This document shows positions 1-64,000 of a stretch of DNA of 64,000 bases, one piece after another. Location of the stretch: contig NZ_JAKREW010000022.1 in assembly GCF_022347545.1 (NCBI RefSeq), forward strand, positions 1 to 64,000. Direction: 5' to 3'. The notes below the pieces were generated by a model. That model did no database searches and was not told the DNA's origin. It was given only the letters and a program-made list of their open reading frames with translations. Source of the stretch: Terribium retamae (lineage in GTDB: Bacteria; Pseudomonadota; Alphaproteobacteria; Rhizobiales; Rhizobiaceae). The position numbers were made by a program, and so were the translations under genes. The stretch's first letter is position 1. Every line of letters starts with the position of its first letter.

Positions 1-64
1 CTAATCCGCAGGAACTCTGCCGCCCACGTTTCTCTTTCTTCTCTATTCAATTGTCAAAGAACAG
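1..64 (-). other. rRNA operon leader with boxA antitermination site (16S lies outside window)
   Basis: On the minus strand bases 64 to 48 read CTGTTCTTTGACAATTG, followed by a purine-rich AATAGAGAAGAAAGAG stretch. This is the leader I know from rhizobial 16S operons, with the boxA-like element used for ribosomal antitermination. The 16S gene itself would begin left of base 1. Transcription runs leftward, away from the origin near 20 kb. A core promoter must lie between about 65 and 250, but I cannot assign -35/-10 boxes with confidence. Confidence 0.72.
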
Positions 65-394
65 ACACCACAGACGCGGTGTCATGGCCCGTTCCGCTTC
101 TCAGCTCCAGGCCAACAGAGTGTCGCTCACGCGGCTCTCTTGAATTTGTCCAACCTTGCGAAACTCAGAAGCGAACTTCTTGGTCGCCAGCAGCGTCGCC
201 GCTGTCGTTGGTGAGCGGCATATAGGGGATGGCCTCTTCCGGTGTCAACAGCCGTTTGAAGATTTTTGCGATCTTCTCGATTTTTTTCTCGCCGAAGCGC
301 CTAGAAGTCGGTTCGCCATCAAGAGATTGTGGTTTGCCGGCGTCCGGCAACTAAACATGAAAGACATGCCCCTCTTCGGCCACCCTGATTGTTC

Positions 395-700
395 GCGGCC
401 CAGTCCGAGATCGAGAATCGGCGCGCTGTGGATGAGCCAACAAATGAGGTGACATCGACGCCGGACGCGGGAATGGCCGGGCGCAGCTGACGTCACACGG
501 CGCATATTGTCCAGGAGCACCGCATCAACGCCGGCTGCGAGCACCGTCTCGAGTGATGCTGTCGCGACGAGCGTTCCCGGAGGAGCATGGCTGCCATCGC
601 GATGAACCGGCTCGAACACAATGCGCGAATCGATCAACGGGAAGGCAAGCGCAACGACATCGCGGCCCACGCCCTCAGCGGCGTCAACATTCCCCGGCGC
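395..700 (-). pseudogene. Decayed nadC (quinolinate phosphoribosyltransferase) fragment
   Basis: Minus-strand translation shows pieces of NadC in the right order but with losses. Bases 690-557 give an N-terminal stretch including FEPVHRDGSHAPPGTLVA. Bases 553-494 give LAAGVDAVLLDNM, which matches the conserved DxxLLDN region. Bases 437-402 give HSAPILDLGLG, matching the family C-terminus. About half of the usual 280 residues is missing between the first two pieces. The GVDV motif (465-446) sits in a different frame from the C-terminal piece, so there is at least one frameshift. I read this as a dead remnant, not a functional enzyme. The surrounding 65-394 and 701-822 hold no gene I can recognise; a 61-codon minus ORF at 165-350 has no known family. 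Confidence 0.55.
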
Positions 701-822
701 TCTATTCCTTAGTCCACAATTCCTTAGTCCACATCGTGGTTCTTGCCTGCCGGCTTGCACTTTCCCGTGTCTGTCATGCGATCCTGCATGGTTTCCAGGG
801 TCCGGTAGAAAGATGACGGATT

Positions 823-1251
823 TTACCGGTCGATCCGCGTCGAGAGGATGATGGAAGACAGCGTGCGTTCCACGCCGTCCATTGCGCCGATTCGGTCGAG
901 CAGTGCATCGAGATCGCTGATCGAAGCCGATTCGACCGTCACGATCATGTCGAAGCTGCCGCTGACCGAATGCAGGGAGCGCACCTGGCCAAGCGCCCGC
1001 AGATCCTTCACGACGCGCTCGGCCGCTTTCGGCGCCACCGTCAGCAGCACGTGCGCGCGCACCAGCCCCTGCTCGTAGTCCGGCGCCAGCCGCACGCCAT
1101 AGCCAATGATGATGCCGCGCGCCTCCAGCCGTTCGATACGGCTTTGCACGGTCGTGCGCGAAACGCCCAGTCTTCGGGCGAGCTCTGCGGTCGACGCGCG
1201 CGCGTTTTCACGCAGCAATGTGATGAGGTCTCTGTCGGCTTGGCTTAGCAT
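823..1251 (-). CDS. Lrp/AsnC family transcriptional regulator
   Basis: A 142-residue regulator with the two Lrp parts: an N-terminal winged helix-turn-helix (about residues 4-55, with recognition helix SRTTVQSRIERLEARG) and a C-terminal RAM ligand-binding domain (about 65-140). I start at the ATG at 1251 because the protein then begins MLSQADRDLI, as normal for the family; a longer frame upstream is not needed. It is divergent from the saccharopine dehydrogenase-like gene, and the 141-base gap holds nested inverted repeats, so it probably controls that gene and itself, with an amino acid such as lysine as effector. The bkd operon is nearby but not adjacent, so control of bkd (as by BkdR in Pseudomonas) is only possible. 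Confidence 0.92.
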   Translation of the reverse strand: MLSQADRDLITLLRENARASTAELARRLGVSRTTVQSRIERLEARGIIIGYGVRLAPDYEQGLVRAHVLLTVAPKAAERVVKDLRALGQVRSLHSVSGSFDMIVTVESASISDLDALLDRIGAMDGVERTLSSIILSTRIDR

Positions 1252-1392
1252 TTTCCCAGTGACTTCGCATTCTGACGAACGGCCTCGGCGATTTTGTCGA
1301 AAAGCGTCGGCGTTTTGTTCAATCGCACACTTCCATTCGTCAGGCAAACTGCGATTCCTGCCCCAGAAACATCAATAGGAAAGGGCTTGGCC
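1252..1392. promoter_or_regulatory. Divergent promoter region with nested inverted repeats (candidate Lrp operator)
   Basis: Two inverted repeats share almost the same centre near base 1307. The outer arms are CTGACGAA (1272-1279) and TTCGTCAG (1336-1343). The inner arms are GCGATT (1288-1293) and AATCGC (1321-1326). Spaced nested dyads between divergent genes suit an Lrp-type protein that wraps DNA. Assignment to this regulator is inference from position. Confidence 0.5.
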
Positions 1393-2496
1393 ATGAAGGA
1401 AATCGTTGTCGTCGGCGCGGGCAAGATCGGGTCGACCATCGCAGACATGTTGGCCGCGAGCGGTGACTATCGTGTCACTATCGTCGACCGCTCCGCAGCG
1501 CAGCTCGCGGCACTTGAAGTTGGTGCCGGCGTCACCACGGTGGAAACCGACATCGAAGCAGCCGGCGCCCTCGAAGCCGTGCTCGCTGGCAAGTTCGCCG
1601 TGCTCAGCGCCGCGCCTTTCCATCTCACCACCCGCATCGCAGAAGCGGCGGCTTCCGCCGGTGTCCACTATCTCGACCTGACCGAGGACGTAGCCTCGAC
1701 CCGTCGCGTCAAGGAACTGGCGAAGACCGCCAAGACCGCCTTCATCCCGCAGTGCGGCCTCGCTCCAGGCTTCATCTCGATCGTCGCCAACGATCTCGCC
1801 AGCCGTTTCGACAGTCTCGAAAGCGTGCGCATGCGCGTCGGCGCGCTGCCGCAATATCCGTCCAATGCCCTGAACTACAACCTGACCTGGAGCACCGACG
1901 GCGTCATCAACGAATATTGCGAGCCTTGCGAAGCCATCGTCGAGGGTGAGTTGATCGAAGTGCCGCCACTGGAGGAACGTGAGGAATTCTCGCTCGACGG
2001 CGTCACCTACGAGGCTTTCAACACCTCGGGCGGCCTGGGTACGCTGGCCGAGACGCTGAAGGGCAAGGTGCGCACGCTCAACTACCGCACCATCCGCTAT
2101 CCGGGCCACGCCGCGATCATGAAGGCTCTGCTCAACGATCTCGGCCTGCGCCATCGCCGCGAAGTGCTTAAGGACATCCTGGAGAATGCACTGCCGGCCA
2201 CCATGCAGGATGTGGTCATCGTCTTCGTGACGGTGTCGGGCCGCAAGAACGGCCGCCTTCTGCAAGAGACCTACGCCAATAAAGTCTATAGCCAGCGCGC
2301 TGGCCAGACGGTGCGCAGCGCCATCCAGATCACCACCGCTTCCGGCATCTGCGCCGTGCTCGACATGCTGGCCGACGGCACGCTGCCGGCAACCGGCTTC
2401 GTCAAGCAGGAAGACATCGCCCTGGACAGCTTCCTGGCCAACCGCTTCGGCCGCGCTTATGCGCAGCACGAGCGCACCGACCGCATGGCCAGCTAA
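1393..2496 (+). CDS. Saccharopine dehydrogenase family protein
   Basis: A 367-residue NAD(P)-binding enzyme of the saccharopine dehydrogenase family, cytosolic. It opens with the Rossmann motif GAGKIG (residues 8-13), continues with a hydrophobic core typical of the family (SAAPFHLT, near 75), and has the long C-terminal domain with a PGHAAIM segment. The ATG at 1393 is chosen because an AGGAAAGG ribosome site lies just upstream and the Rossmann fold then starts at residue 4. Lysine or a related amino acid is the likely substrate, but saccharopine itself is not proven: members of this family include lysine 6-dehydrogenase and carboxynorspermidine synthase. The divergent Lrp regulator supports an amino-acid catabolic role. 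Confidence 0.85.
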   Translation: MKEIVVVGAGKIGSTIADMLAASGDYRVTIVDRSAAQLAALEVGAGVTTVETDIEAAGALEAVLAGKFAVLSAAPFHLTTRIAEAAASAGVHYLDLTEDVASTRRVKELAKTAKTAFIPQCGLAPGFISIVANDLASRFDSLESVRMRVGALPQYPSNALNYNLTWSTDGVINEYCEPCEAIVEGELIEVPPLEEREEFSLDGVTYEAFNTSGGLGTLAETLKGKVRTLNYRTIRYPGHAAIMKALLNDLGLRHRREVLKDILENALPATMQDVVIVFVTVSGRKNGRLLQETYANKVYSQRAGQTVRSAIQITTASGICAVLDMLADGTLPATGFVKQEDIALDSFLANRFGRAYAQHERTDRMAS

Positions 2497-2532
2497 ACCT
2501 GGGCATGCCTGATCAGGGCTGACCAAACAAAG

Positions 2533-2560
2533 CCCGCCGGCTGGTCCCGGCGGGTTTTTG
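2533..2560. terminator. Rho-independent terminator after the saccharopine dehydrogenase-like gene
   Basis: Perfect 8-bp stem CCCGCCGG (2533-2540) and CCGGCGGG (2547-2554) with a 6-base loop, followed by TTTTT on the plus strand. It lies between two converging genes. The minus strand lacks an equally good T-run. Confidence 0.85.
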
Positions 2561-2592
2561 TTGGAATGCATCGTCGCTGGGAGCACGCTTGC

Positions 2593-3990
2593 TCAGATAT
2601 GCAACGCGTGCCCGAGCGCCTTGAGTGCGGCTTCCGGAAACGCCTCGCCCTGCGTCGGATGCGCGTGGATCGTGCCCGCGATGTCTTCGAGACGCGCACC
2701 CATCTCCAGCGCAAGGCCGAATGCGGCAGCCAGTTCGGAAACGCCGGTGCCGACCGCCTGTATGCCCAGCACCAGATGATTGTCGGCGCGCGCGACAACA
2801 CGGACGAAGCCGCTTTCGCCGAGCTTGGTCATGGCACGGCCATTGGCGGTGAACGGAAACAGTCCGGTCTTGATCTCACCGCCCAGGGCTTTCGCTTCCT
2901 CCGGCGACAGTCCCACGCTCACCACTTCCGGATCGGTGAAACAGACCGCCGGAATGGCTCGCTTGTCCCAGCCACGTTTGTGGCCGGCCACGATCTCGGC
3001 CACCATCTCGCCCTGCGCCATGGCGCGATGCGCCAGCATCGGCTCGCCGGTGACATCGCCGATCGCAAAGACGCCGCGCATGGAGGTGCGGCATTGCTCG
3101 TCGATGCGAATGAAACGACCGCTCATGTCGAGGTCGATCTGGTCGAGCCCCCAGCCTTCCGTCACCGGCTTGCGCCCGACGGTAACCAGGATCTTGTCGG
3201 CCTCGATCTTCACGTCCTTGCCGGCAGCCGTTTCCACCAGCAGCGCATCACCCTTTGTCGAAAGGCCCTTGGCCTTGGCCTCGGTCAATACGTCGACGCC
3301 AAGTTCCGCGAGCCGCTTGATCACCGGCTTGGTCAGCTCGGCGTCATATTGCGCAAGCAGGCGCGGCAGCGCCTCGACCACGGTCACTTTCGAACCGAGC
3401 TTGGCAAAGGCCATGCCGAGCTCGAGCCCGATGTAACCGCCGCCGACGATGGCGAGCCGCTCCGGCACCTTGTCCAGCGAGAGCGCTTCGGTCGACGAGA
3501 TCACCGGACCGCCGAACGGCAGGAACGGCAGCTCCACCGGTGTCGAGCCGGTGGCAATGACCACGGTTTCGGCGCGGATCACCTGGAGACCGGTTTCGGT
3601 CTCGACTTCCACAGTCTTGCCGTCGCGAAAAGTCGCCCAGCCCGAAACATGCTTGACCTTGGCCTTCTTGAGCAATCCGGAAACGCCATTTGTAAGCCGG
3701 CTTACTATGCCGTCTTTCCAAGCGACGGTCTTGCCGAAATCGAGCGACGGAGCTGTCGTCGCAATGCCGAGGGGACTGGTGCCCTCGGCCATGTGCGAAA
3801 CTTTCTCGAACTCCTCCGCGGCATGGATCAATGCCTTCGACGGGATGCAGCCGATGGTGAGACAGGTGCCGCCCGGCTTCGCTGCCTCGACGATGACGGT
3901 ATCGATGCCGAGCTGGCCGGCACGGATGGCACAGACATAGCCGCCGGGGCCGGCGCCGATGACGAGCAGTTTGCAGGAAATATCCTTCAT
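2593..3990 (-). CDS. lpdA: Dihydrolipoyl dehydrogenase, E3 of branched-chain 2-oxoacid dehydrogenase
   Basis: A 465-residue flavoprotein disulfide reductase that reoxidises the dihydrolipoyl group of E2 with NAD+. Visible are the FAD motif GAGPGG (residues 12-17), the redox disulfide in [12 protein letters not shown] (Cys43 and Cys48), a second Rossmann motif GGGYIG for NAD, and the C-terminal HPTQGE segment (about 444-449) that carries the His-Glu active-site pair of the partner subunit. The family average is 460-475 residues, so it is full length. It is the last gene of the operon, 58 bases after the E2 gene, which identifies it as the E3 of this complex rather than of pyruvate dehydrogenase. 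Confidence 0.95.
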
Positions 3991-4048
3991 TGCACTGATC
4001 CCTGCTCTGAAAGGTTCGCTGGCTGATGATCGTGAAATGAGTGCATGG

Positions 4049-5353
4049 TCAGTTGTCCACGAAGATCAGCGCCGGGGTTTCCAGAAGCGTCTTGATGCGC
4101 TGGACGAACACCGCTGCATCCCAGCCATCGACGATGCGGTGATCGAAACTGGATGACAGGTTCATCATCTTGCGCGGGACAAACTGGGTGCCATCCCACA
4201 TCGGCCTCACCATCATCTTGTTCACGCCGATGATCGCGACTTCCGGATGATTGATCACCGGTGTGGTCACCACACCGCCCATGGCGCCGAGCGAAGTGAT
4301 GGTGATGGTCGATCCGGAAAGTTCGTCACGGGTCGCCGTTCCATTCTTGGCGGCCTCGGCCAGGCGATTGACCTCGGCGCCGCAATCCCACAGGTCGCGC
4401 GCCTCGGCATGTTTCACCACCGGCACGACCAGCCCGTTTGCGGTCTGGGCAGCAATACCGATGTTGATGCCGCCATGCTGGTGGATAACACCGGCCTCGT
4501 CGTCGAACAGCGAATTGAGCAGCGGCTGCTCGCCGATCGCCTTGACCATGGCCCGCATCAGGAATGGCAGCAGCGTCAGCTTTGGCCGATCGGCGCGCTT
4601 CTCCTTGTTGAGGGCAGCACGCAGCTCTTCCAGCGCCGTCACGTCGACTTCTTCGACATAGGTGATGTGCGGAATACGCGATTTGGCGAGCTTCATCTTC
4701 TCGGCGATCTTGCGCCGAAGTCCGATGACCTTGATTTCATCGACGCTCTCGTTGCGCAAGAGACCGGTCGGCGGCCGCGTCGCTTGCGGTCCGCGGGCGA
4801 GGAACGCGTCAATATCCTCATGCCCGATCCGGCCTGCTGGACCGGTGCCGGGGACCTGTCGCAGATCAATGCCGGCTTCCCTGGCGCGAAGCCGCACCGC
4901 CGGCGACGCCAACGGCTTTTCACCTTCCGGACGCGGCGCGCCGCCGATCGACGCCGATGGGCGCGACACACTCTTCGCTGTTGCCGGAGCTGGCGCCGGC
5001 CTGGCCTCGACCGGCTCCTTGCGCGCAACCTCGACCGAAGCCTCCTTGGCGATCTCGACCGTCGCTGGTTCTTCTGCCTGGCTTTTGGCGGCAGCCGTCA
5101 CATTGCCTTCGCCGGCCACTTTGAGCCGCACGATCGGCGAGCCGATCGCCACCGTGTCGCCGATTTCGGCGCCCAGCCACAGGATCTCGCCATCGACAGG
5201 CGAAGGGATCTCTACGGTCGCCTTGTCGGTCATGACAGCAGCCAACACGGTGTCCTCGCGCACGAGATCGCCGACCTTGACACTCCATTCGACAAGCTCT
5301 GCTTCTGCCACGCCTTCGCCGACATCGGGCAGCTTGATGACATACTCACCCAT
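4049..5353 (-). CDS. bkdB: Dihydrolipoyl acyltransferase, E2 of branched-chain 2-oxoacid dehydrogenase
   Basis: A 434-residue E2 core. One lipoyl domain (1-80) carries the lipoylated lysine in TDKATVE (Lys44). An Ala/Pro/Glu-rich linker follows, then a peripheral subunit-binding domain (about 140-178, [13 protein letters not shown]), then the catalytic acyltransferase domain ending with DHRIVDG (His near 405). The ATG at 5353 gives the standard [14 protein letters not shown] start; a longer frame only adds a non-family tail. It starts one base after the E1 beta stop, so the two are translationally linked. The product moves acyl groups from isoleucine, leucine and valine 2-oxoacids to CoA. Confidence 0.95.
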
Positions 5354-5354
5354 G

Positions 5355-6368
5355 TCAGGCCTCCATCGTGGCGATAAGCGCGCGACCAACCCGGGCCGGG
5401 CCCGGGAAATAATCCCACTCCTGTGCATGCGGATAAGGAGTATCCCACCCGGCTACACGCATCACCGGTGCCTCGAGATGATAGAAGCAGTTCTCCTGCA
5501 CCAGCGACATGAGCTCGGCGCCGAAGCCGGAAGTCAGCGTCGCCTCGTGCACCACGACACAGCGGCCGGTCTTCTTGACCGACTCCACGATGGTATCGAG
5601 ATCAAGCGGCAACAGCGTGCGCAGATCGATGACCTCGGCATCGATGCCGGTCTCCTCGGCAGCAGCCTGCGCGACATAGACCATGGTCCCGTAGGCGAGC
5701 ACCGTGACCGCGTTGCCGGGGCGGCGGATCACCGCCTTGCCGAGCGGCACGGTATAGTGACCGTCGGCGACTTCACCCAAATCGTGCTTGGACCAAGGCG
5801 TGATCGGCTTGTCATGGTGGCCGTCGAAGGGACCATTGTAGAGCCGTTTGGGCTCCAGGAAGATGACCGGATCCGGATCTTCGATCGCTGCGATCAGCAA
5901 CCCCTTGGCGTCGGACGGATTGGACGGCACCACGGTCTTCAAACCTGAGACGTGGGTGAACAGGGCTTCGGGACTCTGGCTGTGGGTCTGACCGCCGAAG
6001 ATGCCACCACCCGTCGGCATCCGTACGACGATCGGACAAGTGAAATCACCGTTGGAGCGATAGCGGAGACGCGCAGCCTCCTGGGTCAGCTGGTCATATG
6101 CGGGATACATGTAGTCGGCAAACTGTATCTCAACGCATGGCTTCAGGCCGTAGGCCGCCATGCCGATTGCCGCACCGACGATGCCGGATTCGTTGATCGG
6201 GGCATCGAAGCAACGGCTCTTGCCGTATTTTGCCTGCAGTCCCTGCGTGCAGCGGAACACGCCGCCGAAAAAGCCGACATCCTCACCGAATACAACGACA
6301 CGTTCGTCCAACCCCATCGCGACGTCCATGGCGTCGCGAATAGCCTCGATCATGGTCTTGCGTGCCAT
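5355..6368 (-). CDS. bkdA2: Branched-chain 2-oxoacid dehydrogenase E1 beta subunit
   Basis: A 337-residue transketolase-like beta subunit, full length. It opens with the family start ending [11 protein letters not shown], carries the TPP-dimer segment [13 protein letters not shown] and the C-terminal transketolase domain (about 200-325). It pairs with the alpha subunit encoded three bases upstream to decarboxylate branched-chain 2-oxoacids onto the E2 lipoyl arm. The tight spacing on both sides places it in the middle of the four-gene operon. Confidence 0.95.
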
Positions 6369-6371
6369 GGT

Positions 6372-8002
<1,631 letters not shown>

Positions 8003-9052
8003 ATGGCACAGAAAAAAGCCTCAGAAGTCGATTCGTGGCTGGCCCGGCCGGACTCCGGCACCTGGCTGGTGCTTATCTATGGCCCGGACCGCGGACTAGT
8101 TGCGGAAAGGGCGCGGGCTTTCGCAGCGCGCACAGGGTTGCCGCTCGATGATCCTTTTTCCGTGGTAAAACTCGATGCCGGCGACGCCGACCGGGATCAG
8201 GGCCGATTGCTTGATGAAGCGCGCACTGTGCCGATGTTTTCCGATCGGCGACTGCTTTGGCTGCGCAACGCCGGCGCGCAGAAGAACCTCGCGGATGATG
8301 TAAAAGCCTTGCTGGCCGAGCCACCCCGTGATGCCATCGTGCTCATCGAGGCCGGAGACCTGAAGAAAGGTGTCGGCCTGCGCGCAACCGTGGAGGCCGG
8401 CGCTGGCGCGATGGCGCTGCCCTGCTATGCCGACGATGCACGCGACATCGAAACCGTCATCGATGACGAGCTCGGCAAGGCTGGCATGACCATGACACTC
8501 GAAGCCCGCCAGACCTTGCGCCGCAACCTCGGCGGCGACCGCCTCGCCTCGCGTGGCGAGGTCGAAAAGCTGGCGCTTTACGCGCATGGCCGCAGCGAAA
8601 TCACGCTGGAGGACGTGCGCGTTCTCACCGGCGACGTCTCCGGACAATCATTTGACGACGCGGTGGACGCGGTTCTGGCTGGCAGGTTGGAAGATTTCGA
8701 TACGGCTTTCACCCGGCAGTGTCAGGCGGGTGGCCAACCGTTTCTGGCTTTGGCTGCAGCGATGCGCCAGTTCCAGGCTTTGCACGCCATGCGCGGTGCT
8801 GTTGAAGCTGGCGGTGGGCGCAATGCAGCAGCGGTCGTTGCCGCGCATAAACCGCCGGTGTTCTTCACCCGTCGCCGCCTGATCGAAACCGCGCTGGAGC
8901 GTTGGAGTTCCGAAGGCTTGAACCGGGCGTTGGCACGACTTCAGGCCGCTATCCTGCAGACGCGGCGGCGGTCCGATTTGGCCGAGCCGATTGCCCGTCA
9001 GGCTTTGCTCGGCATCGCCGTGGAAAGCGCCCGGCTCGCGCAACGCCGCTAA
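8003..9052 (+). CDS. holA: DNA polymerase III subunit delta
   Basis: A 349-residue clamp-loader subunit that opens the beta clamp. The order is typical: an N-terminal AAA+-like domain without a functional Walker A (LVLIYGPDRGLVAERA near 25-40), a helical lid (about 165-215) and the C-terminal collar helices ending SARLAQRR. Starts at ATG 8003. It converges with parB; a small hairpin ACGATC-AAAA-GATCGT sits at 9067-9082 between them without a T-run. Its usual upstream partners leuS and lptE are not in this window. Confidence 0.93.
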   Translation: MAQKKASEVDSWLARPDSGTWLVLIYGPDRGLVAERARAFAARTGLPLDDPFSVVKLDAGDADRDQGRLLDEARTVPMFSDRRLLWLRNAGAQKNLADDVKALLAEPPRDAIVLIEAGDLKKGVGLRATVEAGAGAMALPCYADDARDIETVIDDELGKAGMTMTLEARQTLRRNLGGDRLASRGEVEKLALYAHGRSEITLEDVRVLTGDVSGQSFDDAVDAVLAGRLEDFDTAFTRQCQAGGQPFLALAAAMRQFQALHAMRGAVEAGGGRNAAAVVAAHKPPVFFTRRRLIETALERWSSEGLNRALARLQAAILQTRRRSDLAEPIARQALLGIAVESARLAQRR

Positions 9053-9104
9053 GATGAATCAGCGAGACGATCAAAAGATCGTTCATTTACAATAAGCTAA
9101 ATGC

Positions 9105-9989
9105 TCAGGCCTGCTTCAGTCGTCGGCAGAGATCGTCGAGTTGGTCGAGCGAGCGATACGATACACGCAATTCGCCACCACCGCTCTTATGTGCGATCAC
9201 CACCTTCATGCCGGTGACATCGGACAAAAGCTTTTCCAGCGCCAGCGTATCCGGATCCTTTTCCGTGGGGGCCGAAAGTTTGGCTTCGCGTTGCGCCTGA
9301 ACCGGCATCTGTGCAAGCGCCTCGGCCTGACGAACGGAAAGCCCTTCCTCAACGATGCGCTTGGCAAGCCCGGCCGGATCCTGCGCGGTGACCAGCGTGC
9401 GCGCATGGCCAGCCGACAGGGAACCATCCACCAGCATGTCGCGAATGACATCCGGCAGTTTCAAGAGCCGCAACGTGTTGGCGACATGGCTGCGGCTCTT
9501 GCCGATAACCTGTCCGAGATCGGCCTGGCTGTAGCCGTGATCGTCAATCAACTGCTGGTAACCGAGCGCCTCTTCGACGGCGTTGAGATCTGCACGCTGG
9601 ACGTTCTCGATGATCGCCAGCTCCAGGGCAGTGCGATCGTTGACTTCGCGCACGATGACCGGGATCTCGATCAGGCCGGCACGTTGCGCAGCCCGCCAGC
9701 GCCGCTCGCCGGCGATGATTTCATAGCGGCCCTGCTGCGTCGGCGACGACCGCACCACCACAGGCTGGACGACCCCATGTTCGCGAATCGACTGGGACAA
9801 GTCCGTCAGTTCGGCATCGCCGAAATGTCGACGTGGGTTGCGCGGGTTCGGGGAGACGAATTCGATCGGCACTTTGCCGTCCGCCGCAGCACGCGGCTGT
9901 TCGGAAGCTGCTGTAACCGGCCGATCGATTTCGCCGATCAGCGCCGCAAGCCCGCGTCCCAGCCGCTTTCTCGAAGGATCGTCATTCAT
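9105..9989 (-). CDS. parB: Chromosome partitioning protein ParB
   Basis: A 294-residue CTP-dependent clamp that loads at parS and spreads. The N-terminal segment RKRLGRGLAALIG recruits ParA. The CTP-binding ParB/Srx core shows GERRWRAA (94-101) and ENVQRADLN (128-136). The parS-reading helix-turn-helix is at about 153-178 (YSQADLGQVIGKSRSHVANT). A C-terminal dimerisation domain ends the protein. It lies 43 bases downstream of parA in the same transcript. The parS-like sites at 11.4, 13.4-13.6 and 19.7 kb are its expected targets. Confidence 0.97.
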   Translation of the reverse strand: MNDDPSRKRLGRGLAALIGEIDRPVTAASEQPRAAADGKVPIEFVSPNPRNPRRHFGDAELTDLSQSIREHGVVQPVVVRSSPTQQGRYEIIAGERRWRAAQRAGLIEIPVIVREVNDRTALELAIIENVQRADLNAVEEALGYQQLIDDHGYSQADLGQVIGKSRSHVANTLRLLKLPDVIRDMLVDGSLSAGHARTLVTAQDPAGLAKRIVEEGLSVRQAEALAQMPVQAQREAKLSAPTEKDPDTLALEKLLSDVTGMKVVIAHKSGGGELRVSYRSLDQLDDLCRRLKQA

Positions 9990-10032
9990 CTCAGTCTTCC
10001 AGGTCGTTTCGCTATCGTATCAAATCTGAGTC

Positions 10033-10821
10033 TCATGCAGCCCGTAGCTGACGCTCGCGGCGAATCACCTCGGAAGCCAGCTGCAGGTACGCTTGGCTGC
10101 CTGAGCACTTCAGGTCGTAGAGGATGGCCGGCTTGCCATAGGATGGCGCTTCGGACACGCGAACATTGCGCGGGATGACCGTCTCATAGACCTTGTCGCC
10201 CATATAGGCGCGCACATCCTGCACGACCTGGTTGGCGAGATTGTTGCGGCCATCGAACATGGTGAGCACGATGCCCTGGATGCTCAGATTCGGGTTTATC
10301 GAACCACGAACCTGCTCGACGGTCTCGAGAAGCTGGCTAAGACCTTCCAGCGCAAAGAATTCGCACTGCAGGGGAACCAGCACAGAATCAGCCGCCGCCA
10401 TCGAATTCAGCGTCAGCAAGTTGAGCGATGGCGGGCAATCGATCAGCACGTAGCTGTATTGGTCCGACGCATGGATTGCGTTGCGCAGCCGCAGCACGCG
10501 ATCCGGAGCCGAGGCGATCTCCATCTCGATGCCGAGCAGATCGAGCGTCGAAGGTACAATCGACAGACCGGGCACGGCCGTCGGCATGGCTGCAGCTTCC
10601 AGATCGAGCTGACCAGTGAGCACATCATAGGAAGACACCGTACGATCCCGGCGTTCTATTCCGAGCCCGGTGCTGGCGTTGCCCTGGGGGTCCAAGTCCA
10701 CGATGAGCACGCGCTCACCGATCGCGGCAAGCGCTGTCGCCAGGTTGATGGCGGTCGTCGTTTTGCCGACGCCGCCCTTCTGATTGGCAACGGTAATGAT
10801 CCTGGGTCCGGTGGTGGTCAT
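10033..10821 (-). CDS. parA: Chromosome partitioning ATPase ParA
   Basis: A 262-residue ParA/Soj ATPase that positions the origin through a DNA-bound gradient. The deviant Walker A KGGVGKTT is at residues 15-22, with switch II ending DLDPQGNASTGLG. The start at 10821 gives MTTTGPRIITVANQ with a GGCGGAAAA site; longer starts (10842, 10899) add residues that no ParA carries and have no ribosome site. It directly follows rsmG in the conserved cluster mnmE-mnmG-rsmG-parA-parB. Confidence 0.96.
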   Translation of the reverse strand: MTTTGPRIITVANQKGGVGKTTTAINLATALAAIGERVLIVDLDPQGNASTGLGIERRDRTVSSYDVLTGQLDLEAAAMPTAVPGLSIVPSTLDLLGIEMEIASAPDRVLRLRNAIHASDQYSYVLIDCPPSLNLLTLNSMAAADSVLVPLQCEFFALEGLSQLLETVEQVRGSINPNLSIQGIVLTMFDGRNNLANQVVQDVRAYMGDKVYETVIPRNVRVSEAPSYGKPAILYDLKCSGSQAYLQLASEVIRRERQLRAA

Positions 10822-10864
10822 GGTTTTCCGCCACAAATTCATTTCGCTAGCATCACACGTTGAA

Positions 10865-11494
10865 TCAAAGTCTGCGAACATTTCGCAGTTCAAGCACAAC
10901 CCCTTGTGGGTCGATCATGCTTTGATGTTCTACCAGATCGAAGCGCCAGCGGTGAGTGCTTTCTTCGACTTCCCGCTGATAATCCCGGCCTTTGTGGAAT
11001 AGAGCGCGGGCACCGGTGCCCAACCAGGGCTCGGTAAGGTCAAGAAGATCGGTCAACGAAGCCAGCGCACGAGCCGTTACGATCTCCGGGGCACGCACGA
11101 GTGAATACGACTCTTCAATGCGCTTTGCGATGACCCGAGCGGGCAAACGAAACTGCCCGACAGTGGCCTGCAAGAACCCAGTCTTTTTTCGATTGCTCTC
11201 GACAAGATCAATCGAACCATCACGATCCTTAAGCAGAAACGCCATTACCAAGCCGGGAAATCCGCCCCCAGAACCGATATCAGCCCAGCGCTTGGCGGTC
11301 GGCTCAAGCGCTGCAAGCTGGGCGCTGTCTAAGATGTGGCGTCGCCACACATCACCTTCAGTGGATGCAGCGACGAGATTTATGCTTCTATTCCATTTCA
11401 GGAAATGCGCTTCAAACGCCTCCAGCGCCGCAAACGTTTCACGTGAAACGTCTCCGGCTACCGCCCGCAGGCTTTCATAGGAAGCGTCGCTCAA
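10865..11494 (-). CDS. rsmG: 16S rRNA (guanine527-N7)-methyltransferase RsmG
   Basis: A 209-residue SAM-dependent methyltransferase that methylates G527 of 16S rRNA. The SAM motif is [10 protein letters not shown] (72-81). The start codon is TTG at 11494; it overlaps the TGA stop of mnmG as TTGA, so translation is probably coupled. Residues VSRET (16-20) are encoded by DNA that is itself a 14-bp perfect parS core (11436-11449), so this gene carries a partition site inside its reading frame. Confidence 0.95.
11435..11450. other. parS site inside rsmG
   Basis: CGTTTCACGTGAAACG, a perfect 16-bp palindrome. It matches the bacterial parS consensus TGTTTCACGTGAAACA at every position except the two outermost bases. 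It lies in the rsmG frame, 0.6 kb from parA. Confidence 0.9.
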
Positions 11495-13362
11495 GCGGCA
11501 CCCTTCTCGGCAATCTCCGCATTCCGGATGTGAGCGACGATTACGGCCAGGGCAGCAGGCGTCATGCCTTCCATGCGCTGCGCCTCGGCAATCGACCGGG
11601 GCTTTCGATCCCGCATCTTCTGCTTCAGTTCATTCGACAGGCCTGAAACCCCGCCAAAATCCAACTCCCCCGGGATCATTCGATTCTCTTCCCGCCGCAG
11701 TTGTTCAGCATCGGCCTTCTGGCGATCCAGATATACCGAATATTTCGCCTCAATTTCGAGCGCTTCCGCCGTCTTGGCATCAATGCCGGCGAATTGGGAA
11801 TCGATCTTTGATAGCCAGGCTACATCCACAGCTGGATATGCCAGCAACTCATAGGCCGAGCGTCGCACCCCGTCCTTGTTTATCTCGAGACCGTGACTGG
11901 CGGCTTCGTTCGGCGTGAGCCGAACCCGTTTGGCCAATTCGCGAGCGCGATCGATCCGCGTTCTGATCTCTTCAAAACGACGAGCGCGGTCGGCCGATAC
12001 GATGCCGAGATCAATGGCTTTGGCCGTCAGGCGCTCATCCGCGTTGTCGGCGCGCAGCGACAAGCGGAATTCCGCGCGCGAAGTAAACATGCGATAGGGC
12101 TCCGCGATGCCTCTGCTTGTCAGGTCGTCGATCATGACGCCGATATAGGCTTCCGTCCGGCTGAGCACGACCTGGTTGCCACCACCGGCGCGACGCGCGG
12201 CGTTCAGGCCTGCGATAAGACCCTGCGCTCCCGCCTCTTCATAACCGGTCGTGCCGTTGATCTGGCCAGCGAGAAATAGCCCTTGGATCTTGCGGCTCTC
12301 AAGCGACTGATGCAGTTCGCGCGGGTCAACATGGTCATACTCGATGGCGTAACCTGGCTGCAGCATGGTCGCACGCTCCAAGCCCGGGATCGTCTTCAGC
12401 AGTTCAAGCTGCGCATCCTCCGGAAGCGATGTCGAAATCCCGTTTGGATAAACCGTCGGATCGTCGAGACCTTCCGGTTCGAGAAATATCTGATGCCCTT
12501 CACGATCGCCAAACTTGACGATCTTGTCCTCTATAGAGGGGCAGTAGCGGGGCCCCACGCCCTCGATCTCTCCCGAATACATTGCAGAACGATTGAGATT
12601 TGCGCGGATAACGGCGTGCGATTCCGGGGTCGTGCGCGTTATCCCGCAATCGATCTGCGGATTGCGGATATGATCCGTCATAAGGGAGAAAGGAACTGGG
12701 TTCTCGTCCGCGGCCTGGCTTTCGAGTGCCTTCCAATCGATCGTGCGCCCGTCTAGCCGAGGCGGTGTACCGGTCTTCAAACGCCTTAGCTTGAAGCCGA
12801 TGCGCTCCATGGTGGCCGATAGACCGACGGAAGCCTGCTCGTTCATGCGCCCGGCAACGATCTTACGATCTCCGATATGAATCAAACCGCGCAGGAACGT
12901 GCCCGTTGTCAACACCACGGCGCCACAAGACAGCCGGCGGCCATCTGCCAGAACTACGGCTGAAACGGCGTTGTTATCAACCTCAAGATCGAAAACTTCG
13001 CCTTCAATGACGTCGAGATTTGCTTGAGCCTGGATGGCCTCTTGCATAGCCAGGCGATAGAGCTTCCGATCTGCCTGGGTTCGAGGACCACGCACCGCAG
13101 GTCCTTTCCGGCGATTGAGCAGACGAAACTGAATGCCACCAGCATCCGCGACCCGACCCATCAGGCCGTCCATCGCATCGATTTCGCGAACGAGATGGCC
13201 CTTGCCAAGACCACCAATCGCCGGATTGCAGGACATCACTCCAATTGTGTCGAAGCGCAGCGTTACCAGCGCACAACGCGCACCCGCGCGTGCAGCGGCG
13301 CTGGCTGCTTCGCAACCGGCATGGCCACCTCCAACCACGACGACGTCGTAGCTGCTGATCAT
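11491..13362 (-). CDS. mnmG: tRNA uridine-5-carboxymethylaminomethyl modification enzyme MnmG
   Basis: A 623-residue FAD enzyme that, with MnmE, adds the carboxymethylaminomethyl group to wobble U34 of certain tRNAs. The FAD motif GGGHAG is at residues 11-16; the family signature [19 protein letters not shown]-like segment follows near 45, and the C-terminal helical domain ends in the normal place. Starts at ATG 13362. It lies directly downstream of mnmE, separated by a 203-base gap packed with parS-like sites, which is unusual spacing for partners that act together. Confidence 0.96.
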
Positions 13363-13435
13363 TTTGCTTGCGCTCCTGGAGTTTCGCTTTGCGCTGTCAT
13401 GTTCCCGCTAGCGATTCCTGTCAAGAAAAACCGAA

Positions 13436-13451
13436 CGTTTCACGTGAAACA
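13436..13451. other. parS-like site 1 in mnmG-mnmE gap
   Basis: CGTTTCACGTGAAACA: one mismatch to consensus TGTTTCACGTGAAACA, with an intact 14-bp core. The best of four sites in this gap. Confidence 0.9.
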
Positions 13452-13482
13452 TGTATCCGTTGCAAAACGCGTCCTGTGGGGT

Positions 13483-13498
13483 TGTTTCACGTGAATCA
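13483..13498. other. parS-like site 2 in mnmG-mnmE gap
   Basis: TGTTTCACGTGAATCA: a single mismatch (A to T at position 14), which creates the CcrM site GAATC inside the right arm. Confidence 0.8.
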
Positions 13499-13517
13499 TG
13501 TCCGCGGTGCCGGGCAT

Positions 13518-13533
13518 TGTTTCACGTGAGTCA
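13518..13533. other. parS-like site 3 in mnmG-mnmE gap
   Basis: TGTTTCACGTGAGTCA: two mismatches to consensus, both in the right arm, creating GAGTC, a CcrM methylation site. Confidence 0.65.
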
Positions 13534-13552
13534 GGCTTCCGCCTATCTGAGG

Positions 13553-13568
13553 CGTTTCACGTGAGTCA
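13553..13568. other. parS-like site 4 overlapping the mnmE stop
   Basis: CGTTTCACGTGAGTCA: three mismatches to consensus but an intact left arm GTTTCACGTGA; also contains GAGTC. It overlaps the last codons of mnmE. Confidence 0.6.
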
Positions 13569-14888
13569 CTTCCCGATACAGAACTGCGAGAAGATGACGT
13601 CCAGCAAGTCTTCGACATCGACAGCGCCAACAATTCGGCCCAATCGCTCTCCAGCCAACCGTAGATCTTCAGCCTGGAGCTCCAGATCCGTCCCAGACAG
13701 CGCTCGCTCTATGAACGCCTTGCCTTCGTTCAGCAGCTCCATATGGCGCAGGCGTGTCGGCAGCAGATCACCAGCTGACGCAGCCGCGCGCTCCGCCAAT
13801 TCGCCCAGCCTCTCGAGAAGTTTGTCCAGCCCTTGGCCCGTCCTACCAGACACAACCAGATCGAATTCGGCCTCTTTTCCTTGTTCTTCCTCGGCGAGCA
13901 GATCGACCTTGGTTCCAATCCGGAGCGCACGCGCGCCTTCCGGCAATTCGATATCCGGCGGCGCTATCGTCATATCTTGGAGCAACACAATCAAATCGGC
14001 GCTCTCCGCACGCTCTTTCGCTCGCTTGATCCCTATTCCCTCGACTGTTCCGGCCTGCTCTCTCAGGCCAGCCGTGTCGGTCAGCCGAACTTTGAGGCCG
14101 TGTAGGTCCAGCGCGACCTCGATCAGGTCCCTCGTCGTGCCGGGTTCGTCACTGACAATAGCGGCTTCGCGCTTGGCGAGTGCGTTAAACAAGCTCGACT
14201 TCCCGGCGTTCGGCGCGCCCAGTATGACCACGTCGAAGCCTTCTCGGATAATTTCGCCCGCGTGGAACCCATCAATATGCGTTGCAATGTCGCTGGAAAG
14301 CTTACGCATACCAGACCAGACAGCCTCCAACACGGATCCAGGAATGTCATCTTCATCCGCGAAATCGATTTCGGCTTCGATCATGGCGCGGGCATGGATC
14401 AACTGCCGGCGCCACCCTTCATAGAGTTCACTTTGGGCGCCTCCCGCATTAAGCAGAGCGAAGCGACGCTGCGATTCCGTTTCAGCGTTGATCAGGTCGG
14501 CTAGGGCTTCAGTCTCGACGAGGTCAAGCTTCCCGTTCAGGAATGCGCGTCTCGTGAATTCACCGGGCTCGGCATGACGTATCCCTTCAATGGCCGTCAA
14601 CGCCTGTAAAAGCGCTGCCACCACCGCCTTACCCCCATGCACTTGAAATTCGGCGACGTCTTCCCCTGTAAAACTTGTGGGCCCTGCGAAAAAAATCACC
14701 AGTCCCGTATCGATGAGCGATCCGTCGGTTTGCCTCAATTTTCGCAGCGAGGCCGTGCGCTCAGGTGCGGACTTTCCGGCAATCGTTTCGACCGCGAATC
14801 GAGTCCTTGAGCCCGACAACCTTACCACCGCCACGCCTGCCGGCAGCTTTCCGCTCGATAACGCAACAATCGAATCCGAAAATCTCAT
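13566..14888 (-). CDS. mnmE: tRNA modification GTPase MnmE
   Basis: A 440-residue GTPase that works with MnmG on tRNA wobble uridine. An N-terminal formyl-THF-binding domain (1-115) is followed by helical parts and an inserted G domain with G1 GAPNAGKSS (224-232), G2 TTRD (251-254) and G3 DTAG (271-274). The protein ends in the diagnostic CIGK, whose cysteine is essential in homologues. Starts at ATG 14888. It is the first gene of the mnmE-mnmG-rsmG-parA-parB series. Confidence 0.96.
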   Translation of the reverse strand: MRFSDSIVALSSGKLPAGVAVVRLSGSRTRFAVETIAGKSAPERTASLRKLRQTDGSLIDTGLVIFFAGPTSFTGEDVAEFQVHGGKAVVAALLQALTAIEGIRHAEPGEFTRRAFLNGKLDLVETEALADLINAETESQRRFALLNAGGAQSELYEGWRRQLIHARAMIEAEIDFADEDDIPGSVLEAVWSGMRKLSSDIATHIDGFHAGEIIREGFDVVILGAPNAGKSSLFNALAKREAAIVSDEPGTTRDLIEVALDLHGLKVRLTDTAGLREQAGTVEGIGIKRAKERAESADLIVLLQDMTIAPPDIELPEGARALRIGTKVDLLAEEEQGKEAEFDLVVSGRTGQGLDKLLERLGELAERAAASAGDLLPTRLRHMELLNEGKAFIERALSGTDLELQAEDLRLAGERLGRIVGAVDVEDLLDVIFSQFCIGK

Positions 14889-14940
14889 TGTCCGCTCTTC
14901 GAAATGCCCTAACTTCCCTATGAGATAACAGGCAGGAACC

Positions 14941-16953
14941 GTGACCTTACCGCAGAAAAATCTGCTCGCTGACGAGGCGAGCCCCTATCTGCGCCAACAT
15001 GCGCACAATCCCGTTCATTGGCGAGCCTGGTCACAGGCAGCCCTGGACGAAGCACGCACTCTGGATCGCCCCATCCTGCTTTCGATCGGTTACGCTGCCT
15101 GTCATTGGTGCCATGTCATGGCGCATGAAAGCTTCGAAAACGATGAAATCGCCGGCGTCATGAACCGGTTCTTCGTCAACATCAAGGTGGATCGCGAAGA
15201 ACGGCCTGACATCGACCAGATCTACATGGCTTCGCTTTCGGCGATGGGCGAGCAAGGCGGCTGGCCATTGACCATGTTTCTCACGCCCGGCGGCAAGCCC
15301 TTCTGGGGAGGAACCTACTTCCCACCTCGCTCACGTTATGGCCGGCCGGGCTTCGTGCAGGTGCTCGAAGCCGTCGACAAGGCATGGCGCGAGAAGCGGG
15401 CTAGTTTGAATCAGAGCGCAGGCGGATTGATTACACATGTCGCTGCACGACTGTCAGCGACCCAGCCCAAGGCCTTGCTTGATCACGAGACCATGCAAAG
15501 GCTCGCGGTCGGCATCGAGGGGATGATCGACTGGACTGAAGGCGGGCTGAAAGGGGCTCCGAAATTTCCCAATGCTCCCTTCATGATGACACTTTGGCTT
15601 TCGTGGCTGAAAACGAGAAACACAAGCCATCGCGACGCTGTTCTGCTGTCCCTGCGAAAGATGCTGTCCGGCGGCATCTACGACCATGTTGGCGGAGGCC
15701 TCTGCCGTTATTCCACAGACGCCGAATGGACCGTGCCCCACTTCGAAAAGATGCTCTACGACAATGCCCAGCTGCTGCGGATGGCGAACTGGGCCCACGC
15801 AACAACTCACGACGAACTGTTCCGGATACGAATCGAAGAGACGATTGCATGGCTCTCACGAGAGATGCGCACTGATAATGGCGCCTTCGCTTCCAGCCTG
15901 GATGCCGACAGCGACGGCGAAGAGGGCCTTTTCTACACATGGAGCGAAAGCGAGGTCGCAGACGCTCTCCAGGCCGATCTTCCTGCCTTTGCCGAATATT
16001 ACACCTTAGCGGCTCCTGCCAATTGGGAAGGCAAGCCGATCCCGCGGCAGAACGACGAGCAGCGGACGCAAGAGGTCGCAAACTATCCCATAGCAGCAGC
16101 CTTGAAGTCCAAGCTCCTTGCCGCTCGCGCCCAGCGCGTTCGCCCAGGACGAGACGACAAGGTTCTGGCTGACTGGAATGGCTTGCTGATCACTGCGCTC
16201 GCCGAATGCGGTCGAAGTTTTGGGCGCGACGACTGGATCGACCTCGCGGCTCAAGCCTTTGCCGGCATCCTCGGTGCCGCCGAAAGTGGTCGCCTGCCGC
16301 ACTCCATCCTCGGCGAAAGGAAATTGTTCCCGGCCTTGTCGAGCGACTATGCCGCGATGACCACAGCCGCGGTGGCACTGTTCGAAGCAACGCGCAAGCC
16401 GGAATATATCGACACCGCTAAGAGCCTGATGGAACAGCTCGAAGAATGGCACGCGGACACCGACCGCACCGGCTATTTTCTTTCCGCTTCGGATAGCAGC
16501 GATGTCCCGATCCGCATACGCGGCGATGTCGATGAAGCGATTCCCTCCGCGACCGGACAGATTATCGAAGCTTTGACGCGATTGGCGACCGCAACAGGCG
16601 TCATCGCGCTTCACGAAAAAGCGTTGACGGTGGCCGAACACGCCTTGGGCCGCGCAGGCCAACAAACCTATGGTCAGGTTGGCATCGTCAATTCCTGCGC
16701 CCTGACACTGGAACCCTTGAAGCTTGTCATTGTCGAGAACCCCAGCCAGACAGGACTCGTTGCGGTGGCGAATCGAAATCCCGATCCTCGCCGCATCGAC
16801 ATCCTCGTATCCGTCGGCGGTACGGCGCCAAAGCTGCCGGGCGACCTGCTGCCCCCCACGGACAAACCCGGCGCTTATTTCTGCCTGTCCCAGTCTTGCC
16901 TACCGCCCGTCATCGATCCCGGCGAACTGGAGCGTCTGCTGCGCTCCAATTAG
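14941..16953 (+). CDS. Thioredoxin domain-containing protein, DUF255 (YyaL/SSP411 family)
   Basis: A 670-residue protein with an N-terminal thioredoxin-like DUF255 domain (1-165) and a C-terminal alpha/alpha six-barrel like that of glycosidases and N-acylglucosamine 2-epimerases. The redox motif is CHWCHVM (Cys54, Cys57). No signal peptide, so it is cytosolic. It starts with GTG at 14941, 7 bases after AGGAACC. The family is widespread and named after human SPATA20; its reaction is not established. It is divergent from mnmE across 52 bases. Confidence 0.88.
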   Translation: MTLPQKNLLADEASPYLRQHAHNPVHWRAWSQAALDEARTLDRPILLSIGYAACHWCHVMAHESFENDEIAGVMNRFFVNIKVDREERPDIDQIYMASLSAMGEQGGWPLTMFLTPGGKPFWGGTYFPPRSRYGRPGFVQVLEAVDKAWREKRASLNQSAGGLITHVAARLSATQPKALLDHETMQRLAVGIEGMIDWTEGGLKGAPKFPNAPFMMTLWLSWLKTRNTSHRDAVLLSLRKMLSGGIYDHVGGGLCRYSTDAEWTVPHFEKMLYDNAQLLRMANWAHATTHDELFRIRIEETIAWLSREMRTDNGAFASSLDADSDGEEGLFYTWSESEVADALQADLPAFAEYYTLAAPANWEGKPIPRQNDEQRTQEVANYPIAAALKSKLLAARAQRVRPGRDDKVLADWNGLLITALAECGRSFGRDDWIDLAAQAFAGILGAAESGRLPHSILGERKLFPALSSDYAAMTTAAVALFEATRKPEYIDTAKSLMEQLEEWHADTDRTGYFLSASDSSDVPIRIRGDVDEAIPSATGQIIEALTRLATATGVIALHEKALTVAEHALGRAGQQTYGQVGIVNSCALTLEPLKLVIVENPSQTGLVAVANRNPDPRRIDILVSVGGTAPKLPGDLLPPTDKPGAYFCLSQSCLPPVIDPGELERLLRSN

Positions 16954-17025
16954 GCGCAATAAATACAGAGCCTTAGATACGATCCACCTTCATGGCCGAG
17001 CTTAAACCAGCGTGTGATCCCATAC

Positions 17026-17054
17026 GAAAAAGCGCGCCCCGAAGAGCGCGCTTT
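17026..17054 (-). terminator. Terminator downstream of rho
   Basis: Stem AAAGCGCGC (17029-17037) with GCGCGCTTT (17046-17054). Read on the minus strand it is followed by TTTTTCG, so it serves rho; on the plus strand it may weakly terminate the DUF255 gene. Confidence 0.75.
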
Positions 17055-17088
17055 GCCGAGATGTTTCGATTTATCGAGAACCTGACGA

Positions 17089-18351
17089 TCAGGTGTTCAT
17101 CGAATCGAAGAAATCGCCGTTGGTCTTCGTCTGCTTCAGCTTATCGATAAGGAATTCGATCGCATCGGTGGTGCCCATCGGCGCGAGAATACGGCGCAGG
17201 ACGAAGATCTTCTGCAGATCCTGACGCGCGACCAGCAGGTCTTCCTTGCGGGTACCCGACTTGAGGATATCCATTGCCGGGTAGATGCGCTTGTCGGCGA
17301 CCTTACGATCGAGCACGATTTCCGAGTTACCGGTACCCTTGAACTCTTCGAAGATCACTTCGTCCATGCGGCTGCCGGTATCGATCAGTGCCGTTGCAAT
17401 GATCGTCAGCGAACCACCTTCCTCGATGTTACGGGCGGCGCCGAAGAAGCGCTTCGGACGTTGCAGAGCGTTGGCGTCGACACCACCCGTCAGCACCTTG
17501 CCGGATGACGGCACAACGGTGTTGTAAGCACGGCCGAGGCGGGTGATCGAATCGAGCAGGATGACGACGTCACGGCCATGCTCGACCAGGCGTTTGGCCT
17601 TTTCGATGACCATTTCAGCGACCTGCACGTGACGGGCAGCGGGCTCATCGAAAGTCGAGGACACGACCTCGCCCTTCACTGAACGCTGCATGTCGGTCAC
17701 TTCTTCCGGACGTTCATCGATCAAAAGGACGATCAAATAGCATTCCGGATGATTGGCAGTAATCGAGTGCGCTATGTTCTGCAGCAGAACGGTCTTACCG
17801 GTCCGCGGCGGTGCCACGATCAGACCACGCTGGCCTTTGCCAAGCGGTGCCACCAAATCGATGACACGAGCCGACAGATCCTTCGTCGGGGCTTCGATTT
17901 CCATCTTCAACCGCTCATTCGGGTAAAGCGGCGTCAGATTGTCGAAGTGGATCTTGTGCCGGATCTTCTCCGGGTCGTCGAAATTGATGGTGTTGACCTT
18001 GAGCAACGCGAAATAGCGTTCGCCTTCCTTCGGGCTGCGGATCGGTCCTTCAACTGTATCGCCAGTCTTCAGCGAGAAGCGGCGTATCTGCGAAGGCGAG
18101 ATATAGATATCGTCCGGACCCGGCAGATAGTTGGCATTGGCCGAGCGTAGGAAGCCGAAGCCGTCCTGCAGAACCTCGACGACGCCATCGCCGATGATCT
18201 CGATGTCCTGCGCCGCCAGCTTCTTGAGGATCGCGAACATCAGCTCCTGCTTGCGCATCACGCTGGCGTTTTCGACCTCGAGCGATTCGGCAAACGCGAT
18301 CAGATCGGTCGGTTTCTTGTTCTTGAATTCTTGGAGTTTCATTTCCTGCAT
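17089..18351 (-). CDS. rho: Transcription termination factor Rho
   Basis: A 420-residue hexameric RNA-dependent ATPase, full length. Rho N-terminal helical domain (1-45), cold-shock-like RNA-binding domain (about 50-125, DGFGFLRS), then the ATPase with Walker A APPRTGKT (180-187), [10 protein letters not shown] and the Q/R-loop regions. Two starts are possible, ATG 18351 and ATG 18342; I keep the first because relatives also begin with a few residues before MKLQE. The 171-base leader to hemJ contains A-rich pyrimidine-poor stretches and may carry autoregulatory signals, but no clear structure is visible. Confidence 0.96.
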
Positions 18352-18522
18352 GAGAGGAGCCTAAGTGTAAAAATGGGAAAATGGCCGGCGAGAGAAAAAG
18401 CCGAACGCGACCGAAAGGTAGGAAACTGAATGGGGCGCGTGACGAGGAGAGACCCGTCTTTTACCGCCACACCATTCAAAGAGCAAGGCGCGAAATCGTA
18501 GCTTCTGCCAGGCTTTCGCCGC

Positions 18523-19059
18523 TTAGAACGGCTTTACGATCACCAGCACGACAATGATGATCATCAGCAATGTGGGGATCTCGTTGACGATCCGCCAGTG
18601 CCTGGCCGGTTTTTCATTGCGATCTTCCGCGAATTTACGCACGGCAGCCGAAAGATAGCCGTGGACGGCAGACAGCGCCACCACGGCCGCAAGCTTGGCA
18701 TGCAGCCAGCCACCCTGGAAACCAAACCCCTTCCAGGCCAGCCACAGGCCGAAGGCCCAGCTGATCACCATCGCCGGATTGATGATGCCGCGCAGCAGGC
18801 GCCGCTCCATCACCTTGAAGGTTTCCGACTGCTGCGAACCGCGTTCCGTCTCGGCATGGTAAACGAAAAGTCTGGGCAGATAGAGCATGCCTGCCATCCA
18901 AGAGATGACGGCAATCACATGGATGGCCTTGGCCCAGGGATAGAAGTCCTCCGGCGCCACCAGATAGAGCAGCGCGGCCAGGAACAGGAAGATGGCGATC
19001 GCGATCGCCGCCCGCCTCAGGGCTTGCCCACCGCCGGCTGCGCTGTTGCTGTCGGTCAT
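18523..19059 (-). CDS. hemJ: Protoporphyrinogen IX oxidase HemJ
   Basis: A 178-residue inner-membrane protein of the HemJ (UPF0093) family, which oxidises protoporphyrinogen IX in haem synthesis. Four to five membrane segments are visible; the conserved His lies in [20 protein letters not shown] (about 46-65) and a Lys/His pair in GGWLHAKL. The ATG at 19059 overlaps the hemE stop as ATGA, so the two haem genes are coupled. The longer frame to 19653 is antisense-style read-through of hemE and is not protein. Confidence 0.94.
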
Positions 19060-20084
19060 CGGCGGCTCCTCACCTGCTTTACCATCGCCTCGACATGCGC
19101 GATCGGCGTCTCCGGCGTGATGCCGTGGCCAAGGTTGAAGATCAGCGGTCCATCGGCCAAAGCGTCCAGAATGGCATCGACGCCTTCCTGCAAGGCCCGT
19201 CCGCCGGCAACGAGACGCAATGGATCGAGATTGCCCTGCACCGCACCATCCTTCTGCAGCGTCTCGGCGGCGGTCAGCGGCACCGTCCAGTCGAGACCAA
19301 GGCCTGATATACCTGTCTTGGAACGGTAGGAAGCATAGTTGGCGCCAGCGCCCTTTGGAAAACCGATCACTGGAACTTCCGGATACGCGGCACGGACCTG
19401 CCGCACGATTTCGGCGACCGGCTCGACACAGAAGGCCTGGAAAGAGCCCTCGTCCAGCACACCGGACCAGGAATCGAATATTTGCACGACATCCGCACCG
19501 GCTTCGATCTGGCGGATGAGATAAGACGCCGACTGGTCGGCCAGGGTTTTCAAAAGCCGCCTGAAAGCATCTGGCTCGCGATATGCAAACAGCCTGGCTG
19601 GTGCCTGATCCGGCGTGCCGTGGCCGGCGATCATATAGGTCGCTACTGTCCAAGGCGCGCCGCAGAAGCCGATCAAGGTGGTTTCATCCGGCAGTTTTCG
19701 GCGCAGTTGTCGCACCGTTTCGTAAACCGGTGCCAGATTCACGTGAAACAGTTCGGTATTCAGGGCATCGATCTCATGAGCCTGGATCGGCGTCAGAAGC
19801 GGCCCGCGGCCCTCCTCGAAACGCAGATCGCGGCCGAGCGCGTGCGGTACCACCAGAATGTCGGAGAACAGGATAGAGGCATCGAAGCCGAAGCGCTCGA
19901 TAGGCTGCAACGTCACTTCTACCGCGAGATCCGGATTGTAGCAGAGATCGAGGAAGCTGCCGGCACGCTTCCTCGTCTCGCGGTATTCGGGCAGATAACG
20001 GCCAGCCTGGCGCATCATCCAGAGCGGAGGCGGTGAAACCGTCTCCCCTTTCAGCACTTCAAGCACAGTCCGTCTGGCAGTCAT
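19056..20084 (-). CDS. hemE: Uroporphyrinogen decarboxylase
   Basis: A 342-residue TIM-barrel enzyme that converts uroporphyrinogen III to coproporphyrinogen III. The signature [17 protein letters not shown] is at about 18-35 with the catalytic-pocket arginines, and [13 protein letters not shown] follows near 140. Starts at ATG 20084. hemE next to the origin is the standard alphaproteobacterial arrangement. The codons for FHVNL contain a parS-like site (19735-19750). Confidence 0.96.
19735..19750. other. parS-like site inside hemE
   Basis: On the minus strand TGTTTCACGTGAATCT, two mismatches to the parS consensus, with GAATC in the right arm as in the mnmG-mnmE sites. It lies 0.7 kb from the origin. 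It could be coincidence, because it is encoded by an ordinary peptide. Confidence 0.45.
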
Positions 20085-20490
20085 GAGCCCGCTTTCGAAA
20101 GCCTATTTATAACTAAAAAGGATTCTTAAAGAGTCTTCTGATTCTACGAGTCTGTTTGAATCGGGGATGTCGAGCTGTCCATTATCGGGCACCAAAACGC
20201 CAGTCTCCATAATGTCGCGCGCTTTTCCTCGCGGTGTTGGGAACAGCGGGGAAAACTCGAATCGGTGTTTGGAATCAAAACCCTAGCCGCTGTGATCTTT
20301 TGTCTCGCCTGTGGGTGGTCTCAGGTCAGATTCCGTCCTCCCCAGACTTGTCCCCAGCCGCCCAAAAAAGCTGACAGCGGCATCAATTGTGGACAAGCAG
20401 CCATCTGATACAGTCGCTTTTGCACACCCGCCGGGTTGGTCCCGACTTATCCACATCCACCCACAGCATCACGCGAGCCGTTGTGAACAA
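20085..20490. other. oriC: Chromosome replication origin oriC (predicted)
   Basis: A gene-free gap between hemE (minus) and the PPDK regulator (plus), the site of oriC in Caulobacter and rhizobia. The left part is AT-rich (20103-20130) and suits unwinding. It contains five GANTC sites at 20121, 20131, 20140, 20148 and 20158, and three more at 20259, 20272 and 20329. The right part has a perfect DnaA box TTATCCACA (20447-20455) and near matches: TTGTCCACA (minus, 20388-20396), TTTTGCACA (20418-20426) and TTGTTCACA (minus, 20482-20490). Gene strands to the left mostly point away from this spot, as expected for leading-strand genes. Confidence 0.85.
20447..20455 (+). other. Perfect DnaA box
   Basis: TTATCCACA, an exact match to the high-affinity consensus, flanked within 65 bases by three one-mismatch boxes. 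Confidence 0.85.
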
Positions 20491-21307
20491 ACCGCAAAGC
20501 TTCTTCCATCTGCACCTGATTTCCGACGCCACCGGAGAGACTTTGCTGGCCGCCGGCCGCGCTGCTTCGGCGCAATACAAGGACGCGCGCGCCATCGAGC
20601 ATATCTATCCGCTCATCCGCACCGACAAGCAGCTGATGAAGGTGTTCGACGATATCGAGGAGGAGCCGGGCATCGTGCTCTACACGGTTGTGGATCAGGC
20701 GCTTGCCCACCGCATCGACGAGCGCTGCGCGGCCATGGGCCTGCCGTGCGTTTCGGTACTGGAGCCGGTGCTTTCGGTGTTCCAGTCCTATCTCGGCACG
20801 CCGGCTGGCCGGCGCGTCGGTGCCCAGCATGTGCTGGATGCCGAATATTTCCGGCGCATCGATGCATTGAATTTCACCATGGAGCATGATGACGGTCAGC
20901 TGCCGCTCGATATGGAGCAGGCGGACGTCGTGCTGATCGGCATCTCCCGCACCTCGAAGACGCCGACTTCGATCTATCTGGCCAATCGCGGCATCAAGAC
21001 GGCCAACATTCCGATCGTGCTTGGCGTGCCGTTGCCACAGGCGTTGATCGACGCCAAGACACCTTTGGTGGTCGGTCTTGTGGCCACAGCCGAACGTATT
21101 TCACATGTCAGGCAGAACCGCCTCCTGGGGTCGACCACCGGCTTCGATTCCACCGCCTATGTCGACCGCGCCTCGATCAATGAGGAGCTGACTTATGCCC
21201 GCCAGATCTGCGGGCGCCATGGCTGGCCGACGATCGACGTCAGCCGCCGTTCCATCGAAGAAACGGCAGCAGCCATCGTCGCGTTGCTGCGCGAGAAAAC
21301 ACGATAA
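20483..21307 (+). CDS. Pyruvate, phosphate dikinase regulatory protein (DUF299 kinase/phosphotransferase)
   Basis: A 274-residue bifunctional enzyme that inactivates PPDK by ADP-dependent phosphorylation and reactivates it by phosphorolysis. It opens with [15 protein letters not shown] and has the nucleotide motif GISRTSKT (153-160). I choose the GTG at 20483 because homologues start a few residues before FFHLH; the frame extends to a TTG at 20387 only by running through origin DNA. One DnaA-like box overlaps the GTG. In proteobacteria the same family may act on PEP synthase; PPDK is the usual partner in this order. Confidence 0.92.
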
Positions 21308-21380
21308 TATTCGCCTGGTTCCTGCCAGGCTATGTCAGCAGGCCTGATGGCGTGGCGCTGCAATTCGGACTAGGAGCAAA

Positions 21381-22508
21381 GTGGCGGCTCACACCAGGCG
21401 AAACACCATGACGGACAAACAGGCGGCGCCAGCGCTGAAGGAAATCTTCGATCGAGCGCGGCTTGGCCATTTTGCCAGCGAGACCGCGGCGATCGCACCC
21501 GGCTTCGATGCCGAGCGTTTCCTGTCGCTCGCCACCGACAATCTTGACGCGCTTGGCATCATGCAGCGGCTGCGCCAGACTGCGGTCAGTTTCCAGGCAA
21601 CCTTGCCGTCAAATTACAGCAAGGCGCTGGCAATCCTGGAGGTGCTCGCTCCGCGCATCAACCACGGCTTTGCTTCGATCGTTCTGTCCGAATTCGTCGC
21701 ACTCTACGGCCGGGCTCATTTCGACCTCTCCATGCAGGCACTGCGCAATTTCACCCGTTACGGCTCGGCAGAATTTGCCATCCGCCATTTCCTGGCCAGC
21801 GATTTCGAGCGCACCCTGGCGGTGATGGTGAATTGGGCGGAAGACGACAACGAGCATGTGCGGCGGCTGGCCAGCGAAGGCTCGCGACCTCGCCTGCCGT
21901 GGTCGTTCAACCTGAAGACACTGATCAAGGATCCCTCGCCAACGGCACCGATCCTCGAAGCACTGAAAAGCGATCACAGCCTGTATGTCCGCAAATCAGT
22001 GGCCAATCATCTCAACGACATCACTAAGGACAATCCGCTGCGGGTCCTCGAACGTGTCGGCGGCTGGGATATGCAGAACGCCCACACAGCTTGGATCGTC
22101 AAACATGCGTTGCGCACGCTGATCAAGAAAGGTGATGCGGACGCACTTCGACTTATCGGCAGCACAGGTAAACCTGATGTCAGCGTTAACCACTTCTCGG
22201 TAACCCCGGCACGCATTCGTCTCGGCGAACGCATCACGCTCGATGCGCGAATTGCCTCCACGGCGAGCAGCAACCAGAAGCTCGTGATCGACTATGCCGT
22301 GCATTATGTGAAGAAGGCGGGTACCGCCTCGAAGAAAGTGTTCAAATTAAAGGAAATCGAACTGGCGCCGGCAGCCAGGGCCGAGTTGTCCATCAGCCAG
22401 GTCGTTCGCGACTTCACCACGCGCAAGCACCATGCCGGCCATCATCACGTCGAACTGATCATCAATGGCGACACCCTGGCCACCAGCGGATTCGATCTCG
22501 CGCTTTAG
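21381..22508 (+). CDS. DNA alkylation repair-like HEAT protein (AlkC/AlkD type)
   Basis: A 375-residue soluble protein built of helical HEAT-like repeats, as in the AlkC/AlkD alkyladenine glycosylases. Recognisable are ALKEIFDRARLGHFA near the start, the repeat stretch SDFERTLAVMVNWAEDDNEHVRRLASEG, and a C-terminal beta-rich domain after PVARIRLGE-like residues 265-370 that AlkC members carry. The GTG at 21381 has AGGAG 4 bases upstream; the ATG at 21408 (366 residues) is nearly as good. Activity on 3-methyladenine is inferred from family only. Confidence 0.78.
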   Translation: MAAHTRRNTMTDKQAAPALKEIFDRARLGHFASETAAIAPGFDAERFLSLATDNLDALGIMQRLRQTAVSFQATLPSNYSKALAILEVLAPRINHGFASIVLSEFVALYGRAHFDLSMQALRNFTRYGSAEFAIRHFLASDFERTLAVMVNWAEDDNEHVRRLASEGSRPRLPWSFNLKTLIKDPSPTAPILEALKSDHSLYVRKSVANHLNDITKDNPLRVLERVGGWDMQNAHTAWIVKHALRTLIKKGDADALRLIGSTGKPDVSVNHFSVTPARIRLGERITLDARIASTASSNQKLVIDYAVHYVKKAGTASKKVFKLKEIELAPAARAELSISQVVRDFTTRKHHAGHHHVELIINGDTLATSGFDLAL

Positions 22509-22585
22509 GCTCTGAAAGCGCTCCGAAAAAACAGTGCCATTCGCTCGCTTGACCTCGCCCTTGGGGCAGGCCTTAGAGAGGCTCC

Positions 22586-23383
22586 ATGACACGTTCCCAT
22601 CTGCTTGCCGGTCGCTTCGGTGCGGCCACCCGGCTTTCGCCCAAGGCGCTGCGGCTTTATGCCGAGCAGGGTCTGCTTGTCCCTGCCCATACCGATCCAC
22701 AGACCGGCTACCGCTACTATGCGGCTGAACAGACGCCGCGCGCCCGGCTGATCGCACGGCTGCGCCAGCTTGGCTTGCCGGTGTTGCGCATCGCAGCATT
22801 GCTGGAATTATCGCCACAGGCGCGGACGATCGAGTTGCGTACCTGGCTGGAAGCGCAAAATCAACGCCTTGCCGATCATGCGGAACTGGTCGAGGCGATG
22901 GCCCGCCAGGATGAAGCGGCGCTCCCAGCGCTGACGATTGCGCTGCGTGATGTTGCCGCCACCAAGATCGTCAGCCGGCGCCGATTGGTGACCGTGGTCG
23001 ATCTCGACGCTTATATGGCGGAAGCGGAAGCCGACATCCGCGCACATCTTGCTGCCTCGGGCTTGGCGCATGACGGGCTGATGAGTGTGCACCACCACGA
23101 TTTCACCACGCGCGACAATGAAGGCCCGGTCGAGGTCGCGATTGCCTGCGAAGGTCCGGTCGAACCGATTGGCGACCTGCTCATCCGCCTGTTGCCAGGC
23201 CGTCGCGAGGCGTTCGTGCCGGTGCCGGCGGGCCACGAAAACTTCCCGCTGGTGCTGTCCATCTATGAAGCGCTGGAAGCCTGGATCGACAGGCAGGGCC
23301 TGATCGCCATCGACAGCCCTTATGAGATCTACCCCGGCAGCGCAGCCGCGGATTTCGACATCGCCTATCCGGTCAATTCCTGA
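22586..23383 (+). CDS. MerR family regulator with GyrI-like effector domain
   Basis: A 265-residue regulator. The N-terminal MerR winged helix (about 8-78) shows ALRLYAEQGLLVPAH and GYRYY; a coiled-coil linker (about 80-115) follows, then a GyrI/SOUL-like small-molecule domain (125-265). MerR proteins with this domain bind bulky or cationic compounds and twist spaced promoters. It ends 14 bases before the cysteine-protease-fold gene, so the two are likely cotranscribed. Confidence 0.87.
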   Translation: MTRSHLLAGRFGAATRLSPKALRLYAEQGLLVPAHTDPQTGYRYYAAEQTPRARLIARLRQLGLPVLRIAALLELSPQARTIELRTWLEAQNQRLADHAELVEAMARQDEAALPALTIALRDVAATKIVSRRRLVTVVDLDAYMAEAEADIRAHLAASGLAHDGLMSVHHHDFTTRDNEGPVEVAIACEGPVEPIGDLLIRLLPGRREAFVPVPAGHENFPLVLSIYEALEAWIDRQGLIAIDSPYEIYPGSAAADFDIAYPVNS

Positions 23384-23397
23384 CGAAAGCCTCGACC

Positions 23398-24312
23398 ATG
23401 CACATCTCCTATACCGGCTCCGGTCCTTATTGTTACGCCAATTCCTTCGCGATGATGTTCGGCGAGGCAGCGCCGTCGACCGCAGTCATCGAGTTTGCCA
23501 CATCGAGCCCGTTCGGCATGCAGCTGATAGGCGGCAAGCTACCCTTCTTCGATCCTTACGGGTGGGATCCCGAACGGAGTTTCGAAGACACGCTCACGGC
23601 GCTCGGCTGGACATCCGATGTCGTCAAAGGAGGCAGTGCGGATGACGCCTTGCTTCGCCTCAGGGCTGCGCTTGCCGATGGTCCGGTCTGGGTTGGCCCG
23701 GTGGAGATGGGGCATCTCAGACATCAGCCGGGCATGTCCGGCCCGATCGAGGCCGACCATTATGTGGTGGTACTCAAAATCGATAGGGATTGGGTGCTGA
23801 TGCACGACCCGCAGGGTTATCCCTATGCCACGCTGCCATTGAAAGACTTCATGGAAGCATGGGCCGCCAGGACGTTGAGTTATGGGACGTCCTACACGAT
23901 GCGGACGGGTTTCGTCAGGCAGCGAGACGTATCCGACGTCGACGCCATCCGGGGCTCGCTACCCGCAGCACGCCGGTGGCTTTCCATGAAAGATGTTCCA
24001 AGCATGCCTGAAGGCAGTCTTGGAAACGGCGCGGCCGCCGAGGCACTGGCGGGGTTGGTCGGCAAGGGCTGTGACGAAGGGCTACGCGCGCACCTCATCC
24101 ATTTCGCTGTGCGGGTCGGCGCGCGCCGTGCCAATGATGCTGCAGCCTGCCTTGCACGCATCGGCCGACATGAGGCAGCGGGTGTCGCCGCCGAACAGGC
24201 TCGCCTCATCGGCAGCCTGCAGCATCCGCTGGTATTTCGCGACGACAAGGCGGCGGCGGCTCAACTCCTCAAACTGGCGCCGACTTATGACAGGCTGCTG
24301 GCGGTGCTTTAG
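23398..24312 (+). CDS. Papain-fold protein resembling BtrH N-terminal/C39-like enzymes
   Basis: A 304-residue soluble protein. The N-terminal 180 residues look like a cysteine protease or acyltransferase fold: Cys12 in YCYANS, His121 in ADHYVVV, and Asp137 in HDPQGYP form a plausible Cys-His-Asp triad. This pattern is shared by BtrH-type and C39-like proteins. The C-terminal 110 residues are helical and Ala-rich. No signal peptide. Its substrate is unknown; the upstream MerR gene may regulate it. Confidence 0.6.
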   Translation: MHISYTGSGPYCYANSFAMMFGEAAPSTAVIEFATSSPFGMQLIGGKLPFFDPYGWDPERSFEDTLTALGWTSDVVKGGSADDALLRLRAALADGPVWVGPVEMGHLRHQPGMSGPIEADHYVVVLKIDRDWVLMHDPQGYPYATLPLKDFMEAWAARTLSYGTSYTMRTGFVRQRDVSDVDAIRGSLPAARRWLSMKDVPSMPEGSLGNGAAAEALAGLVGKGCDEGLRAHLIHFAVRVGARRANDAAACLARIGRHEAAGVAAEQARLIGSLQHPLVFRDDKAAAAQLLKLAPTYDRLLAVL

Positions 24313-24383
24313 ATCCGCGTTTCCGTTCGACAGGCGGGTTTGTCGCTGCTAGAAGCCGGCGCAACGAACGGAATTCCTTTAAA

Positions 24384-25976
24384 ATGACTGAAACCATCGA
24401 GAAGGCGGTTGCACGCCGCCGTACCTTCGCGATCATCGCGCACCCGGACGCCGGCAAGACCACGCTGACGGAAAAGCTTCTGCTGTTCGGCGGCGCTATC
24501 CAGCTGGCCGGCGAGGTCAAGGCGAAGAAGGATCGCATCCAGACCCGCTCGGACTGGATGAAGATTGAACGCGAGCGCGGTATTTCCGTCGTCACTTCGG
24601 TGATGACCTTCGAATATGGCGACAACGTCTTCAACCTGCTCGACACGCCGGGTCACGAAGACTTTGCCGATGATACCTATCGCACGCTTTCGGCCGTCGA
24701 CTCTGCCGTCATGGTCATCGACGCCGCCAAGGGTATCGAACCGCGCACGCTGAAACTGTTCGAGGTGTGCCGCCTGCGCGATATTCCGATCATTACTTTC
24801 GTCAACAAGATGGATCGCGAGGCGCGCGACACGTTCGAAATCCTCGACGAGATCGAACAGAAGCTGGCGCTCGACACCGCACCCATCACGTGGCCGATCG
24901 GCCAGGGCAAGACGTTCGCAGGCACCTATCACCTCGCCGAGAATGCCGTGCGCCGCCACGACGAGGAAGTCGAGCGCACGCCGGTCCACGGGCCGGATTC
25001 CAACCGCGCTGCAGGCTTGCTGCCCGACAATGACCGCCCTGCCTTCATCGAGGAACTGGAGCTGGCGCGGGAAGCCTGCCGGCCGTTCGATCTCGACGCC
25101 TTCCGTCAGGGCCACCTCACGCCGGTCTATTTCGGCTCGGCGCTGCGCAATTTCGGCGTACGCGATCTTATCGAGGCGCTTGGCGCCTTCGGCCCGGCGC
25201 CGCGCGCTCAGGAAGCCGATACGCGCAAGGTAGAGGCCACCGAACAGAAGATGACGTCCTTCGTCTTCAAGATTCAGGCCAACATGGATCCCAATCATCG
25301 CGACCGCATCGCTTTCGTGCGTGTCTGCTCCGGCACGTTGCAGCGCGGCATGAAGGCGAAGCTGGTGCGTACCGGAAAGCCGATGTCCCTAACTGCGCCG
25401 CAGTTCTTCTTCGCGCGGTCGCGCATCACCGCGGACGAAGCCTATGCCGGCGACGTCGTCGGTATTCCCAACCACGGCACGCTGCGCATCGGCGATACGC
25501 TGACCGAAGGCGAGGACATCCTGTTTCGCGGCGTGCCGAACTTCGCGCCGGAAATACTGCGCCGCGTGCGCCTCGGCGATGCCATGAAAGCCAAGAAACT
25601 GAAGGAAGCCCTGCAGCAGATGGCTGAGGAGGGCGTGGTTCAGTTGTTCCAGCCGGAAGACGGCTCTCCGGCCATCGTTGGTGTCGTCGGCGCGCTGCAG
25701 ATCGACGTGCTGAAGGAACGCCTCAACATCGAGTATTCGCTGCCCGTCGATTTCGAGATGTCGCGGTTTTCGGTCTGCCGCTGGATCAGCGCCGAAGACA
25801 AGCTTGACTTGCAACGCTTCGTCGATGCGCATCGCGGCGACATCGCCCGTGACCTCGACAATGATCCGGTTTTCCTGGCGCAGCACGAATTCTCGCTGAA
25901 CTACGAGGCAGAGCGCTGGAAAGCCATCCGTTTTGCCGCCATCAAGGATTACCAGGTGCGGGACCAGGCGGCTTAA
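24384..25976 (+). CDS. prfC: Peptide chain release factor 3
   Basis: A 530-residue translational GTPase that recycles RF1 and RF2. G1 is AHPDAGKTT (19-27), with the effector region RGISVVTSVMTFEY, G3 DTPGHEDF and G4 NKMDR. The RF3 C-terminal domain ends normally. Starts at ATG 24384. Its TAA stop overlaps that of the converging xre gene in TTAA. RF3 is patchily distributed in this order, so its place in the accessory block is notable. Confidence 0.95.
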   Translation: MTETIEKAVARRRTFAIIAHPDAGKTTLTEKLLLFGGAIQLAGEVKAKKDRIQTRSDWMKIERERGISVVTSVMTFEYGDNVFNLLDTPGHEDFADDTYRTLSAVDSAVMVIDAAKGIEPRTLKLFEVCRLRDIPIITFVNKMDREARDTFEILDEIEQKLALDTAPITWPIGQGKTFAGTYHLAENAVRRHDEEVERTPVHGPDSNRAAGLLPDNDRPAFIEELELAREACRPFDLDAFRQGHLTPVYFGSALRNFGVRDLIEALGAFGPAPRAQEADTRKVEATEQKMTSFVFKIQANMDPNHRDRIAFVRVCSGTLQRGMKAKLVRTGKPMSLTAPQFFFARSRITADEAYAGDVVGIPNHGTLRIGDTLTEGEDILFRGVPNFAPEILRRVRLGDAMKAKKLKEALQQMAEEGVVQLFQPEDGSPAIVGVVGALQIDVLKERLNIEYSLPVDFEMSRFSVCRWISAEDKLDLQRFVDAHRGDIARDLDNDPVFLAQHEFSLNYEAERWKAIRFAAIKDYQVRDQAA

Positions 25977-26344
25977 GCGGGTTTCGCTGCCGCCATTTCC
26001 CGCACCAGAGCGGTCAAGCGCTGGATATCTGCCTCGTCTATCCGATCGATCTTTTCGGCAAGGAGATTGGCGAGTTCGGTGGCGGCTGGGGACAGACCGG
26101 CCGTATCGATCTTGACCTTCGGATGTGAATTTTCAGCCAGCCGCTGCAGGTCCTCGGCATCATCCCAGATGATGTTGAAATAGCCGATGATCTTCTGGAT
26201 CAGCGGCCAGCTCGGCACGCCACGTTTGCCGTGCTCGAGCGCAGACAGATAGGCGGCACTGACGCCGATTGCTGCGGCCATCTGCTTCTGGCTCACTCCA
26301 CGTTCTTCGCGCAGCACGCGGATGCGTTCGCCAAGCGGGGTCAT
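25973..26344 (-). CDS. XRE family helix-turn-helix regulator
   Basis: A 123-residue protein with an N-terminal Cro/CI helix-turn-helix (2-60; SQKQMAAAIGVSAAYLSALE) and a C-terminal tail of about 60 residues of unknown role. It begins at ATG 26344, overlapping the smr stop as ATGA; the frame running up to 27019 is antisense to smr and mltA. It is the last gene of a tightly coupled mltA-smr-xre unit. Homologues sit here in related rhizobia, so it is part of the housekeeping cluster rather than of the accessory block. Confidence 0.9.
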   Translation of the reverse strand: MTPLGERIRVLREERGVSQKQMAAAIGVSAAYLSALEHGKRGVPSWPLIQKIIGYFNIIWDDAEDLQRLAENSHPKVKIDTAGLSPAATELANLLAEKIDRIDEADIQRLTALVREMAAAKPA

Positions 26345-26865
26345 GGCCGTGTCCGCCGCAAGCGCACGTAAAGCGCACCGGCTCCGCCGTGATGCCGGGC
26401 GGCGTGGTCGTGGCTGGAGACCAGCGTCCGGAATGCCGGTGTCGAAAGCCAGGCCGGAACGGAGCGTTTCAGGATCCCGTCCCCGCCGGAGGACGACCCC
26501 TTTCCGGTGATGACCAGTACGAAGCGCACGCCATTGGCGTGGGCGCGATGCAGGAAGGAAAAAAGAAGCGAATAGGCTTCGTCCTGCGTCATTCCGTGCA
26601 GATCGACGCGGCCTTCGATCGGTAGCCGTCCCTTCGACAACTTGTCCAGGGTCGGCTCGTCGAGCGTATGGCGTACGGGCTGCGCCTTTGGCTTTGCCGG
26701 CGATACCGTGACGATGCTGGCCGGAGCCGGCTCTTGCTGTGGTGGTCTCGGTTCGATCGGGTCCGGCAATTCCACGATTGCTTTGCCCTTGAGCGGCTTG
26801 GCTGAGCGCGCGACCAGGTTCCACAGAACGCGGTCTTCTTCGGAAAGGTCGCGGCGCCGGCTCAT
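26341..26865 (-). CDS. Smr/MutS2 family endonuclease-like protein
   Basis: A 174-residue protein with a disordered Pro-rich N-terminal half and a C-terminal Smr domain (about 85-172). The hallmark VDLHGMTQDEA (87-97) and the GKGSSSGGDGILK loop are both present. Stand-alone Smr proteins nick branched DNA or RNA in some species; the function here is not established. Start ATG 26865 overlaps the mltA stop as ATGA, and its own stop overlaps xre. Confidence 0.9.
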   Translation of the reverse strand: MSRRRDLSEEDRVLWNLVARSAKPLKGKAIVELPDPIEPRPPQQEPAPASIVTVSPAKPKAQPVRHTLDEPTLDKLSKGRLPIEGRVDLHGMTQDEAYSLLFSFLHRAHANGVRFVLVITGKGSSSGGDGILKRSVPAWLSTPAFRTLVSSHDHAARHHGGAGALYVRLRRTRP

Positions 26866-27965
26866 CGCGCTGCTCCGTCGAACAGCGAACGCGGCACCAA
26901 CGCGTAGAAATCGGCGGCGTTGCGCACCACGCCGGCGATTTCGCCGGCAGCATCGCCGGAACCGGCGAAAAGGTCCCCGCGTGCCGGTCCGGTGATGGCG
27001 GAACCGGTATCCTGTGCAATCATCAATCGTCGGAAAGGTTTGCCGTCGAAGGCGGTCAGCGTCGGCGCGTTGATGTAGAAAGGCGTGCCGAATGTGTGCA
27101 GCAGCCGGTCCACAGCCACGGAACGGCCTGCCGAAAGCGGCACTTTTGCTGCCGCGATGGGCCCCAGTTCCGGATCGTCCACTGCCGCCGGGCGGAAAAA
27201 GATGAAGGAGCGGTTCTGCCAAAGGATATCGTCAACGCGATCCGGGTTCGCCTTGAACCAAGCGCGGATCGACTGCATCGTCACTTTTTCCAGCGGGATT
27301 TCGCCCGCATCGGCCAAGACCCGGCCTGGCCCGGTGAATCGCTGCCCGGATTTTGCGGCATAGGTGACGCGCAACTGCCTTCCGTCGGTCATGTTGAGCC
27401 GAGCTGCGCCTTGCACATGGATGAAGAAGACATCGACCTTGTCGGCGAACCAGGCAATCTCCAGGCCTTGCCCGACGAGTGCGCCCCGTTCGATCGCACC
27501 GCGGTCATGGTACTCCACGGGTCCGTCCGTCGTCCGGCGGGCGAATGCAAGATACGGATCCATGCCGTCGGGCCGATTGGTGTCGTCGATATCGATCAGA
27601 TCGGCAGGGCGTGACAACAACGGCCAGCGATAATGCTCACTGCGCACCGGCGAAGCTTCGACCACAGGCTCATAGAAACCCGTGACCAGACCGGCTTCAT
27701 TGTCAGGGGAGACTTGGGCCGGAGCGAAGTACCGTTCGAAGAAAGCCCGCGCACCGGCTCGATCCTTCGGCGGCGCGGATCTTGCAGCTTCATAGGCAGG
27801 CAGGAAAGCCGTGAAATCGATGCCGAGCGAACCGGTGCGGTATGGCTTTACCGGAGCGTGGAAAGCGGAACGTCGAAACGCATCGAAGGCGGCAAGGTGG
27901 TTGTCGTCGGCCCAACCGGGCAGATCGTCATAGGATCGCGCCGAAAGGAAAGGCGACAGCGACAC
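26862..27965 (-). CDS. mltA: Membrane-bound lytic murein transglycosylase A
   Basis: A 367-residue peptidoglycan lytic transglycosylase. The MltA domain carries GFYEPVVEAS (about 97) and the GQGLEIAWFADKVDVFFIHVQ segment; the C-terminal 3D domain has AQDTGSAITGPARGD with the catalytic aspartate. No obvious signal peptide or lipobox is visible after the GTG start at 27965, so export route is unclear. It begins 9 bases after the Tim44-like gene stop. Confidence 0.92.
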   Translation of the reverse strand: MSLSPFLSARSYDDLPGWADDNHLAAFDAFRRSAFHAPVKPYRTGSLGIDFTAFLPAYEAARSAPPKDRAGARAFFERYFAPAQVSPDNEAGLVTGFYEPVVEASPVRSEHYRWPLLSRPADLIDIDDTNRPDGMDPYLAFARRTTDGPVEYHDRGAIERGALVGQGLEIAWFADKVDVFFIHVQGAARLNMTDGRQLRVTYAAKSGQRFTGPGRVLADAGEIPLEKVTMQSIRAWFKANPDRVDDILWQNRSFIFFRPAAVDDPELGPIAAAKVPLSAGRSVAVDRLLHTFGTPFYINAPTLTAFDGKPFRRLMIAQDTGSAITGPARGDLFAGSGDAAGEIAGVVRNAADFYALVPRSLFDGAAR

Positions 27966-27974
27966 CTGAGCGGC

Positions 27975-28685
27975 TCAATCTTCTTCCTCGGTGGCGACAA
28001 GCTTCCAGTTCGGATCGCGCGAACGGGTGTCCCGTGCGAACGTCCATACGTCCTTGACCTCGGCAACCGTCTCAGGGTCGCCGTCGATGACGGTGCCAGC
28101 CTTGTCGCGGGTGGCCGAAATCAGCTCGCTGACGATACGCAGCGTGACATGAGCTTCCGAACCCTTCATCTCGGCCGAGACGATGTCGGCTTTGTCGATG
28201 CCGACGAAGGAGGACTGGATCTTCTCGGATTTTGCCTCGCGCTCGCTGATGGCGGCGACGAAACCGTCATAGACTTCACGCGACAGAAGATTCTTCAGCG
28301 TTTTGCGGTCGCCGTCGGCATAGGCCATCACGATCATTTCGTAAGCCATCTTGGCGCCGTCGACGAAACCCTTCGGGTCAAAACTGGCGTCGGCGTCCTT
28401 GATGGCGCGCAGACCCTTGTTGAGATCGGTGTCAGGCTTGGCGAAGGCGTCGATTGCTGCATAGGCATCCGGCGCCGGCGCATCGCCAGGGGCACGCTTG
28501 CGCGGCAGCGAAACGACATTTTCCGAAGTCTTGGCGGCATCCTTGTCGCGATTGCGGCCAGCCGTATAGGGATCGAACGGCGGACGCTCGCTGCCAGTGC
28601 GGCGGCCCAGCACATTGCGCAGCTGGAAGAAGATCACGACCGCCGCGACCAGGAAGAATATCGTGCCGAAGTCGAAAAATGCCAT
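27975..28685 (-). CDS. Tim44/TimA family inner-membrane protein
   Basis: A 236-residue protein with one N-terminal membrane helix (TIFFLVAAVVIFFQL, about 7-21), a charged linker and a C-terminal Tim44-like domain (about 95-232). The ATG at 28685 is preferred over the TTG at 28697 because it has AGGA directly upstream and gives the normal short N-terminus. Alphaproteobacterial TimA binds membrane proteins and is related to mitochondrial Tim44; a role in protein handling at the inner membrane is inferred. Confidence 0.9.
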   Translation of the reverse strand: MAFFDFGTIFFLVAAVVIFFQLRNVLGRRTGSERPPFDPYTAGRNRDKDAAKTSENVVSLPRKRAPGDAPAPDAYAAIDAFAKPDTDLNKGLRAIKDADASFDPKGFVDGAKMAYEMIVMAYADGDRKTLKNLLSREVYDGFVAAISEREAKSEKIQSSFVGIDKADIVSAEMKGSEAHVTLRIVSELISATRDKAGTVIDGDPETVAEVKDVWTFARDTRSRDPNWKLVATEEED

Positions 28686-28882
28686 GTCCTGTGCCAATCA
28701 CCCTCGAAGCGGCCAATCAACTCAACCGGCCGCGCCTCCAGTTCGCGACTGATCATAAAACTATAAAAGCATATAGAACGTGCCGCGCCATCATTCAAAC
28801 GCAAGCAGCGCATACCTATTTGATACAGTGAACGCCAGCGGCGATTGGTCGCCTGGCCATTATACAACGATTGGGCGGGTTT

Positions 28883-29368
28883 TTGCGTACTTCCTTTCTC
28901 CCTTTCTTCGTGCTGGCGCTTCCCTTGCTGGAGATCGCCGGCTTTGTCGTGGTCGGGAAACAGATCGGCGCGCTGGCGACGGTGGCCCTTGTGCTTGCCT
29001 CGACCATTGCCGGCGCCATGCTGCTCAAGCGCCAGGGCTTCAGTACCATGGTCAATGCGCGCGCCGAGATCGAGGCCGGTCGCGATCCGAGCCGTCCGCT
29101 GGCGCATGGCGCCATGACGATCTTCTCCGCGCTTCTGCTTATGGTGCCTGGTTTCATCACCTCCATCATCGGCCTGGTTTTCCTGGTTCCTGCCGTGCGT
29201 GATTTCGCCTGGGGTTTTCTCAAATCCCGCGTTTCGGTGGTGTCTTCCTTCGGCGAAGGTGGTGGTTTCAGGACGCGTCAGCGCGAGAAAACGATCGATC
29301 TCGACACCGAGGAGTTTTCGCGCGATCCCAACCCGAATTCGCCCTGGCGGCGGCTTAAGGATGAATGA
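28883..29368 (+). CDS. fxsA: FxsA family membrane protein
   Basis: A 161-residue membrane protein with three hydrophobic segments and a polar C-terminus. I start at TTG 28883 (MRTSFLPFF), because FxsA homologues begin M-R-x-S-F and GGGCGGG lies just upstream; the frame to TTG 28871 only adds four residues encoded by that ribosome site. FxsA relieves F-exclusion of phage T7 when overproduced in E. coli; its normal role is not known. It is divergent from the Tim44-like gene and precedes secB. Confidence 0.88.
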   Translation: MRTSFLPFFVLALPLLEIAGFVVVGKQIGALATVALVLASTIAGAMLLKRQGFSTMVNARAEIEAGRDPSRPLAHGAMTIFSALLLMVPGFITSIIGLVFLVPAVRDFAWGFLKSRVSVVSSFGEGGGFRTRQREKTIDLDTEEFSRDPNPNSPWRRLKDE

Positions 29369-29461
29369 ACAGGCGCCAAATCTTGTCTTGAGGCGCCTGC
29401 CGTGATAGCCAACGCCCGATTTCAATAGGGGCCAGATGGCCCAACAAGGGGATTTTGGCTC

Positions 29462-29950
29462 ATGGCCGACAACAATGAAGCGCAGGCAAGCAACGGCAAC
29501 GGAGCGCAGCCGACGCTGAACGTTCTGGCCCAGTATGTGAAGGACCTTTCGTTCGAAAGCCCCGGTGCACCGAACTCGCTGCGTGGCCGCGACAAGGCGC
29601 CCGGCATCGCCATCAGCGTCAACGTCAACGCCAATCCCCTGTCCGACGAGCAGTTCGACGTCAATTTGACGCTGAACGCCAAGGCTTCCTTCGACAAGGA
29701 AGTGCTGTTCAACGTCGAGCTGGTCTATGGCGGCGTCTTCAACATCGCCGGCTTCCCGCAGGAGCACATGCTGCCGATCCTGTTTATCGAATGCCCGCGC
29801 CTGCTGTTCCCGTTCGCGCGTCAGATCATCTCGGACGCAACCCGCAACGGCGGTTTCCCGCCGCTAATGCTCGATCCGATCGACTTCGCGCAGATGTTCC
29901 AGCAGAAGCTGGCTGAAGATCAGGCTGCCTCGAAGGTGATGGTCAGCTAA
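29462..29950 (+). CDS. secB: Protein-export chaperone SecB
   Basis: A 162-residue cytosolic tetrameric chaperone that keeps precursors unfolded for SecA. Typical segments are [12 protein letters not shown] (about 21-32), [12 protein letters not shown] and [19 protein letters not shown]. Starts at ATG 29462, 93 bases after fxsA. A bidirectional terminator follows 24 bases after the stop. Confidence 0.96.
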
Positions 29951-29969
29951 GCTGCCCCGATATCCAGTG

Positions 29970-29998
29970 AAAAACCCGGCCTCGCGCCGGGTTTTTTG
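29970..29998. terminator. Bidirectional terminator between secB and dnaQ
   Basis: Stem ACCCGGC (29974-29980) with GCCGGGT (29986-29992), followed by TTTTTT on the plus strand and preceded by AAAA, so it works both ways between converging genes. Confidence 0.9.
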
Positions 29999-30022
29999 TT
30001 CGATGCGCTGACAGGACGAAAA

Positions 30023-30742
30023 CTATTCGGCTGCTTCCGAACTTTCGCCGGCGAATTTCGCCCACAGTGCCTTTTCGCCGAGCGATTCGACCAGCCGCTT
30101 GTGGGCTTCGCGCTCGGCCTCGGTCAGCCGCGAGGCCAGCGGTACCGGCCGCGCGGCGATGGTAAGCTCGATCTCTATGCCGCCTCGGCGTCCCGTCTGG
30201 GACAGTCCTCCATCCAGGCCGAGCGCGGCCTGCTTGCCGCCGATCAGCTCGACATAGACTTCTGCCAACAGCTCGGAGTCGAGCAGCGCCCCGTGTTTGG
30301 TGCGGTGGCTGTTGTCGATTCCGTAACGACGGCATAGCGCGTCCAGCGAATTGGGACCCATCGGGTGTTTGCGACGCGCCAGCGCCAGCGTATCGATCAC
30401 GCGCTCCGGTCCGACTGGAGGATGGCCGAGCCGGGCGAATTCAGCGTTGATGAAGCCCATGTCGAAACCGGCATTGTGCGCGATCAGCTTGGCGCCATCG
30501 ATGAACTCCAGGAAAAGATCCGCAATCTCCGAAAAAGTCGGCTTGCCGACCAGCTGTGCCGCGCTGATGCCGTGAACGGCTTCCGCCTCGGCATTGATCA
30601 TGCGGCCTTCTGGGTTGATGTAATGATGGAAGGTGTTGCCGGTCGGAAACCGATTGACCAACTCGATACAGCCGAGCTCTATGATGCGGTCTTCGCGCGC
30701 ATCGAGCCCTGTTGTTTCCGTATCGAAGATGATTTCGCGCAT
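30023..30742 (-). CDS. dnaQ: DNA polymerase III epsilon subunit (3'-5' proofreading exonuclease)
   Basis: A 239-residue DEDDh exonuclease. Exo I is FDTETTGLD (6-14), Exo II HNAGFDMGFIN (about 90-100) and Exo III HGALLDSELLAEVY (about 150-163). The C-terminal part contacts the alpha subunit. Starts at ATG 30742; a 93-base gap separates it from coaE upstream in the same direction. Confidence 0.96.
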   Translation of the reverse strand: MREIIFDTETTGLDAREDRIIELGCIELVNRFPTGNTFHHYINPEGRMINAEAEAVHGISAAQLVGKPTFSEIADLFLEFIDGAKLIAHNAGFDMGFINAEFARLGHPPVGPERVIDTLALARRKHPMGPNSLDALCRRYGIDNSHRTKHGALLDSELLAEVYVELIGGKQAALGLDGGLSQTGRRGGIEIELTIAARPVPLASRLTEAEREAHKRLVESLGEKALWAKFAGESSEAAE

Positions 30743-30835
30743 CGGCGATGCTCCGCGGCCTGAGCCGTCCAGTCAAAGACGTCGGCGCTTGTTTGTTTGG
30801 ATCGAAAATGGAGTCCGGCCGGCTTTCCCGCAAGA

Positions 30836-31441
30836 TCAACCGGCGTGATTGCTGCCATTTTCCCCTGATAGCTCGGCGATGATGGCCTGGATTGCCTGCC
30901 GGGTGACCTCAAAGCCGCTGCCGGTATCGACAACATAGTCGGCCAGCCGCCGCTTTTCGGCGTCGGGAACCTGTTTGGTGAGAATTGATTCGAATTTGTC
31001 CTCGGTCATTCCGGGCCGTGCCAGCACGCGCTCGCGCTGCTGTTCTGCAGGTGCGCTCACCACCACGACCTTGTCGACGCGGCCGCGGCCACCCGTCTCG
31101 AACAGCAGCGGAATGTCGAGCACGGCAAGCGGTGCGCCGGTTTGCCGATGATGGGCCAGAAAGGCATCGGCATCGGCGCGCACCAAAGGATGGATGATGC
31201 CTTCCAATGCCTTGAGCGCGGCGGCATCGCCCAGAACGCGTTGCCCGAGCAGCGCGCGATCCACCGCGCCGTCCCGGGTCACACCCGGAAAAGCCGCTTC
31301 GATCAAGGGAGCTGCCTTGCCGGCATAGAGCCGATGCACCGCTTCGTCCGAATCGTGCACCGGAACTCCGGCTTCGCGGAACATCTTCGCGGCGGTTGAC
31401 TTGCCCATGCCGATGGAACCCGTGAGGCCGAGCACGATCAA
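30836..31441 (-). CDS. coaE: Dephospho-CoA kinase
   Basis: A 201-residue P-loop kinase for the last step of CoA synthesis. Walker A is [12 protein letters not shown] (5-16); DIPLLFETG (about 108-116) and the lid region are in place. The start codon is TTG at 31441, overlapping the aroE stop as TTGA. An in-frame GTG at 31435 would remove two residues of the conserved strand and is less likely. Confidence 0.94.
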
Positions 31442-32277
31442 TGTTTGGCCTCCAGATCGTCGACGATAAGCGCGCGCAGTTCCGGCGTGACTTCCGGCCG
31501 CTTGCCGAACCAGTGTTCGAAACCGGGTACCGCTTGATGCAGCAGCATGCCCAGCCCATCGACGGTTTTCAGCCCGCGCTGCCTTGCCGCGGCAAGCAAC
31601 GGGGTTTCCAGCGGCACATAGACGATATCGGTGACGATCGCATGCGTCGGCAGGCGGGTGGGATCGGCGGGCAGGCCCTCATTGCCGTGCATGCCGAGCG
31701 CCGTGGTGTTGATCAGCAGTCCGGCGTCGGCCATCAATTCGCCAATCGCCTCGCTGCCATGTGCTGACACGTTGGTTCCGAACTGGTCTCGCAACTCCTC
31801 TGCCCGAGCTTTCGTGCGGTTGGCGATACGGATGTCGCGAACGCCACGTTCCTTCAGCGCGTGGATGACGGCACGTGCCGCGCCACCGGCGCCCAGCACC
31901 ACAGCCGGACCGTTGCCAGCCCAGCCCTGCGCAAATTCGTCGAGATTGGCCGCGAAACCATGTGCGTCGGTGTTGCCGCCGCGGAGTTCGCCGTCTTCAA
32001 CCCACAGCGTGTTGATGGCGCCGATCTGCTCGGCCGCTTCATCCCGGCGTTTGACGGCTGCGCACACGGCTTCCTTGTGCGGGATGGTGACGTTACCGCC
32101 GCTGAAGCCCCTCTCCGCAAGCGTCGACAGGAACGCAGGCAGATCGCCGGGTGCCACATCGATCGCTTCGTAGCTGCCAGCGATGCCGTAGCTCTTCAAC
32201 CAGTATCCGTGGATTTTCGGCGAACGCGAATGCGCGATCGGATGGCCGATCACGAAGGCCTTTTTCATGTCAGCCAT
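31438..32277 (-). CDS. aroE: Shikimate dehydrogenase
   Basis: A 279-residue NADPH-dependent enzyme of aromatic amino acid synthesis. Motifs: HSRSPKIHG (substrate), NVTIPHKE (catalytic Lys), NTDAHGF (catalytic Asp) and GAGGAARAV (NADP). Three starts are possible (GTG 32286, ATG 32277, ATG 32268). I take 32277, which overlaps the maf stop by a few bases, as expected in this tightly packed maf-aroE-coaE-dnaQ unit. Confidence 0.95.
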
Positions 32278-32869
32278 CGATGGCACCGAGCGACCTGAGT
32301 TCGGTCAGCAGCGGCAGAAGCGGCAGGCCGATGATGGTGAAATGGTCCCCCTCGACCTTTTCGAACAGCTGGATGCCCTCGCCTTCGATCTGATAAGCGC
32401 CGACGCTGGAAAGCGCTTTCGCGCCGACCCGTGCCAGATGGCGGCCGATGAAGGCGGGATCGAGTCTGCGCATGGTGAGATTGGCAATGCCGACATGGCG
32501 CCACAACACCGCGCCGTCCCGCGCCAGCACCGCGGCGCTGTTCAGCTGATGGGTCTTGCCCGACAGAGCCAGCAGATGGCGGCGGGCGCCCTCCATGTCG
32601 GCAGGTTTGTGGAACACTTCGTCGCCCAGCGACAGCGTCTGGTCGCAGCCCAGCACCAGGGCTCCCGGCATCCGCTCGCTCACCTCGGTCGCCTTCGCTT
32701 CGGCCAGGATCGTCGCGACATCTTCCGGGGAGGCGCCGCTGTCCTCCAGCGGCGCTTCAAGCGCGCGCTCGTCGACCTTTGCCGGTACCGCTTCGACATG
32801 GACGCCGGCATTTTTCAGCATGGCCAGCCGAAACGGGCTGCCTGATGCCAGGATGAGTTTTTCGGTCAT
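32270..32869 (-). CDS. Maf family nucleotide pyrophosphatase
   Basis: A 199-residue Maf/HAM1-fold house-cleaning pyrophosphatase that hydrolyses non-canonical or modified nucleoside triphosphates. It opens [14 protein letters not shown] (5-18) and carries the catalytic [10 protein letters not shown] segment and the GAYQIEGEG loop. In related species the maf gene directly follows the PPDK regulator at the origin; here it is 12 kb away at the far end of an inverted block. Confidence 0.93.
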
Positions 32870-33027
32870 GGTACCTCCGCAGGCTGACTGGCCCTCGGCT
32901 ATACCATGCCGCGCAATGTTGGAATGACCAAATCCGAGCGGATTCCTATTTCATCGTCGTGCAATCGACTGACCGTTATGATGTCCCGCAAGTGAGCGGC
33001 GGTTTGAATCATCGGGAGAAGAGTTTC

Positions 33028-33873
33028 GTGGGTATCGGGCGGCGCGCATTTCTGGGGCTGATGGGGACGTTGCCGGCCTGGCGATCCTCATTTGCGGCAA
33101 AGCTCGGGACGAAGGAGAAACCGATGGAACCATCCGAGTCGGAGGTGGTGAAACCACGACATGTTCTTTGCTTCCTGGGCAAGGATCGCGATCTGTCTCG
33201 GCTGTCGGACGCAGCCCTGGGCGGCATTGAAGAATTCGCCACCGGTTTCGGCGTGGACCACACTTATTCTCAGGCCGAACCGGATGACCGCATGGTCCGA
33301 TCCTTCGATGTGTGTTGGGACCGCGTCGAGCCAGATGCCTGGACCGAGGCCGATGAAGCTGCCGTCGCCAGCCATCGATCCGTTCTCTATGTGCTCGGCC
33401 CGCCGATGACGAGAGACAATGCGGTCACCGTTTCCATCGGAGCCTTGTTCCTCGTCGCTCACATGGTCGACAAGGGCGCGGTGGCCGTTAAGGGCGAAAG
33501 TGCGGGCATCGCCCATGGGCTGGCGCGCTGGAAACGGCTTGCGCTCCAGGGTGCTGCTGCCCTGGAGGCTGACGATGCTCTTGCACAAAGGCGCATTGGC
33601 CGGCTCGCCTTCGCCAAGCGCCCACTGTCGGCCAAGAAATATCTGGAAAGTGTCGGCTTCCACCTCGTGGGATTGCCGGAAGTCTATGTGCCGATATCCC
33701 AGGCGAGCGAGCGCGAGGCTGTGGCGACCATGGACGCTGTCGCGGACGAAATTGCCGTGCGCGGCCTGGAAGAGGTGCTGAGGAAACGCGGAGCGCGCCT
33801 CTCTTTCGAATCCCAGTACGAAAAGGACGAGTTCAAGTTCAATCCGTATGGGACGGTGAGGCTCGCCGGCTGA
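33028..33873 (+). CDS. Hypothetical exported protein with Tat-like N-terminus
   Basis: I do not recognise a firm family. The GTG at 33028 follows GGGAGAAGAG, and the 281-residue product begins VGIGRRAFLGLMGTLPAW, a twin-arginine-like signal with a short hydrophobic stretch. The mature part (about 45-281) is mixed alpha/beta. The segment GALFLVAHMVDKGAVAVKG and the later GLPEVYVP recall DUF4261-type proteins, but this is a weak resemblance. Alone between maf and a converging glutamine amidotransferase gene. An ATG at 33124 would remove the signal and give a 249-residue cytosolic form. Confidence 0.6.
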   Translation: MGIGRRAFLGLMGTLPAWRSSFAAKLGTKEKPMEPSESEVVKPRHVLCFLGKDRDLSRLSDAALGGIEEFATGFGVDHTYSQAEPDDRMVRSFDVCWDRVEPDAWTEADEAAVASHRSVLYVLGPPMTRDNAVTVSIGALFLVAHMVDKGAVAVKGESAGIAHGLARWKRLALQGAAALEADDALAQRRIGRLAFAKRPLSAKKYLESVGFHLVGLPEVYVPISQASEREAVATMDAVADEIAVRGLEEVLRKRGARLSFESQYEKDEFKFNPYGTVRLAG

Positions 33874-33880
33874 CCTCCGC

Positions 33881-34675
33881 CTACTCGGCCGCGATCGCCA
33901 TCCCTGAAGCCGGCGCGAACGGACGGATGCGGATTCCCGCCCTCGTCATGGTTACGAAGCTCGCCGGCGGAATGGCCTGCCATTCAGCACTCTCGCGGTC
34001 GAAGGGTTCCGACACGATGCAGCGACCGCCATGGAATGCGGAGGTGTAGAGTGTTGGTGCTTGGCCGTCAGTCGAATAGCGCACCGCGTGCACGGCCTGC
34101 CCATCGGAAAAGGCGGCGGTCAACTTCAGGGCTGGATCAACACCCGCCCTTTCGGCGGCCGCAATCACCTGGGAGGTTGCCCTTTCCAGCGCGCCTTGCG
34201 GGTCGGTTTCCAGCCCCGCGTCCATCATCAGGAAAAAGAACAGTTCGGAATCGGTCGTACCTTCGATCTGATCGTAGAGTGCGTCCGGTAAGGCTGCCTC
34301 GAGCGCGCGGCGGATACGCTCGAAGCCCCCGATCTGGCCGTTGTGCATGAACGACCAGCGGCCGGAGACAAAGGGATGGCAGTTGGCGCGACTGGTTGCG
34401 CCGCCGGTCGAGGCGCGCACATGCGCCAGGAACAGGCCGGAGCGGATCTGCTTGCAGAGGCTTTTGAGATTGGGGTCCGACCAGGCCGGCAGGATGTCGC
34501 GGTAGAGACCGGGTTCCGCGCGCCCGCCATACCAGGCAAGGCCGAAACCGTCACCATTGGTGGGCGATTTCGCCTCCTGCGCGCAATGGCTCTGTGCGAT
34601 CAGCGAATGACAAGGCGCACTGACGATGTCTTCGAGGAAGACCTCTTCACCGAGATAGGCCGCCCATCGGCACAT
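33881..34675 (-). CDS. Class II glutamine amidotransferase
   Basis: A 264-residue N-terminal-nucleophile hydrolase. Cys2 in MCRWAAYLGE is the catalytic cysteine after Met removal. SPTNGDGFGLAWY, FLAHVRASTGG and the FMHNGQIGG loop match the EgtC/YafJ group of stand-alone glutaminase domains. It releases ammonia from glutamine or a gamma-glutamyl compound; no ergothioneine gene is nearby, so the EgtC role is not supported. Confidence 0.88.
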   Translation of the reverse strand: MCRWAAYLGEEVFLEDIVSAPCHSLIAQSHCAQEAKSPTNGDGFGLAWYGGRAEPGLYRDILPAWSDPNLKSLCKQIRSGLFLAHVRASTGGATSRANCHPFVSGRWSFMHNGQIGGFERIRRALEAALPDALYDQIEGTTDSELFFFLMMDAGLETDPQGALERATSQVIAAAERAGVDPALKLTAAFSDGQAVHAVRYSTDGQAPTLYTSAFHGGRCIVSEPFDRESAEWQAIPPASFVTMTRAGIRIRPFAPASGMAIAAE

Positions 34676-34731
34676 GCGTCAACGCCCCTCAGGCACGTCT
34701 GGACAGTGGCCGGCTCCAGCCGGCCTCGGGA

Positions 34732-34953
34732 TCATGCCTGCGGACGGCGATTGTGCGTACGCTCGTAGAGCTGGCGGATGATCCTGCTAGCCGTAGTCTC
34801 GAACAGGAAGGGTAAAAAAGCATGAATGAGTGCGGCGCCGCCGGCCATGAACAACCTGCTGGCAAACCAGCCGGCGAAGCGCATGTGTTCGAAGTAGCTC
34901 TCATCGACCGAGTGCGGATGGTCGGTGAAAAGGCGGGCGATGCGCGTCGTCAT
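34732..34953 (-). CDS. DUF6356 family small membrane-associated protein
   Basis: A 73-residue protein with HPHSVDESYFEHM near residue 11 and a hydrophobic stretch GGAALIHAFLPFLFETTASR. This matches the DUF6356 family, whose role is unknown. The ATG at 34953 has GGGAG 8 bases upstream, which settles the start over the longer frame to 34992. Divergent from the second Lrp gene. Confidence 0.78.
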   Translation of the reverse strand: MTTRIARLFTDHPHSVDESYFEHMRFAGWFASRLFMAGGAALIHAFLPFLFETTASRIIRQLYERTHNRRPQA

Positions 34954-35005
34954 GGTGATTCTCCCATTCTCTGCACTATCCTCCCATGCCATGTCGGAAC
35001 ATCGA

Positions 35006-35053
35006 TCCCAATTTGTCCTTGTTGTGCATCTAGAATTGGGACAAATATCCCAA
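35006..35053. promoter_or_regulatory. Candidate operator of the second Lrp regulator
   Basis: A dyad TTGGGA-N6-TCCCAA (35036-35053) ends one base before the Lrp ATG. A related inverted copy, TCCCAATTTGTCC (35006-35018), lies 18 bases upstream, mirroring GGGACAAAT in the dyad. The position over the ribosome site suggests autorepression. Confidence 0.55.
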
Positions 35054-35054
35054 C

Positions 35055-35525
35055 ATGGCTTATGAAATCGATACGATTGATCGAAGAATCCTTGCGGAAC
35101 TGCAGCGGGACGGAACCTTGTCGGTCGACCAGCTCTCGGAACGCGTCGGCCTGTCTCGCAATGCCTGCTGGCGCCGGGTGAAAAGGCTGGAGGACGAGCG
35201 TGTCGTTACCGGCCGGGTTGCGCTGGTCGATGCCGACAAGCTTGGCCTCGGTCTTTCGGTGTTCATCATCGTGCGCACGTCGAGCCATGATCCGGACTGG
35301 CTGGCCAAGTTCCGGGCCGCGGTGACATCTTTTCCCGAGATCACCGGTGTCTACCGTATGTCCGGCGATCTCGACTATGTGCTTCGTGCTCGCGTTGCGG
35401 ACGTCAAGGCATACGACCGGCTCTATCAGCGCATGATTGCGAAGGTGCCGTTGTCCGACGTTTCCGCCTCCTTCGTCATGGAGGAGATCAAGGAAACGAC
35501 GGTGGTGCCGGTGGAAGTGCGCTAG
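35055..35525 (+). CDS. Lrp/AsnC family transcriptional regulator
   Basis: A 156-residue regulator with winged helix (5-60, SRNACWRRVKRLEDERV) and RAM domain (70-150). It starts at ATG 35055, directly after a palindromic operator. It ends two bases before the MFS transporter gene, so it most likely regulates that transporter in one operon and is autoregulated. The effector is unknown. Confidence 0.93.
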   Translation: MAYEIDTIDRRILAELQRDGTLSVDQLSERVGLSRNACWRRVKRLEDERVVTGRVALVDADKLGLGLSVFIIVRTSSHDPDWLAKFRAAVTSFPEITGVYRMSGDLDYVLRARVADVKAYDRLYQRMIAKVPLSDVSASFVMEEIKETTVVPVEVR

Positions 35526-35527
35526 GC

Positions 35528-36739
35528 ATGAGTTCTACCAACAACATCACCCCGGTGACCCGCCGCAGTCTTCCCGCCGGTGTCTGGGCGCTCGGTTTCG
35601 TATCGATGTTCATGGATATCTCCTCGGAGATGATCCACGCGCTGCTGCCCGTCTACATGGTGGCTGTGCTGGGCACCGCAAGCCTTACCGTCGGCATCAT
35701 CGAAGGCATCGCCGAGGCAACCGCTTCGATCACCAAGATCTTTTCGGGAGCACTGAGCGACTGGCTCGGCAAGCGCAAACTACTGGCGGCGCTGGGCTAC
35801 GGGTTGGCGGCGATCACCAAGCCGATCTTTCCGCTGGCGCCATCGATCGGCTGGCTGGTTGCGGCGCGGTTCATCGACCGCATCGGCAAGGGCATCCGCG
35901 GCGCCCCGCGCGATGCGCTGATCGCCGACATCACGCCGCTGGAACAGCGTGGTGCCGGCTTCGGCCTGCGGCAATCGCTCGACACGATCGGCGCCTTTGC
36001 CGGCCCGCTGCTGGCCATCGCGCTGATGTGGACAACTGCAAATCATTTCCAGACGGTTTTCTGGATCGCCGTCCTACCGGCTTTTGCCGCCGTTGCCCTG
36101 ATCGTCTTTGCGGTGAGGGAGCCCGAGCGCCCGGCGGGCCAGCGCAAGGTTCGCATGCCGCTAAGGCGCTCCGAGCTGCGCCTTCTGGGCGCGGGCTTCT
36201 GGCTGGTGGTAACCGTGGCGGCGGTTTTCACGCTCGCCCGTTTCAGCGAAGCTTTTCTCATCTTGCGCGCGCAGTCGATCGGCCTTTCCTTGGCTTTGGT
36301 GCCGGTCGTGCTGGTGGTGATGAACCTCGCCTACTCGCTGTCGGCCTATCCTGCCGGCGTGCTCGCCGATCGCTTTAGCCGGTCTATGCTTCTCGCCGTC
36401 GGTCTTCTTTTCCTCGTGGCAGCGGATCTCGTCCTCGCCCTTGTGCCAGACATCGTCGGGCTCCTCATCGGCGTCGTGCTGTGGGGACTGCATATGGGTT
36501 TCACGCAAGGGCTGCTGGCAACGCTGGTTGCGGATGCAGCGCCGGCGGAGTTGCGCGGCACTGCATTCGGCATGTTCAATCTGATCACCGGCATCGCCTT
36601 GCTCGTCGCCAGCGTGCTGGCAGGCTTCCTGTGGGATCAGTTTGGTCCTGAAGCCACCTTCCTTGCCGGCGCCGTTTTTGCTGTTGTGGCGCTCGTCGGC
36701 CTGCTGCCGTTGCGAGCCCGGCTGTCGATGCCTCAATGA
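35528..36739 (+). CDS. MFS transporter
   Basis: A 403-residue inner-membrane protein with about 12 hydrophobic segments. The MFS loop between TM2 and TM3 reads GALSDWLGKRKLL, and the repeat in the second half is GVLADRFSR. The opening (SMFMDISSEMIHALLPVYM) resembles the drug-efflux-like group often annotated as YfiS-type. With the Lrp gene two bases upstream it may export an amino acid or a related toxic compound; that is inference. Confidence 0.9.
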   Translation: MSSTNNITPVTRRSLPAGVWALGFVSMFMDISSEMIHALLPVYMVAVLGTASLTVGIIEGIAEATASITKIFSGALSDWLGKRKLLAALGYGLAAITKPIFPLAPSIGWLVAARFIDRIGKGIRGAPRDALIADITPLEQRGAGFGLRQSLDTIGAFAGPLLAIALMWTTANHFQTVFWIAVLPAFAAVALIVFAVREPERPAGQRKVRMPLRRSELRLLGAGFWLVVTVAAVFTLARFSEAFLILRAQSIGLSLALVPVVLVVMNLAYSLSAYPAGVLADRFSRSMLLAVGLLFLVAADLVLALVPDIVGLLIGVVLWGLHMGFTQGLLATLVADAAPAELRGTAFGMFNLITGIALLVASVLAGFLWDQFGPEATFLAGAVFAVVALVGLLPLRARLSMPQ

Positions 36740-36805
36740 AAGATTCGCGTTGAAATACCCGTAACCGGTTGACTTGATGCACTGCTCGCCCGATAGGATC
36801 GCGCC

Positions 36806-37291
36806 ATGCACCCGACACCTCAAAATCAATCCGTCTTCGGCCAGACGGTCGGTTTCGTCCGCCTGCCGCACGGCGAAGGGCTGGCGTTGCCGGCCTACGA
36901 AAGCGCCGGCGCTGCCGGCATGGATCTCAGGGCTGCCGTTCCGGAGGATCGGCCACTGCTCATTCTGCCCGGCAAGCGTGCGCTGGTGCCGACGGGACTG
37001 GTATTGGAAATACCGGAAGGCCTGGAAGGTCAGGTTCGCCCTCGCTCCGGCCTCGCACTGAAACATGGCATCACCTGCCTCAACACGCCCGGTACCGTCG
37101 ATAGCGACTATCGCGGCGAGGTGAAGGTGCTGCTGATCAATCACGGTGACGAAGAGTTCTATGTCGAGCGCGGCATGCGCATCGCTCAGATCGTCTTCGC
37201 TCCCGCGGTCCAGGTCCGCTCCGAAGAGCGCAGCCTCGCCGGCGGCACCGAGCGTGGCGGCGGCGGTTTCGGATCGACCGGAACCGCGTGA
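36806..37291 (+). CDS. dut: Deoxyuridine 5'-triphosphate nucleotidohydrolase
   Basis: A 161-residue trimeric dUTPase that makes dUMP and keeps uracil out of DNA. Motif 1 AGMDLRA, motif 3 [11 protein letters not shown], motif 2 RPRSGLALK-like [13 protein letters not shown], and motif 5 GGGGFGSTG at the C-terminus are all visible. Starts at ATG 36806; its stop overlaps the next gene as GTGATG. Confidence 0.96.
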
Positions 37292-37950
37292 TGCCGCTGC
37301 CCGGGCTGGTCATCTTCGACTGTGACGGTATCCTGGTCGATACCGAGAACATGGCCAACGAACGTCTGGCGCTGTGGCTCACCGAAGCCGGCTATCCCGT
37401 CGACTTCAACTATTGCCGCAAGCAGTTTTCCGGCCGCTCCATGATCTCCGTGCGCAACGAGATCCTGGAAGTGGCAGGCATCGATCTTGGCGAAGATTTC
37501 GCCGACCGCTGGAATGTTGGCCTGCCCGAGCTTTTTGCGAACGGTGTCGACGAGATTCCATATGTGCGCGACGTGATCGATGCCGTACGAGCGGCCAACC
37601 TTCCCTATTGTGTCGCCTCTTCGGCGCGCGTGTCCAAGATGCATATAACGCTGGGCGTCACCGGGCTGCTTCCGTTCTTCGAGCACGCCATGTTCAGCTC
37701 CACCATGGTCGGGCGCTCGAAACCGTTCCCGGACTTGTTCCTGCACGCCGCCAGGGAAATGGGTGTGAACCCAGCCGATTGTATCGTCATCGAGGATTCG
37801 GTGGCCGGTACGACAGCCGGCATTGCCGCTGGCATGCGCGTGTTTTCCTACCACGGCGATCCGCATTCCGATCCCGAAGGTTTGGAAAGGGCGGGCGGCG
37901 TTCTGTTCTCGGACATGCGCGATCTGCCGGGACTGGTGCCGCTGCGCTAA
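37288..37950 (+). CDS. HAD-IA family phosphatase
   Basis: A 220-residue haloacid dehalogenase-like hydrolase. Motif [12 protein letters not shown] carries the nucleophilic Asp; motif II CVASSA, motif III lysine in [10 protein letters not shown] and motif [13 protein letters not shown] follow. A cap domain lies between motifs I and II. GTG 37288 or ATG 37291 can start it; both overlap the dut stop. A sugar phosphate or phosphoglycolate substrate is likely but not decidable. Confidence 0.9.
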
Positions 37951-38209
37951 GCGCCCTCATCGTTGGTTTCATGACGGTTTCATCTCGCCTGCTGCCAGCG
38001 CATTGGCAGGAGTGTTCCGCACTGGCCGCCTGAACCAATCGCATTTGTTTGCCGGGCCAAAGTTCGCTCGCTAGGGTTCCAGTCCTGAAATTTGCCACAG
38101 CCTGTTGTTTGGGTTTTCGCAGTTCGCTCGGCGCGCTGGGTCGGGGGTGCAAACATCGAAAATCATCAGACCTGAACTGTGGCCGGCGCGTCTTTGTGGA
38201 GAGACTTCT

Positions 38210-39019
38210 ATGGATAAGGGCAAGATTTTCCGAAACCTGCACGCCGAGACCTTTGTCATTCCCAATCCGTGGGATCTCGGCTCGGCCAAGCTGCTGTCCT
38301 CCATGGGCTTCAAGGCGTTGGCCACCACCAGTGCCGGCTATGCCTTCTCGCGTGGCCTCCCGGATGGCGCGATCGGTTTCGAGGAGATGATCCAGCATTG
38401 CCGTGACATCGTCTCGGCGACCGACCTGCCGGTCTCGGCCGACCTGGAAAAGGGTAAGGGCGACAGCGCAGAGAGCGCCGGTGAGACCATTTTCGCCGCC
38501 GAGGCGGCGGGGCTGGCGGGTTGTTCGATCGAGGACCACACCGGCGATGCCGAAAGGCCCATCTATGATTTTACGCAGGCGGTGGAGCGGGTCGCTGCAG
38601 CGGCAGAAGCCGCGCGCGCCTTGAAGCGCGATTTCGTCTTCACCGCGCGCGCCGAGAACTTTCTGCATGGTCGCCCCGATCTCGACGACACCATCCGACG
38701 CCTGCAAGCCTATGAGAAGGCAGGTGCCGACGTGCTTTACGCGCCGGGTCTTTCCGACATCGCATCGGTTCGCGCGGTCTGTCAGGCCCTGGATAAGCCG
38801 GTCAACGTGCTGTCGACGGCAGATTTCACCGTTCCAGCGCTGGCACAGGCTGGTGCCAGGCGCATTTCCGTCGGCTCGCAGCTTGCTTGCGTCGCCTTCA
38901 GTGCGCTCGAGCGGGCAGGTCGCGAGCTGCTCGATGTCGGGTCGTTCACCTTCAATCGGTCCAACACCATGACCTACAGGAGGATGACCGAGCTCTTGTC
39001 GTCGGGCACCGTCGCGTAG
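38210..39019 (+). CDS. Isocitrate lyase/PEP mutase family protein
   Basis: A 269-residue TIM-barrel enzyme. It opens VIPNPWDLGSAKLL (about 16-29), with the metal-binding region SADLEKGKGD and the IEDHTGD segment. This matches the branch of the ICL/PEP mutase superfamily that includes oxaloacetate hydrolase- and 2-methylisocitrate lyase-like proteins. It starts at ATG 38210 after GGAGAG. The 259-base gap upstream (37951-38209) holds no gene I can recognise. Confidence 0.87.
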   Translation: MDKGKIFRNLHAETFVIPNPWDLGSAKLLSSMGFKALATTSAGYAFSRGLPDGAIGFEEMIQHCRDIVSATDLPVSADLEKGKGDSAESAGETIFAAEAAGLAGCSIEDHTGDAERPIYDFTQAVERVAAAAEAARALKRDFVFTARAENFLHGRPDLDDTIRRLQAYEKAGADVLYAPGLSDIASVRAVCQALDKPVNVLSTADFTVPALAQAGARRISVGSQLACVAFSALERAGRELLDVGSFTFNRSNTMTYRRMTELLSSGTVA

Positions 39020-39137
39020 AACTAGAGCAGGCCCGCATGCGGCCATCGTTGCAGAGGTCGGCGCTGGCGCCTACTATGGCGGTCGCGCCGACTTCATCAT
39101 CAAGGCGGATGGCGTGCCAAGGGTCCTGCTCAGATGA
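39018..39137 (+). pseudogene. C-terminal gene remnant, possibly proline racemase family
   Basis: An open frame with no start codon runs into the stop of the PEP-mutase-like gene at its left end. It encodes AAIVAEVGAGAYYGGRADF and ends GVPRVLLR. The spacing of hydrophobic and glycine residues recalls the C-terminus of proline racemase/hydroxyproline epimerase. Its TGA overlaps the ATG of the next gene as ATGA. The family call is weak. Confidence 0.3.
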
Positions 39138-39514
39138 ATGTTGCGATACGTGCCGTGTTTTTCGCCGCCGCGCTGTCGGTTGGTTCCGGCTCCGCGGCGC
39201 TCGCCGACACCAAGGGCGAGTTTGCCGCGCTGGTCGAGGCATTGCACAACGAGATCGCAGGCTGCTGGATGCCGCCGGATATGAAAGGCGCGAAACCCGG
39301 GCCCATTGTCGTCAAGGTGCGCCTCAAGCGCGACGGGTCGCTGGCCGCCAGGCCTACGGTTGAAAACCCGCCCAAGGCGAAGGAGGCTAAGCTGCTCGCC
39401 GCCAGCGCGGTGCGCGCCGTGGAGCGGTGCGCGCCTTTCCGCAGCATGAAACGCACCCGTGTTCCTTATGAGCGCTGGCGTGAGCTGAAGCTCAACTTCG
39501 CGCCGGTATTTTAG
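39134..39514 (+). CDS. Periplasmic protein with TolA C-terminal-like domain (copy 1)
   Basis: A 126-residue protein with a cleavable signal peptide (1-25, ending AALADT). The mature part resembles the stand-alone TolA/TonB C-terminal domain: EIAGCWMPP, IVVKVRLKRDGSLA and AASAVRAVERCAPF. Two cysteines (in GCW and RCAP) probably form the disulfide seen in this fold. The second copy 90 bases downstream has the same layout. No TolA-like membrane anchor or long helix is present, so it is not TolA itself. Confidence 0.7.
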   Translation: MNVAIRAVFFAAALSVGSGSAALADTKGEFAALVEALHNEIAGCWMPPDMKGAKPGPIVVKVRLKRDGSLAARPTVENPPKAKEAKLLAASAVRAVERCAPFRSMKRTRVPYERWRELKLNFAPVF

Positions 39515-39604
39515 ATAGCACCCATGCTGTTCGAAACGATCATTGTGTGCAGATCCTAGTTCAATCTACGATGAGCACAGTAGGTATCGGTTGGGGGCAG
39601 CGGC

Positions 39605-40024
39605 ATGCGATCATGGATTTGGTGCGTTCTAGCGATCTCTTCGACGTGGATTTTGACATCGGTTGCCTGCGCTGAGAGCAAAACGTCTCCCGCCAAGGGA
39701 AGAGTCAGCGTGGCAGCGATGGCTGCCATGAGAGATAAAATCTCCGGATGTTGGTCAATACCCGCCAAAGCCGTTCCTGAAGAGCTCGATGCGTTTCAGA
39801 CTGAGATCGTCGTCCATCTTAGGCCAGATGGTTCGTTGGCCGAAAAGCCGGTGGTCCGAAGATCAAAAGAGGGAAAAACTTTTCAATTGTTCGCAGCCAG
39901 CGCCATCCGAGCCATTGAAAAATGTGCTCCCTATACAATGCTGCTGCCATATGATCCCGAAGTATGGAGCGAAATTGTTGTCACTTTCGATCCATCAGAA
40001 ATCCCTCCAGCGCCACAGCAATAG
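39605..40024 (+). CDS. Periplasmic protein with TolA C-terminal-like domain (copy 2)
   Basis: A 139-residue paralogue of the preceding protein, with signal peptide (1-23, ending SVACAES). It shares KISGCWSIP, IVVHLRPDGSLAEKPVV and AASAIRAIEKCAPY, including both cysteines. Base composition is lower in G+C than its neighbours, suggesting either faster divergence or recent gain. The two genes are the same strand and adjacent, which points to tandem duplication. Function unknown; both could bind Tol-Pal or outer-membrane partners. Confidence 0.68.
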   Translation: MRSWIWCVLAISSTWILTSVACAESKTSPAKGRVSVAAMAAMRDKISGCWSIPAKAVPEELDAFQTEIVVHLRPDGSLAEKPVVRRSKEGKTFQLFAASAIRAIEKCAPYTMLLPYDPEVWSEIVVTFDPSEIPPAPQQ

Positions 40025-40119
40025 CTTGCAAAAAATCGGCATTCGGCTAGACCCGCGCCCGGCCGGCGTGGCAGAAAGCCAGGGTTTTGGGCCATAAGAG
40101 CTCGCGCGCGGAGACCCGG

Positions 40120-41112
40120 ATGCCGGATTACGACGTTCTGTGCATTGGCAATGCCATTGTCGACATCATCGCCCAATGCGATGAGGCCTTTCTCGCCGAC
40201 AACGGCATCATCAAGGGTGCGATGAACCTGATCGATGCCGAGCGCGCGGAACTTCTCTACCGTCGCATGGGCCCTGCTGTGGAAGCTTCCGGCGGCAGCG
40301 CCGGCAACACGGCAGCCGGAATTGCCAGTTTCGGTGGTCGTGCGGCCTATTTCGGCAAGGTCTCCAGGGATCATCTCGGCGAGATCTTCACCCACGACAT
40401 CCAGGCCCAGGGCGTTGCCTTCGATACCCAGCCCCTGGTCGGCACACCACCCACGGCGCGTTCGATGATCTTCGTCACCCCAGACGGAGAGCGCTCGATG
40501 AACACTTATCTCGGCGCCTGTGTCGAGCTCGGTCCCGAGGATGTGGAGTCAGACAAGGCGTCGGGCGCGGCGGTGACCTATTTCGAAGGCTATCTGTGGG
40601 ATCCGCCGCGCGCCAAGGAAGCCATCCGCCTCACCGCCCAGCACGCGCACGCTGCCGGTCGTCAGGTCTCGATGTCGCTGTCGGACAGTTTCTGCGTCGA
40701 TCGCTATCGAGCCGAGTTCCTCGACCTGATGCGTTCGCGCACGGTCGATATCATTTTCGCCAACAGCCACGAGATCAAGTCGCTCTACCAGACGTCGTCC
40801 TTCGATGAGGCGCTGGCGCAGATCCGCAAGGATTGCCGTATCGCCGCGGTGACCCGGTCGGAAAAAGGCTCCGTCATTGTCAGCGGCGACGACACTTTCG
40901 TCATTGAGGCGACCAAAATAAGAGAGCTGGTCGATACGACCGGCGCCGGCGACCTCTACGCAGCAGGCTTCCTGCACGGCTATACTCAGGGCCGCGATCT
41001 CAAGACCTGCGGCGACCTTGGCTCGCTGGCCGCTGGCCTCGTCATCCAGCAGATCGGCCCGCGCCCACGTCAGAACCTCAAGCGCGAAGCCGAACAGGCC
41101 GGGCTGGTCTAA
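40120..41112 (+). CDS. PfkB family sugar/nucleoside kinase (adenosine kinase-like)
   Basis: A 330-residue ribokinase-fold kinase. The N-terminal substrate motif GGSAGNTAAGIASFGG and the C-terminal DTTGAGDLYAAGF with the catalytic Asp are complete. The N-terminus (DVLCIGNAIVDIIA) is like the adenosine kinase-related group common in rhizobia. Start ATG 40120 follows GGAGACCC. Upstream frame to 40087 lacks support. The 95-base gap before it holds no feature. Confidence 0.88.
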   Translation: MPDYDVLCIGNAIVDIIAQCDEAFLADNGIIKGAMNLIDAERAELLYRRMGPAVEASGGSAGNTAAGIASFGGRAAYFGKVSRDHLGEIFTHDIQAQGVAFDTQPLVGTPPTARSMIFVTPDGERSMNTYLGACVELGPEDVESDKASGAAVTYFEGYLWDPPRAKEAIRLTAQHAHAAGRQVSMSLSDSFCVDRYRAEFLDLMRSRTVDIIFANSHEIKSLYQTSSFDEALAQIRKDCRIAAVTRSEKGSVIVSGDDTFVIEATKIRELVDTTGAGDLYAAGFLHGYTQGRDLKTCGDLGSLAAGLVIQQIGPRPRQNLKREAEQAGLV

Positions 41113-41132
41113 CCAGAAGCAAGGACAAGGTC

Positions 41133-41711
41133 ATGGCCAGCCCCTACCCCGAAATCACCTTGGTTCGGCACGGCGAGACCGAGTGGAGTGCCAGCGGCAA
41201 GCACACCGGCCGCAGTGACATTCCGCTGACGGCCAAAGGCGAAGAAGCCGCAGCCGGTCTTGCCACGCGGCTGCAAGGCAAGGACTTCACCGCGATCTGG
41301 TCGAGCCCGTCTTCCCGCGCCCGTCGTACCGCGGAATTGGCCGGTTTCGGCTCGGCCGAAATCAAACCGGATCTGGCCGAATGGGACTATGGTGCCTATG
41401 AGGGGCTGAAGACCAAGGAAATCCTGGTCGAGCGCCCCGGCTGGAGTCTGTTCCGGGACGGTTGCCCGGACGGTGAGAGTGTATCCGATGCGGGCGCACG
41501 CGCCGACCGGATCGTACAGGCGCTGCGCGAAACGGGCGGCAACGTGCTCGTCTTCTCCTCCTCCCATTTCCTGCGCACGCTCACCGCACGCTGGCTTGGC
41601 CTGCCGGCTTCGCAAGGAGCGCTGTTCGTGCTCGATACGGCAAGCATCTCCGTCCTCGGTTACGAGCACGATATGAGCGAGCCGGTGGTTCGCCGCTGGA
41701 ACCAGAGTTGA
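41133..41711 (+). CDS. Histidine phosphatase family protein
   Basis: A 192-residue phosphoglycerate-mutase-like phosphatase. LVRHGETEW (residues 10-18) holds the phospho-accepting His, with SSPSSRARRTAEL and the second His in SSSHFLRTL. It begins 20 bases after the PfkB kinase gene and is probably cotranscribed. Substrate unknown; the small size fits the phosphatase rather than the mutase branch. Confidence 0.9.
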   Translation: MASPYPEITLVRHGETEWSASGKHTGRSDIPLTAKGEEAAAGLATRLQGKDFTAIWSSPSSRARRTAELAGFGSAEIKPDLAEWDYGAYEGLKTKEILVERPGWSLFRDGCPDGESVSDAGARADRIVQALRETGGNVLVFSSSHFLRTLTARWLGLPASQGALFVLDTASISVLGYEHDMSEPVVRRWNQS

Positions 41712-41725
41712 TCTGGCTCTGCTGG

Positions 41726-42691
41726 TTATAAGGCGGCGGCATTTGGCTGCGGCCGGGCGAGTGTCTCGCAGCGATCGGCGAAGAGCCGCTCCGACAGGAA
41801 ATCCACGAACACCCTGACCTTGGGCGACAACTGCCGGTTGGAAGGCCACAGCAACCGGAATTGGCCGGGCGCATCAAGATAGCGGTCGAGCAGCGTTACC
41901 AGTTCGCCCCTGGCGATCGGCCCACGCACCAGGAAGTCCGGCATGCAACCGATGCCGAGCCCGGCCAAGGTGGCGCCGCGCAGCGCTTCCATATTGTTGC
42001 AGGTCAGGACGATCCTGGGGCGCGGCTCCACCTCGCCGGCCGGCAAAACGAGTGGCCAATCATAAAGCTTGCCGCTGTTGGGGAAACGGAAGCGGACGGA
42101 GTGATGGCCGTCGAGATCGCGCGGACAGGTGGGTGTGCCATGGCGCTCGAGATAGGCGGGCGCCGCGCACAGCAATTGCTGGAATGGCCGCAGCGAGCGC
42201 GTCATCAGCCGGGAATCCGGCAGGTCGCCGCTGCGCAGCGCGACATCGACGCCCTCGTCGATCAGGTCGACGATGCGGTCGTTGAAATCGAGATCGAGCT
42301 CGACCTCGGGATAGCGCTCGGCAAACTCTGGCAGCACCGGCAGGAAAAGGTGATAGCTCACCACCGGCGCGCTGACCCTCAGGCGCCCGCGCGGTGTCTC
42401 GATCGCCTCGGCCAGCATCGCTTGAGCATCGTCGAGATCGTCCAGCACGCGCCGGCAACGATCGTGGAACAATCGCCCTTCCTCGGTCAGCCTCAGGCTG
42501 CGCGTCGAACGTTGCAGCAGGCGGACACCCAGTTGCTCTTCTAATTTGGTCACCGCCTTGCCGACCGCCGATGGTGAAAGCCGCAGCACCCGTCCAGCGG
42601 CGACGAAGCTGCCGAGATCGGCAGTACGCACGAAAGCGGCAAGTCCGCTCAGCCGGTCCAGTGAACGATCCATTCGAGCGTTTTTCTCCAT
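41726..42691 (-). CDS. LysR family transcriptional regulator
   Basis: A 321-residue regulator with N-terminal winged helix (14-72, RLSPSAVGKAVTKLEEQLG) and a periplasmic-binding-like effector domain (95-300). ATG 42691 and ATG 42673 are both possible starts; the second gives the more usual MDRSLDRLSGL opening. Divergent from an MFS efflux pump across 140 bases; an imperfect dyad GAAT-N9-ATTC (42700-42716) in that gap is a candidate operator. Confidence 0.92.
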   Translation of the reverse strand: MEKNARMDRSLDRLSGLAAFVRTADLGSFVAAGRVLRLSPSAVGKAVTKLEEQLGVRLLQRSTRSLRLTEEGRLFHDRCRRVLDDLDDAQAMLAEAIETPRGRLRVSAPVVSYHLFLPVLPEFAERYPEVELDLDFNDRIVDLIDEGVDVALRSGDLPDSRLMTRSLRPFQQLLCAAPAYLERHGTPTCPRDLDGHHSVRFRFPNSGKLYDWPLVLPAGEVEPRPRIVLTCNNMEALRGATLAGLGIGCMPDFLVRGPIARGELVTLLDRYLDAPGQFRLLWPSNRQLSPKVRVFVDFLSERLFADRCETLARPQPNAAAL

Positions 42692-42831
42692 TATATGCGG
42701 AATGAGAGCTCTATTCTGCTTGTATTAGTGCAAATTTATCATGGGTCAGTCTGTCAACAAGAGCCCAGTCTTTAACAACCCCGTTGATTGGTTCGCGCGA
42801 CGCGGCCGTCACGGCAACCTCCGTGGACATC

Positions 42832-44364
42832 ATGGCAAATTCGTACAAGGCCGCGGGCGCGGCCGAAAAAGCGCTCGTCCTCGTCGCCGTGTGCCTTGCA
42901 GCACTTTCCATGCCGCTTACCTTCACCGGGCCTGCCGTGGCGCTTCCGGCGATAGGCCGCGCGCTTGGCGGCAGCCCGATCGCGCTCAACTGGGTGACGA
43001 ACGCCTTTATGCTTACCTTCGGTTCGTCGCTGATGGCAGCTGGCGCCCTGGCTGACGCCTATGGCCGCAAGCGCATGTTCCTGACCGGTGTCGCCGCCTT
43101 TGGTCTGTTTTCGGCGCTTGCTTCCGTCTCGCCATCCATCATCTGGCTCGACCTTGCCCGTGCCGCACAAGGCCTGGCTGCCGCGCTTGCCTTCGCAGGC
43201 GGTGCAGCGGCCTTGGCCCAGGAGTTCGAGGGGGCCGGGCGCATGCGTGCCTTTTCCGTGCTTGGCACCTCTTTCGGCATCGGTCTCTCTTTCGGCCCGA
43301 TCACCTCGGGCCTGTTGATCGATGCCTTCGGCTGGGCTTCGATCTTCCTGCCCGTGGTCGTTGCCGCCGCCTTCGCTTTCCTGACTGCCGCCCGCTTCAT
43401 GCGGGAAAGTCGGGATCCCGCCGCAACCGGTCTCGACTGGCCTGGTGCCGCAAGCTTCACCGTCGCACTTGCTTTGCTGACGTACGGCTTCCTCAAGGCA
43501 CCGGAAGCTGGCTGGAGCGATCCGGCGGTAATTGGTCTGCTCGCCGGTGCCGTGTTGTCCTTCGCCATCTTCGCCATCATCGAGCGCAAGGTGGCGCGGC
43601 CGATGCTGGACCTTTCCTTGTTCCGTTATCCGCGTTTTGTCGGCGTGCAATTGTTGGCCGCCGCGCCTGCTTATGCTTTCGTGGTGCTGCTGGTGCTGCT
43701 TCCGGTTCGCTTTGTCGGCGTCGAGGGAATGGATGAGATCGCCGCCGGCCGCCTGATGATCGCATTGTCGGCCCCGTTGCTGATCCTGCCGCTGGTGGCC
43801 GGTTGGTTGACGCGGTGGCTGCCGGCCTCGGTGCTGTGCGCCACCGGCCTCCTCGTCTCAGCCGCAGGCCTGTTCTGGTTGTCCGGCGTACCGGCGGGTG
43901 CGCCTGCAGCGGCCTTGGTCCTGCCCATGCTCACCATCGGTGTCGGCATCAGCCTGCCCTGGGGGTTGATGGACGGGCTTGCTGTTTCAGTGGTGCCGAC
44001 CGAGCGCGCCGGCATGGCCACCGGCATCTTCAACACCACCCGTGTTGCCGGGGAAGGCTTGGCTTTGGCCGTGGTCAGCGCTGTTTTGTCGGCGTTTACC
44101 GCCGGCCATCTCGCCGCGACCGCCCACGCGCCGTCGGAAAAACTGATGGCGGCCGCGCAGCGGCTGGTTACGGGGGATCTTTCAGCTGCGCAGATATTGC
44201 TGCCGGATGCTGGCCACGACCAAGTGGTGGCGCAGTACGGTTTCGCTTTTTCCAGCCTGCTCGTTGTGCTCACCGTCATCACGATCGTCACGGCGGTCGT
44301 GGTGTTCCTGTTCATGGGGCGGAAGACCGGACCGGAGGTGCTGTCCGACGCTGTCGAGGCGTGA
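42832..44364 (+). CDS. MFS efflux transporter, DHA2-like, 14 membrane segments
   Basis: A 510-residue inner-membrane protein with about 14 hydrophobic helices. The conserved loop ADAYGRKRMFL and the motif C-like region GIGLSFGPITSGLL mark a proton-driven antiporter of the DHA2 drug family. ATG 42832 is chosen; the frame to TTG 42784 adds only polar residues. The divergent LysR gene likely controls it. Substrate unknown. Confidence 0.9.
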   Translation: MANSYKAAGAAEKALVLVAVCLAALSMPLTFTGPAVALPAIGRALGGSPIALNWVTNAFMLTFGSSLMAAGALADAYGRKRMFLTGVAAFGLFSALASVSPSIIWLDLARAAQGLAAALAFAGGAAALAQEFEGAGRMRAFSVLGTSFGIGLSFGPITSGLLIDAFGWASIFLPVVVAAAFAFLTAARFMRESRDPAATGLDWPGAASFTVALALLTYGFLKAPEAGWSDPAVIGLLAGAVLSFAIFAIIERKVARPMLDLSLFRYPRFVGVQLLAAAPAYAFVVLLVLLPVRFVGVEGMDEIAAGRLMIALSAPLLILPLVAGWLTRWLPASVLCATGLLVSAAGLFWLSGVPAGAPAAALVLPMLTIGVGISLPWGLMDGLAVSVVPTERAGMATGIFNTTRVAGEGLALAVVSAVLSAFTAGHLAATAHAPSEKLMAAAQRLVTGDLSAAQILLPDAGHDQVVAQYGFAFSSLLVVLTVITIVTAVVVFLFMGRKTGPEVLSDAVEA

Positions 44365-44375
44365 GAACGCAAGGA

Positions 44376-44843
44376 TCAACCCACCGTCCAGCCCTTCTCG
44401 CGCAGTGCCGTGGCCACCTCCCTGCGCGGGTGGAGTTTGATGGAGAGCAATTCGACATCGTCACGGTCGCGCACGGTGAGACGCTTGTTCGAGATCATCG
44501 CCGTGCGCACCTGTGAGCGCGCGAAGCGGTGGCGCCTATCACCCCTCTGGATGATCAGCTCACCGACCGAGGCGCTCACCGTCGGTTCGCCATGCACGAT
44601 CAGGAAGCCGGCGCCGACGCCGAGCAGGCCGCCGATGATGGCAAGCGCCCAGGGGGACAGTTTCTGGCCGAGCGTCAAAGCAAGCCTGAGCGGGTCGTGC
44701 CATGGCACCCAAGGCAACTCCAGCAGCCAACCAGCAAGGTCGGGCAGGAAGGCGACAAACGCACCGCCGCCGATCACCGTTGCGATGAAAACGGCGAGTT
44801 GGTCGGTGCGTTTCATTTCAATGACGATGGGTTCGTCGGTCAT
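44376..44843 (-). CDS. YqeB-like membrane protein
   Basis: A 155-residue protein with two membrane helices (about 16-40 and 64-85) and a C-terminal PH-like beta domain (about 88-150). The layout and phrases such as LPWVPW and EKGWTVG match the YqeB family that I know mainly from actinobacteria and Bacillus. Function unknown. It converges with the MFS gene (11 bases apart) and lies downstream of malic enzyme in the opposite sense. Confidence 0.6.
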   Translation of the reverse strand: MTDEPIVIEMKRTDQLAVFIATVIGGGAFVAFLPDLAGWLLELPWVPWHDPLRLALTLGQKLSPWALAIIGGLLGVGAGFLIVHGEPTVSASVGELIIQRGDRRHRFARSQVRTAMISNKRLTVRDRDDVELLSIKLHPRREVATALREKGWTVG

Positions 44844-44884
44844 GGCCCCAAGAATGGAACATGGATGTCAAATTGAAATGCGTC

Positions 44885-47170
44885 TCAGGTCCCCGCCGAA
44901 TACGCCGCGATGGCCGCCATGTTGACGATATCGCTGTCCTTGGCATTGAGGCCGACGATCTGCACCGGCTTGTTGAGGCCGACCAGAAGCGGACCGATCA
45001 CGGTCGAGCCGCCGAGTTCCTGCAGCATCTTCGTCGAGATCGAAGCCGAGTGGAACGCCGGCATCACCAGCACATTGGCCGGTCCGGTCAGCCGGCAGAA
45101 CGGATATTGGGCCATCACGCGGGGGTTCAGTGCCACGTCGGCGGCCATTTCGCCGTCATATTCGAAATCGACGCGCCGCCGGTCGAGGATGCGCACGGCT
45201 TCTTGCACGCGCTCCGAACGTTCCCCCTGCGGGTGGCCGAAGGTGGAATAGGCGAGCATCGCCACGCGCGGCTCATAGCCCATGCGCCGGGCGAAGTTGG
45301 CTGCTTCTTCGGCGATGTCGGCAATCTGTTCGGCATTGGGCATGTCGTGCACGGCAGTATCGGCCACCAGGACGGTGCGCCCCCTGGCCAGCACGATCGA
45401 AACGCCGATGACGCGATGACCCGGCTTGGCGTCGATGACGCGGCGCACGTCGTCGAGCGCCGTCGAATAGTTTCGCGTCACCCCGGTGACGATGCCGTCG
45501 GCATCGCCCAGCGCCACCATGCAGGCCGCGAAATGGTTGCGGTCGTTGTTGATCAGGCGCTGGCTGTCACGGAACAGGTAGCCCTTGCGCTGCAGTCGCT
45601 CGTAGAGGAAGTCGGCATAGATGCCGTTCTTGCGCGACAGCCGCGCATTGATGATCTCCAGTCCCGGCTTGTCCAGCTCGATGCCGGCATGGCGAGCGTT
45701 CTCCTTGATGATGTCATCGCGGCCGAGCAGGATGGCGGTGCCGAGCTTTTGGTTCACATAGGCGACAGCTGCGCGCATCACTTGTTCTTCTTCACCCTCG
45801 GCGAAGACGATGCGCTTGGGTTGGCGCCGCACGCGGTCGTAAATCCGCTGCAGCGTCGATGCGATCGGGTCGCGGCGAGCCGACAGTTCCTGCGCGTAGC
45901 GATCGAGATCGAGGATGGGTTTGCGCGCCACGCCGGTTTCCATTGCCGCCTTCGCCACCGCGATCGGGATGGCCGAGATCAGGCGCGGGTCGAATGGCAC
46001 CGGGATGATGTAGTTGGGACCGAACTTCGGCCGGTTGCCCTGATAGGCCGCAGCAACATCGTCCGGCACATCCTTGCGGGCGAGTTCGGCGAGAGCCTGC
46101 GCCGCGGCAACCTTCATGGCGTCGTTGATGGTGGTGGCCCGCACGTCCAGCGCGCCGCGGAAGATGTAGGGAAAACCCAGCACATTGTTGACCTGGTTCG
46201 GATAGTCCGAACGGCCGGTGGCCATGATCGCGTCGGTACGGATCTCGGCCACTTCCTCCGGTGTGATCTCCGGATCGGGATTGGCCATGGCGAAGATGAT
46301 CGGGTTCTTGGCCATCGACTGCACCATCGCCGTCGTCAGCGCGCCCTTGGCGGAAAGGCCGAAGAACACGTCGGCGCCGTCCAGCGCATCGGCCAGAGAG
46401 CGTGCCTCGGTTTTCACAGCATGTGCCGACTTCCACTGGTTCATGCCTTCCGTGCGGCCCTGGTAGACGACACCCTTGGTGTCGCAAAGGATGACGTTTT
46501 CCGGCGAGAAACCCATCGACTTCACCAGCTCGATACAGGCGATGCCGGCGGCGCCGGCGCCGTTGCAAACGAGCTTCGTCGTCTTCATGTCGCGGCCGGT
46601 GATCGCCAGCGCGTTAATCAGGCCCGCGGCCGCGATGATGGCGGTGCCGTGCTGATCGTCATGGAAGACCGGAATATCCATCAATTCGCGCAGGCGCTGC
46701 TCGATGATGAAGCATTCCGGCGCCTTGATGTCTTCCAGATTGATGCCCCCGAAGGAAGGGCCGAGGAATTTGACGCAGTTGATGAACTCGTCGGCATCCT
46801 CGGTCGCCACTTCGAGGTCGATCGAATCGACGTCTGCGAAGCGCTTGAACAGCACCGACTTGCCTTCCATCACCGGCTTGGAGGCGAGCGCGCCGAGATT
46901 GCCAAGGCCGAGGATGGCGGTGCCGTTGGAAATGACGGCGACCATGTTGCCGCGCGTGGTGTAGTCGAAGGCGCGCGATGGGTCTTCCGCGATCGCTTTG
47001 ACCGGTACGGCGACGCCCGGGGAATAGGCGAGGCTCAGGTCGCGCTGCGTCGCCATCGGCTTGGTCGGCACGATCTCCAGTTTGCCCGGCCGCCCCATGG
47101 CGTGGAATTCCAGCGCCTCCTCGGAGCTTACCGAAGGGCCTTGTCCGTCCTGTCCATTCTTGCGAGCCAT
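44885..47170 (-). CDS. maeB: NADP-dependent malic enzyme with phosphotransacetylase-like C-terminus
   Basis: A 761-residue hybrid malic enzyme converting malate to pyruvate and CO2. The malic N-terminal domain includes ATQRDLSLAYSPGVA, the NAD(P) fold GAGAAGIA, and the phosphate acetyltransferase-like domain fills the last 320 residues. That length is normal for this class. ATG 47170 gives the usual MARKNG start. In Sinorhizobium the NADP enzyme Tme is encoded next to mutS, as here, so I favour NADP over NAD specificity. A long antisense frame opposite this gene is not protein. Confidence 0.93.
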   Translation of the reverse strand: MARKNGQDGQGPSVSSEEALEFHAMGRPGKLEIVPTKPMATQRDLSLAYSPGVAVPVKAIAEDPSRAFDYTTRGNMVAVISNGTAILGLGNLGALASKPVMEGKSVLFKRFADVDSIDLEVATEDADEFINCVKFLGPSFGGINLEDIKAPECFIIEQRLRELMDIPVFHDDQHGTAIIAAAGLINALAITGRDMKTTKLVCNGAGAAGIACIELVKSMGFSPENVILCDTKGVVYQGRTEGMNQWKSAHAVKTEARSLADALDGADVFFGLSAKGALTTAMVQSMAKNPIIFAMANPDPEITPEEVAEIRTDAIMATGRSDYPNQVNNVLGFPYIFRGALDVRATTINDAMKVAAAQALAELARKDVPDDVAAAYQGNRPKFGPNYIIPVPFDPRLISAIPIAVAKAAMETGVARKPILDLDRYAQELSARRDPIASTLQRIYDRVRRQPKRIVFAEGEEEQVMRAAVAYVNQKLGTAILLGRDDIIKENARHAGIELDKPGLEIINARLSRKNGIYADFLYERLQRKGYLFRDSQRLINNDRNHFAACMVALGDADGIVTGVTRNYSTALDDVRRVIDAKPGHRVIGVSIVLARGRTVLVADTAVHDMPNAEQIADIAEEAANFARRMGYEPRVAMLAYSTFGHPQGERSERVQEAVRILDRRRVDFEYDGEMAADVALNPRVMAQYPFCRLTGPANVLVMPAFHSASISTKMLQELGGSTVIGPLLVGLNKPVQIVGLNAKDSDIVNMAAIAAYSAGT

Positions 47171-47300
47171 GCTTTTGTTTCTTCCCCTTCGGCGTGCCTG
47201 AGGCGCACTCAATTTCTTTGTGGAGCGTTCGGGATTAAGGCTACACTTCGGGTGAGTAAAGCGCCAAGCAATTGCCTTCGGAAATTTTGGAAACAGTTTC

Positions 47301-50039
47301 TTGAACGACGAAACCCCCATCGCGACGGAAGACAGCGCACCGCTGCCGGCAAGTGCGGCGCCGGTACCTTCCACGGCCGGCGCCACGCCGATGATGGAGC
47401 AGTATCTCGAGATCAAGGCGGCGAATGCGGATTCGCTGCTGTTCTATCGCATGGGCGATTTCTACGAGTTGTTCTTCGAGGATGCCGAGAAGGCAAGCCA
47501 GGCGCTGGGCATCGTGCTCACCAAGCGTGGCAAGCATCAGGGCGCCGAGATCCCGATGTGCGGCGTGCCGGTGCATGCTGCCGACGACTATCTGCAGAAG
47601 CTGATCGGGCTCGGTTTCCGCGTGGCGGTGTGCGAGCAGATCGAAGATCCGGCCGAGGCCAAGAAGCGCGGCTCGAAGTCGGTGGTCAAGCGCGACGTCA
47701 TCCGTCTCGTCACGCCGGGCACCATCACCGAAGACAAATTGCTGGCGCCTTCGGAATCGAGCTTCCTGATGACGCTCGGCCGGATCAAGGGCGGCGCCGA
47801 CCAAAGCTTCGCATTGGCCTGGATCGAGATTTCCACCGGCGTCTTCCGTGTCGCCGAAACCAATGCCGAGCGCTTGCTGGCCGACATCTTCCGCGTCGAT
47901 CCGCGCGAGCTAATCGTTGCCGAACCGGTCTTCTACGATCCCGAACTGAAGCCTGTTTTCGACGTGCTCGGTCGCGTCGCGAGTCCGCAGCCGGCCAGCC
48001 TTTTCGATTCGGCCTCGGCAACGGCGCGCATCGCCCGCTTCTTCAACGTGGCGACGCCCGACGCCTTCGGCACGTTCAGCCGCGCCGAGCTTTCCGCCAT
48101 CTCCGGCGCGATTGCCTATGTCGAGAAGACGCAGAAGGCCGAGCGCCCGCCGCTGTCGCGGCCGGAGCGCGAGGAGAACGGGGCAACGCTGTTCATCGAT
48201 CCGGCAACGCGATCCAATCTGGAACTCCTGCGCACCCTTTCCGGCAGCCGCGAGGGGTCCCTGTTCAAGGCGATCGATCGCACCGTCACCGGCGGTGGCG
48301 CGCGGCTGCTGGCCGACCGGCTGATGGCGCCGCTGACCGACGCGGCGGCCATCGGAGCACGGCTCGATTCGGTTTCCTTCTTCCGCGAAGAGACGCGTCT
48401 TGCTGAGGCCTTGCGGATGGCGCTCAAAGGTGTCGCCGACATGCCGCGTGCGCTGTCGCGGCTGGCGCTGAACCGCGGCGGCCCGCGCGACCTCGGCGCG
48501 TTGCGCGCCGGTTTCCTTGCAGCCGGCGAAATAGCGCGGGTCTTTGCGCGTGTCGCGCCGCCTGCTGAACTGGCTGGCGCACTTGCCGCGATCGACGCGC
48601 TGCCGAAGCCGCTTGCCGAACATCTCGCCGGAGCCTTGGCCGACGAACTGCCGCTGCTGAAACGCGACGGCGGCTTCCTGCGCAGCGGCTACGATGCCGA
48701 GCTCGACGAGATGCGGGCGCTTCGCGACGAGACGCGAAAGGTCATCGCCGGCATGGAGCGCGACCTCATCGAAGAGACCGGTATCCGTTCGCTCAAGATC
48801 CGGCACAACAATGTGCTGGGCTATTACATCGAGGTGACGGTCAACCATCAGGCGATCATGACGGGTACCGACGAAGCCAAGGCGCGCTTCATCCACCGTC
48901 AGACCATGGCCAATGCCATGCGCTTCACCACGACGGAGCTGGCGGGGCTGGAGACCAAGATCGCCAACGCTGCCGACCGTGCGCTTGCCATCGAACTTGC
49001 CGCCTTCGATCGGTTGCTTGCCGAAGTCGTGGCCGAGGCGGATGCCATCCGCGCCGGTGCCGATGCACTGGCCGTGCTCGATGTGTCGGCCGCACTCGCT
49101 GCTCTGTCGGCGAGCGAGAACTGGTGCCGGCCGCAGGTCGATGCCTCGCTTGCCTTCGAAGTGGTCGGTGGCCGCCACCCAGTGGTGGAGCAGGCGCTGC
49201 GCCGCACCGGAGAAGGACCTTTCGTCGCCAATGATTGCGACCTGTCACCGGAAGGCGATGCCAAAAACGGCGCCATCTGGCTGCTCACCGGCCCGAACAT
49301 GGGTGGCAAGTCGACCTTCCTTCGCCAGAATGCGCTGATCGCCATCCTGGCCCAGACCGGCTCCTTCGTGCCGGCGGCAAGCGCCCATATCGGGGTGGTC
49401 GACCGGCTGTTCTCGCGCGTCGGCGCTTCCGACGATCTCGCGCGCGGCCGTTCGACCTTCATGGTCGAAATGGTCGAGACCGCCGCCATCCTCAACCAGG
49501 CGGGTGAACGCGCACTGGTCATCCTGGACGAGATCGGTCGCGGCACCGCCACTTTCGACGGGCTTTCGATCGCCTGGGCGGCGGTCGAATATCTGCATGA
49601 GAAGAACCGTTGCCGCTCGATTTTCGCCACCCATTTCCACGAGATGACGGCGCTGAGCAACAAGCTTAACCGGCTTCACAACGTCACCATGCGGGTCAAG
49701 GAATGGGAAGGCGACGTCGTCTTCCTGCATGAGGTCGGCAAGGGCGCTGCGGACCGCAGCTATGGCGTGCAAGTAGCGCGGCTTGCGGGTTTGCCGGAAG
49801 CCGTGGTGGCGCGCGCCAAGCAGGTGCTGCACCAGCTCGAGGAAGGCGAAACCTCGGGCAAGGCCGATCGGCTGGTCGACGACCTGCCGCTGTTTTCGGT
49901 GGCGGTGAAGCGGGAAGCGCCCAAGCCGGTCCAGTCCGATGCACTTGGCGAGGCACTGGCTGCCCTCAGCCCCGATGAGATGACGCCACGCGAGGCGCTG
50001 GAAGCAATCTATCGACTCAAGGGTTTGATCGGACGCTGA
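47301..50039 (+). CDS. mutS: DNA mismatch repair protein MutS
   Basis: A 912-residue mismatch-binding ATPase. The mismatch reader [11 protein letters not shown] is near residue 48, followed by connector, lever and clamp domains, and an ATPase with Walker [10 protein letters not shown] (about 664) and Walker [10 protein letters not shown]. The start shown is TTG 47301 with GGAAAC upstream; the next in-frame Met is at residue 31. Relatives carry a similar 25-30 residue lead. Divergent from maeB. The usual follower glnD is absent here. Confidence 0.95.
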
Positions 50040-50218
50040 GGACGACTGCGCCGGCGCTCGGTTCCGGTGGGGCGGGTTGAGCTCGCAATTCTGATAGCGC
50101 ATCACCCCATAGGCTCGGCAAATCCGTTAACGGACAGGCCCAACGAAAAACCATTCAGGAACAATTCGGTTGCCGCTATGTTAACCGGGGTGGCGGGGAG
50201 CACAGATTGGAGGAACCA

Positions 50219-50539
50219 ATGGATCGACGGCTATTTCTGACGGGAATACTCGGCGTTGCGGGGGCCGCAGTCGTCGCTACGGCAATGCGTCCAGCTCAGG
50301 CGGTTGCAGGTGTGCCTGCAGCGCGTGGCGGTATACTGGACGAGCTGGAACAATCACATGCGGAGGCGGCTGTTCTCGATGACGAGAACGATGCCGATGC
50401 CGAACTCGTCTACCATCGCCCATGGCATCGTCCGGGACGTCGGCCTTGGCGCAGGCCCCGCTGGCGGCGCGTCTGCCGTCGTGTCTGGCGCCGCGGCCGC
50501 TGGCGCGTTCGTTGCTGGCGCGAACGGGTATGGCGTTAA
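50219..50539 (+). CDS. Tat-exported Arg/Trp-rich small protein
   Basis: A 106-residue protein. Perfect GGAGGA ribosome site before ATG 50219. Residues 1-27 form a twin-arginine signal (MDRRLFLTGILGVAGAAVVA, then a cleavage region near AQA). A short acidic middle (LDELEQ to DENDADAELV) is followed by a 40-residue tail of Arg, Trp, His and Pro repeats starting HRPWHRPGRRPW and ending RERVWR. Similar rhizobial genes are sometimes mislabelled protamine-like. The tail is strongly basic, so cell-envelope or nucleic-acid binding is possible; nothing is proven. The 179-base gap before it contains the palindrome TCCGTTAACGGA (50123-50134). Confidence 0.72.
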   Translation: MDRRLFLTGILGVAGAAVVATAMRPAQAVAGVPAARGGILDELEQSHAEAAVLDDENDADAELVYHRPWHRPGRRPWRRPRWRRVCRRVWRRGRWRVRCWRERVWR

Positions 50540-50540
50540 T

Positions 50541-50644
50541 CTAGAGCATTTGTAGCAAGTGGAATCACTTGGCGTTACAAAAATGCGGCGAAAACAAAAG
50601 CTTATAGCGTTTCTGCGTTTCTGTTAAAAACGGAAACGCTCTAG
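50541..50644. repeat. Short palindrome-ended repeat element (rhizobial intergenic repeat type)
   Basis: A 104-base stretch bounded by CTAGAGC (50541-50547) and its inverse GCTCTAG (50638-50644). Inside is a strong hairpin AGCGTTTC (50606-50613) with GAAACGCT (50633-50640). I have seen similar CTAGAGC-type intergenic repeats in Mesorhizobium; copy number cannot be judged here because this is the only copy I notice in the window. Confidence 0.55.
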
Positions 50645-50649
50645 GTATG

Positions 50650-50679
50650 AAAACCCCGGCTGCGTGGCCGGGGTTTTTC
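50650..50679. terminator. Bidirectional terminator between the Tat protein and the GGDEF-EAL gene
   Basis: Stem CCCCGGC (50654-50660) with GCCGGGG (50667-50673), flanked by AAAA and TTTTT. Confidence 0.85.
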
Positions 50680-50703
50680 ATTGGATGGATGTAGGGACCG
50701 CCC

Positions 50704-52767
50704 TCAGGCGGTCGAGACCGAGAGGCCCGTTCCGCGATTTGGAATCACCTTCTGGAGCTGGTCCGCCGCGGTCGGGAGGATGTTTTCCTTAGGCCCAGGT
50801 CGCCCGAGATAATAGCCTTGGGCTTCATGGCAGCCTTCGACGCGCAGGATTTGCAGCTGGGCCGCCGTTTCCACACCTTCGGCCAGCACCGGAATTCCCA
50901 GGCTCTGTCCCAGTGCGAGCACGGAACGGACGATGGCCATAGCTTGCGCGTTGCGCTCCATTTCCCGTGTGAAGGAACCATCCAGCTTGATCTTGTCGAA
51001 GGGAAAGCTGCGCAGGGTGTCGAATGACGAATAGCCGACGCCGAAATCGTCGATCGAAATCTTCACGCCCAGCGCCTTGATCTGGCGCAGGACGTGCAGA
51101 GCACGGGCCTTGTCGGCAATGAAAGTGGATTCCGTGATCTCGAGTTCCAGCCGACTTGGCGACAACGCGGTCTCGACCAGGATGTCGCGGATCAGACCGG
51201 CCAGGTCATTGTGCACGAATTGGACCGGCGAAAGATTGACGGCAATCTTGTGGGGCTTGCCCAACTTGCCGGCGTCCCGGCAGGCCGTTCTCAACACCCA
51301 TTCGCCGATGGCAAGGATCAGGCCGGTCTCTTCCGCGATGGGTATGAAAACGGCAGGCGAAATGGGCCCTCTGCTTGGGTGGCTCCAGCGCAGCAGTGCC
51401 TCATATCCCAGCACATCTCCGGATTGGGCAGACTTCTGCACCTGATAGTGGAGTTCGAGCTGACCGAGCTCAAGGGCGTGGCTGAGATCCGAGGCCAAAG
51501 CGTGATGTTCGCGCGCCGCCTTGTCCATCTGGGGCTCGTAGAAGCAGACGGCACGGGTGATGTCGCTCTTAGCGCGATACATGGCCAGATCGGCATTGCT
51601 TATGAGGACCTGCCGGTCGTGACCGTCATCGGGATAGAGCGCCACGCCGAGGCTGGCACCCGCGGCAAAATCGACATTGCCGATGCGAAGCGGCTGCGAG
51701 AAGGCCTCTTCGAGGCGCGTCAGGAAATTGTCCAGCTGATGGCGGTCGACGAAGCGTTTGACGCACATGAATTCGTCGCCGCCAATGCGAGCGGCAAATT
51801 CGCTGTCCTGGAGAAGATGGCCAAGACGAAAGCCGATCGTTGCGAGCGCCGTATCGCCGGCCTGATGCCCGCGCAGATCGTTGATTTCCTTGAACCGGTC
51901 GAGGTCGATGCCGATGATCGCGACCTTTGCGGCGGTATAGTGAGCTTGTTCGAGCGCGCGATCCAGATGCTCGATGGCGCTGGCGCGGTTTGGCAGGCCG
52001 GTGAGGGAATCGGTCAGCGCCAGCTTCTGCAGCCGATCAAATGCTTCCTGCGAGGTCTGTTCGTCTATCAGATAGCTGATCACGCCTGCTCCAAGCACCA
52101 GCATGCCGACGCCGACGACCGCGAAGGCGGCCAGCGTCGACGAGGCGGTGTTGTCGGTTGCAGTCGAGAATGGCGTCACCGAAATGGCGGTCATGCCGGT
52201 GAAATGGAGAGAAGCCACGGCAAGTACGAAGAAGCCGACGGGCACATATTTGGTCTCGCCCCATAGCGGCTTCGCCGCCTGCCGCATCGCGATGGCGCCG
52301 AACAGAACTGATAGCGCTATCGATGCCAGCACATAGTCGGTGTTCCATTCGATCAGGCCGTCGACGCGATAGGCCAGCATGCCGCTGTAGTGCATCGCCG
52401 ATATGGCGATGCCGACGACGCCTCCTCCGATCTCCGCGGCCAGGGGAAAGCGGAAACTGAGGGATAGCCAGAAACCGTAGGCGCAGCCGGCCACAGCGAC
52501 CAGCAGGGATATCATCGTGAATGTCGGGTCGAAAGTAACAGGGGCATCATGTTCATAAGCAATGACGGCGATGAAATGGGTGCACCAGATCGAAGAACCA
52601 GCCGCCTGCGCTGCGAGAAAGATCCAGCCGGCTCGTGGCCAGCCGCCGCGCGCCTCAGCCTGCCGGAAGAGCCGGAATGTGACCCAGCTGCCTGCAATGC
52701 AGACGAAGACAGCAAGCAATACGAGCCACGGATTATGCTCTGTGACGAGGCATGAGACGACACGCAT
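50704..52767 (-). CDS. Membrane MHYT sensor with GGDEF and EAL domains (c-di-GMP turnover)
   Basis: A 687-residue inner-membrane protein. The N-terminal MHYT sensor (about 10-235) spans seven helices with three copper/redox-type motifs: WCTHF (61-65), MHYSGM (125-130) and LHFTGM (187-192). GGDEF follows, with the signature intact at 329-333. The inhibitory RxxD site five residues upstream is altered to QDSE, so product inhibition may be lost. The EAL domain has EALLRW (456-461), IDDFGVGYSS and LAEGVET, consistent with an active phosphodiesterase. ATG 52767 follows GAGGGGGG. Expected to sense O2, CO or NO and set c-di-GMP. Confidence 0.92.
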   Translation of the reverse strand: MRVVSCLVTEHNPWLVLLAVFVCIAGSWVTFRLFRQAEARGGWPRAGWIFLAAQAAGSSIWCTHFIAVIAYEHDAPVTFDPTFTMISLLVAVAGCAYGFWLSLSFRFPLAAEIGGGVVGIAISAMHYSGMLAYRVDGLIEWNTDYVLASIALSVLFGAIAMRQAAKPLWGETKYVPVGFFVLAVASLHFTGMTAISVTPFSTATDNTASSTLAAFAVVGVGMLVLGAGVISYLIDEQTSQEAFDRLQKLALTDSLTGLPNRASAIEHLDRALEQAHYTAAKVAIIGIDLDRFKEINDLRGHQAGDTALATIGFRLGHLLQDSEFAARIGGDEFMCVKRFVDRHQLDNFLTRLEEAFSQPLRIGNVDFAAGASLGVALYPDDGHDRQVLISNADLAMYRAKSDITRAVCFYEPQMDKAAREHHALASDLSHALELGQLELHYQVQKSAQSGDVLGYEALLRWSHPSRGPISPAVFIPIAEETGLILAIGEWVLRTACRDAGKLGKPHKIAVNLSPVQFVHNDLAGLIRDILVETALSPSRLELEITESTFIADKARALHVLRQIKALGVKISIDDFGVGYSSFDTLRSFPFDKIKLDGSFTREMERNAQAMAIVRSVLALGQSLGIPVLAEGVETAAQLQILRVEGCHEAQGYYLGRPGPKENILPTAADQLQKVIPNRGTGLSVSTA

Positions 52768-52941
52768 GAATAACGCCCCCCTCGGCGCCATTATGTCAGG
52801 ACAATTGTCGTTTGGTTGTTGCCGCATCCAAACCGCAACTGCCGGTCCCGCAGACGTTGCCAAGCAATCGCTAATATTCTGATAGCGCCAATAGTTAATG
52901 CGGTCGAGTCCGTTGCCTGCCCGATTTCGGTTCTCGCCCGG

Positions 52942-53460
52942 TCATTTCCCAACGCTTTTGGCGATCAACGAGGAAAAGGCGGCGATTGCGGCCGCTTGCT
53001 TTGTCCGTCCCTCCTGCTGCTCGCGTGCGATCGCTTCGGCTGCTCCCAGCAGACCGATGCAGGCAAGGCGCAATCCTTTGCTGTCCAGCCCAGTGAACGG
53101 CTTCAAGGCTTGGCACATGATCCCGACATACTCGTCGATCATGGCGCGCTGCTGCGATGCCATCTCTTCGCTGCCCTTGAGAGCGGCCGAAATCGCCGGT
53201 GCCTCCGGGCCCAGATTGGCGAGACAATTGAAATAAGCCTTGCTCATGATGTCCGCCGTCGCGTCAAGTTCCGGGGGGGCTGTGGCCAGCGCTTCGTGCA
53301 GCGCTTGCACATATTGGGCCTCCAGCCGCTGGAAGAGCGCAAGGAGCAACCCGGCGCGTGTCGAGAAATGGTCGTAAGCCACCGGCCTGCTCACACCTGC
53401 CTTTGCAGCAAGCGTGACGAGCGACAATGCGTCGGCACCGTCCTGGCGAACGATCGCCAT
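52942..53460 (-). CDS. TetR family repressor (start uncertain)
   Basis: A TetR regulator with helix-turn-helix AAKAGVSRPVAYDHF and an all-helical ligand domain. The first in-frame ATG (53460) gives 172 residues and cuts into helix 1. In-frame codons upstream continue to encode LPKDKRREQLLDAA, the normal start of helix 1, up to a stop; the only plausible initiator is CTG at 53511, which has GGGAG 8 bases upstream. So the real protein may be 189 residues from a CTG. Divergent from an oxidoreductase across a palindromic operator. Confidence 0.85.
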   Translation of the reverse strand: MAIVRQDGADALSLVTLAAKAGVSRPVAYDHFSTRAGLLLALFQRLEAQYVQALHEALATAPPELDATADIMSKAYFNCLANLGPEAPAISAALKGSEEMASQQRAMIDEYVGIMCQALKPFTGLDSKGLRLACIGLLGAAEAIAREQQEGRTKQAAAIAAFSSLIAKSVGK

Positions 53461-53533
53461 GGCTGCATCGAGCAGCTGTTCGCGGCGTTTGTCTTTCGGC
53501 AGCTTGACCAGGATATGTCTCCCGCTTGATTTC

Positions 53534-53558
53534 TACATTTTGTAAGTTACACTTTGTA
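53534..53558. promoter_or_regulatory. TetR operator, pattern TAC-N5-GTA-AGT-TAC-N5-GTA (copy A)
   Basis: TACATTTTGTA (53534-53544), AGT, TACACTTTGTA (53548-53558): a 25-bp palindromic arrangement around GTAAGTTAC, lying between the TetR gene and its divergent oxidoreductase. The same layout recurs at 61640-61664. Confidence 0.8.
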
Positions 53559-53585
53559 GGAATTAGAAGCAAGCAAGGATGTGCT

Positions 53586-54452
53586 GTGAGCGATGTAACC
53601 GTCATCGGCCTTGGCGAGATGGGCAGCGCGCTTGCCCGTGCCTTTCTGGCGGGTGGAAAGTCCGTCACCGTCTGGAACCGTACGCCAGCGAAAGCCGCAA
53701 CCCTGGAGCAACTGGGCGCCCTACCGAAGTCCACCGTTGCCGACGCCGTCTCGGCCAGCCCGGTCGTGGTGATTTGCCTGTCCGGCTATGCAGCGGCTTC
53801 TCACCTGCTCGGCGAGGTCGATTCTGAGAATCTCAGTGGCCGGTTGATCGTGCAACTGGGTTCGGGAACACCGCGCCAGGCGCGCGAACTCGACGCGTTG
53901 GCGGTAGCGAACGGTGCGAATTATCTCGACGGCGCCATCGGCGCCTGGCCACGTCAGATCGGCGGGCCGGAAGCCGGGCTGCTCATCGTCGGCAATGAGG
54001 CCGTGTTTACGTCAGCCGAGCCCCTCTTGAAGCTGCTTGGCGGAGGCCTCAGCTATGTCGGGCCCAACATCGGTCATGCCAAAGCCCTGGCCAATGCTGG
54101 CCTGGCCTACTTTGCCGCACACTGGATCGGCTTCAGCCATGGCGCTGCGGTCTGCGAGGCGGAGGGCATCGATGTCGGCACCTTCAGTGGAGTTATGGCA
54201 GACATGGCGCCGTTTTTCGGCGAAGATTTGCGCCACATGGGGCGTGTCATCGCGGAGGACCGCTTCGATGAACCCGAAGCCACGATCAAAACCGTCACGT
54301 CGGACCTTGGCGGCCTTGTCGAAGCTTCACGCGATCTAAAGATTGAAACGGCCTTTCCCAATTTCGCCGCTGGCATTTTCCAGCGTGCGAAGGACGCTGG
54401 ATTTGGCGCTGAAGAACCGAGTGCGGTGATCAAGGTGCTACGCGGGACCTGA
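53586..54452 (+). CDS. NAD(P)-dependent beta-hydroxyacid dehydrogenase/imine reductase-like oxidoreductase
   Basis: A 288-residue 6-phosphogluconate dehydrogenase-fold protein. Rossmann motif GLGEMG (8-13) and VWNRTPAKA (NADP-binding) are clear; the helical C-terminal domain follows. The position of the catalytic Lys in beta-hydroxyacid dehydrogenases (GxxGxGxxxK) is not Lys here (NIGHAKALANAG), which resembles imine reductase-like members. Start GTG 53586 with AAGGA upstream. The divergent TetR gene probably regulates it. Confidence 0.88.
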   Translation: MSDVTVIGLGEMGSALARAFLAGGKSVTVWNRTPAKAATLEQLGALPKSTVADAVSASPVVVICLSGYAAASHLLGEVDSENLSGRLIVQLGSGTPRQARELDALAVANGANYLDGAIGAWPRQIGGPEAGLLIVGNEAVFTSAEPLLKLLGGGLSYVGPNIGHAKALANAGLAYFAAHWIGFSHGAAVCEAEGIDVGTFSGVMADMAPFFGEDLRHMGRVIAEDRFDEPEATIKTVTSDLGGLVEASRDLKIETAFPNFAAGIFQRAKDAGFGAEEPSAVIKVLRGT

Positions 54453-54530
54453 CGGGTTGGGTGAATCGTGGGATCCGGCAACCGGATGGCGGTCGCTGCG
54501 TTGTTTGTTTCGAAACAGCATGGACATTCC

Positions 54531-54917
54531 ATGACCCGCAACGAACTCCGCACAATCTATTGCCGATACATCGACTGCCTGAACAGGCAAGACTGGGACG
54601 AACTTGGCGAGCTCGTCGACGACGACGTCCACTACAACGGCATCCGGGTGGGTCTCGATGGGTACCGTTCGGTGCTCGAGGGCGATTTTCGCGCGATCCC
54701 CGATCTTCGCTTCCAGATCGACTTGTTGATCTGCGATCCTCCCCGCATCGCCAGCCGCCTGCATTTCGACTGCACGCCTGTCGGTACCTTGTTCGACCTG
54801 CCCGTCAACGGCAGGCGTGTCCAGTTCGACGAGAACGTATTTTACGAATTTGCCGGAGCCCGGATCGAAAGGGTCTGGTCGATCATCGACAAGGCAGCGA
54901 TCGCTGGACAGCTCTGA
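54531..54917 (+). CDS. SnoaL-like/NTF2-fold protein
   Basis: A 128-residue NTF2-like cone-fold protein of the polyketide cyclase/ester cyclase group: RYIDCLNRQDWDELGELV near the start and a C-terminal beta sheet with ENVFYEF. ATG 54531 gives the usual N-terminus; a GTG at 54468 would add 21 residues of no family match. It is 78 bases after the oxidoreductase gene and may share its transcript. Substrate unknown. Confidence 0.78.
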   Translation: MTRNELRTIYCRYIDCLNRQDWDELGELVDDDVHYNGIRVGLDGYRSVLEGDFRAIPDLRFQIDLLICDPPRIASRLHFDCTPVGTLFDLPVNGRRVQFDENVFYEFAGARIERVWSIIDKAAIAGQL

Positions 54918-54974
54918 TGTCGGCGGTGGCGGGCGGCATGTTCGAGCCGTTCCGCCTTGGTCAGACTTATGCCG

Positions 54975-55316
54975 TCAGATAGCTGTCCGCGCGAGTCTCA
55001 ACCAGGGCGCCAGATGAAAGGCGCTCATCAGAAGGTACATCACCACCATGCTGCCGAGCGGCATGCCCGCTCCGGATGAGCAAAGCATCTCGGCTGGTCC
55101 GCTCGTGACGCCGGTCAGCAGAGCCATGGCAGCGAAGGTCGGCGACGCCGCCAGCCCCAGCCAATCTGAGCCCGTCAGGGCGCGGCTGGTTGTCTCGCCG
55201 GTCGTCGTTGTGAGCACGGCGGCATTGCCGGCGGCCTTCACGTCCTCGGCTGTACTGGTGCCGGTCCGAGGAGGTGTTTCCTCGTCGGACCAGATCGAAC
55301 AGCAGGAGCGGCTCAT
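54975..55316 (-). CDS. Small membrane protein coupled to DUF899 gene
   Basis: A 113-residue protein with two hydrophobic segments (WLGLAASPTFAAMALLTGV at about 49-67 and GSMVVMYLLMSAFHLAPWL near the end) and a soluble Cys-containing N-terminus. I do not recognise a family. ATG 55316 overlaps the stop of the DUF899 gene as ATGA, so the two are translated together and likely work together. It converges with the SnoaL-like gene. Confidence 0.65.
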   Translation of the reverse strand: MSRSCCSIWSDEETPPRTGTSTAEDVKAAGNAAVLTTTTGETTSRALTGSDWLGLAASPTFAAMALLTGVTSGPAEMLCSSGAGMPLGSMVVMYLLMSAFHLAPWLRLARTAI

Positions 55317-56107
55317 GACTTCGCACTCGTCGCTTTGGCGCGCATGGCCTCTTCGCCAGCGTCCGAAATCTCGACCCATCCCTTGTCGGGTTCGGCTTCG
55401 GCAACGTAGCTGTCGTTCCAGTTCCACCATTTGTAAGCCGGGGTCTGCGGATAGCCTTCAGGCGAATCCTCCCAGACCTCCTGGCGGCCAAGCGGCGTGA
55501 TGTCGAGATAGTTCCAGGTGCCGCCCATCTGCTCGTCGGCGCGATCAGCGATGAAATAGGTGCGGAAGATACGGTCGCCGTCACGCAGGAACACGTTGTG
55601 GCCGTGCCATTCGTCCACGCCGAAGTCGGCATCGAAACTGTCGACGATGGTCACCCATGGGATGCGGTCCCAGTCCATCCGCGCCTTCACGCGCTGGATG
55701 TCTGCCTGCGGCGCGCGGGAAGCAAAGACCAGCGTGGTGTCACGAGCATTGAGATGCGAGACGTGGGCGACCTGGTCGGCTACCATCGAGCAGCCGCGGC
55801 AGGCGTGCTCCGGCCAGCCGTAGACGCCTGGCTCGAAGAAGGCGCGGTAGATGATCAACTGGCGCCGGCCGGCGAACAGGTCGCGCAGGCTTGCCTTGCC
55901 GGTCGGGGTTTCGAACACATAGTCTTTGGTCACCTCCACCCAGGGCATGCGGCGCCGTTCGGCTGCCAGCGCATCGCGGGCTCGGGTGTGGGCCTTTTCC
56001 TTCACGAGAAGCTGCTGGCGCGCTTGCTCCCAAGCCTCTGGTGTGACCACCGGTGGCCTGTGCATGGCCGCCAGCTTGCTGTCACGTTTTTCGGTTGATG
56101 CAGTCAT
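55313..56107 (-). CDS. DUF899 family thioredoxin-like protein
   Basis: A 264-residue soluble protein of DUF899, a thioredoxin-like family. It has RMPWVEVTKDYVFE near residue 50, the redox-type CRGCS motif (in HACRGCSMVAD) and the C-terminal WWNWNDSY segment. Start ATG 56107 with GGAGG 9 bases upstream. No signal peptide. Its reaction is unknown; the coupled membrane protein may be its partner. Confidence 0.85.
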   Translation of the reverse strand: MTASTEKRDSKLAAMHRPPVVTPEAWEQARQQLLVKEKAHTRARDALAAERRRMPWVEVTKDYVFETPTGKASLRDLFAGRRQLIIYRAFFEPGVYGWPEHACRGCSMVADQVAHVSHLNARDTTLVFASRAPQADIQRVKARMDWDRIPWVTIVDSFDADFGVDEWHGHNVFLRDGDRIFRTYFIADRADEQMGGTWNYLDITPLGRQEVWEDSPEGYPQTPAYKWWNWNDSYVAEAEPDKGWVEISDAGEEAMRAKATSAKS

Positions 56108-56258
56108 CGTTCTGAACCTCCTTGTCTGGGCGACGTCGTGCCTCGAGGTCGAAGCGCGGTCGCGCGTCACTCGGTGCTGGTGTCAGTGTGCCCTCGGAGG
56201 CCGAGCAGTGTGAGTAACAAGTGTGGCGCTATTCCGGATCGCGCCGAATGAGGGCTGC

Positions 56259-57272
56259 TCAGAACCGTTTGCGCAACAGGGTGGCCACCACGAACAAGGC
56301 GCCGATCGAACTGGTGATAATGCCGATCGGCAGTTCCTGGGGCGGCAGCAATGTGCGTGCCAGAAGATCGCTTGCGAGCAGGAGCACTGCCCCGAAGACC
56401 GCACAGGCAATGGCCAGCCGCAGATGCAGCGGGCCTGCAAAGCGGCGCGCGATATGTGGGATCATCAACCCCACGAAACCGATGACACCGGCAACAGAAA
56501 CCAGGATTGCCGTCGACAAAGCCGCGGCCAGGAACGTCAGTGTGCGGAAGCGCGCCACCGGAACGCCGAGGCTTTCGGCCGTGTTCTCCCCGGCCAGGAA
56601 GGCGTCAAGCCAGCGATGATAGCGCAGCGCGAAAAAAAGGATGATGGCAAGTCCGGCGACCGCCAAGCCGATATTGCCCCAGCGTGCGAGCCCCAATCCG
56701 CCCATTGTCCAGAACAGCACGGAATGGGCTGCACGCTGGTCCCCGGCAAAGATCAGATAGTTGGTCAGCGCCGCGAACAGGAAGGATACGGCAAGGCCGG
56801 CAAGGATCAGCCGCTCCGGCCCTTGGCCACGAATGCGGTTGACGAGCAGAAGCACGACGAGGGCGGTGAGGATGCCGCCGACAAAAGCAGCGACCGGAAG
56901 CGTCCACAAGCCCAGGCGGTCGCCGAAGACGGTGATGACCGAAACCGCACCGGCGGCGGCGCCCGACGACAGGCCGAACAGGAACGGGTCGGCCAGGTCA
57001 TTGCGTGTCACCGTCTGCAGGAGCGCCCCGACGACGGCAAGACCGGCGCCGACGCAGATGGCGAGGATGGCGCGCGGCAGCCTGAGATCGACGATGATCT
57101 TCTCCACCGGCGCGGTCACGCTTCCTGCGTCGAGCCCAACGGCATGGGCAAGCGCTGCGATGACGTCGCCGAGGGGAATGACGGTCGAACCATAGGCAAT
57201 GGACAGCAGCGCCAGCAAGGCGACGAGCGCCAGGCCTATACCGATGGATGCACCGTAGGATCGGCTGGGCAC
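56259..57272 (-). CDS. Cobalamin ABC transporter permease, FecCD/BtuC family
   Basis: A 337-residue inner-membrane permease with about ten helices. The family motif GLSSGAAAGAV and the ATPase-docking region (LGVPVARFRTL) are visible. The GTG at 57272 overlaps the solute-binding protein stop within a few bases; the long upstream frame is antisense to that gene. It is the last gene of the operon ATPase-binding protein-permease under a B12 riboswitch, which points to cobalamin or cobinamide rather than iron. Confidence 0.9.
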   Translation of the reverse strand: MPSRSYGASIGIGLALVALLALLSIAYGSTVIPLGDVIAALAHAVGLDAGSVTAPVEKIIVDLRLPRAILAICVGAGLAVVGALLQTVTRNDLADPFLFGLSSGAAAGAVSVITVFGDRLGLWTLPVAAFVGGILTALVVLLLVNRIRGQGPERLILAGLAVSFLFAALTNYLIFAGDQRAAHSVLFWTMGGLGLARWGNIGLAVAGLAIILFFALRYHRWLDAFLAGENTAESLGVPVARFRTLTFLAAALSTAILVSVAGVIGFVGLMIPHIARRFAGPLHLRLAIACAVFGAVLLLASDLLARTLLPPQELPIGIITSSIGALFVVATLLRKRF

Positions 57273-57274
57273 GC

Positions 57275-58324
57275 TCAGAATGCCTCTGGGTGCATTGCCT
57301 TTGCGATCTTGTCGATGGCTTCGATATTGGCTGGGCCGGGCGTCAGCTCCGCATAACGCAGCGCAATGAAACGCTCGTTCCGCACGGCATCCGTTTCTTT
57401 CATGGCCGGATGCTGTTTCAGGAAATTCAGCAGCTTTCGGTAGCCGGCGTCGTCCTGGTAGTCGAGCAGGATCAGGAATTCCGGGTTTCGGGTTGCGACC
57501 GTTTCCCAATCGGTATTGCCCCAGTTGGTCTCCATGTCGGCCATGATGTTCTTGCCACCGGCAGCTTCGATCATCGCGGTCGGGATCGCGAATTTGCCGG
57601 CGGTGAAAGGCTTGTCCTCGCCCGAATCATAGAGGAACACACGCGTGCCGCTGCGGGCACCGACCTTGGCGACGATGTCGGAAAGTCTTTCCTTCCATCC
57701 GGCAACCAGGGCGTTGGCTTCGTTCTCCTTGCCGAAGATCTTGCCGAGCTTTTCGACATCGCCGAACAAGAGATCCATTGAAGCCGCCGGCCGGTTCTTG
57801 TCGAGGTGGATGCAGCTTTCGCTGAGCACCAGTGTCTTGATCCCGTGCGGCGCCAGGGTGTCGGGCGTCACGTCACCACCGGGTTTCATGCCGTAGTACC
57901 AGCCCGCAAAGAAGAAATCGGGCTCGACAGCCAGCAGGTTTTCCAAGGTCGGATATTTCGGCGCGAGTTCCGGAATGGAGCCTTGCGCCTTTTTGAATGC
58001 GTCATCGACCTTGTACCAGCCGGTGATGCCGGTCAGGCCGACGATCTCCGGCTGCAGGCCCAGCGCAAAAGCCATTTCCGACATGTTGAGATCGTTGATC
58101 ACGGCGCGTTTCGGCGCAGCGTCGAAGGTCAGCGGAACGCCGCAATTGTCGACAGTGACCGGAAAGGCAAATGCCGCCGACGAAACAAGCGTGGCGGCCA
58201 AGCAGGTTCCGCAAAAGCGGCTCACGCTTTTGCGATAAGAACCTGCGACAATATAAAAAGCCAGGCTGACGAAGCGTTGGCGAAGCCACGTAAGTCTGCT
58301 TGGGCAAAGGGCGAGGCGTGTCAT
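57275..58324 (-). CDS. Cobalamin ABC transporter substrate-binding protein
   Basis: A periplasmic binding protein of the BtuF/FhuD fold, 349 residues. The signal sequence is long; a GTG at 58225 would leave a normal one (CLAATLVSSAAFA). The mature part has GVPLTFDAAPKRAV, ITGWYKV and EPDFFFAGWYYGM. ATG 58324 follows GGAGCC. Cobalamin is inferred from the riboswitch upstream; a siderophore is the alternative. Confidence 0.88.
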   Translation of the reverse strand: MTRLALCPSRLTWLRQRFVSLAFYIVAGSYRKSVSRFCGTCLAATLVSSAAFAFPVTVDNCGVPLTFDAAPKRAVINDLNMSEMAFALGLQPEIVGLTGITGWYKVDDAFKKAQGSIPELAPKYPTLENLLAVEPDFFFAGWYYGMKPGGDVTPDTLAPHGIKTLVLSESCIHLDKNRPAASMDLLFGDVEKLGKIFGKENEANALVAGWKERLSDIVAKVGARSGTRVFLYDSGEDKPFTAGKFAIPTAMIEAAGGKNIMADMETNWGNTDWETVATRNPEFLILLDYQDDAGYRKLLNFLKQHPAMKETDAVRNERFIALRYAELTPGPANIEAIDKIAKAMHPEAF

Positions 58325-58346
58325 AGCGGCTCCGTCGGAGATGGGT

Positions 58347-59156
58347 TCAGCGGGAAAGGCGGATCGGGACGTCGAAGACCGTCAGTTCGCGGTCATGTTC
58401 GTCGGGGTGAGGCAGTCTCAGCACATCGATGCCGAAGACCTCGCGCACCAGTGCTGCGGTCAAGGTCTCGCGCGGCGTGCCGAGCGCGACGAGGCGTGCC
58501 TTGCTCATCACGGCGACATGCGTGGCGAAGGGAGCAACCAGCGGCAGATCGTGCAGCACGGTGACAACGGCGATGTCCAGCCTGGCAACGAATTCCAGCA
58601 GTTCACCGCGGGCTCGTGGATCCAGATGGTTTGTGGGCTCGTCGAGAAACAGCAAATGCGGCTGCTGCGCGATGGCGCGTGCAAGCTGCGCACGCTGGCG
58701 CTCGCCGCCGGATAGGGATCCCATGCGACGCTCTCGCAGGGCAAGCAGGCCGGTTCGCTCCAGCGCGTCGAGCACCACGTCCCGGTCGTCGCTGCGGCGG
58801 CGGAGACCGGCATGTGGAATGCGGCCGAGCCCGACATAATCGCGTACGGCAAGCTGGGCGTCCGGCTGGTCGGACTGGCCGACCACGGCGATGCGGCGCG
58901 CCCGCTCCGCCATTGGCAGCCGATCGAGGGATTCGCCATCGAGATGCACAAGACCATTGCCGGGCTTGAGCATGCCGCACAGCATGCGCATCAGCGTCGT
59001 CTTGCCGGCGCCGTTCGGACCGATGATGGCGAGCCTTTCGCCGGCCCGTACATCAAGGTCGACATGTTCGACAAGTGTGACGCCCGCTTCCGGCCGATAG
59101 CAAAGGTCGCGCGCCTGCAGGACGACATCGCGGTGAAAAACGCCAAAGCCTTCCAA
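58347..59156 (-). CDS. Cobalamin ABC transporter ATP-binding protein
   Basis: A 269-residue FepC/BtuD-type ATPase. Walker A GPNGAGKT (46-53), signature LSGGERQ (148-154), Walker B LLFLDEP (168-174) and the H-loop HDLP are all intact. TTG 59156 is chosen, since AGGG lies 5 bases upstream; the frame from 59246 reaches into the riboswitch. First gene of the riboswitch-controlled operon. Confidence 0.92.
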   Translation of the reverse strand: MEGFGVFHRDVVLQARDLCYRPEAGVTLVEHVDLDVRAGERLAIIGPNGAGKTTLMRMLCGMLKPGNGLVHLDGESLDRLPMAERARRIAVVGQSDQPDAQLAVRDYVGLGRIPHAGLRRRSDDRDVVLDALERTGLLALRERRMGSLSGGERQRAQLARAIAQQPHLLFLDEPTNHLDPRARGELLEFVARLDIAVVTVLHDLPLVAPFATHVAVMSKARLVALGTPRETLTAALVREVFGIDVLRLPHPDEHDRELTVFDVPIRLSR

Positions 59157-59257
59157 CTGATCCCTCGTTCGATCAGGTGCGGAAGGATGGCCAGAATGGC
59201 GGCGGGCGCCCTTGCAGCTTCCTCCCGGCACACCCCGTCCGGTCAACTCACTGTGAT

Positions 59258-59430
59258 GGCAGGTCTCCTGGCTCGCGGATCGTTGCGCTGTCCTGCCTTC
59301 CCGGCGCTTGGCCAGTGGCGTCTTCGGACTTTGCTACCGCTTACAGTTGCGGGGGCAGCCACGGTCTTGGTTCTTGTGGAACCTCACCGTATTCCCTTTT
59401 CACCCCGGACCTTTCGATTCGAGGCACCAT
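59258..59430 (-). ncRNA. Cobalamin riboswitch
   Basis: Read on the minus strand the region shows the B12-riboswitch landmarks in order: GGTGCCTCG near the 5' side, GGGAATACGGTG, the core GCCCCCGCAACTGTAAGCGG, AGTCCGAAGAC, and the closing GCCAGGAGACCTGCC. It precedes the ABC importer operon by about 100 bases, so B12 is expected to repress uptake genes. Confidence 0.93.
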
Positions 59431-59515
59431 CGCGGGGGACCCTATTGTGACCGCTCGCTCGTGGCAATGGCGATTCTTGGTCGGGACCCCTCGTCGCGTG
59501 TCGCTCTGCCGGCGG

Positions 59516-59543
59516 AGTGTAGAGAGCGCGTCGCGGATGACAG
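59516..59543 (-). promoter_or_regulatory. Possible promoter of the riboswitch operon
   Basis: On the minus strand CTGTCA (59538-59543) and TACACT (59516-59521) are separated by 16 bases, about 85 bases before the riboswitch. A weak -35 but good -10; unproven. Confidence 0.35.
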
Positions 59544-59592
59544 TCGCAGCCCGGCTGATGGCTCCTGAACAAGGCGAGCAGTGATTTGACGA

Positions 59593-60810
59593 TCATGCCG
59601 CTTGCCCATTCCAATTCGGAAACGGATCGGGCAAGCCGCGCCACAGTTGCGGCGCGAAGACCGGATCATCGACGAGACAGGCATCGAGTTCGGCGCGAAT
59701 AAGGCTTTCGTCGATCGGGTCGCAGCCGATGAAGACAAGTTCCTGCCTGCGGTCACCCCACATCGGATCGAAATAGGGTTGCATCGCCTCCTGCCAGGAC
59801 GGATTGTCGGGCCACCGGTTGCGTGGAACCGCTGCCCACCAGAGGCCGCGTCTGCCGGTCCGCACCAGGGCTCCGGCCTGGCTCAATTCACCGACATGAT
59901 CCGGACGAGTCGCAAGCCAGAAGAAGCCCTTGGCGCGCACCACACCCGGCCAGGGCCGGTCGATGAATGCCTTGAGTTTTGTCGGGTCAAAAGGGCGACG
60001 CTCCCGATAGACGAAGGAGCGGATGCCGTATTCTTCCGTTTCGGGAATATGATCCTTGAAGCCGTTCAACTCCTTGAACCAGAGCGGATGTTGTTCAGCC
60101 CGCTCGAAGTCGAAACGTCCGGTGTCGAGCACTTTCTCGAGAGGCACACGGCTGAAGTCCGTTTCGATGAGTTCGGCCTGCGGGTTGAGCGAACGGATGA
60201 TCTTGCGGGCGAGATCGAGGTTCTTGGCCGAGCTCTCCGAAATCTTGTTGAGCACGATGACATCGGCAAACTCGATTTGCTCGACCAGAAGATCGACGAG
60301 GACGCGCTCGTCCGAAGCGCCGAGTGCTTCGCCACGATCCCGCAGGAAATCCGATGAGGAATAGTCTTTCAGCAGGTTGGCGGCATCGACAACCGTCACC
60401 ATGGTGTCGAGGCGGGAAACGTCCGCAAGGCTGTTGCCCGCCTCATCGCGGAATTCAAAAGTCGAGGCGACGGGCAGGGGTTCCGAAATCCCCGTCGATT
60501 CGATCAGCAGGTAATCGAACCTGTTCTGTCCGGCGAGACGGCGTACTTCGGCCAGGAGATCGTCGCGCAGCGTGCAGCAGATGCAGCCATTGGTCATCTC
60601 GACCAGCTGTTCGTCCGTACGCGACAAATCGGCGCCGCCTTCGCGCACCAGTGCGGCATCGATGTTCACCTCGCTCATATCGTTGACGATGACGGCAACC
60701 CGGCGCCCGTCGCGATTGTGCAGGATGTGGTTGAGAAGCGTGGTCTTGCCGGCACCGAGGAAGCCGGAAAGGACGGTTACCGGGAGGCGCTTTCGATCGT
60801 GCGTGGGCAT
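59593..60810 (-). CDS. CobW/COG0523 family metal chaperone GTPase (ZigA-like)
   Basis: A 405-residue G3E GTPase. Walker [11 protein letters not shown] (16-25), the metal motif CICC (76-79), and the C-terminal CobW-C domain are present. ATG 60810 is chosen over the TTG at 60822. The Zur-type box upstream (60865-60882) marks it as a zinc-starvation member (ZigA-like) that hands Zn to apo-enzymes, rather than CobW of B12 synthesis, although the B12-riboswitch operon lies downstream in the same direction. Confidence 0.9.
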
Positions 60811-60864
60811 GCGTGTTTCCAAAGTTCGTGGAATTCTGCCGAGGAGAATAATCGCTCAGCAGTC

Positions 60865-60882
60865 GTTATGTTGTAACATAAC
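60865..60882. promoter_or_regulatory. Zur box upstream of the COG0523 gene
   Basis: GTTATGTTGTAACATAAC, an 18-bp palindrome with one central mismatch, matches the alphaproteobacterial Zur consensus as I know it. It lies 54 bases upstream of the start of the metallochaperone gene. Confidence 0.85.
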
Positions 60883-60990
60883 AAGTTTGAAAGACAAGCG
60901 CATGCGCTCGGGGAGAAACGGTTCCCTTTGCAGGGTTGATATGGGTTCCGTAGGGGAGCTTCCCCTGGAGTTCCCGTGCGGTGGAGGATT

Positions 60991-61593
60991 CTATGCCGCG
61001 GCGCGCTGCTGCTTCAGGAACAGCCGGTTACCTATCCCGCGGGCTTCCGCGGGAAGTTGTGCATGATCTTGCGCCTCAGGAAAAAGCAGCAGTTCGGACG
61101 TGACCACCTTGGCGCCGCAATAATCGAAGATGCCATGGTCGATCTGGGTCTTCATAGCGCCGAAATAACCGTGCCTGGCATAGGTGCGCTGGCTGGCCCC
61201 ACCAATCGCGACCAAATGCACGTTCAGCCGCTGCAGCTTCTTCGTCAGCTTGCCCCCCGGGGGCTCGTCATAAGCCCAGCCGTTCATGAACACACGGTCG
61301 ATCCATCCTTTGAGCAGTCCGGGCATCGACCACCAGTAAACCGGATAGACCAGCACCAATGCATCGGCGCGGTCGATGCGCGCCTGCTCTGCGGCGATAT
61401 CGTCTGCGGTCGGCGCCTGGCCTTGAAAGGTGGCGATGTCGGCTGTGTTGAAGCGGGGATCGAAACCTTCGGCGGCCAGATCGGCAATCTCGAAACTGTT
61501 GCCCGAAGCGACGACGCCTTCGCCGACGCTAGCGGCAATCTCGTGGGTTAGCGACTTGGAATCGGGGTGCGCGACGACGATGAGCGCGTGCAT
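60991..61593 (-). CDS. NAD(P)H-dependent flavin oxidoreductase (NQO1/KefF/MdaB fold)
   Basis: A 200-residue flavodoxin-fold quinone reductase. It opens VVAHPDSKSLTHEIA (6-20), with VYPVYWWSMPGLLKGWID (about 82-99) and GGASQRTYARHGYF for FMN or FAD and substrate. Divergent from a TetR gene across 78 bases with a palindromic operator, so it is a likely TetR target for quinone or electrophile stress. Confidence 0.92.
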   Translation of the reverse strand: MHALIVVAHPDSKSLTHEIAASVGEGVVASGNSFEIADLAAEGFDPRFNTADIATFQGQAPTADDIAAEQARIDRADALVLVYPVYWWSMPGLLKGWIDRVFMNGWAYDEPPGGKLTKKLQRLNVHLVAIGGASQRTYARHGYFGAMKTQIDHGIFDYCGAKVVTSELLLFPEAQDHAQLPAEARGIGNRLFLKQQRAAA

Positions 61594-61635
61594 GGCAGGG
61601 CTCCCTGGGAGGTGTTGCAGAAAAAGGGTTCGTCT

Positions 61636-61668
61636 TATATACTTTTAGTAAGTTACTTTTGGTATATA
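61636..61668. promoter_or_regulatory. TetR operator, pattern TAC-N5-GTA-AGT-TAC-N5-GTA (copy B)
   Basis: TACTTTTAGTA (61640-61650), AGT, TACTTTTGGTA (61654-61664) around GTAAGTTAC, with outer arms TATATAC (61636) and GTATATA (to 61668) centred on the same base. Same architecture as the operator at 53534-53558. Confidence 0.85.
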
Positions 61669-61671
61669 GCA

Positions 61672-62277
61672 ATGTCAAGCGGTCATGTGAAGGATGGACG
61701 TCCGCGCCGTCAGCGCCTGCTGCGGGAAGAGCGGCATCGCCAGCTTCTCGATGTCGCTTGGCGCATCGCGCGGGAAGACGGCACCGAGGCATTGACGCTC
61801 GGCCGGCTGGCTGAACAGGCGGCGGTGACCAAACCCGTTGTCTATGATCACTTCCCAACGCGCCCCGCTTTGTTTGCAGCGCTCTACCAGGAATTCGACG
61901 AGCACCAGAACATGGTGATCGACGCCGCCCTGGCAGTCAGCGAGCCGACGCTCGAGGGGCGCGCGCGAGTGATCGCTTCGTCTTATGTCGATTGCGTGCT
62001 GGAGCAGGGCCGCGAAATCCCCGGTGTGGTCGCAGCCCTTGTCGGCACGCCGGAGCTGGCGACCATGAAACGCGAGCATGAAGCCGCATTCCTGGAGAAA
62101 TGCCGCACAGCGCTGGCGCCCTTTGCGCGCGGCCTCACCACGGCGCGCCTATGCGGCATGCTGGGAGCTGCTGCAGGCCTGTCTGCGGCCGCCGCCTCGG
62201 GCGAAATCACAACTAAAGACGCCAGCGAGGAACTCTATCAGGTCATTTTGGCGGTGGTGGCACGCAGCGCCGGATGA
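61672..62277 (+). CDS. TetR family repressor
   Basis: A 201-residue TetR regulator. Helix-turn-helix AEQAAVTKPVVYDHFPTR (about 48-65) is very similar to that of the TetR protein at 53 kb (VSRPVAYDHF), which fits their shared operator pattern. ATG 61672 lies just after the operator, so autorepression is expected. The longer frame from 61567 would run through the operator. It probably represses the divergent quinone-reductase gene. Confidence 0.93.
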   Translation: MSSGHVKDGRPRRQRLLREERHRQLLDVAWRIAREDGTEALTLGRLAEQAAVTKPVVYDHFPTRPALFAALYQEFDEHQNMVIDAALAVSEPTLEGRARVIASSYVDCVLEQGREIPGVVAALVGTPELATMKREHEAAFLEKCRTALAPFARGLTTARLCGMLGAAAGLSAAAASGEITTKDASEELYQVILAVVARSAG

Positions 62278-62312
62278 ACGCCGGCCCTCTCGTAAAGTGC
62301 CGACGAACAGGC

Positions 62313-62930
62313 TCACTGCCTCGTAGCGATTGTCGCTGCTGCGCCGCCCATCAGCACGGCGGCGCTGCGGTTCATCAGGCGCACGGCTCTCGGCGACTTC
62401 AATGCGTGGCGTGCCTTGGCTCCGGCCAGCACGAAGGGTAGCTGCGCCAGGGTCAGGATCGTCGCGGTCAGTGCCACCAGCACGAAAACATCGAAGATCG
62501 TGACCGCATTCAGGTCGATGATGGTCGGCAGGATGGCGATGTAGAACAGGATGGACTTCGGATTGCCGAAGGTCACCAGCACACCGGAGGTCAGGGCGCG
62601 CCAACGGCCGCCGGCGCCGGCTTCCGTGCCTTCGGTCTTGATGTCGAAATCGGCGGTCCAGTATTGGTATGCCAGCCAGACGAGATAGGCCACGCCTGCC
62701 CATTTGATGACGATCAGCGCCAGCGTGAAGCTCTCGGCGATATAGGCCAAGCCAGCCAGCACCGCGGCGAGATAGAGAACGTCGCCGACCACCATGCCCA
62801 GCGTCATCCAGATGGCCTGGCGGTAGCCACTTTTCATCGCCTGCGCGACGATGGCGACAATCTGCGGGCCGGGAATGGCGGCAGCGATGGCCAGCGCCCC
62901 GGAATAGGCCAGGAAACCCGAAAGGGTCAT
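62313..62930 (-). CDS. LysE/RhtB family amino acid exporter
   Basis: A 205-residue inner-membrane exporter with six hydrophobic segments. The signature AIPGPQIVAIVAQAMKSGYR (about 18-37) and GNPKSILFYIAILP are typical. ATG 62930 gives the usual length; the longer frame to 63167 is unsupported. The 227-base gap to the SDR gene (62931-63157) holds no other gene. Substrate could be lysine, homoserine or threonine; not resolvable. Confidence 0.9.
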   Translation of the reverse strand: MTLSGFLAYSGALAIAAAIPGPQIVAIVAQAMKSGYRQAIWMTLGMVVGDVLYLAAVLAGLAYIAESFTLALIVIKWAGVAYLVWLAYQYWTADFDIKTEGTEAGAGGRWRALTSGVLVTFGNPKSILFYIAILPTIIDLNAVTIFDVFVLVALTATILTLAQLPFVLAGAKARHALKSPRAVRLMNRSAAVLMGGAAATIATRQ

Positions 62931-63157
62931 CGTTTCGTCCTTCCTTGAGCGGAACAGGCTCGCGTCCGGTGCAGCCCCGAGAATTGTAGGAACACCATAT
63001 TGCGCTTTGGCGAATGTGCAATCGGCGGTGGGTCGAATGCCATCATCGGAGTTTCCGATGGAAACATTCGTATCTTCCCGTTTCCCTTCGCACCCTTTCG
63101 AGCAGACAACTCCCGAACAGAGCCGCCCCATCGATCGGCGGTCACAACGGAGAGTCC

Positions 63158-63898
63158 ATGAACACATCTATTGGAAACATCGACGAGCGCGTGCTCATCG
63201 TCGGCGGCAGCTCGGGCATGGGTCTGGCGCTCGCGAGGCAGCTTTTGTCCGAGGGCGCGGAGGTAACGATCGTTGGGCGCTCACAAGCGAAACTGGATGA
63301 AGCCAGGGGCAGCCTCGGCAATCCGCCCACTTTGCACGTCGCGGTCGCCGACATTGCAAGGGAAGGTGAGGTAAGCCGGCTTTTTGCCGGCACTGGCCAG
63401 CTGGATCACATCGTCTCGACCGCGGCCGACATCGGTGCATCCTATCGGCTTTTGCCGGAACTCGACATCGCGGAAGCGCGCAGGGTCGTCGATTCGAAAT
63501 TCTTCGGGCCGCTGCTGCTCGCCAAGCACGGCGTGCCGGTGTTGTCCGGGAAGGGTTCCATCACCTTCACATCGGGCATCAATGCTTATCGTCCGGCGGC
63601 GCGCGGTTCGGTGACGTCGGCGATGAACGGCGCGCTCGCTTCGCTGGTGCGTGCCCTTGCGGTCGAACTCGGGCCGGTCCGCGTCAATGCGGTCTCGCCC
63701 GGTTGGGTCGATACGCCGATCTGGCGGCATGTCGCCGGCGATGCCAAGGCAGCCACGTTGGATGCCATGGCTGCCCGCCTGCCGGTGGGCCGCATCGGTC
63801 AGCCGGAAGATATCGCCGATGCCATCCGGTTCCTGATGCGGAACGGCTTCGTCACCGGAACGGTGTTGCACGCCGAGGGCGGGCATCGCCTGGTTTGA
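63158..63898 (+). CDS. SDR family protein with altered active site
   Basis: A 246-residue Rossmann-fold short-chain dehydrogenase/reductase. Cofactor motif GGSSGMG (16-22) and the C-terminal VRVNAVSPGWVDTP are normal. The catalytic YxxxK is not present: the matching segment reads TSAMN in GSVTSAMNGAL, so Tyr and Lys are both replaced. This subgroup is known among SDRs annotated as oxidoreductases, but chemistry is uncertain. ATG 63158 is chosen; the frame from 63014 is longer without support. Confidence 0.85.
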   Translation: MNTSIGNIDERVLIVGGSSGMGLALARQLLSEGAEVTIVGRSQAKLDEARGSLGNPPTLHVAVADIAREGEVSRLFAGTGQLDHIVSTAADIGASYRLLPELDIAEARRVVDSKFFGPLLLAKHGVPVLSGKGSITFTSGINAYRPAARGSVTSAMNGALASLVRALAVELGPVRVNAVSPGWVDTPIWRHVAGDAKAATLDAMAARLPVGRIGQPEDIADAIRFLMRNGFVTGTVLHAEGGHRLV

Positions 63899-64000
63899 AT
63901 TGCTGGCGCGCAGCCTCCAGGAAGAGACGCACAGCGGGCCGTTTGCCGCGCCCGCCATGCCAGATCATGGAGACGGGGACCTGCGAATTGTCACCGGTCC
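63852..64000 (-). CDS. LysR family regulator, C-terminal end (runs off window)
   Basis: An open minus-strand frame enters from the right edge and stops with TGA at 63852-63854. It reads VPVSMIWHGGRGKRPAVRL then FLEAARQQF, the pattern of a LysR effector-domain C-terminus. It overlaps the 3' end of the converging SDR gene by 47 bases. The rest of the gene lies outside the window. Confidence 0.72.
   Translation of the reverse strand, partial: TGDNSQVPVSMIWHGGRGKRPAVRLFLEAARQQFKPGDARPRRATPFR

Follow-up and report, generated by a model that had tools for sequence, protein, structure and literature searches.

The GANTC sites that cluster beside hemE in the 64,000-nt stretch of DNA analyzed here (the window) form a genuine and conserved array; judged from sequence comparison, its spacing is set by a three-base register and not by the turn of the helix. 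This register probably lies inside the stretch where the chromosome origin is opened, and a role in timing for methylation of the sites is possible. We propose a strand-opening element of the origin that combines a trio-type array, two weak box-like repeats, and built-in CcrM sites, and whose opening is modulated by methylation. We give this proposal as a whole about an even chance of being correct; that the element opens the origin is very likely, and that methylation modulates opening is a more tentative suggestion, somewhat short of even.

The cluster lies between a gene that we take to be hemE, for uroporphyrinogen decarboxylase (19056..20084), and a PPSR/DUF299 gene, whose start was placed at GTG 20483 from the N termini of relatives (MNKPQ). 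We take this gene order to mark the alphaproteobacterial origin locus. The earlier note had put the sites "at the origin"; gene order and two DnaA boxes (20388-20396 and 20447-20455) agree with this placement, and the identity of the origin is presumed (Table 1). The AT-richest 40 bp of the intergenic stretch begins at 20104 and overlaps the cluster in part. The same stretch contains one IHF-like site with one mismatch and no full CtrA site (TTAAN7TTAA, at most one mismatch). The window genome encodes GcrA, DnaA, and a methylase cognate to the CcrM target site, a 377-aa CcrM homolog that matches PDB 6pbd (CcrMI) with an E value of 3.4e-166; its score against the NCBIfam CcrM model, 642.7 bits, is below the cut-off of 830. 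Because 244 of 247 genomes of the family have a CcrM match, presence or absence of the enzyme is unusable as a natural contrast.

TABLE 1 Features of the presumed origin and its surroundings, in window positions
Feature	Position	Strand	Basis or remarks
Presumed oriC	20085..20482	.	Between hemE and PPSR/DUF299 gene; gene order and DnaA boxes
hemE (presumably uroporphyrinogen decarboxylase)	19056..20084	-	
Fifth GANTC (+23)	20121..20125	.	Same place in 2/81 origins; out of triplet register
GANTC site 3	20131..20135	.	In 44/81 origins; triplet 6 has + strand A 20132 as its middle base
DnaA-trio-like array, triplets 1-6, 3'-GCA TCT TAG TCT TCT GAG-5'	20131..20148	+	Strand choice inferred
GANTC site 2	20140..20144	.	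In 60/81 origins; triplet 3 has + strand A 20141 as its middle base
GANTC site 1 (gap site)	20148..20152	.	In 79/81 origins; search anchor held this site for 72/81
4-nt gap GACT, 9-mer 2 to triplet 1	20149..20152	-	
DnaA-box-like 9-mer 2, ATTCAAACA, 5 mismatches	20153..20161	-	Register -13
GANTC site 0, junction of the two box-like 9-mers	20158..20162	.	In 19/81 origins
DnaA-box-like 9-mer 1, ACATCCCCG on hemE strand, 4 mismatches to TTATCCACA	20162..20170	-	Register -22
DnaA box TTGTCCACA, 1 mismatch	20388..20396	-	Motif match
Perfect DnaA box TTATCCACA	20447..20455	+	Motif match

All five GANTC starts listed by the earlier note (20121, 20131, 20140, 20148, and 20158) were confirmed in the window. 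Five sites within 42 bp arose in 1 of 20,000 trials in which 109 sites were placed at random, and in 0 of 20,000 runs of a first-order Markov model, for the intergenic stretch and again for the AT-rich 66 bp. The steps between the sites are 10, 9, 8, and 10 (mean, 9.25). On a helix of 10.5 bp per turn, they fall at 0, 343, 291, 206, and 189 degrees and span about half of the helix, with a helix-phase R of 0.37 that 56% of random 5- to 14-bp spacings equal or better. With the phases spread in this way, the earlier idea that the sites occupy nearly one face of the helix is wrong, and we ruled out such an arrangement. Across window positions 1-64000, GANTC is about threefold rarer than dinucleotide shuffles predict (109 sites observed versus 326 expected) and is thus depleted overall.

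Our comparison covered 81 origins, namely, the window and the best-scoring 80 of 591 related hemE loci from one contig scan, so that close relatives weigh heavily. The anchor pattern AC[AC]GANTCNNAGAA locates the element upstream of hemE in 71 of the 80 loci as well as in the window; the other nine were recovered by mismatch search (four) or with variant anchors (five). Because the anchor fixed AC[AC], GA, TC, and AGAA in 72 of the 81 origins, conservation of those columns is partly by construction. At four of the nine nonanchored loci, the best hemE match lies elsewhere. A 20-letter core (at most three mismatches) was sought across the whole genomes of six relatives, these four and two others, and each has exactly one copy; the window's 27-letter core is unique in its own genome, also with up to three mismatches. 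One contig in the sample (L051) is titled Bacillus subtilis SK6B4 and carries an alphaproteobacterial hemE and origin element; this record seems to be mislabeled or contaminated.

The earlier note had named a lack of conservation of number or spacing in close relatives as refuting; on spacing, the comparison favors the observation. Steps of 8 and 9 between sites 1, 2, and 3 recur in Mesorhizobium, Corticibacterium, Aquamicrobium, and Ochrobactrum/Brucella, while the number of sites varies, with 1, 2, 3, 4, and 5 GANTC in 7, 18, 28, 21, and 7 of the 81 origins, respectively. In the 552 kb compared, clusters of at least three GANTC in 30 bp are concentrated near hemE (50 in 49 loci), and 4 lie elsewhere. 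Site 2 is missing from Aminobacter and Rhizobium loci; those of Rhizobium retain the triplets and the gap site and often lack site 3 as well. On a hemE tree of 77 of the 81 taxa (the four with hemE elsewhere were left out), changes per column number about 20 in the flanks, 8 in the 9-mers, 3 in the gap, and 4.5 in triplets 1 to 5.

Beyond this sample, a shorter degenerate core was found in 191 of 247 genomes of the family; the reversed control was found in about 52 of 247, so part of these matches is chance. Among the 56 nonmatching genomes, 26 were inspected and 22 have a hemE match; by eye, within 190 bp, 7 of these 22 loci have an origin-like element (6 of the 7 with a gap GANTC), and the remaining 15 have none. 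A 16-bp core with one mismatch occurs across the order in 43 of 297 genomes, including 8 of 8 from the same genus (the window's own among them) and 0 of 5 from other genera of the family. Outside the family, its 35 matches in 284 genomes, none exact, are background, since the reversed control gives about 49 of 284. In a class-wide sample, 43 of 58 genomes have a hemE match. Among 29 such loci examined, 9 have a DnaA box (at most one mismatch) upstream of hemE, none of these 9 has at least three GANTC by the last box, and in 4 of the 29 the upstream 420 bp include a 50-bp stretch with at least three GANTC.

Read on the hemE strand, the conserved element runs from two abutting box-like 9-mers through the gap GACT into the triplets CTA/CTT AGA ATC AGA AGA NTC. 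By column majority, 9-mer 1 is TAATCCCCG and 9-mer 2 is ATACCAACA, with some TATCCACC-like. We scored 56 offsets to the left of the triplets, in this orientation, for likeness to TTATCCACA in the 81 origins. The best offset was -13 and the second was -22 (mean mismatches of 3.57 and 4.49 versus 6.76 over all offsets), and these registers are the abutting 9-mers immediately before the gap. The repeats are weak in the window, with 5 and 4 mismatches, and a box with at most two mismatches is found in 14 of the 81 origins. To the right of the triplets, no register in the 81 origins averages fewer than 5.5 mismatches in either orientation. A reverse-oriented box-like 9-mer also stands at register -35, the best register in that orientation and at a fixed distance from the triplets (mean of 4.27 mismatches; at most two in 11 of 81). 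DnaA-trio-type triplets beside weak DnaA-box-like repeats would together make up the strand-opening element of a chromosomal origin.

The three-base period can be read on either strand. On the + strand, the middle base is A or C in all of the first five triplets of the window, compared with 0 and 1 in the other phases, and in 88% of cells of triplets 1 to 5 across the 81 origins, compared with 0% and 15%. The pattern holds in unanchored cells taken alone (276/324 versus 0/162 and 62/324), and 72 of the 81 origins have at least four of five amino middle bases, against 0 in another phase. Strict NAN triplets are scarce on this strand, with runs of at least three in 5 of 81 origins and a longest run of two in the window. 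The hemE strand has A at +3, +6, +9, and +12 in 81 of 81 origins, which amounts to four strict NAN triplets, and the +9 and +12 columns are unanchored. We ranked the + strand reading first, since the position of the boxes makes the + strand the 5' tail; taking the window's + strand as the trio strand follows published polarity. The hemE-strand reading is retained in second place, and its A period led us to lower the weight given both to the proposal stated at the outset and to the reading in which CcrM methylates the adenines captured by DnaA.

Departures from the consensus take several forms. Some relatives have plain CTA ATA ATA arrays (L080, L134, and L135), one locus carries an extra triplet between sites 1 and 2 with the register kept (L131), and one is off register (L137; 1 of 5). 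In a 1.2-Mb genome of the family (L144), a long ATA triplet array without GANTC lies beside a TTAATCACA box; this genome has a CcrM match.

The GANTC sites might arise only as a by-product of triplets in which ATC follows AGA and have no function in methylation, a reading that we consider rather unlikely. Consistent with it, amino middle bases on the + strand leave just one of the three registers open to a GANTC. Of 123 GANTC that start between +1 and +17, 122 are in that register, with the methylated + strand adenine in the middle slot; this placement follows from the triplet pattern and does not alone prove regulation. With the hemE strand as the trio strand, none of the methylated adenines would be a middle base. 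The by-product reading also accords with the Rhizobium loci described above, which manage without site 2 and often without site 3, and with initiation control in Caulobacter, which is independent of CcrM (PMC3973325).

The pattern of change within the sites argues against it. At site 3, 44 origins have both GA and TC, 7 and 3 have a single half, and 23 have neither; this co-variation was reached in 1 of 2,000 simulations of independent evolution, in which change counts were somewhat under those observed. The N of site 3 changes 11 times among the 44 holders, and the flanking columns there change 8 or 9 times. Since the halves co-vary while N drifts, GANTC itself appears to be selected. The gap site, which lies outside the triplets, keeps GA and TC with 0 to 2 changes per arm while its N changes 9 times, chiefly by exchange of C and G, although the arms lay in the anchor. 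Its halves also co-vary (2 of 2,000 simulations), a result that rests on the two origins with neither half. Half-site co-variation is as strong at site 0 (2 of 2,000) and weak at site 2 (65 of 2,000), where N is A in 60 of 60 origins, as a triplet element would demand. From these comparisons, we consider it likely that GANTC is selected as such.

A second alternative is that the sites form a methylation-dependent GcrA/sigma-70 promoter element for hemE and that their location at the origin is incidental. The cluster is 37 to 78 bp upstream of the hemE start, its two central sites (20140 and 20148) fit YGAKTCK, the extended GcrA motif as quoted in PMC7987155, and GcrA is encoded in the genome. 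This alternative leaves the three-base register and the box-like repeats unexplained, and the element lies anywhere from 57 to 430 bp away from the hemE match. Moreover, in two loci (L113 and L114), hemE is absent, and the element remains between PPSR and genes that we take to be hemJ-like and then rho. Because the element stays where hemE has left, we set the hemE promoter behind as the whole story and judge it distinctly unlikely. In these two loci, synteny is otherwise kept and hemE appears to be relocated. In two others (L117 and L118), the element adjoins what seems to be another hemE copy; the pairs L035/L118 and L039/L117 represent two genomes that seemingly have a second hemE away from the origin-side copy.

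Returning to an origin-opening element with built-in CcrM sites, we can outline how methylation might act on it. Initiation would leave the GANTC sites hemimethylated, and the element may then be easier or harder for DnaA to open until CcrM, late in the cycle, resets it by remethylation. Any such effect would be modulatory and not essential. In C. crescentus lacking CcrM, initiation control is normal (PMC3973325), and when A. tumefaciens is depleted of CcrM, ori2 is delayed but ori1 is not (PMC11514494); methylation is thus at most modulatory in those two species. If the + strand is the trio strand, a GANTC with amino middle bases would put methyl-adenine in the middle slot, whose base is the one that DnaA captures in the Bacillus structure. 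A version of the model in which CcrM gates opening directly, by methylating the very adenines that DnaA captures (the middle bases of + strand triplets 3 and 6), and so provides the family with a SeqA-free re-initiation clock, is in our view unlikely.

Alternatively, the array could be a landing site for a protein that binds hemimethylated GANTC and sequesters the origin in a SeqA-like manner. The clustering of sites at the origin resembles that in E. coli oriC, where SeqA acts (reviewed in PMC13337833). Against this, the one genome searched, that of the window, has no SeqA family match (the control was positive in E. coli), the sites are not on one face of the helix, and their number ranges from one to five. 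We regard sequestration as improbable.

CcrM is reported to be essential in several alphaproteobacteria (PMC6090056) yet is dispensable for initiation control in Caulobacter, and the element offers a defined 40-bp target for direct methylation tests. With this register set inside a putative opening element in Mesorhizobium and its relatives, it becomes possible to ask directly whether methylation affects how the origin opens. In the literature searched, as far as its available text goes, no registered GANTC array is described for an unwinding element; older S. meliloti and Caulobacter origin papers were outside that search.

The closest published counterpart is the BUS of Bacillus subtilis (DnaA boxes, GC gap, and DnaA-trios), which often has tandem DnaA boxes, a gap averaging 4 nt, 10 to 13 bp between the better box and the trios, and trios on the 5' tail (PMC8287927). 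The element shares with it the tandem 9-mers, the 4-nt gap, a distance of 13 nt between the first 9-mer and the triplets, a first triplet of 3'-GA(T/A)-5' in most of the 81 origins, and amino middle bases on the 5'-tail strand. It differs in its degenerate boxes, its many middle C for A, the methylation sites within the array, and Trp at the position of Asn187 in DnaA. In Bacillus, Asn187 contacts the amino group of the middle adenine, for which cytosine can substitute, and none of the triplet-reading residues of DnaA is universally conserved (PMC10721633). In the DnaA of the window genome, by an alignment read by eye, Asn187 corresponds to Trp246, Glu183 and Glu228 to Glu, and Arg202 to Lys261.

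The published BUS box rule calls for at most two mismatches, or for a tandem of at most two plus at most four (PMC8287927); the window has four and five, and among the 81 origins, 14 have a box with at most two mismatches and 9 fit the tandem rule. The trio rule calls for at least three NAN within 16 bp of a box on the 5'-tail strand, where the window has two and 5 of 81 origins pass; four consecutive NAN triplets occur in all 81 on the hemE strand, whose polarity is opposite. With weak boxes and no strict NAN array on the + strand, the element fails the published search rule. Under the relaxed amino rule (A or C in the middle, 5'-tail strand; PMC10721633), the window scores five of five. Judged by its sequence, the element would work like a BUS and may derive from one, and we do not call it a member.

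The Caulobacter origin is likewise an alphaproteobacterial origin that adjoins hemE. The C. crescentus origin also contains "several GANTC motifs" (PMC3973325, citing Shaheen 2009), with the difference noted above that CcrM is dispensable for initiation control there. Secondary repABC replicons likewise have GANTC-rich origins and promoters, and CcrM affects ori2 in A. tumefaciens (PMC11514494 and PMC6090056); these replicons share GANTC near the origin and differ in being RepC dependent and in their architecture (PMC6090056).

In E. coli, the methylase and the motif are different, and SeqA, which has no match in the window genome, is present. Of the components of a Dam/SeqA-type system, we found a conserved cluster of methylase sites at the presumed origin and no SeqA homolog (0 of 1 genome). 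The E. coli oriC DUE is similar in having methylatable sites inside it, as the presumed opening element has here. The reverse strand of E. coli K-12 reads TTATCCACA, GGGCAGTGC, GATC, CTA ATA AGA, and in a single by-eye alignment, GATC falls at nt 10 to 13 after the R1-type box and directly before CTA, in the place that GACT has here. In this register, the methyl-A of the E. coli GATC sites at +9 and +24 is not the middle base of a triplet. The comparison suggests that the same gap of the opening element carries a site for adenine methylation both in E. coli (GATC, methylated by Dam) and in this alphaproteobacterial family (GANTC, methylated by CcrM).
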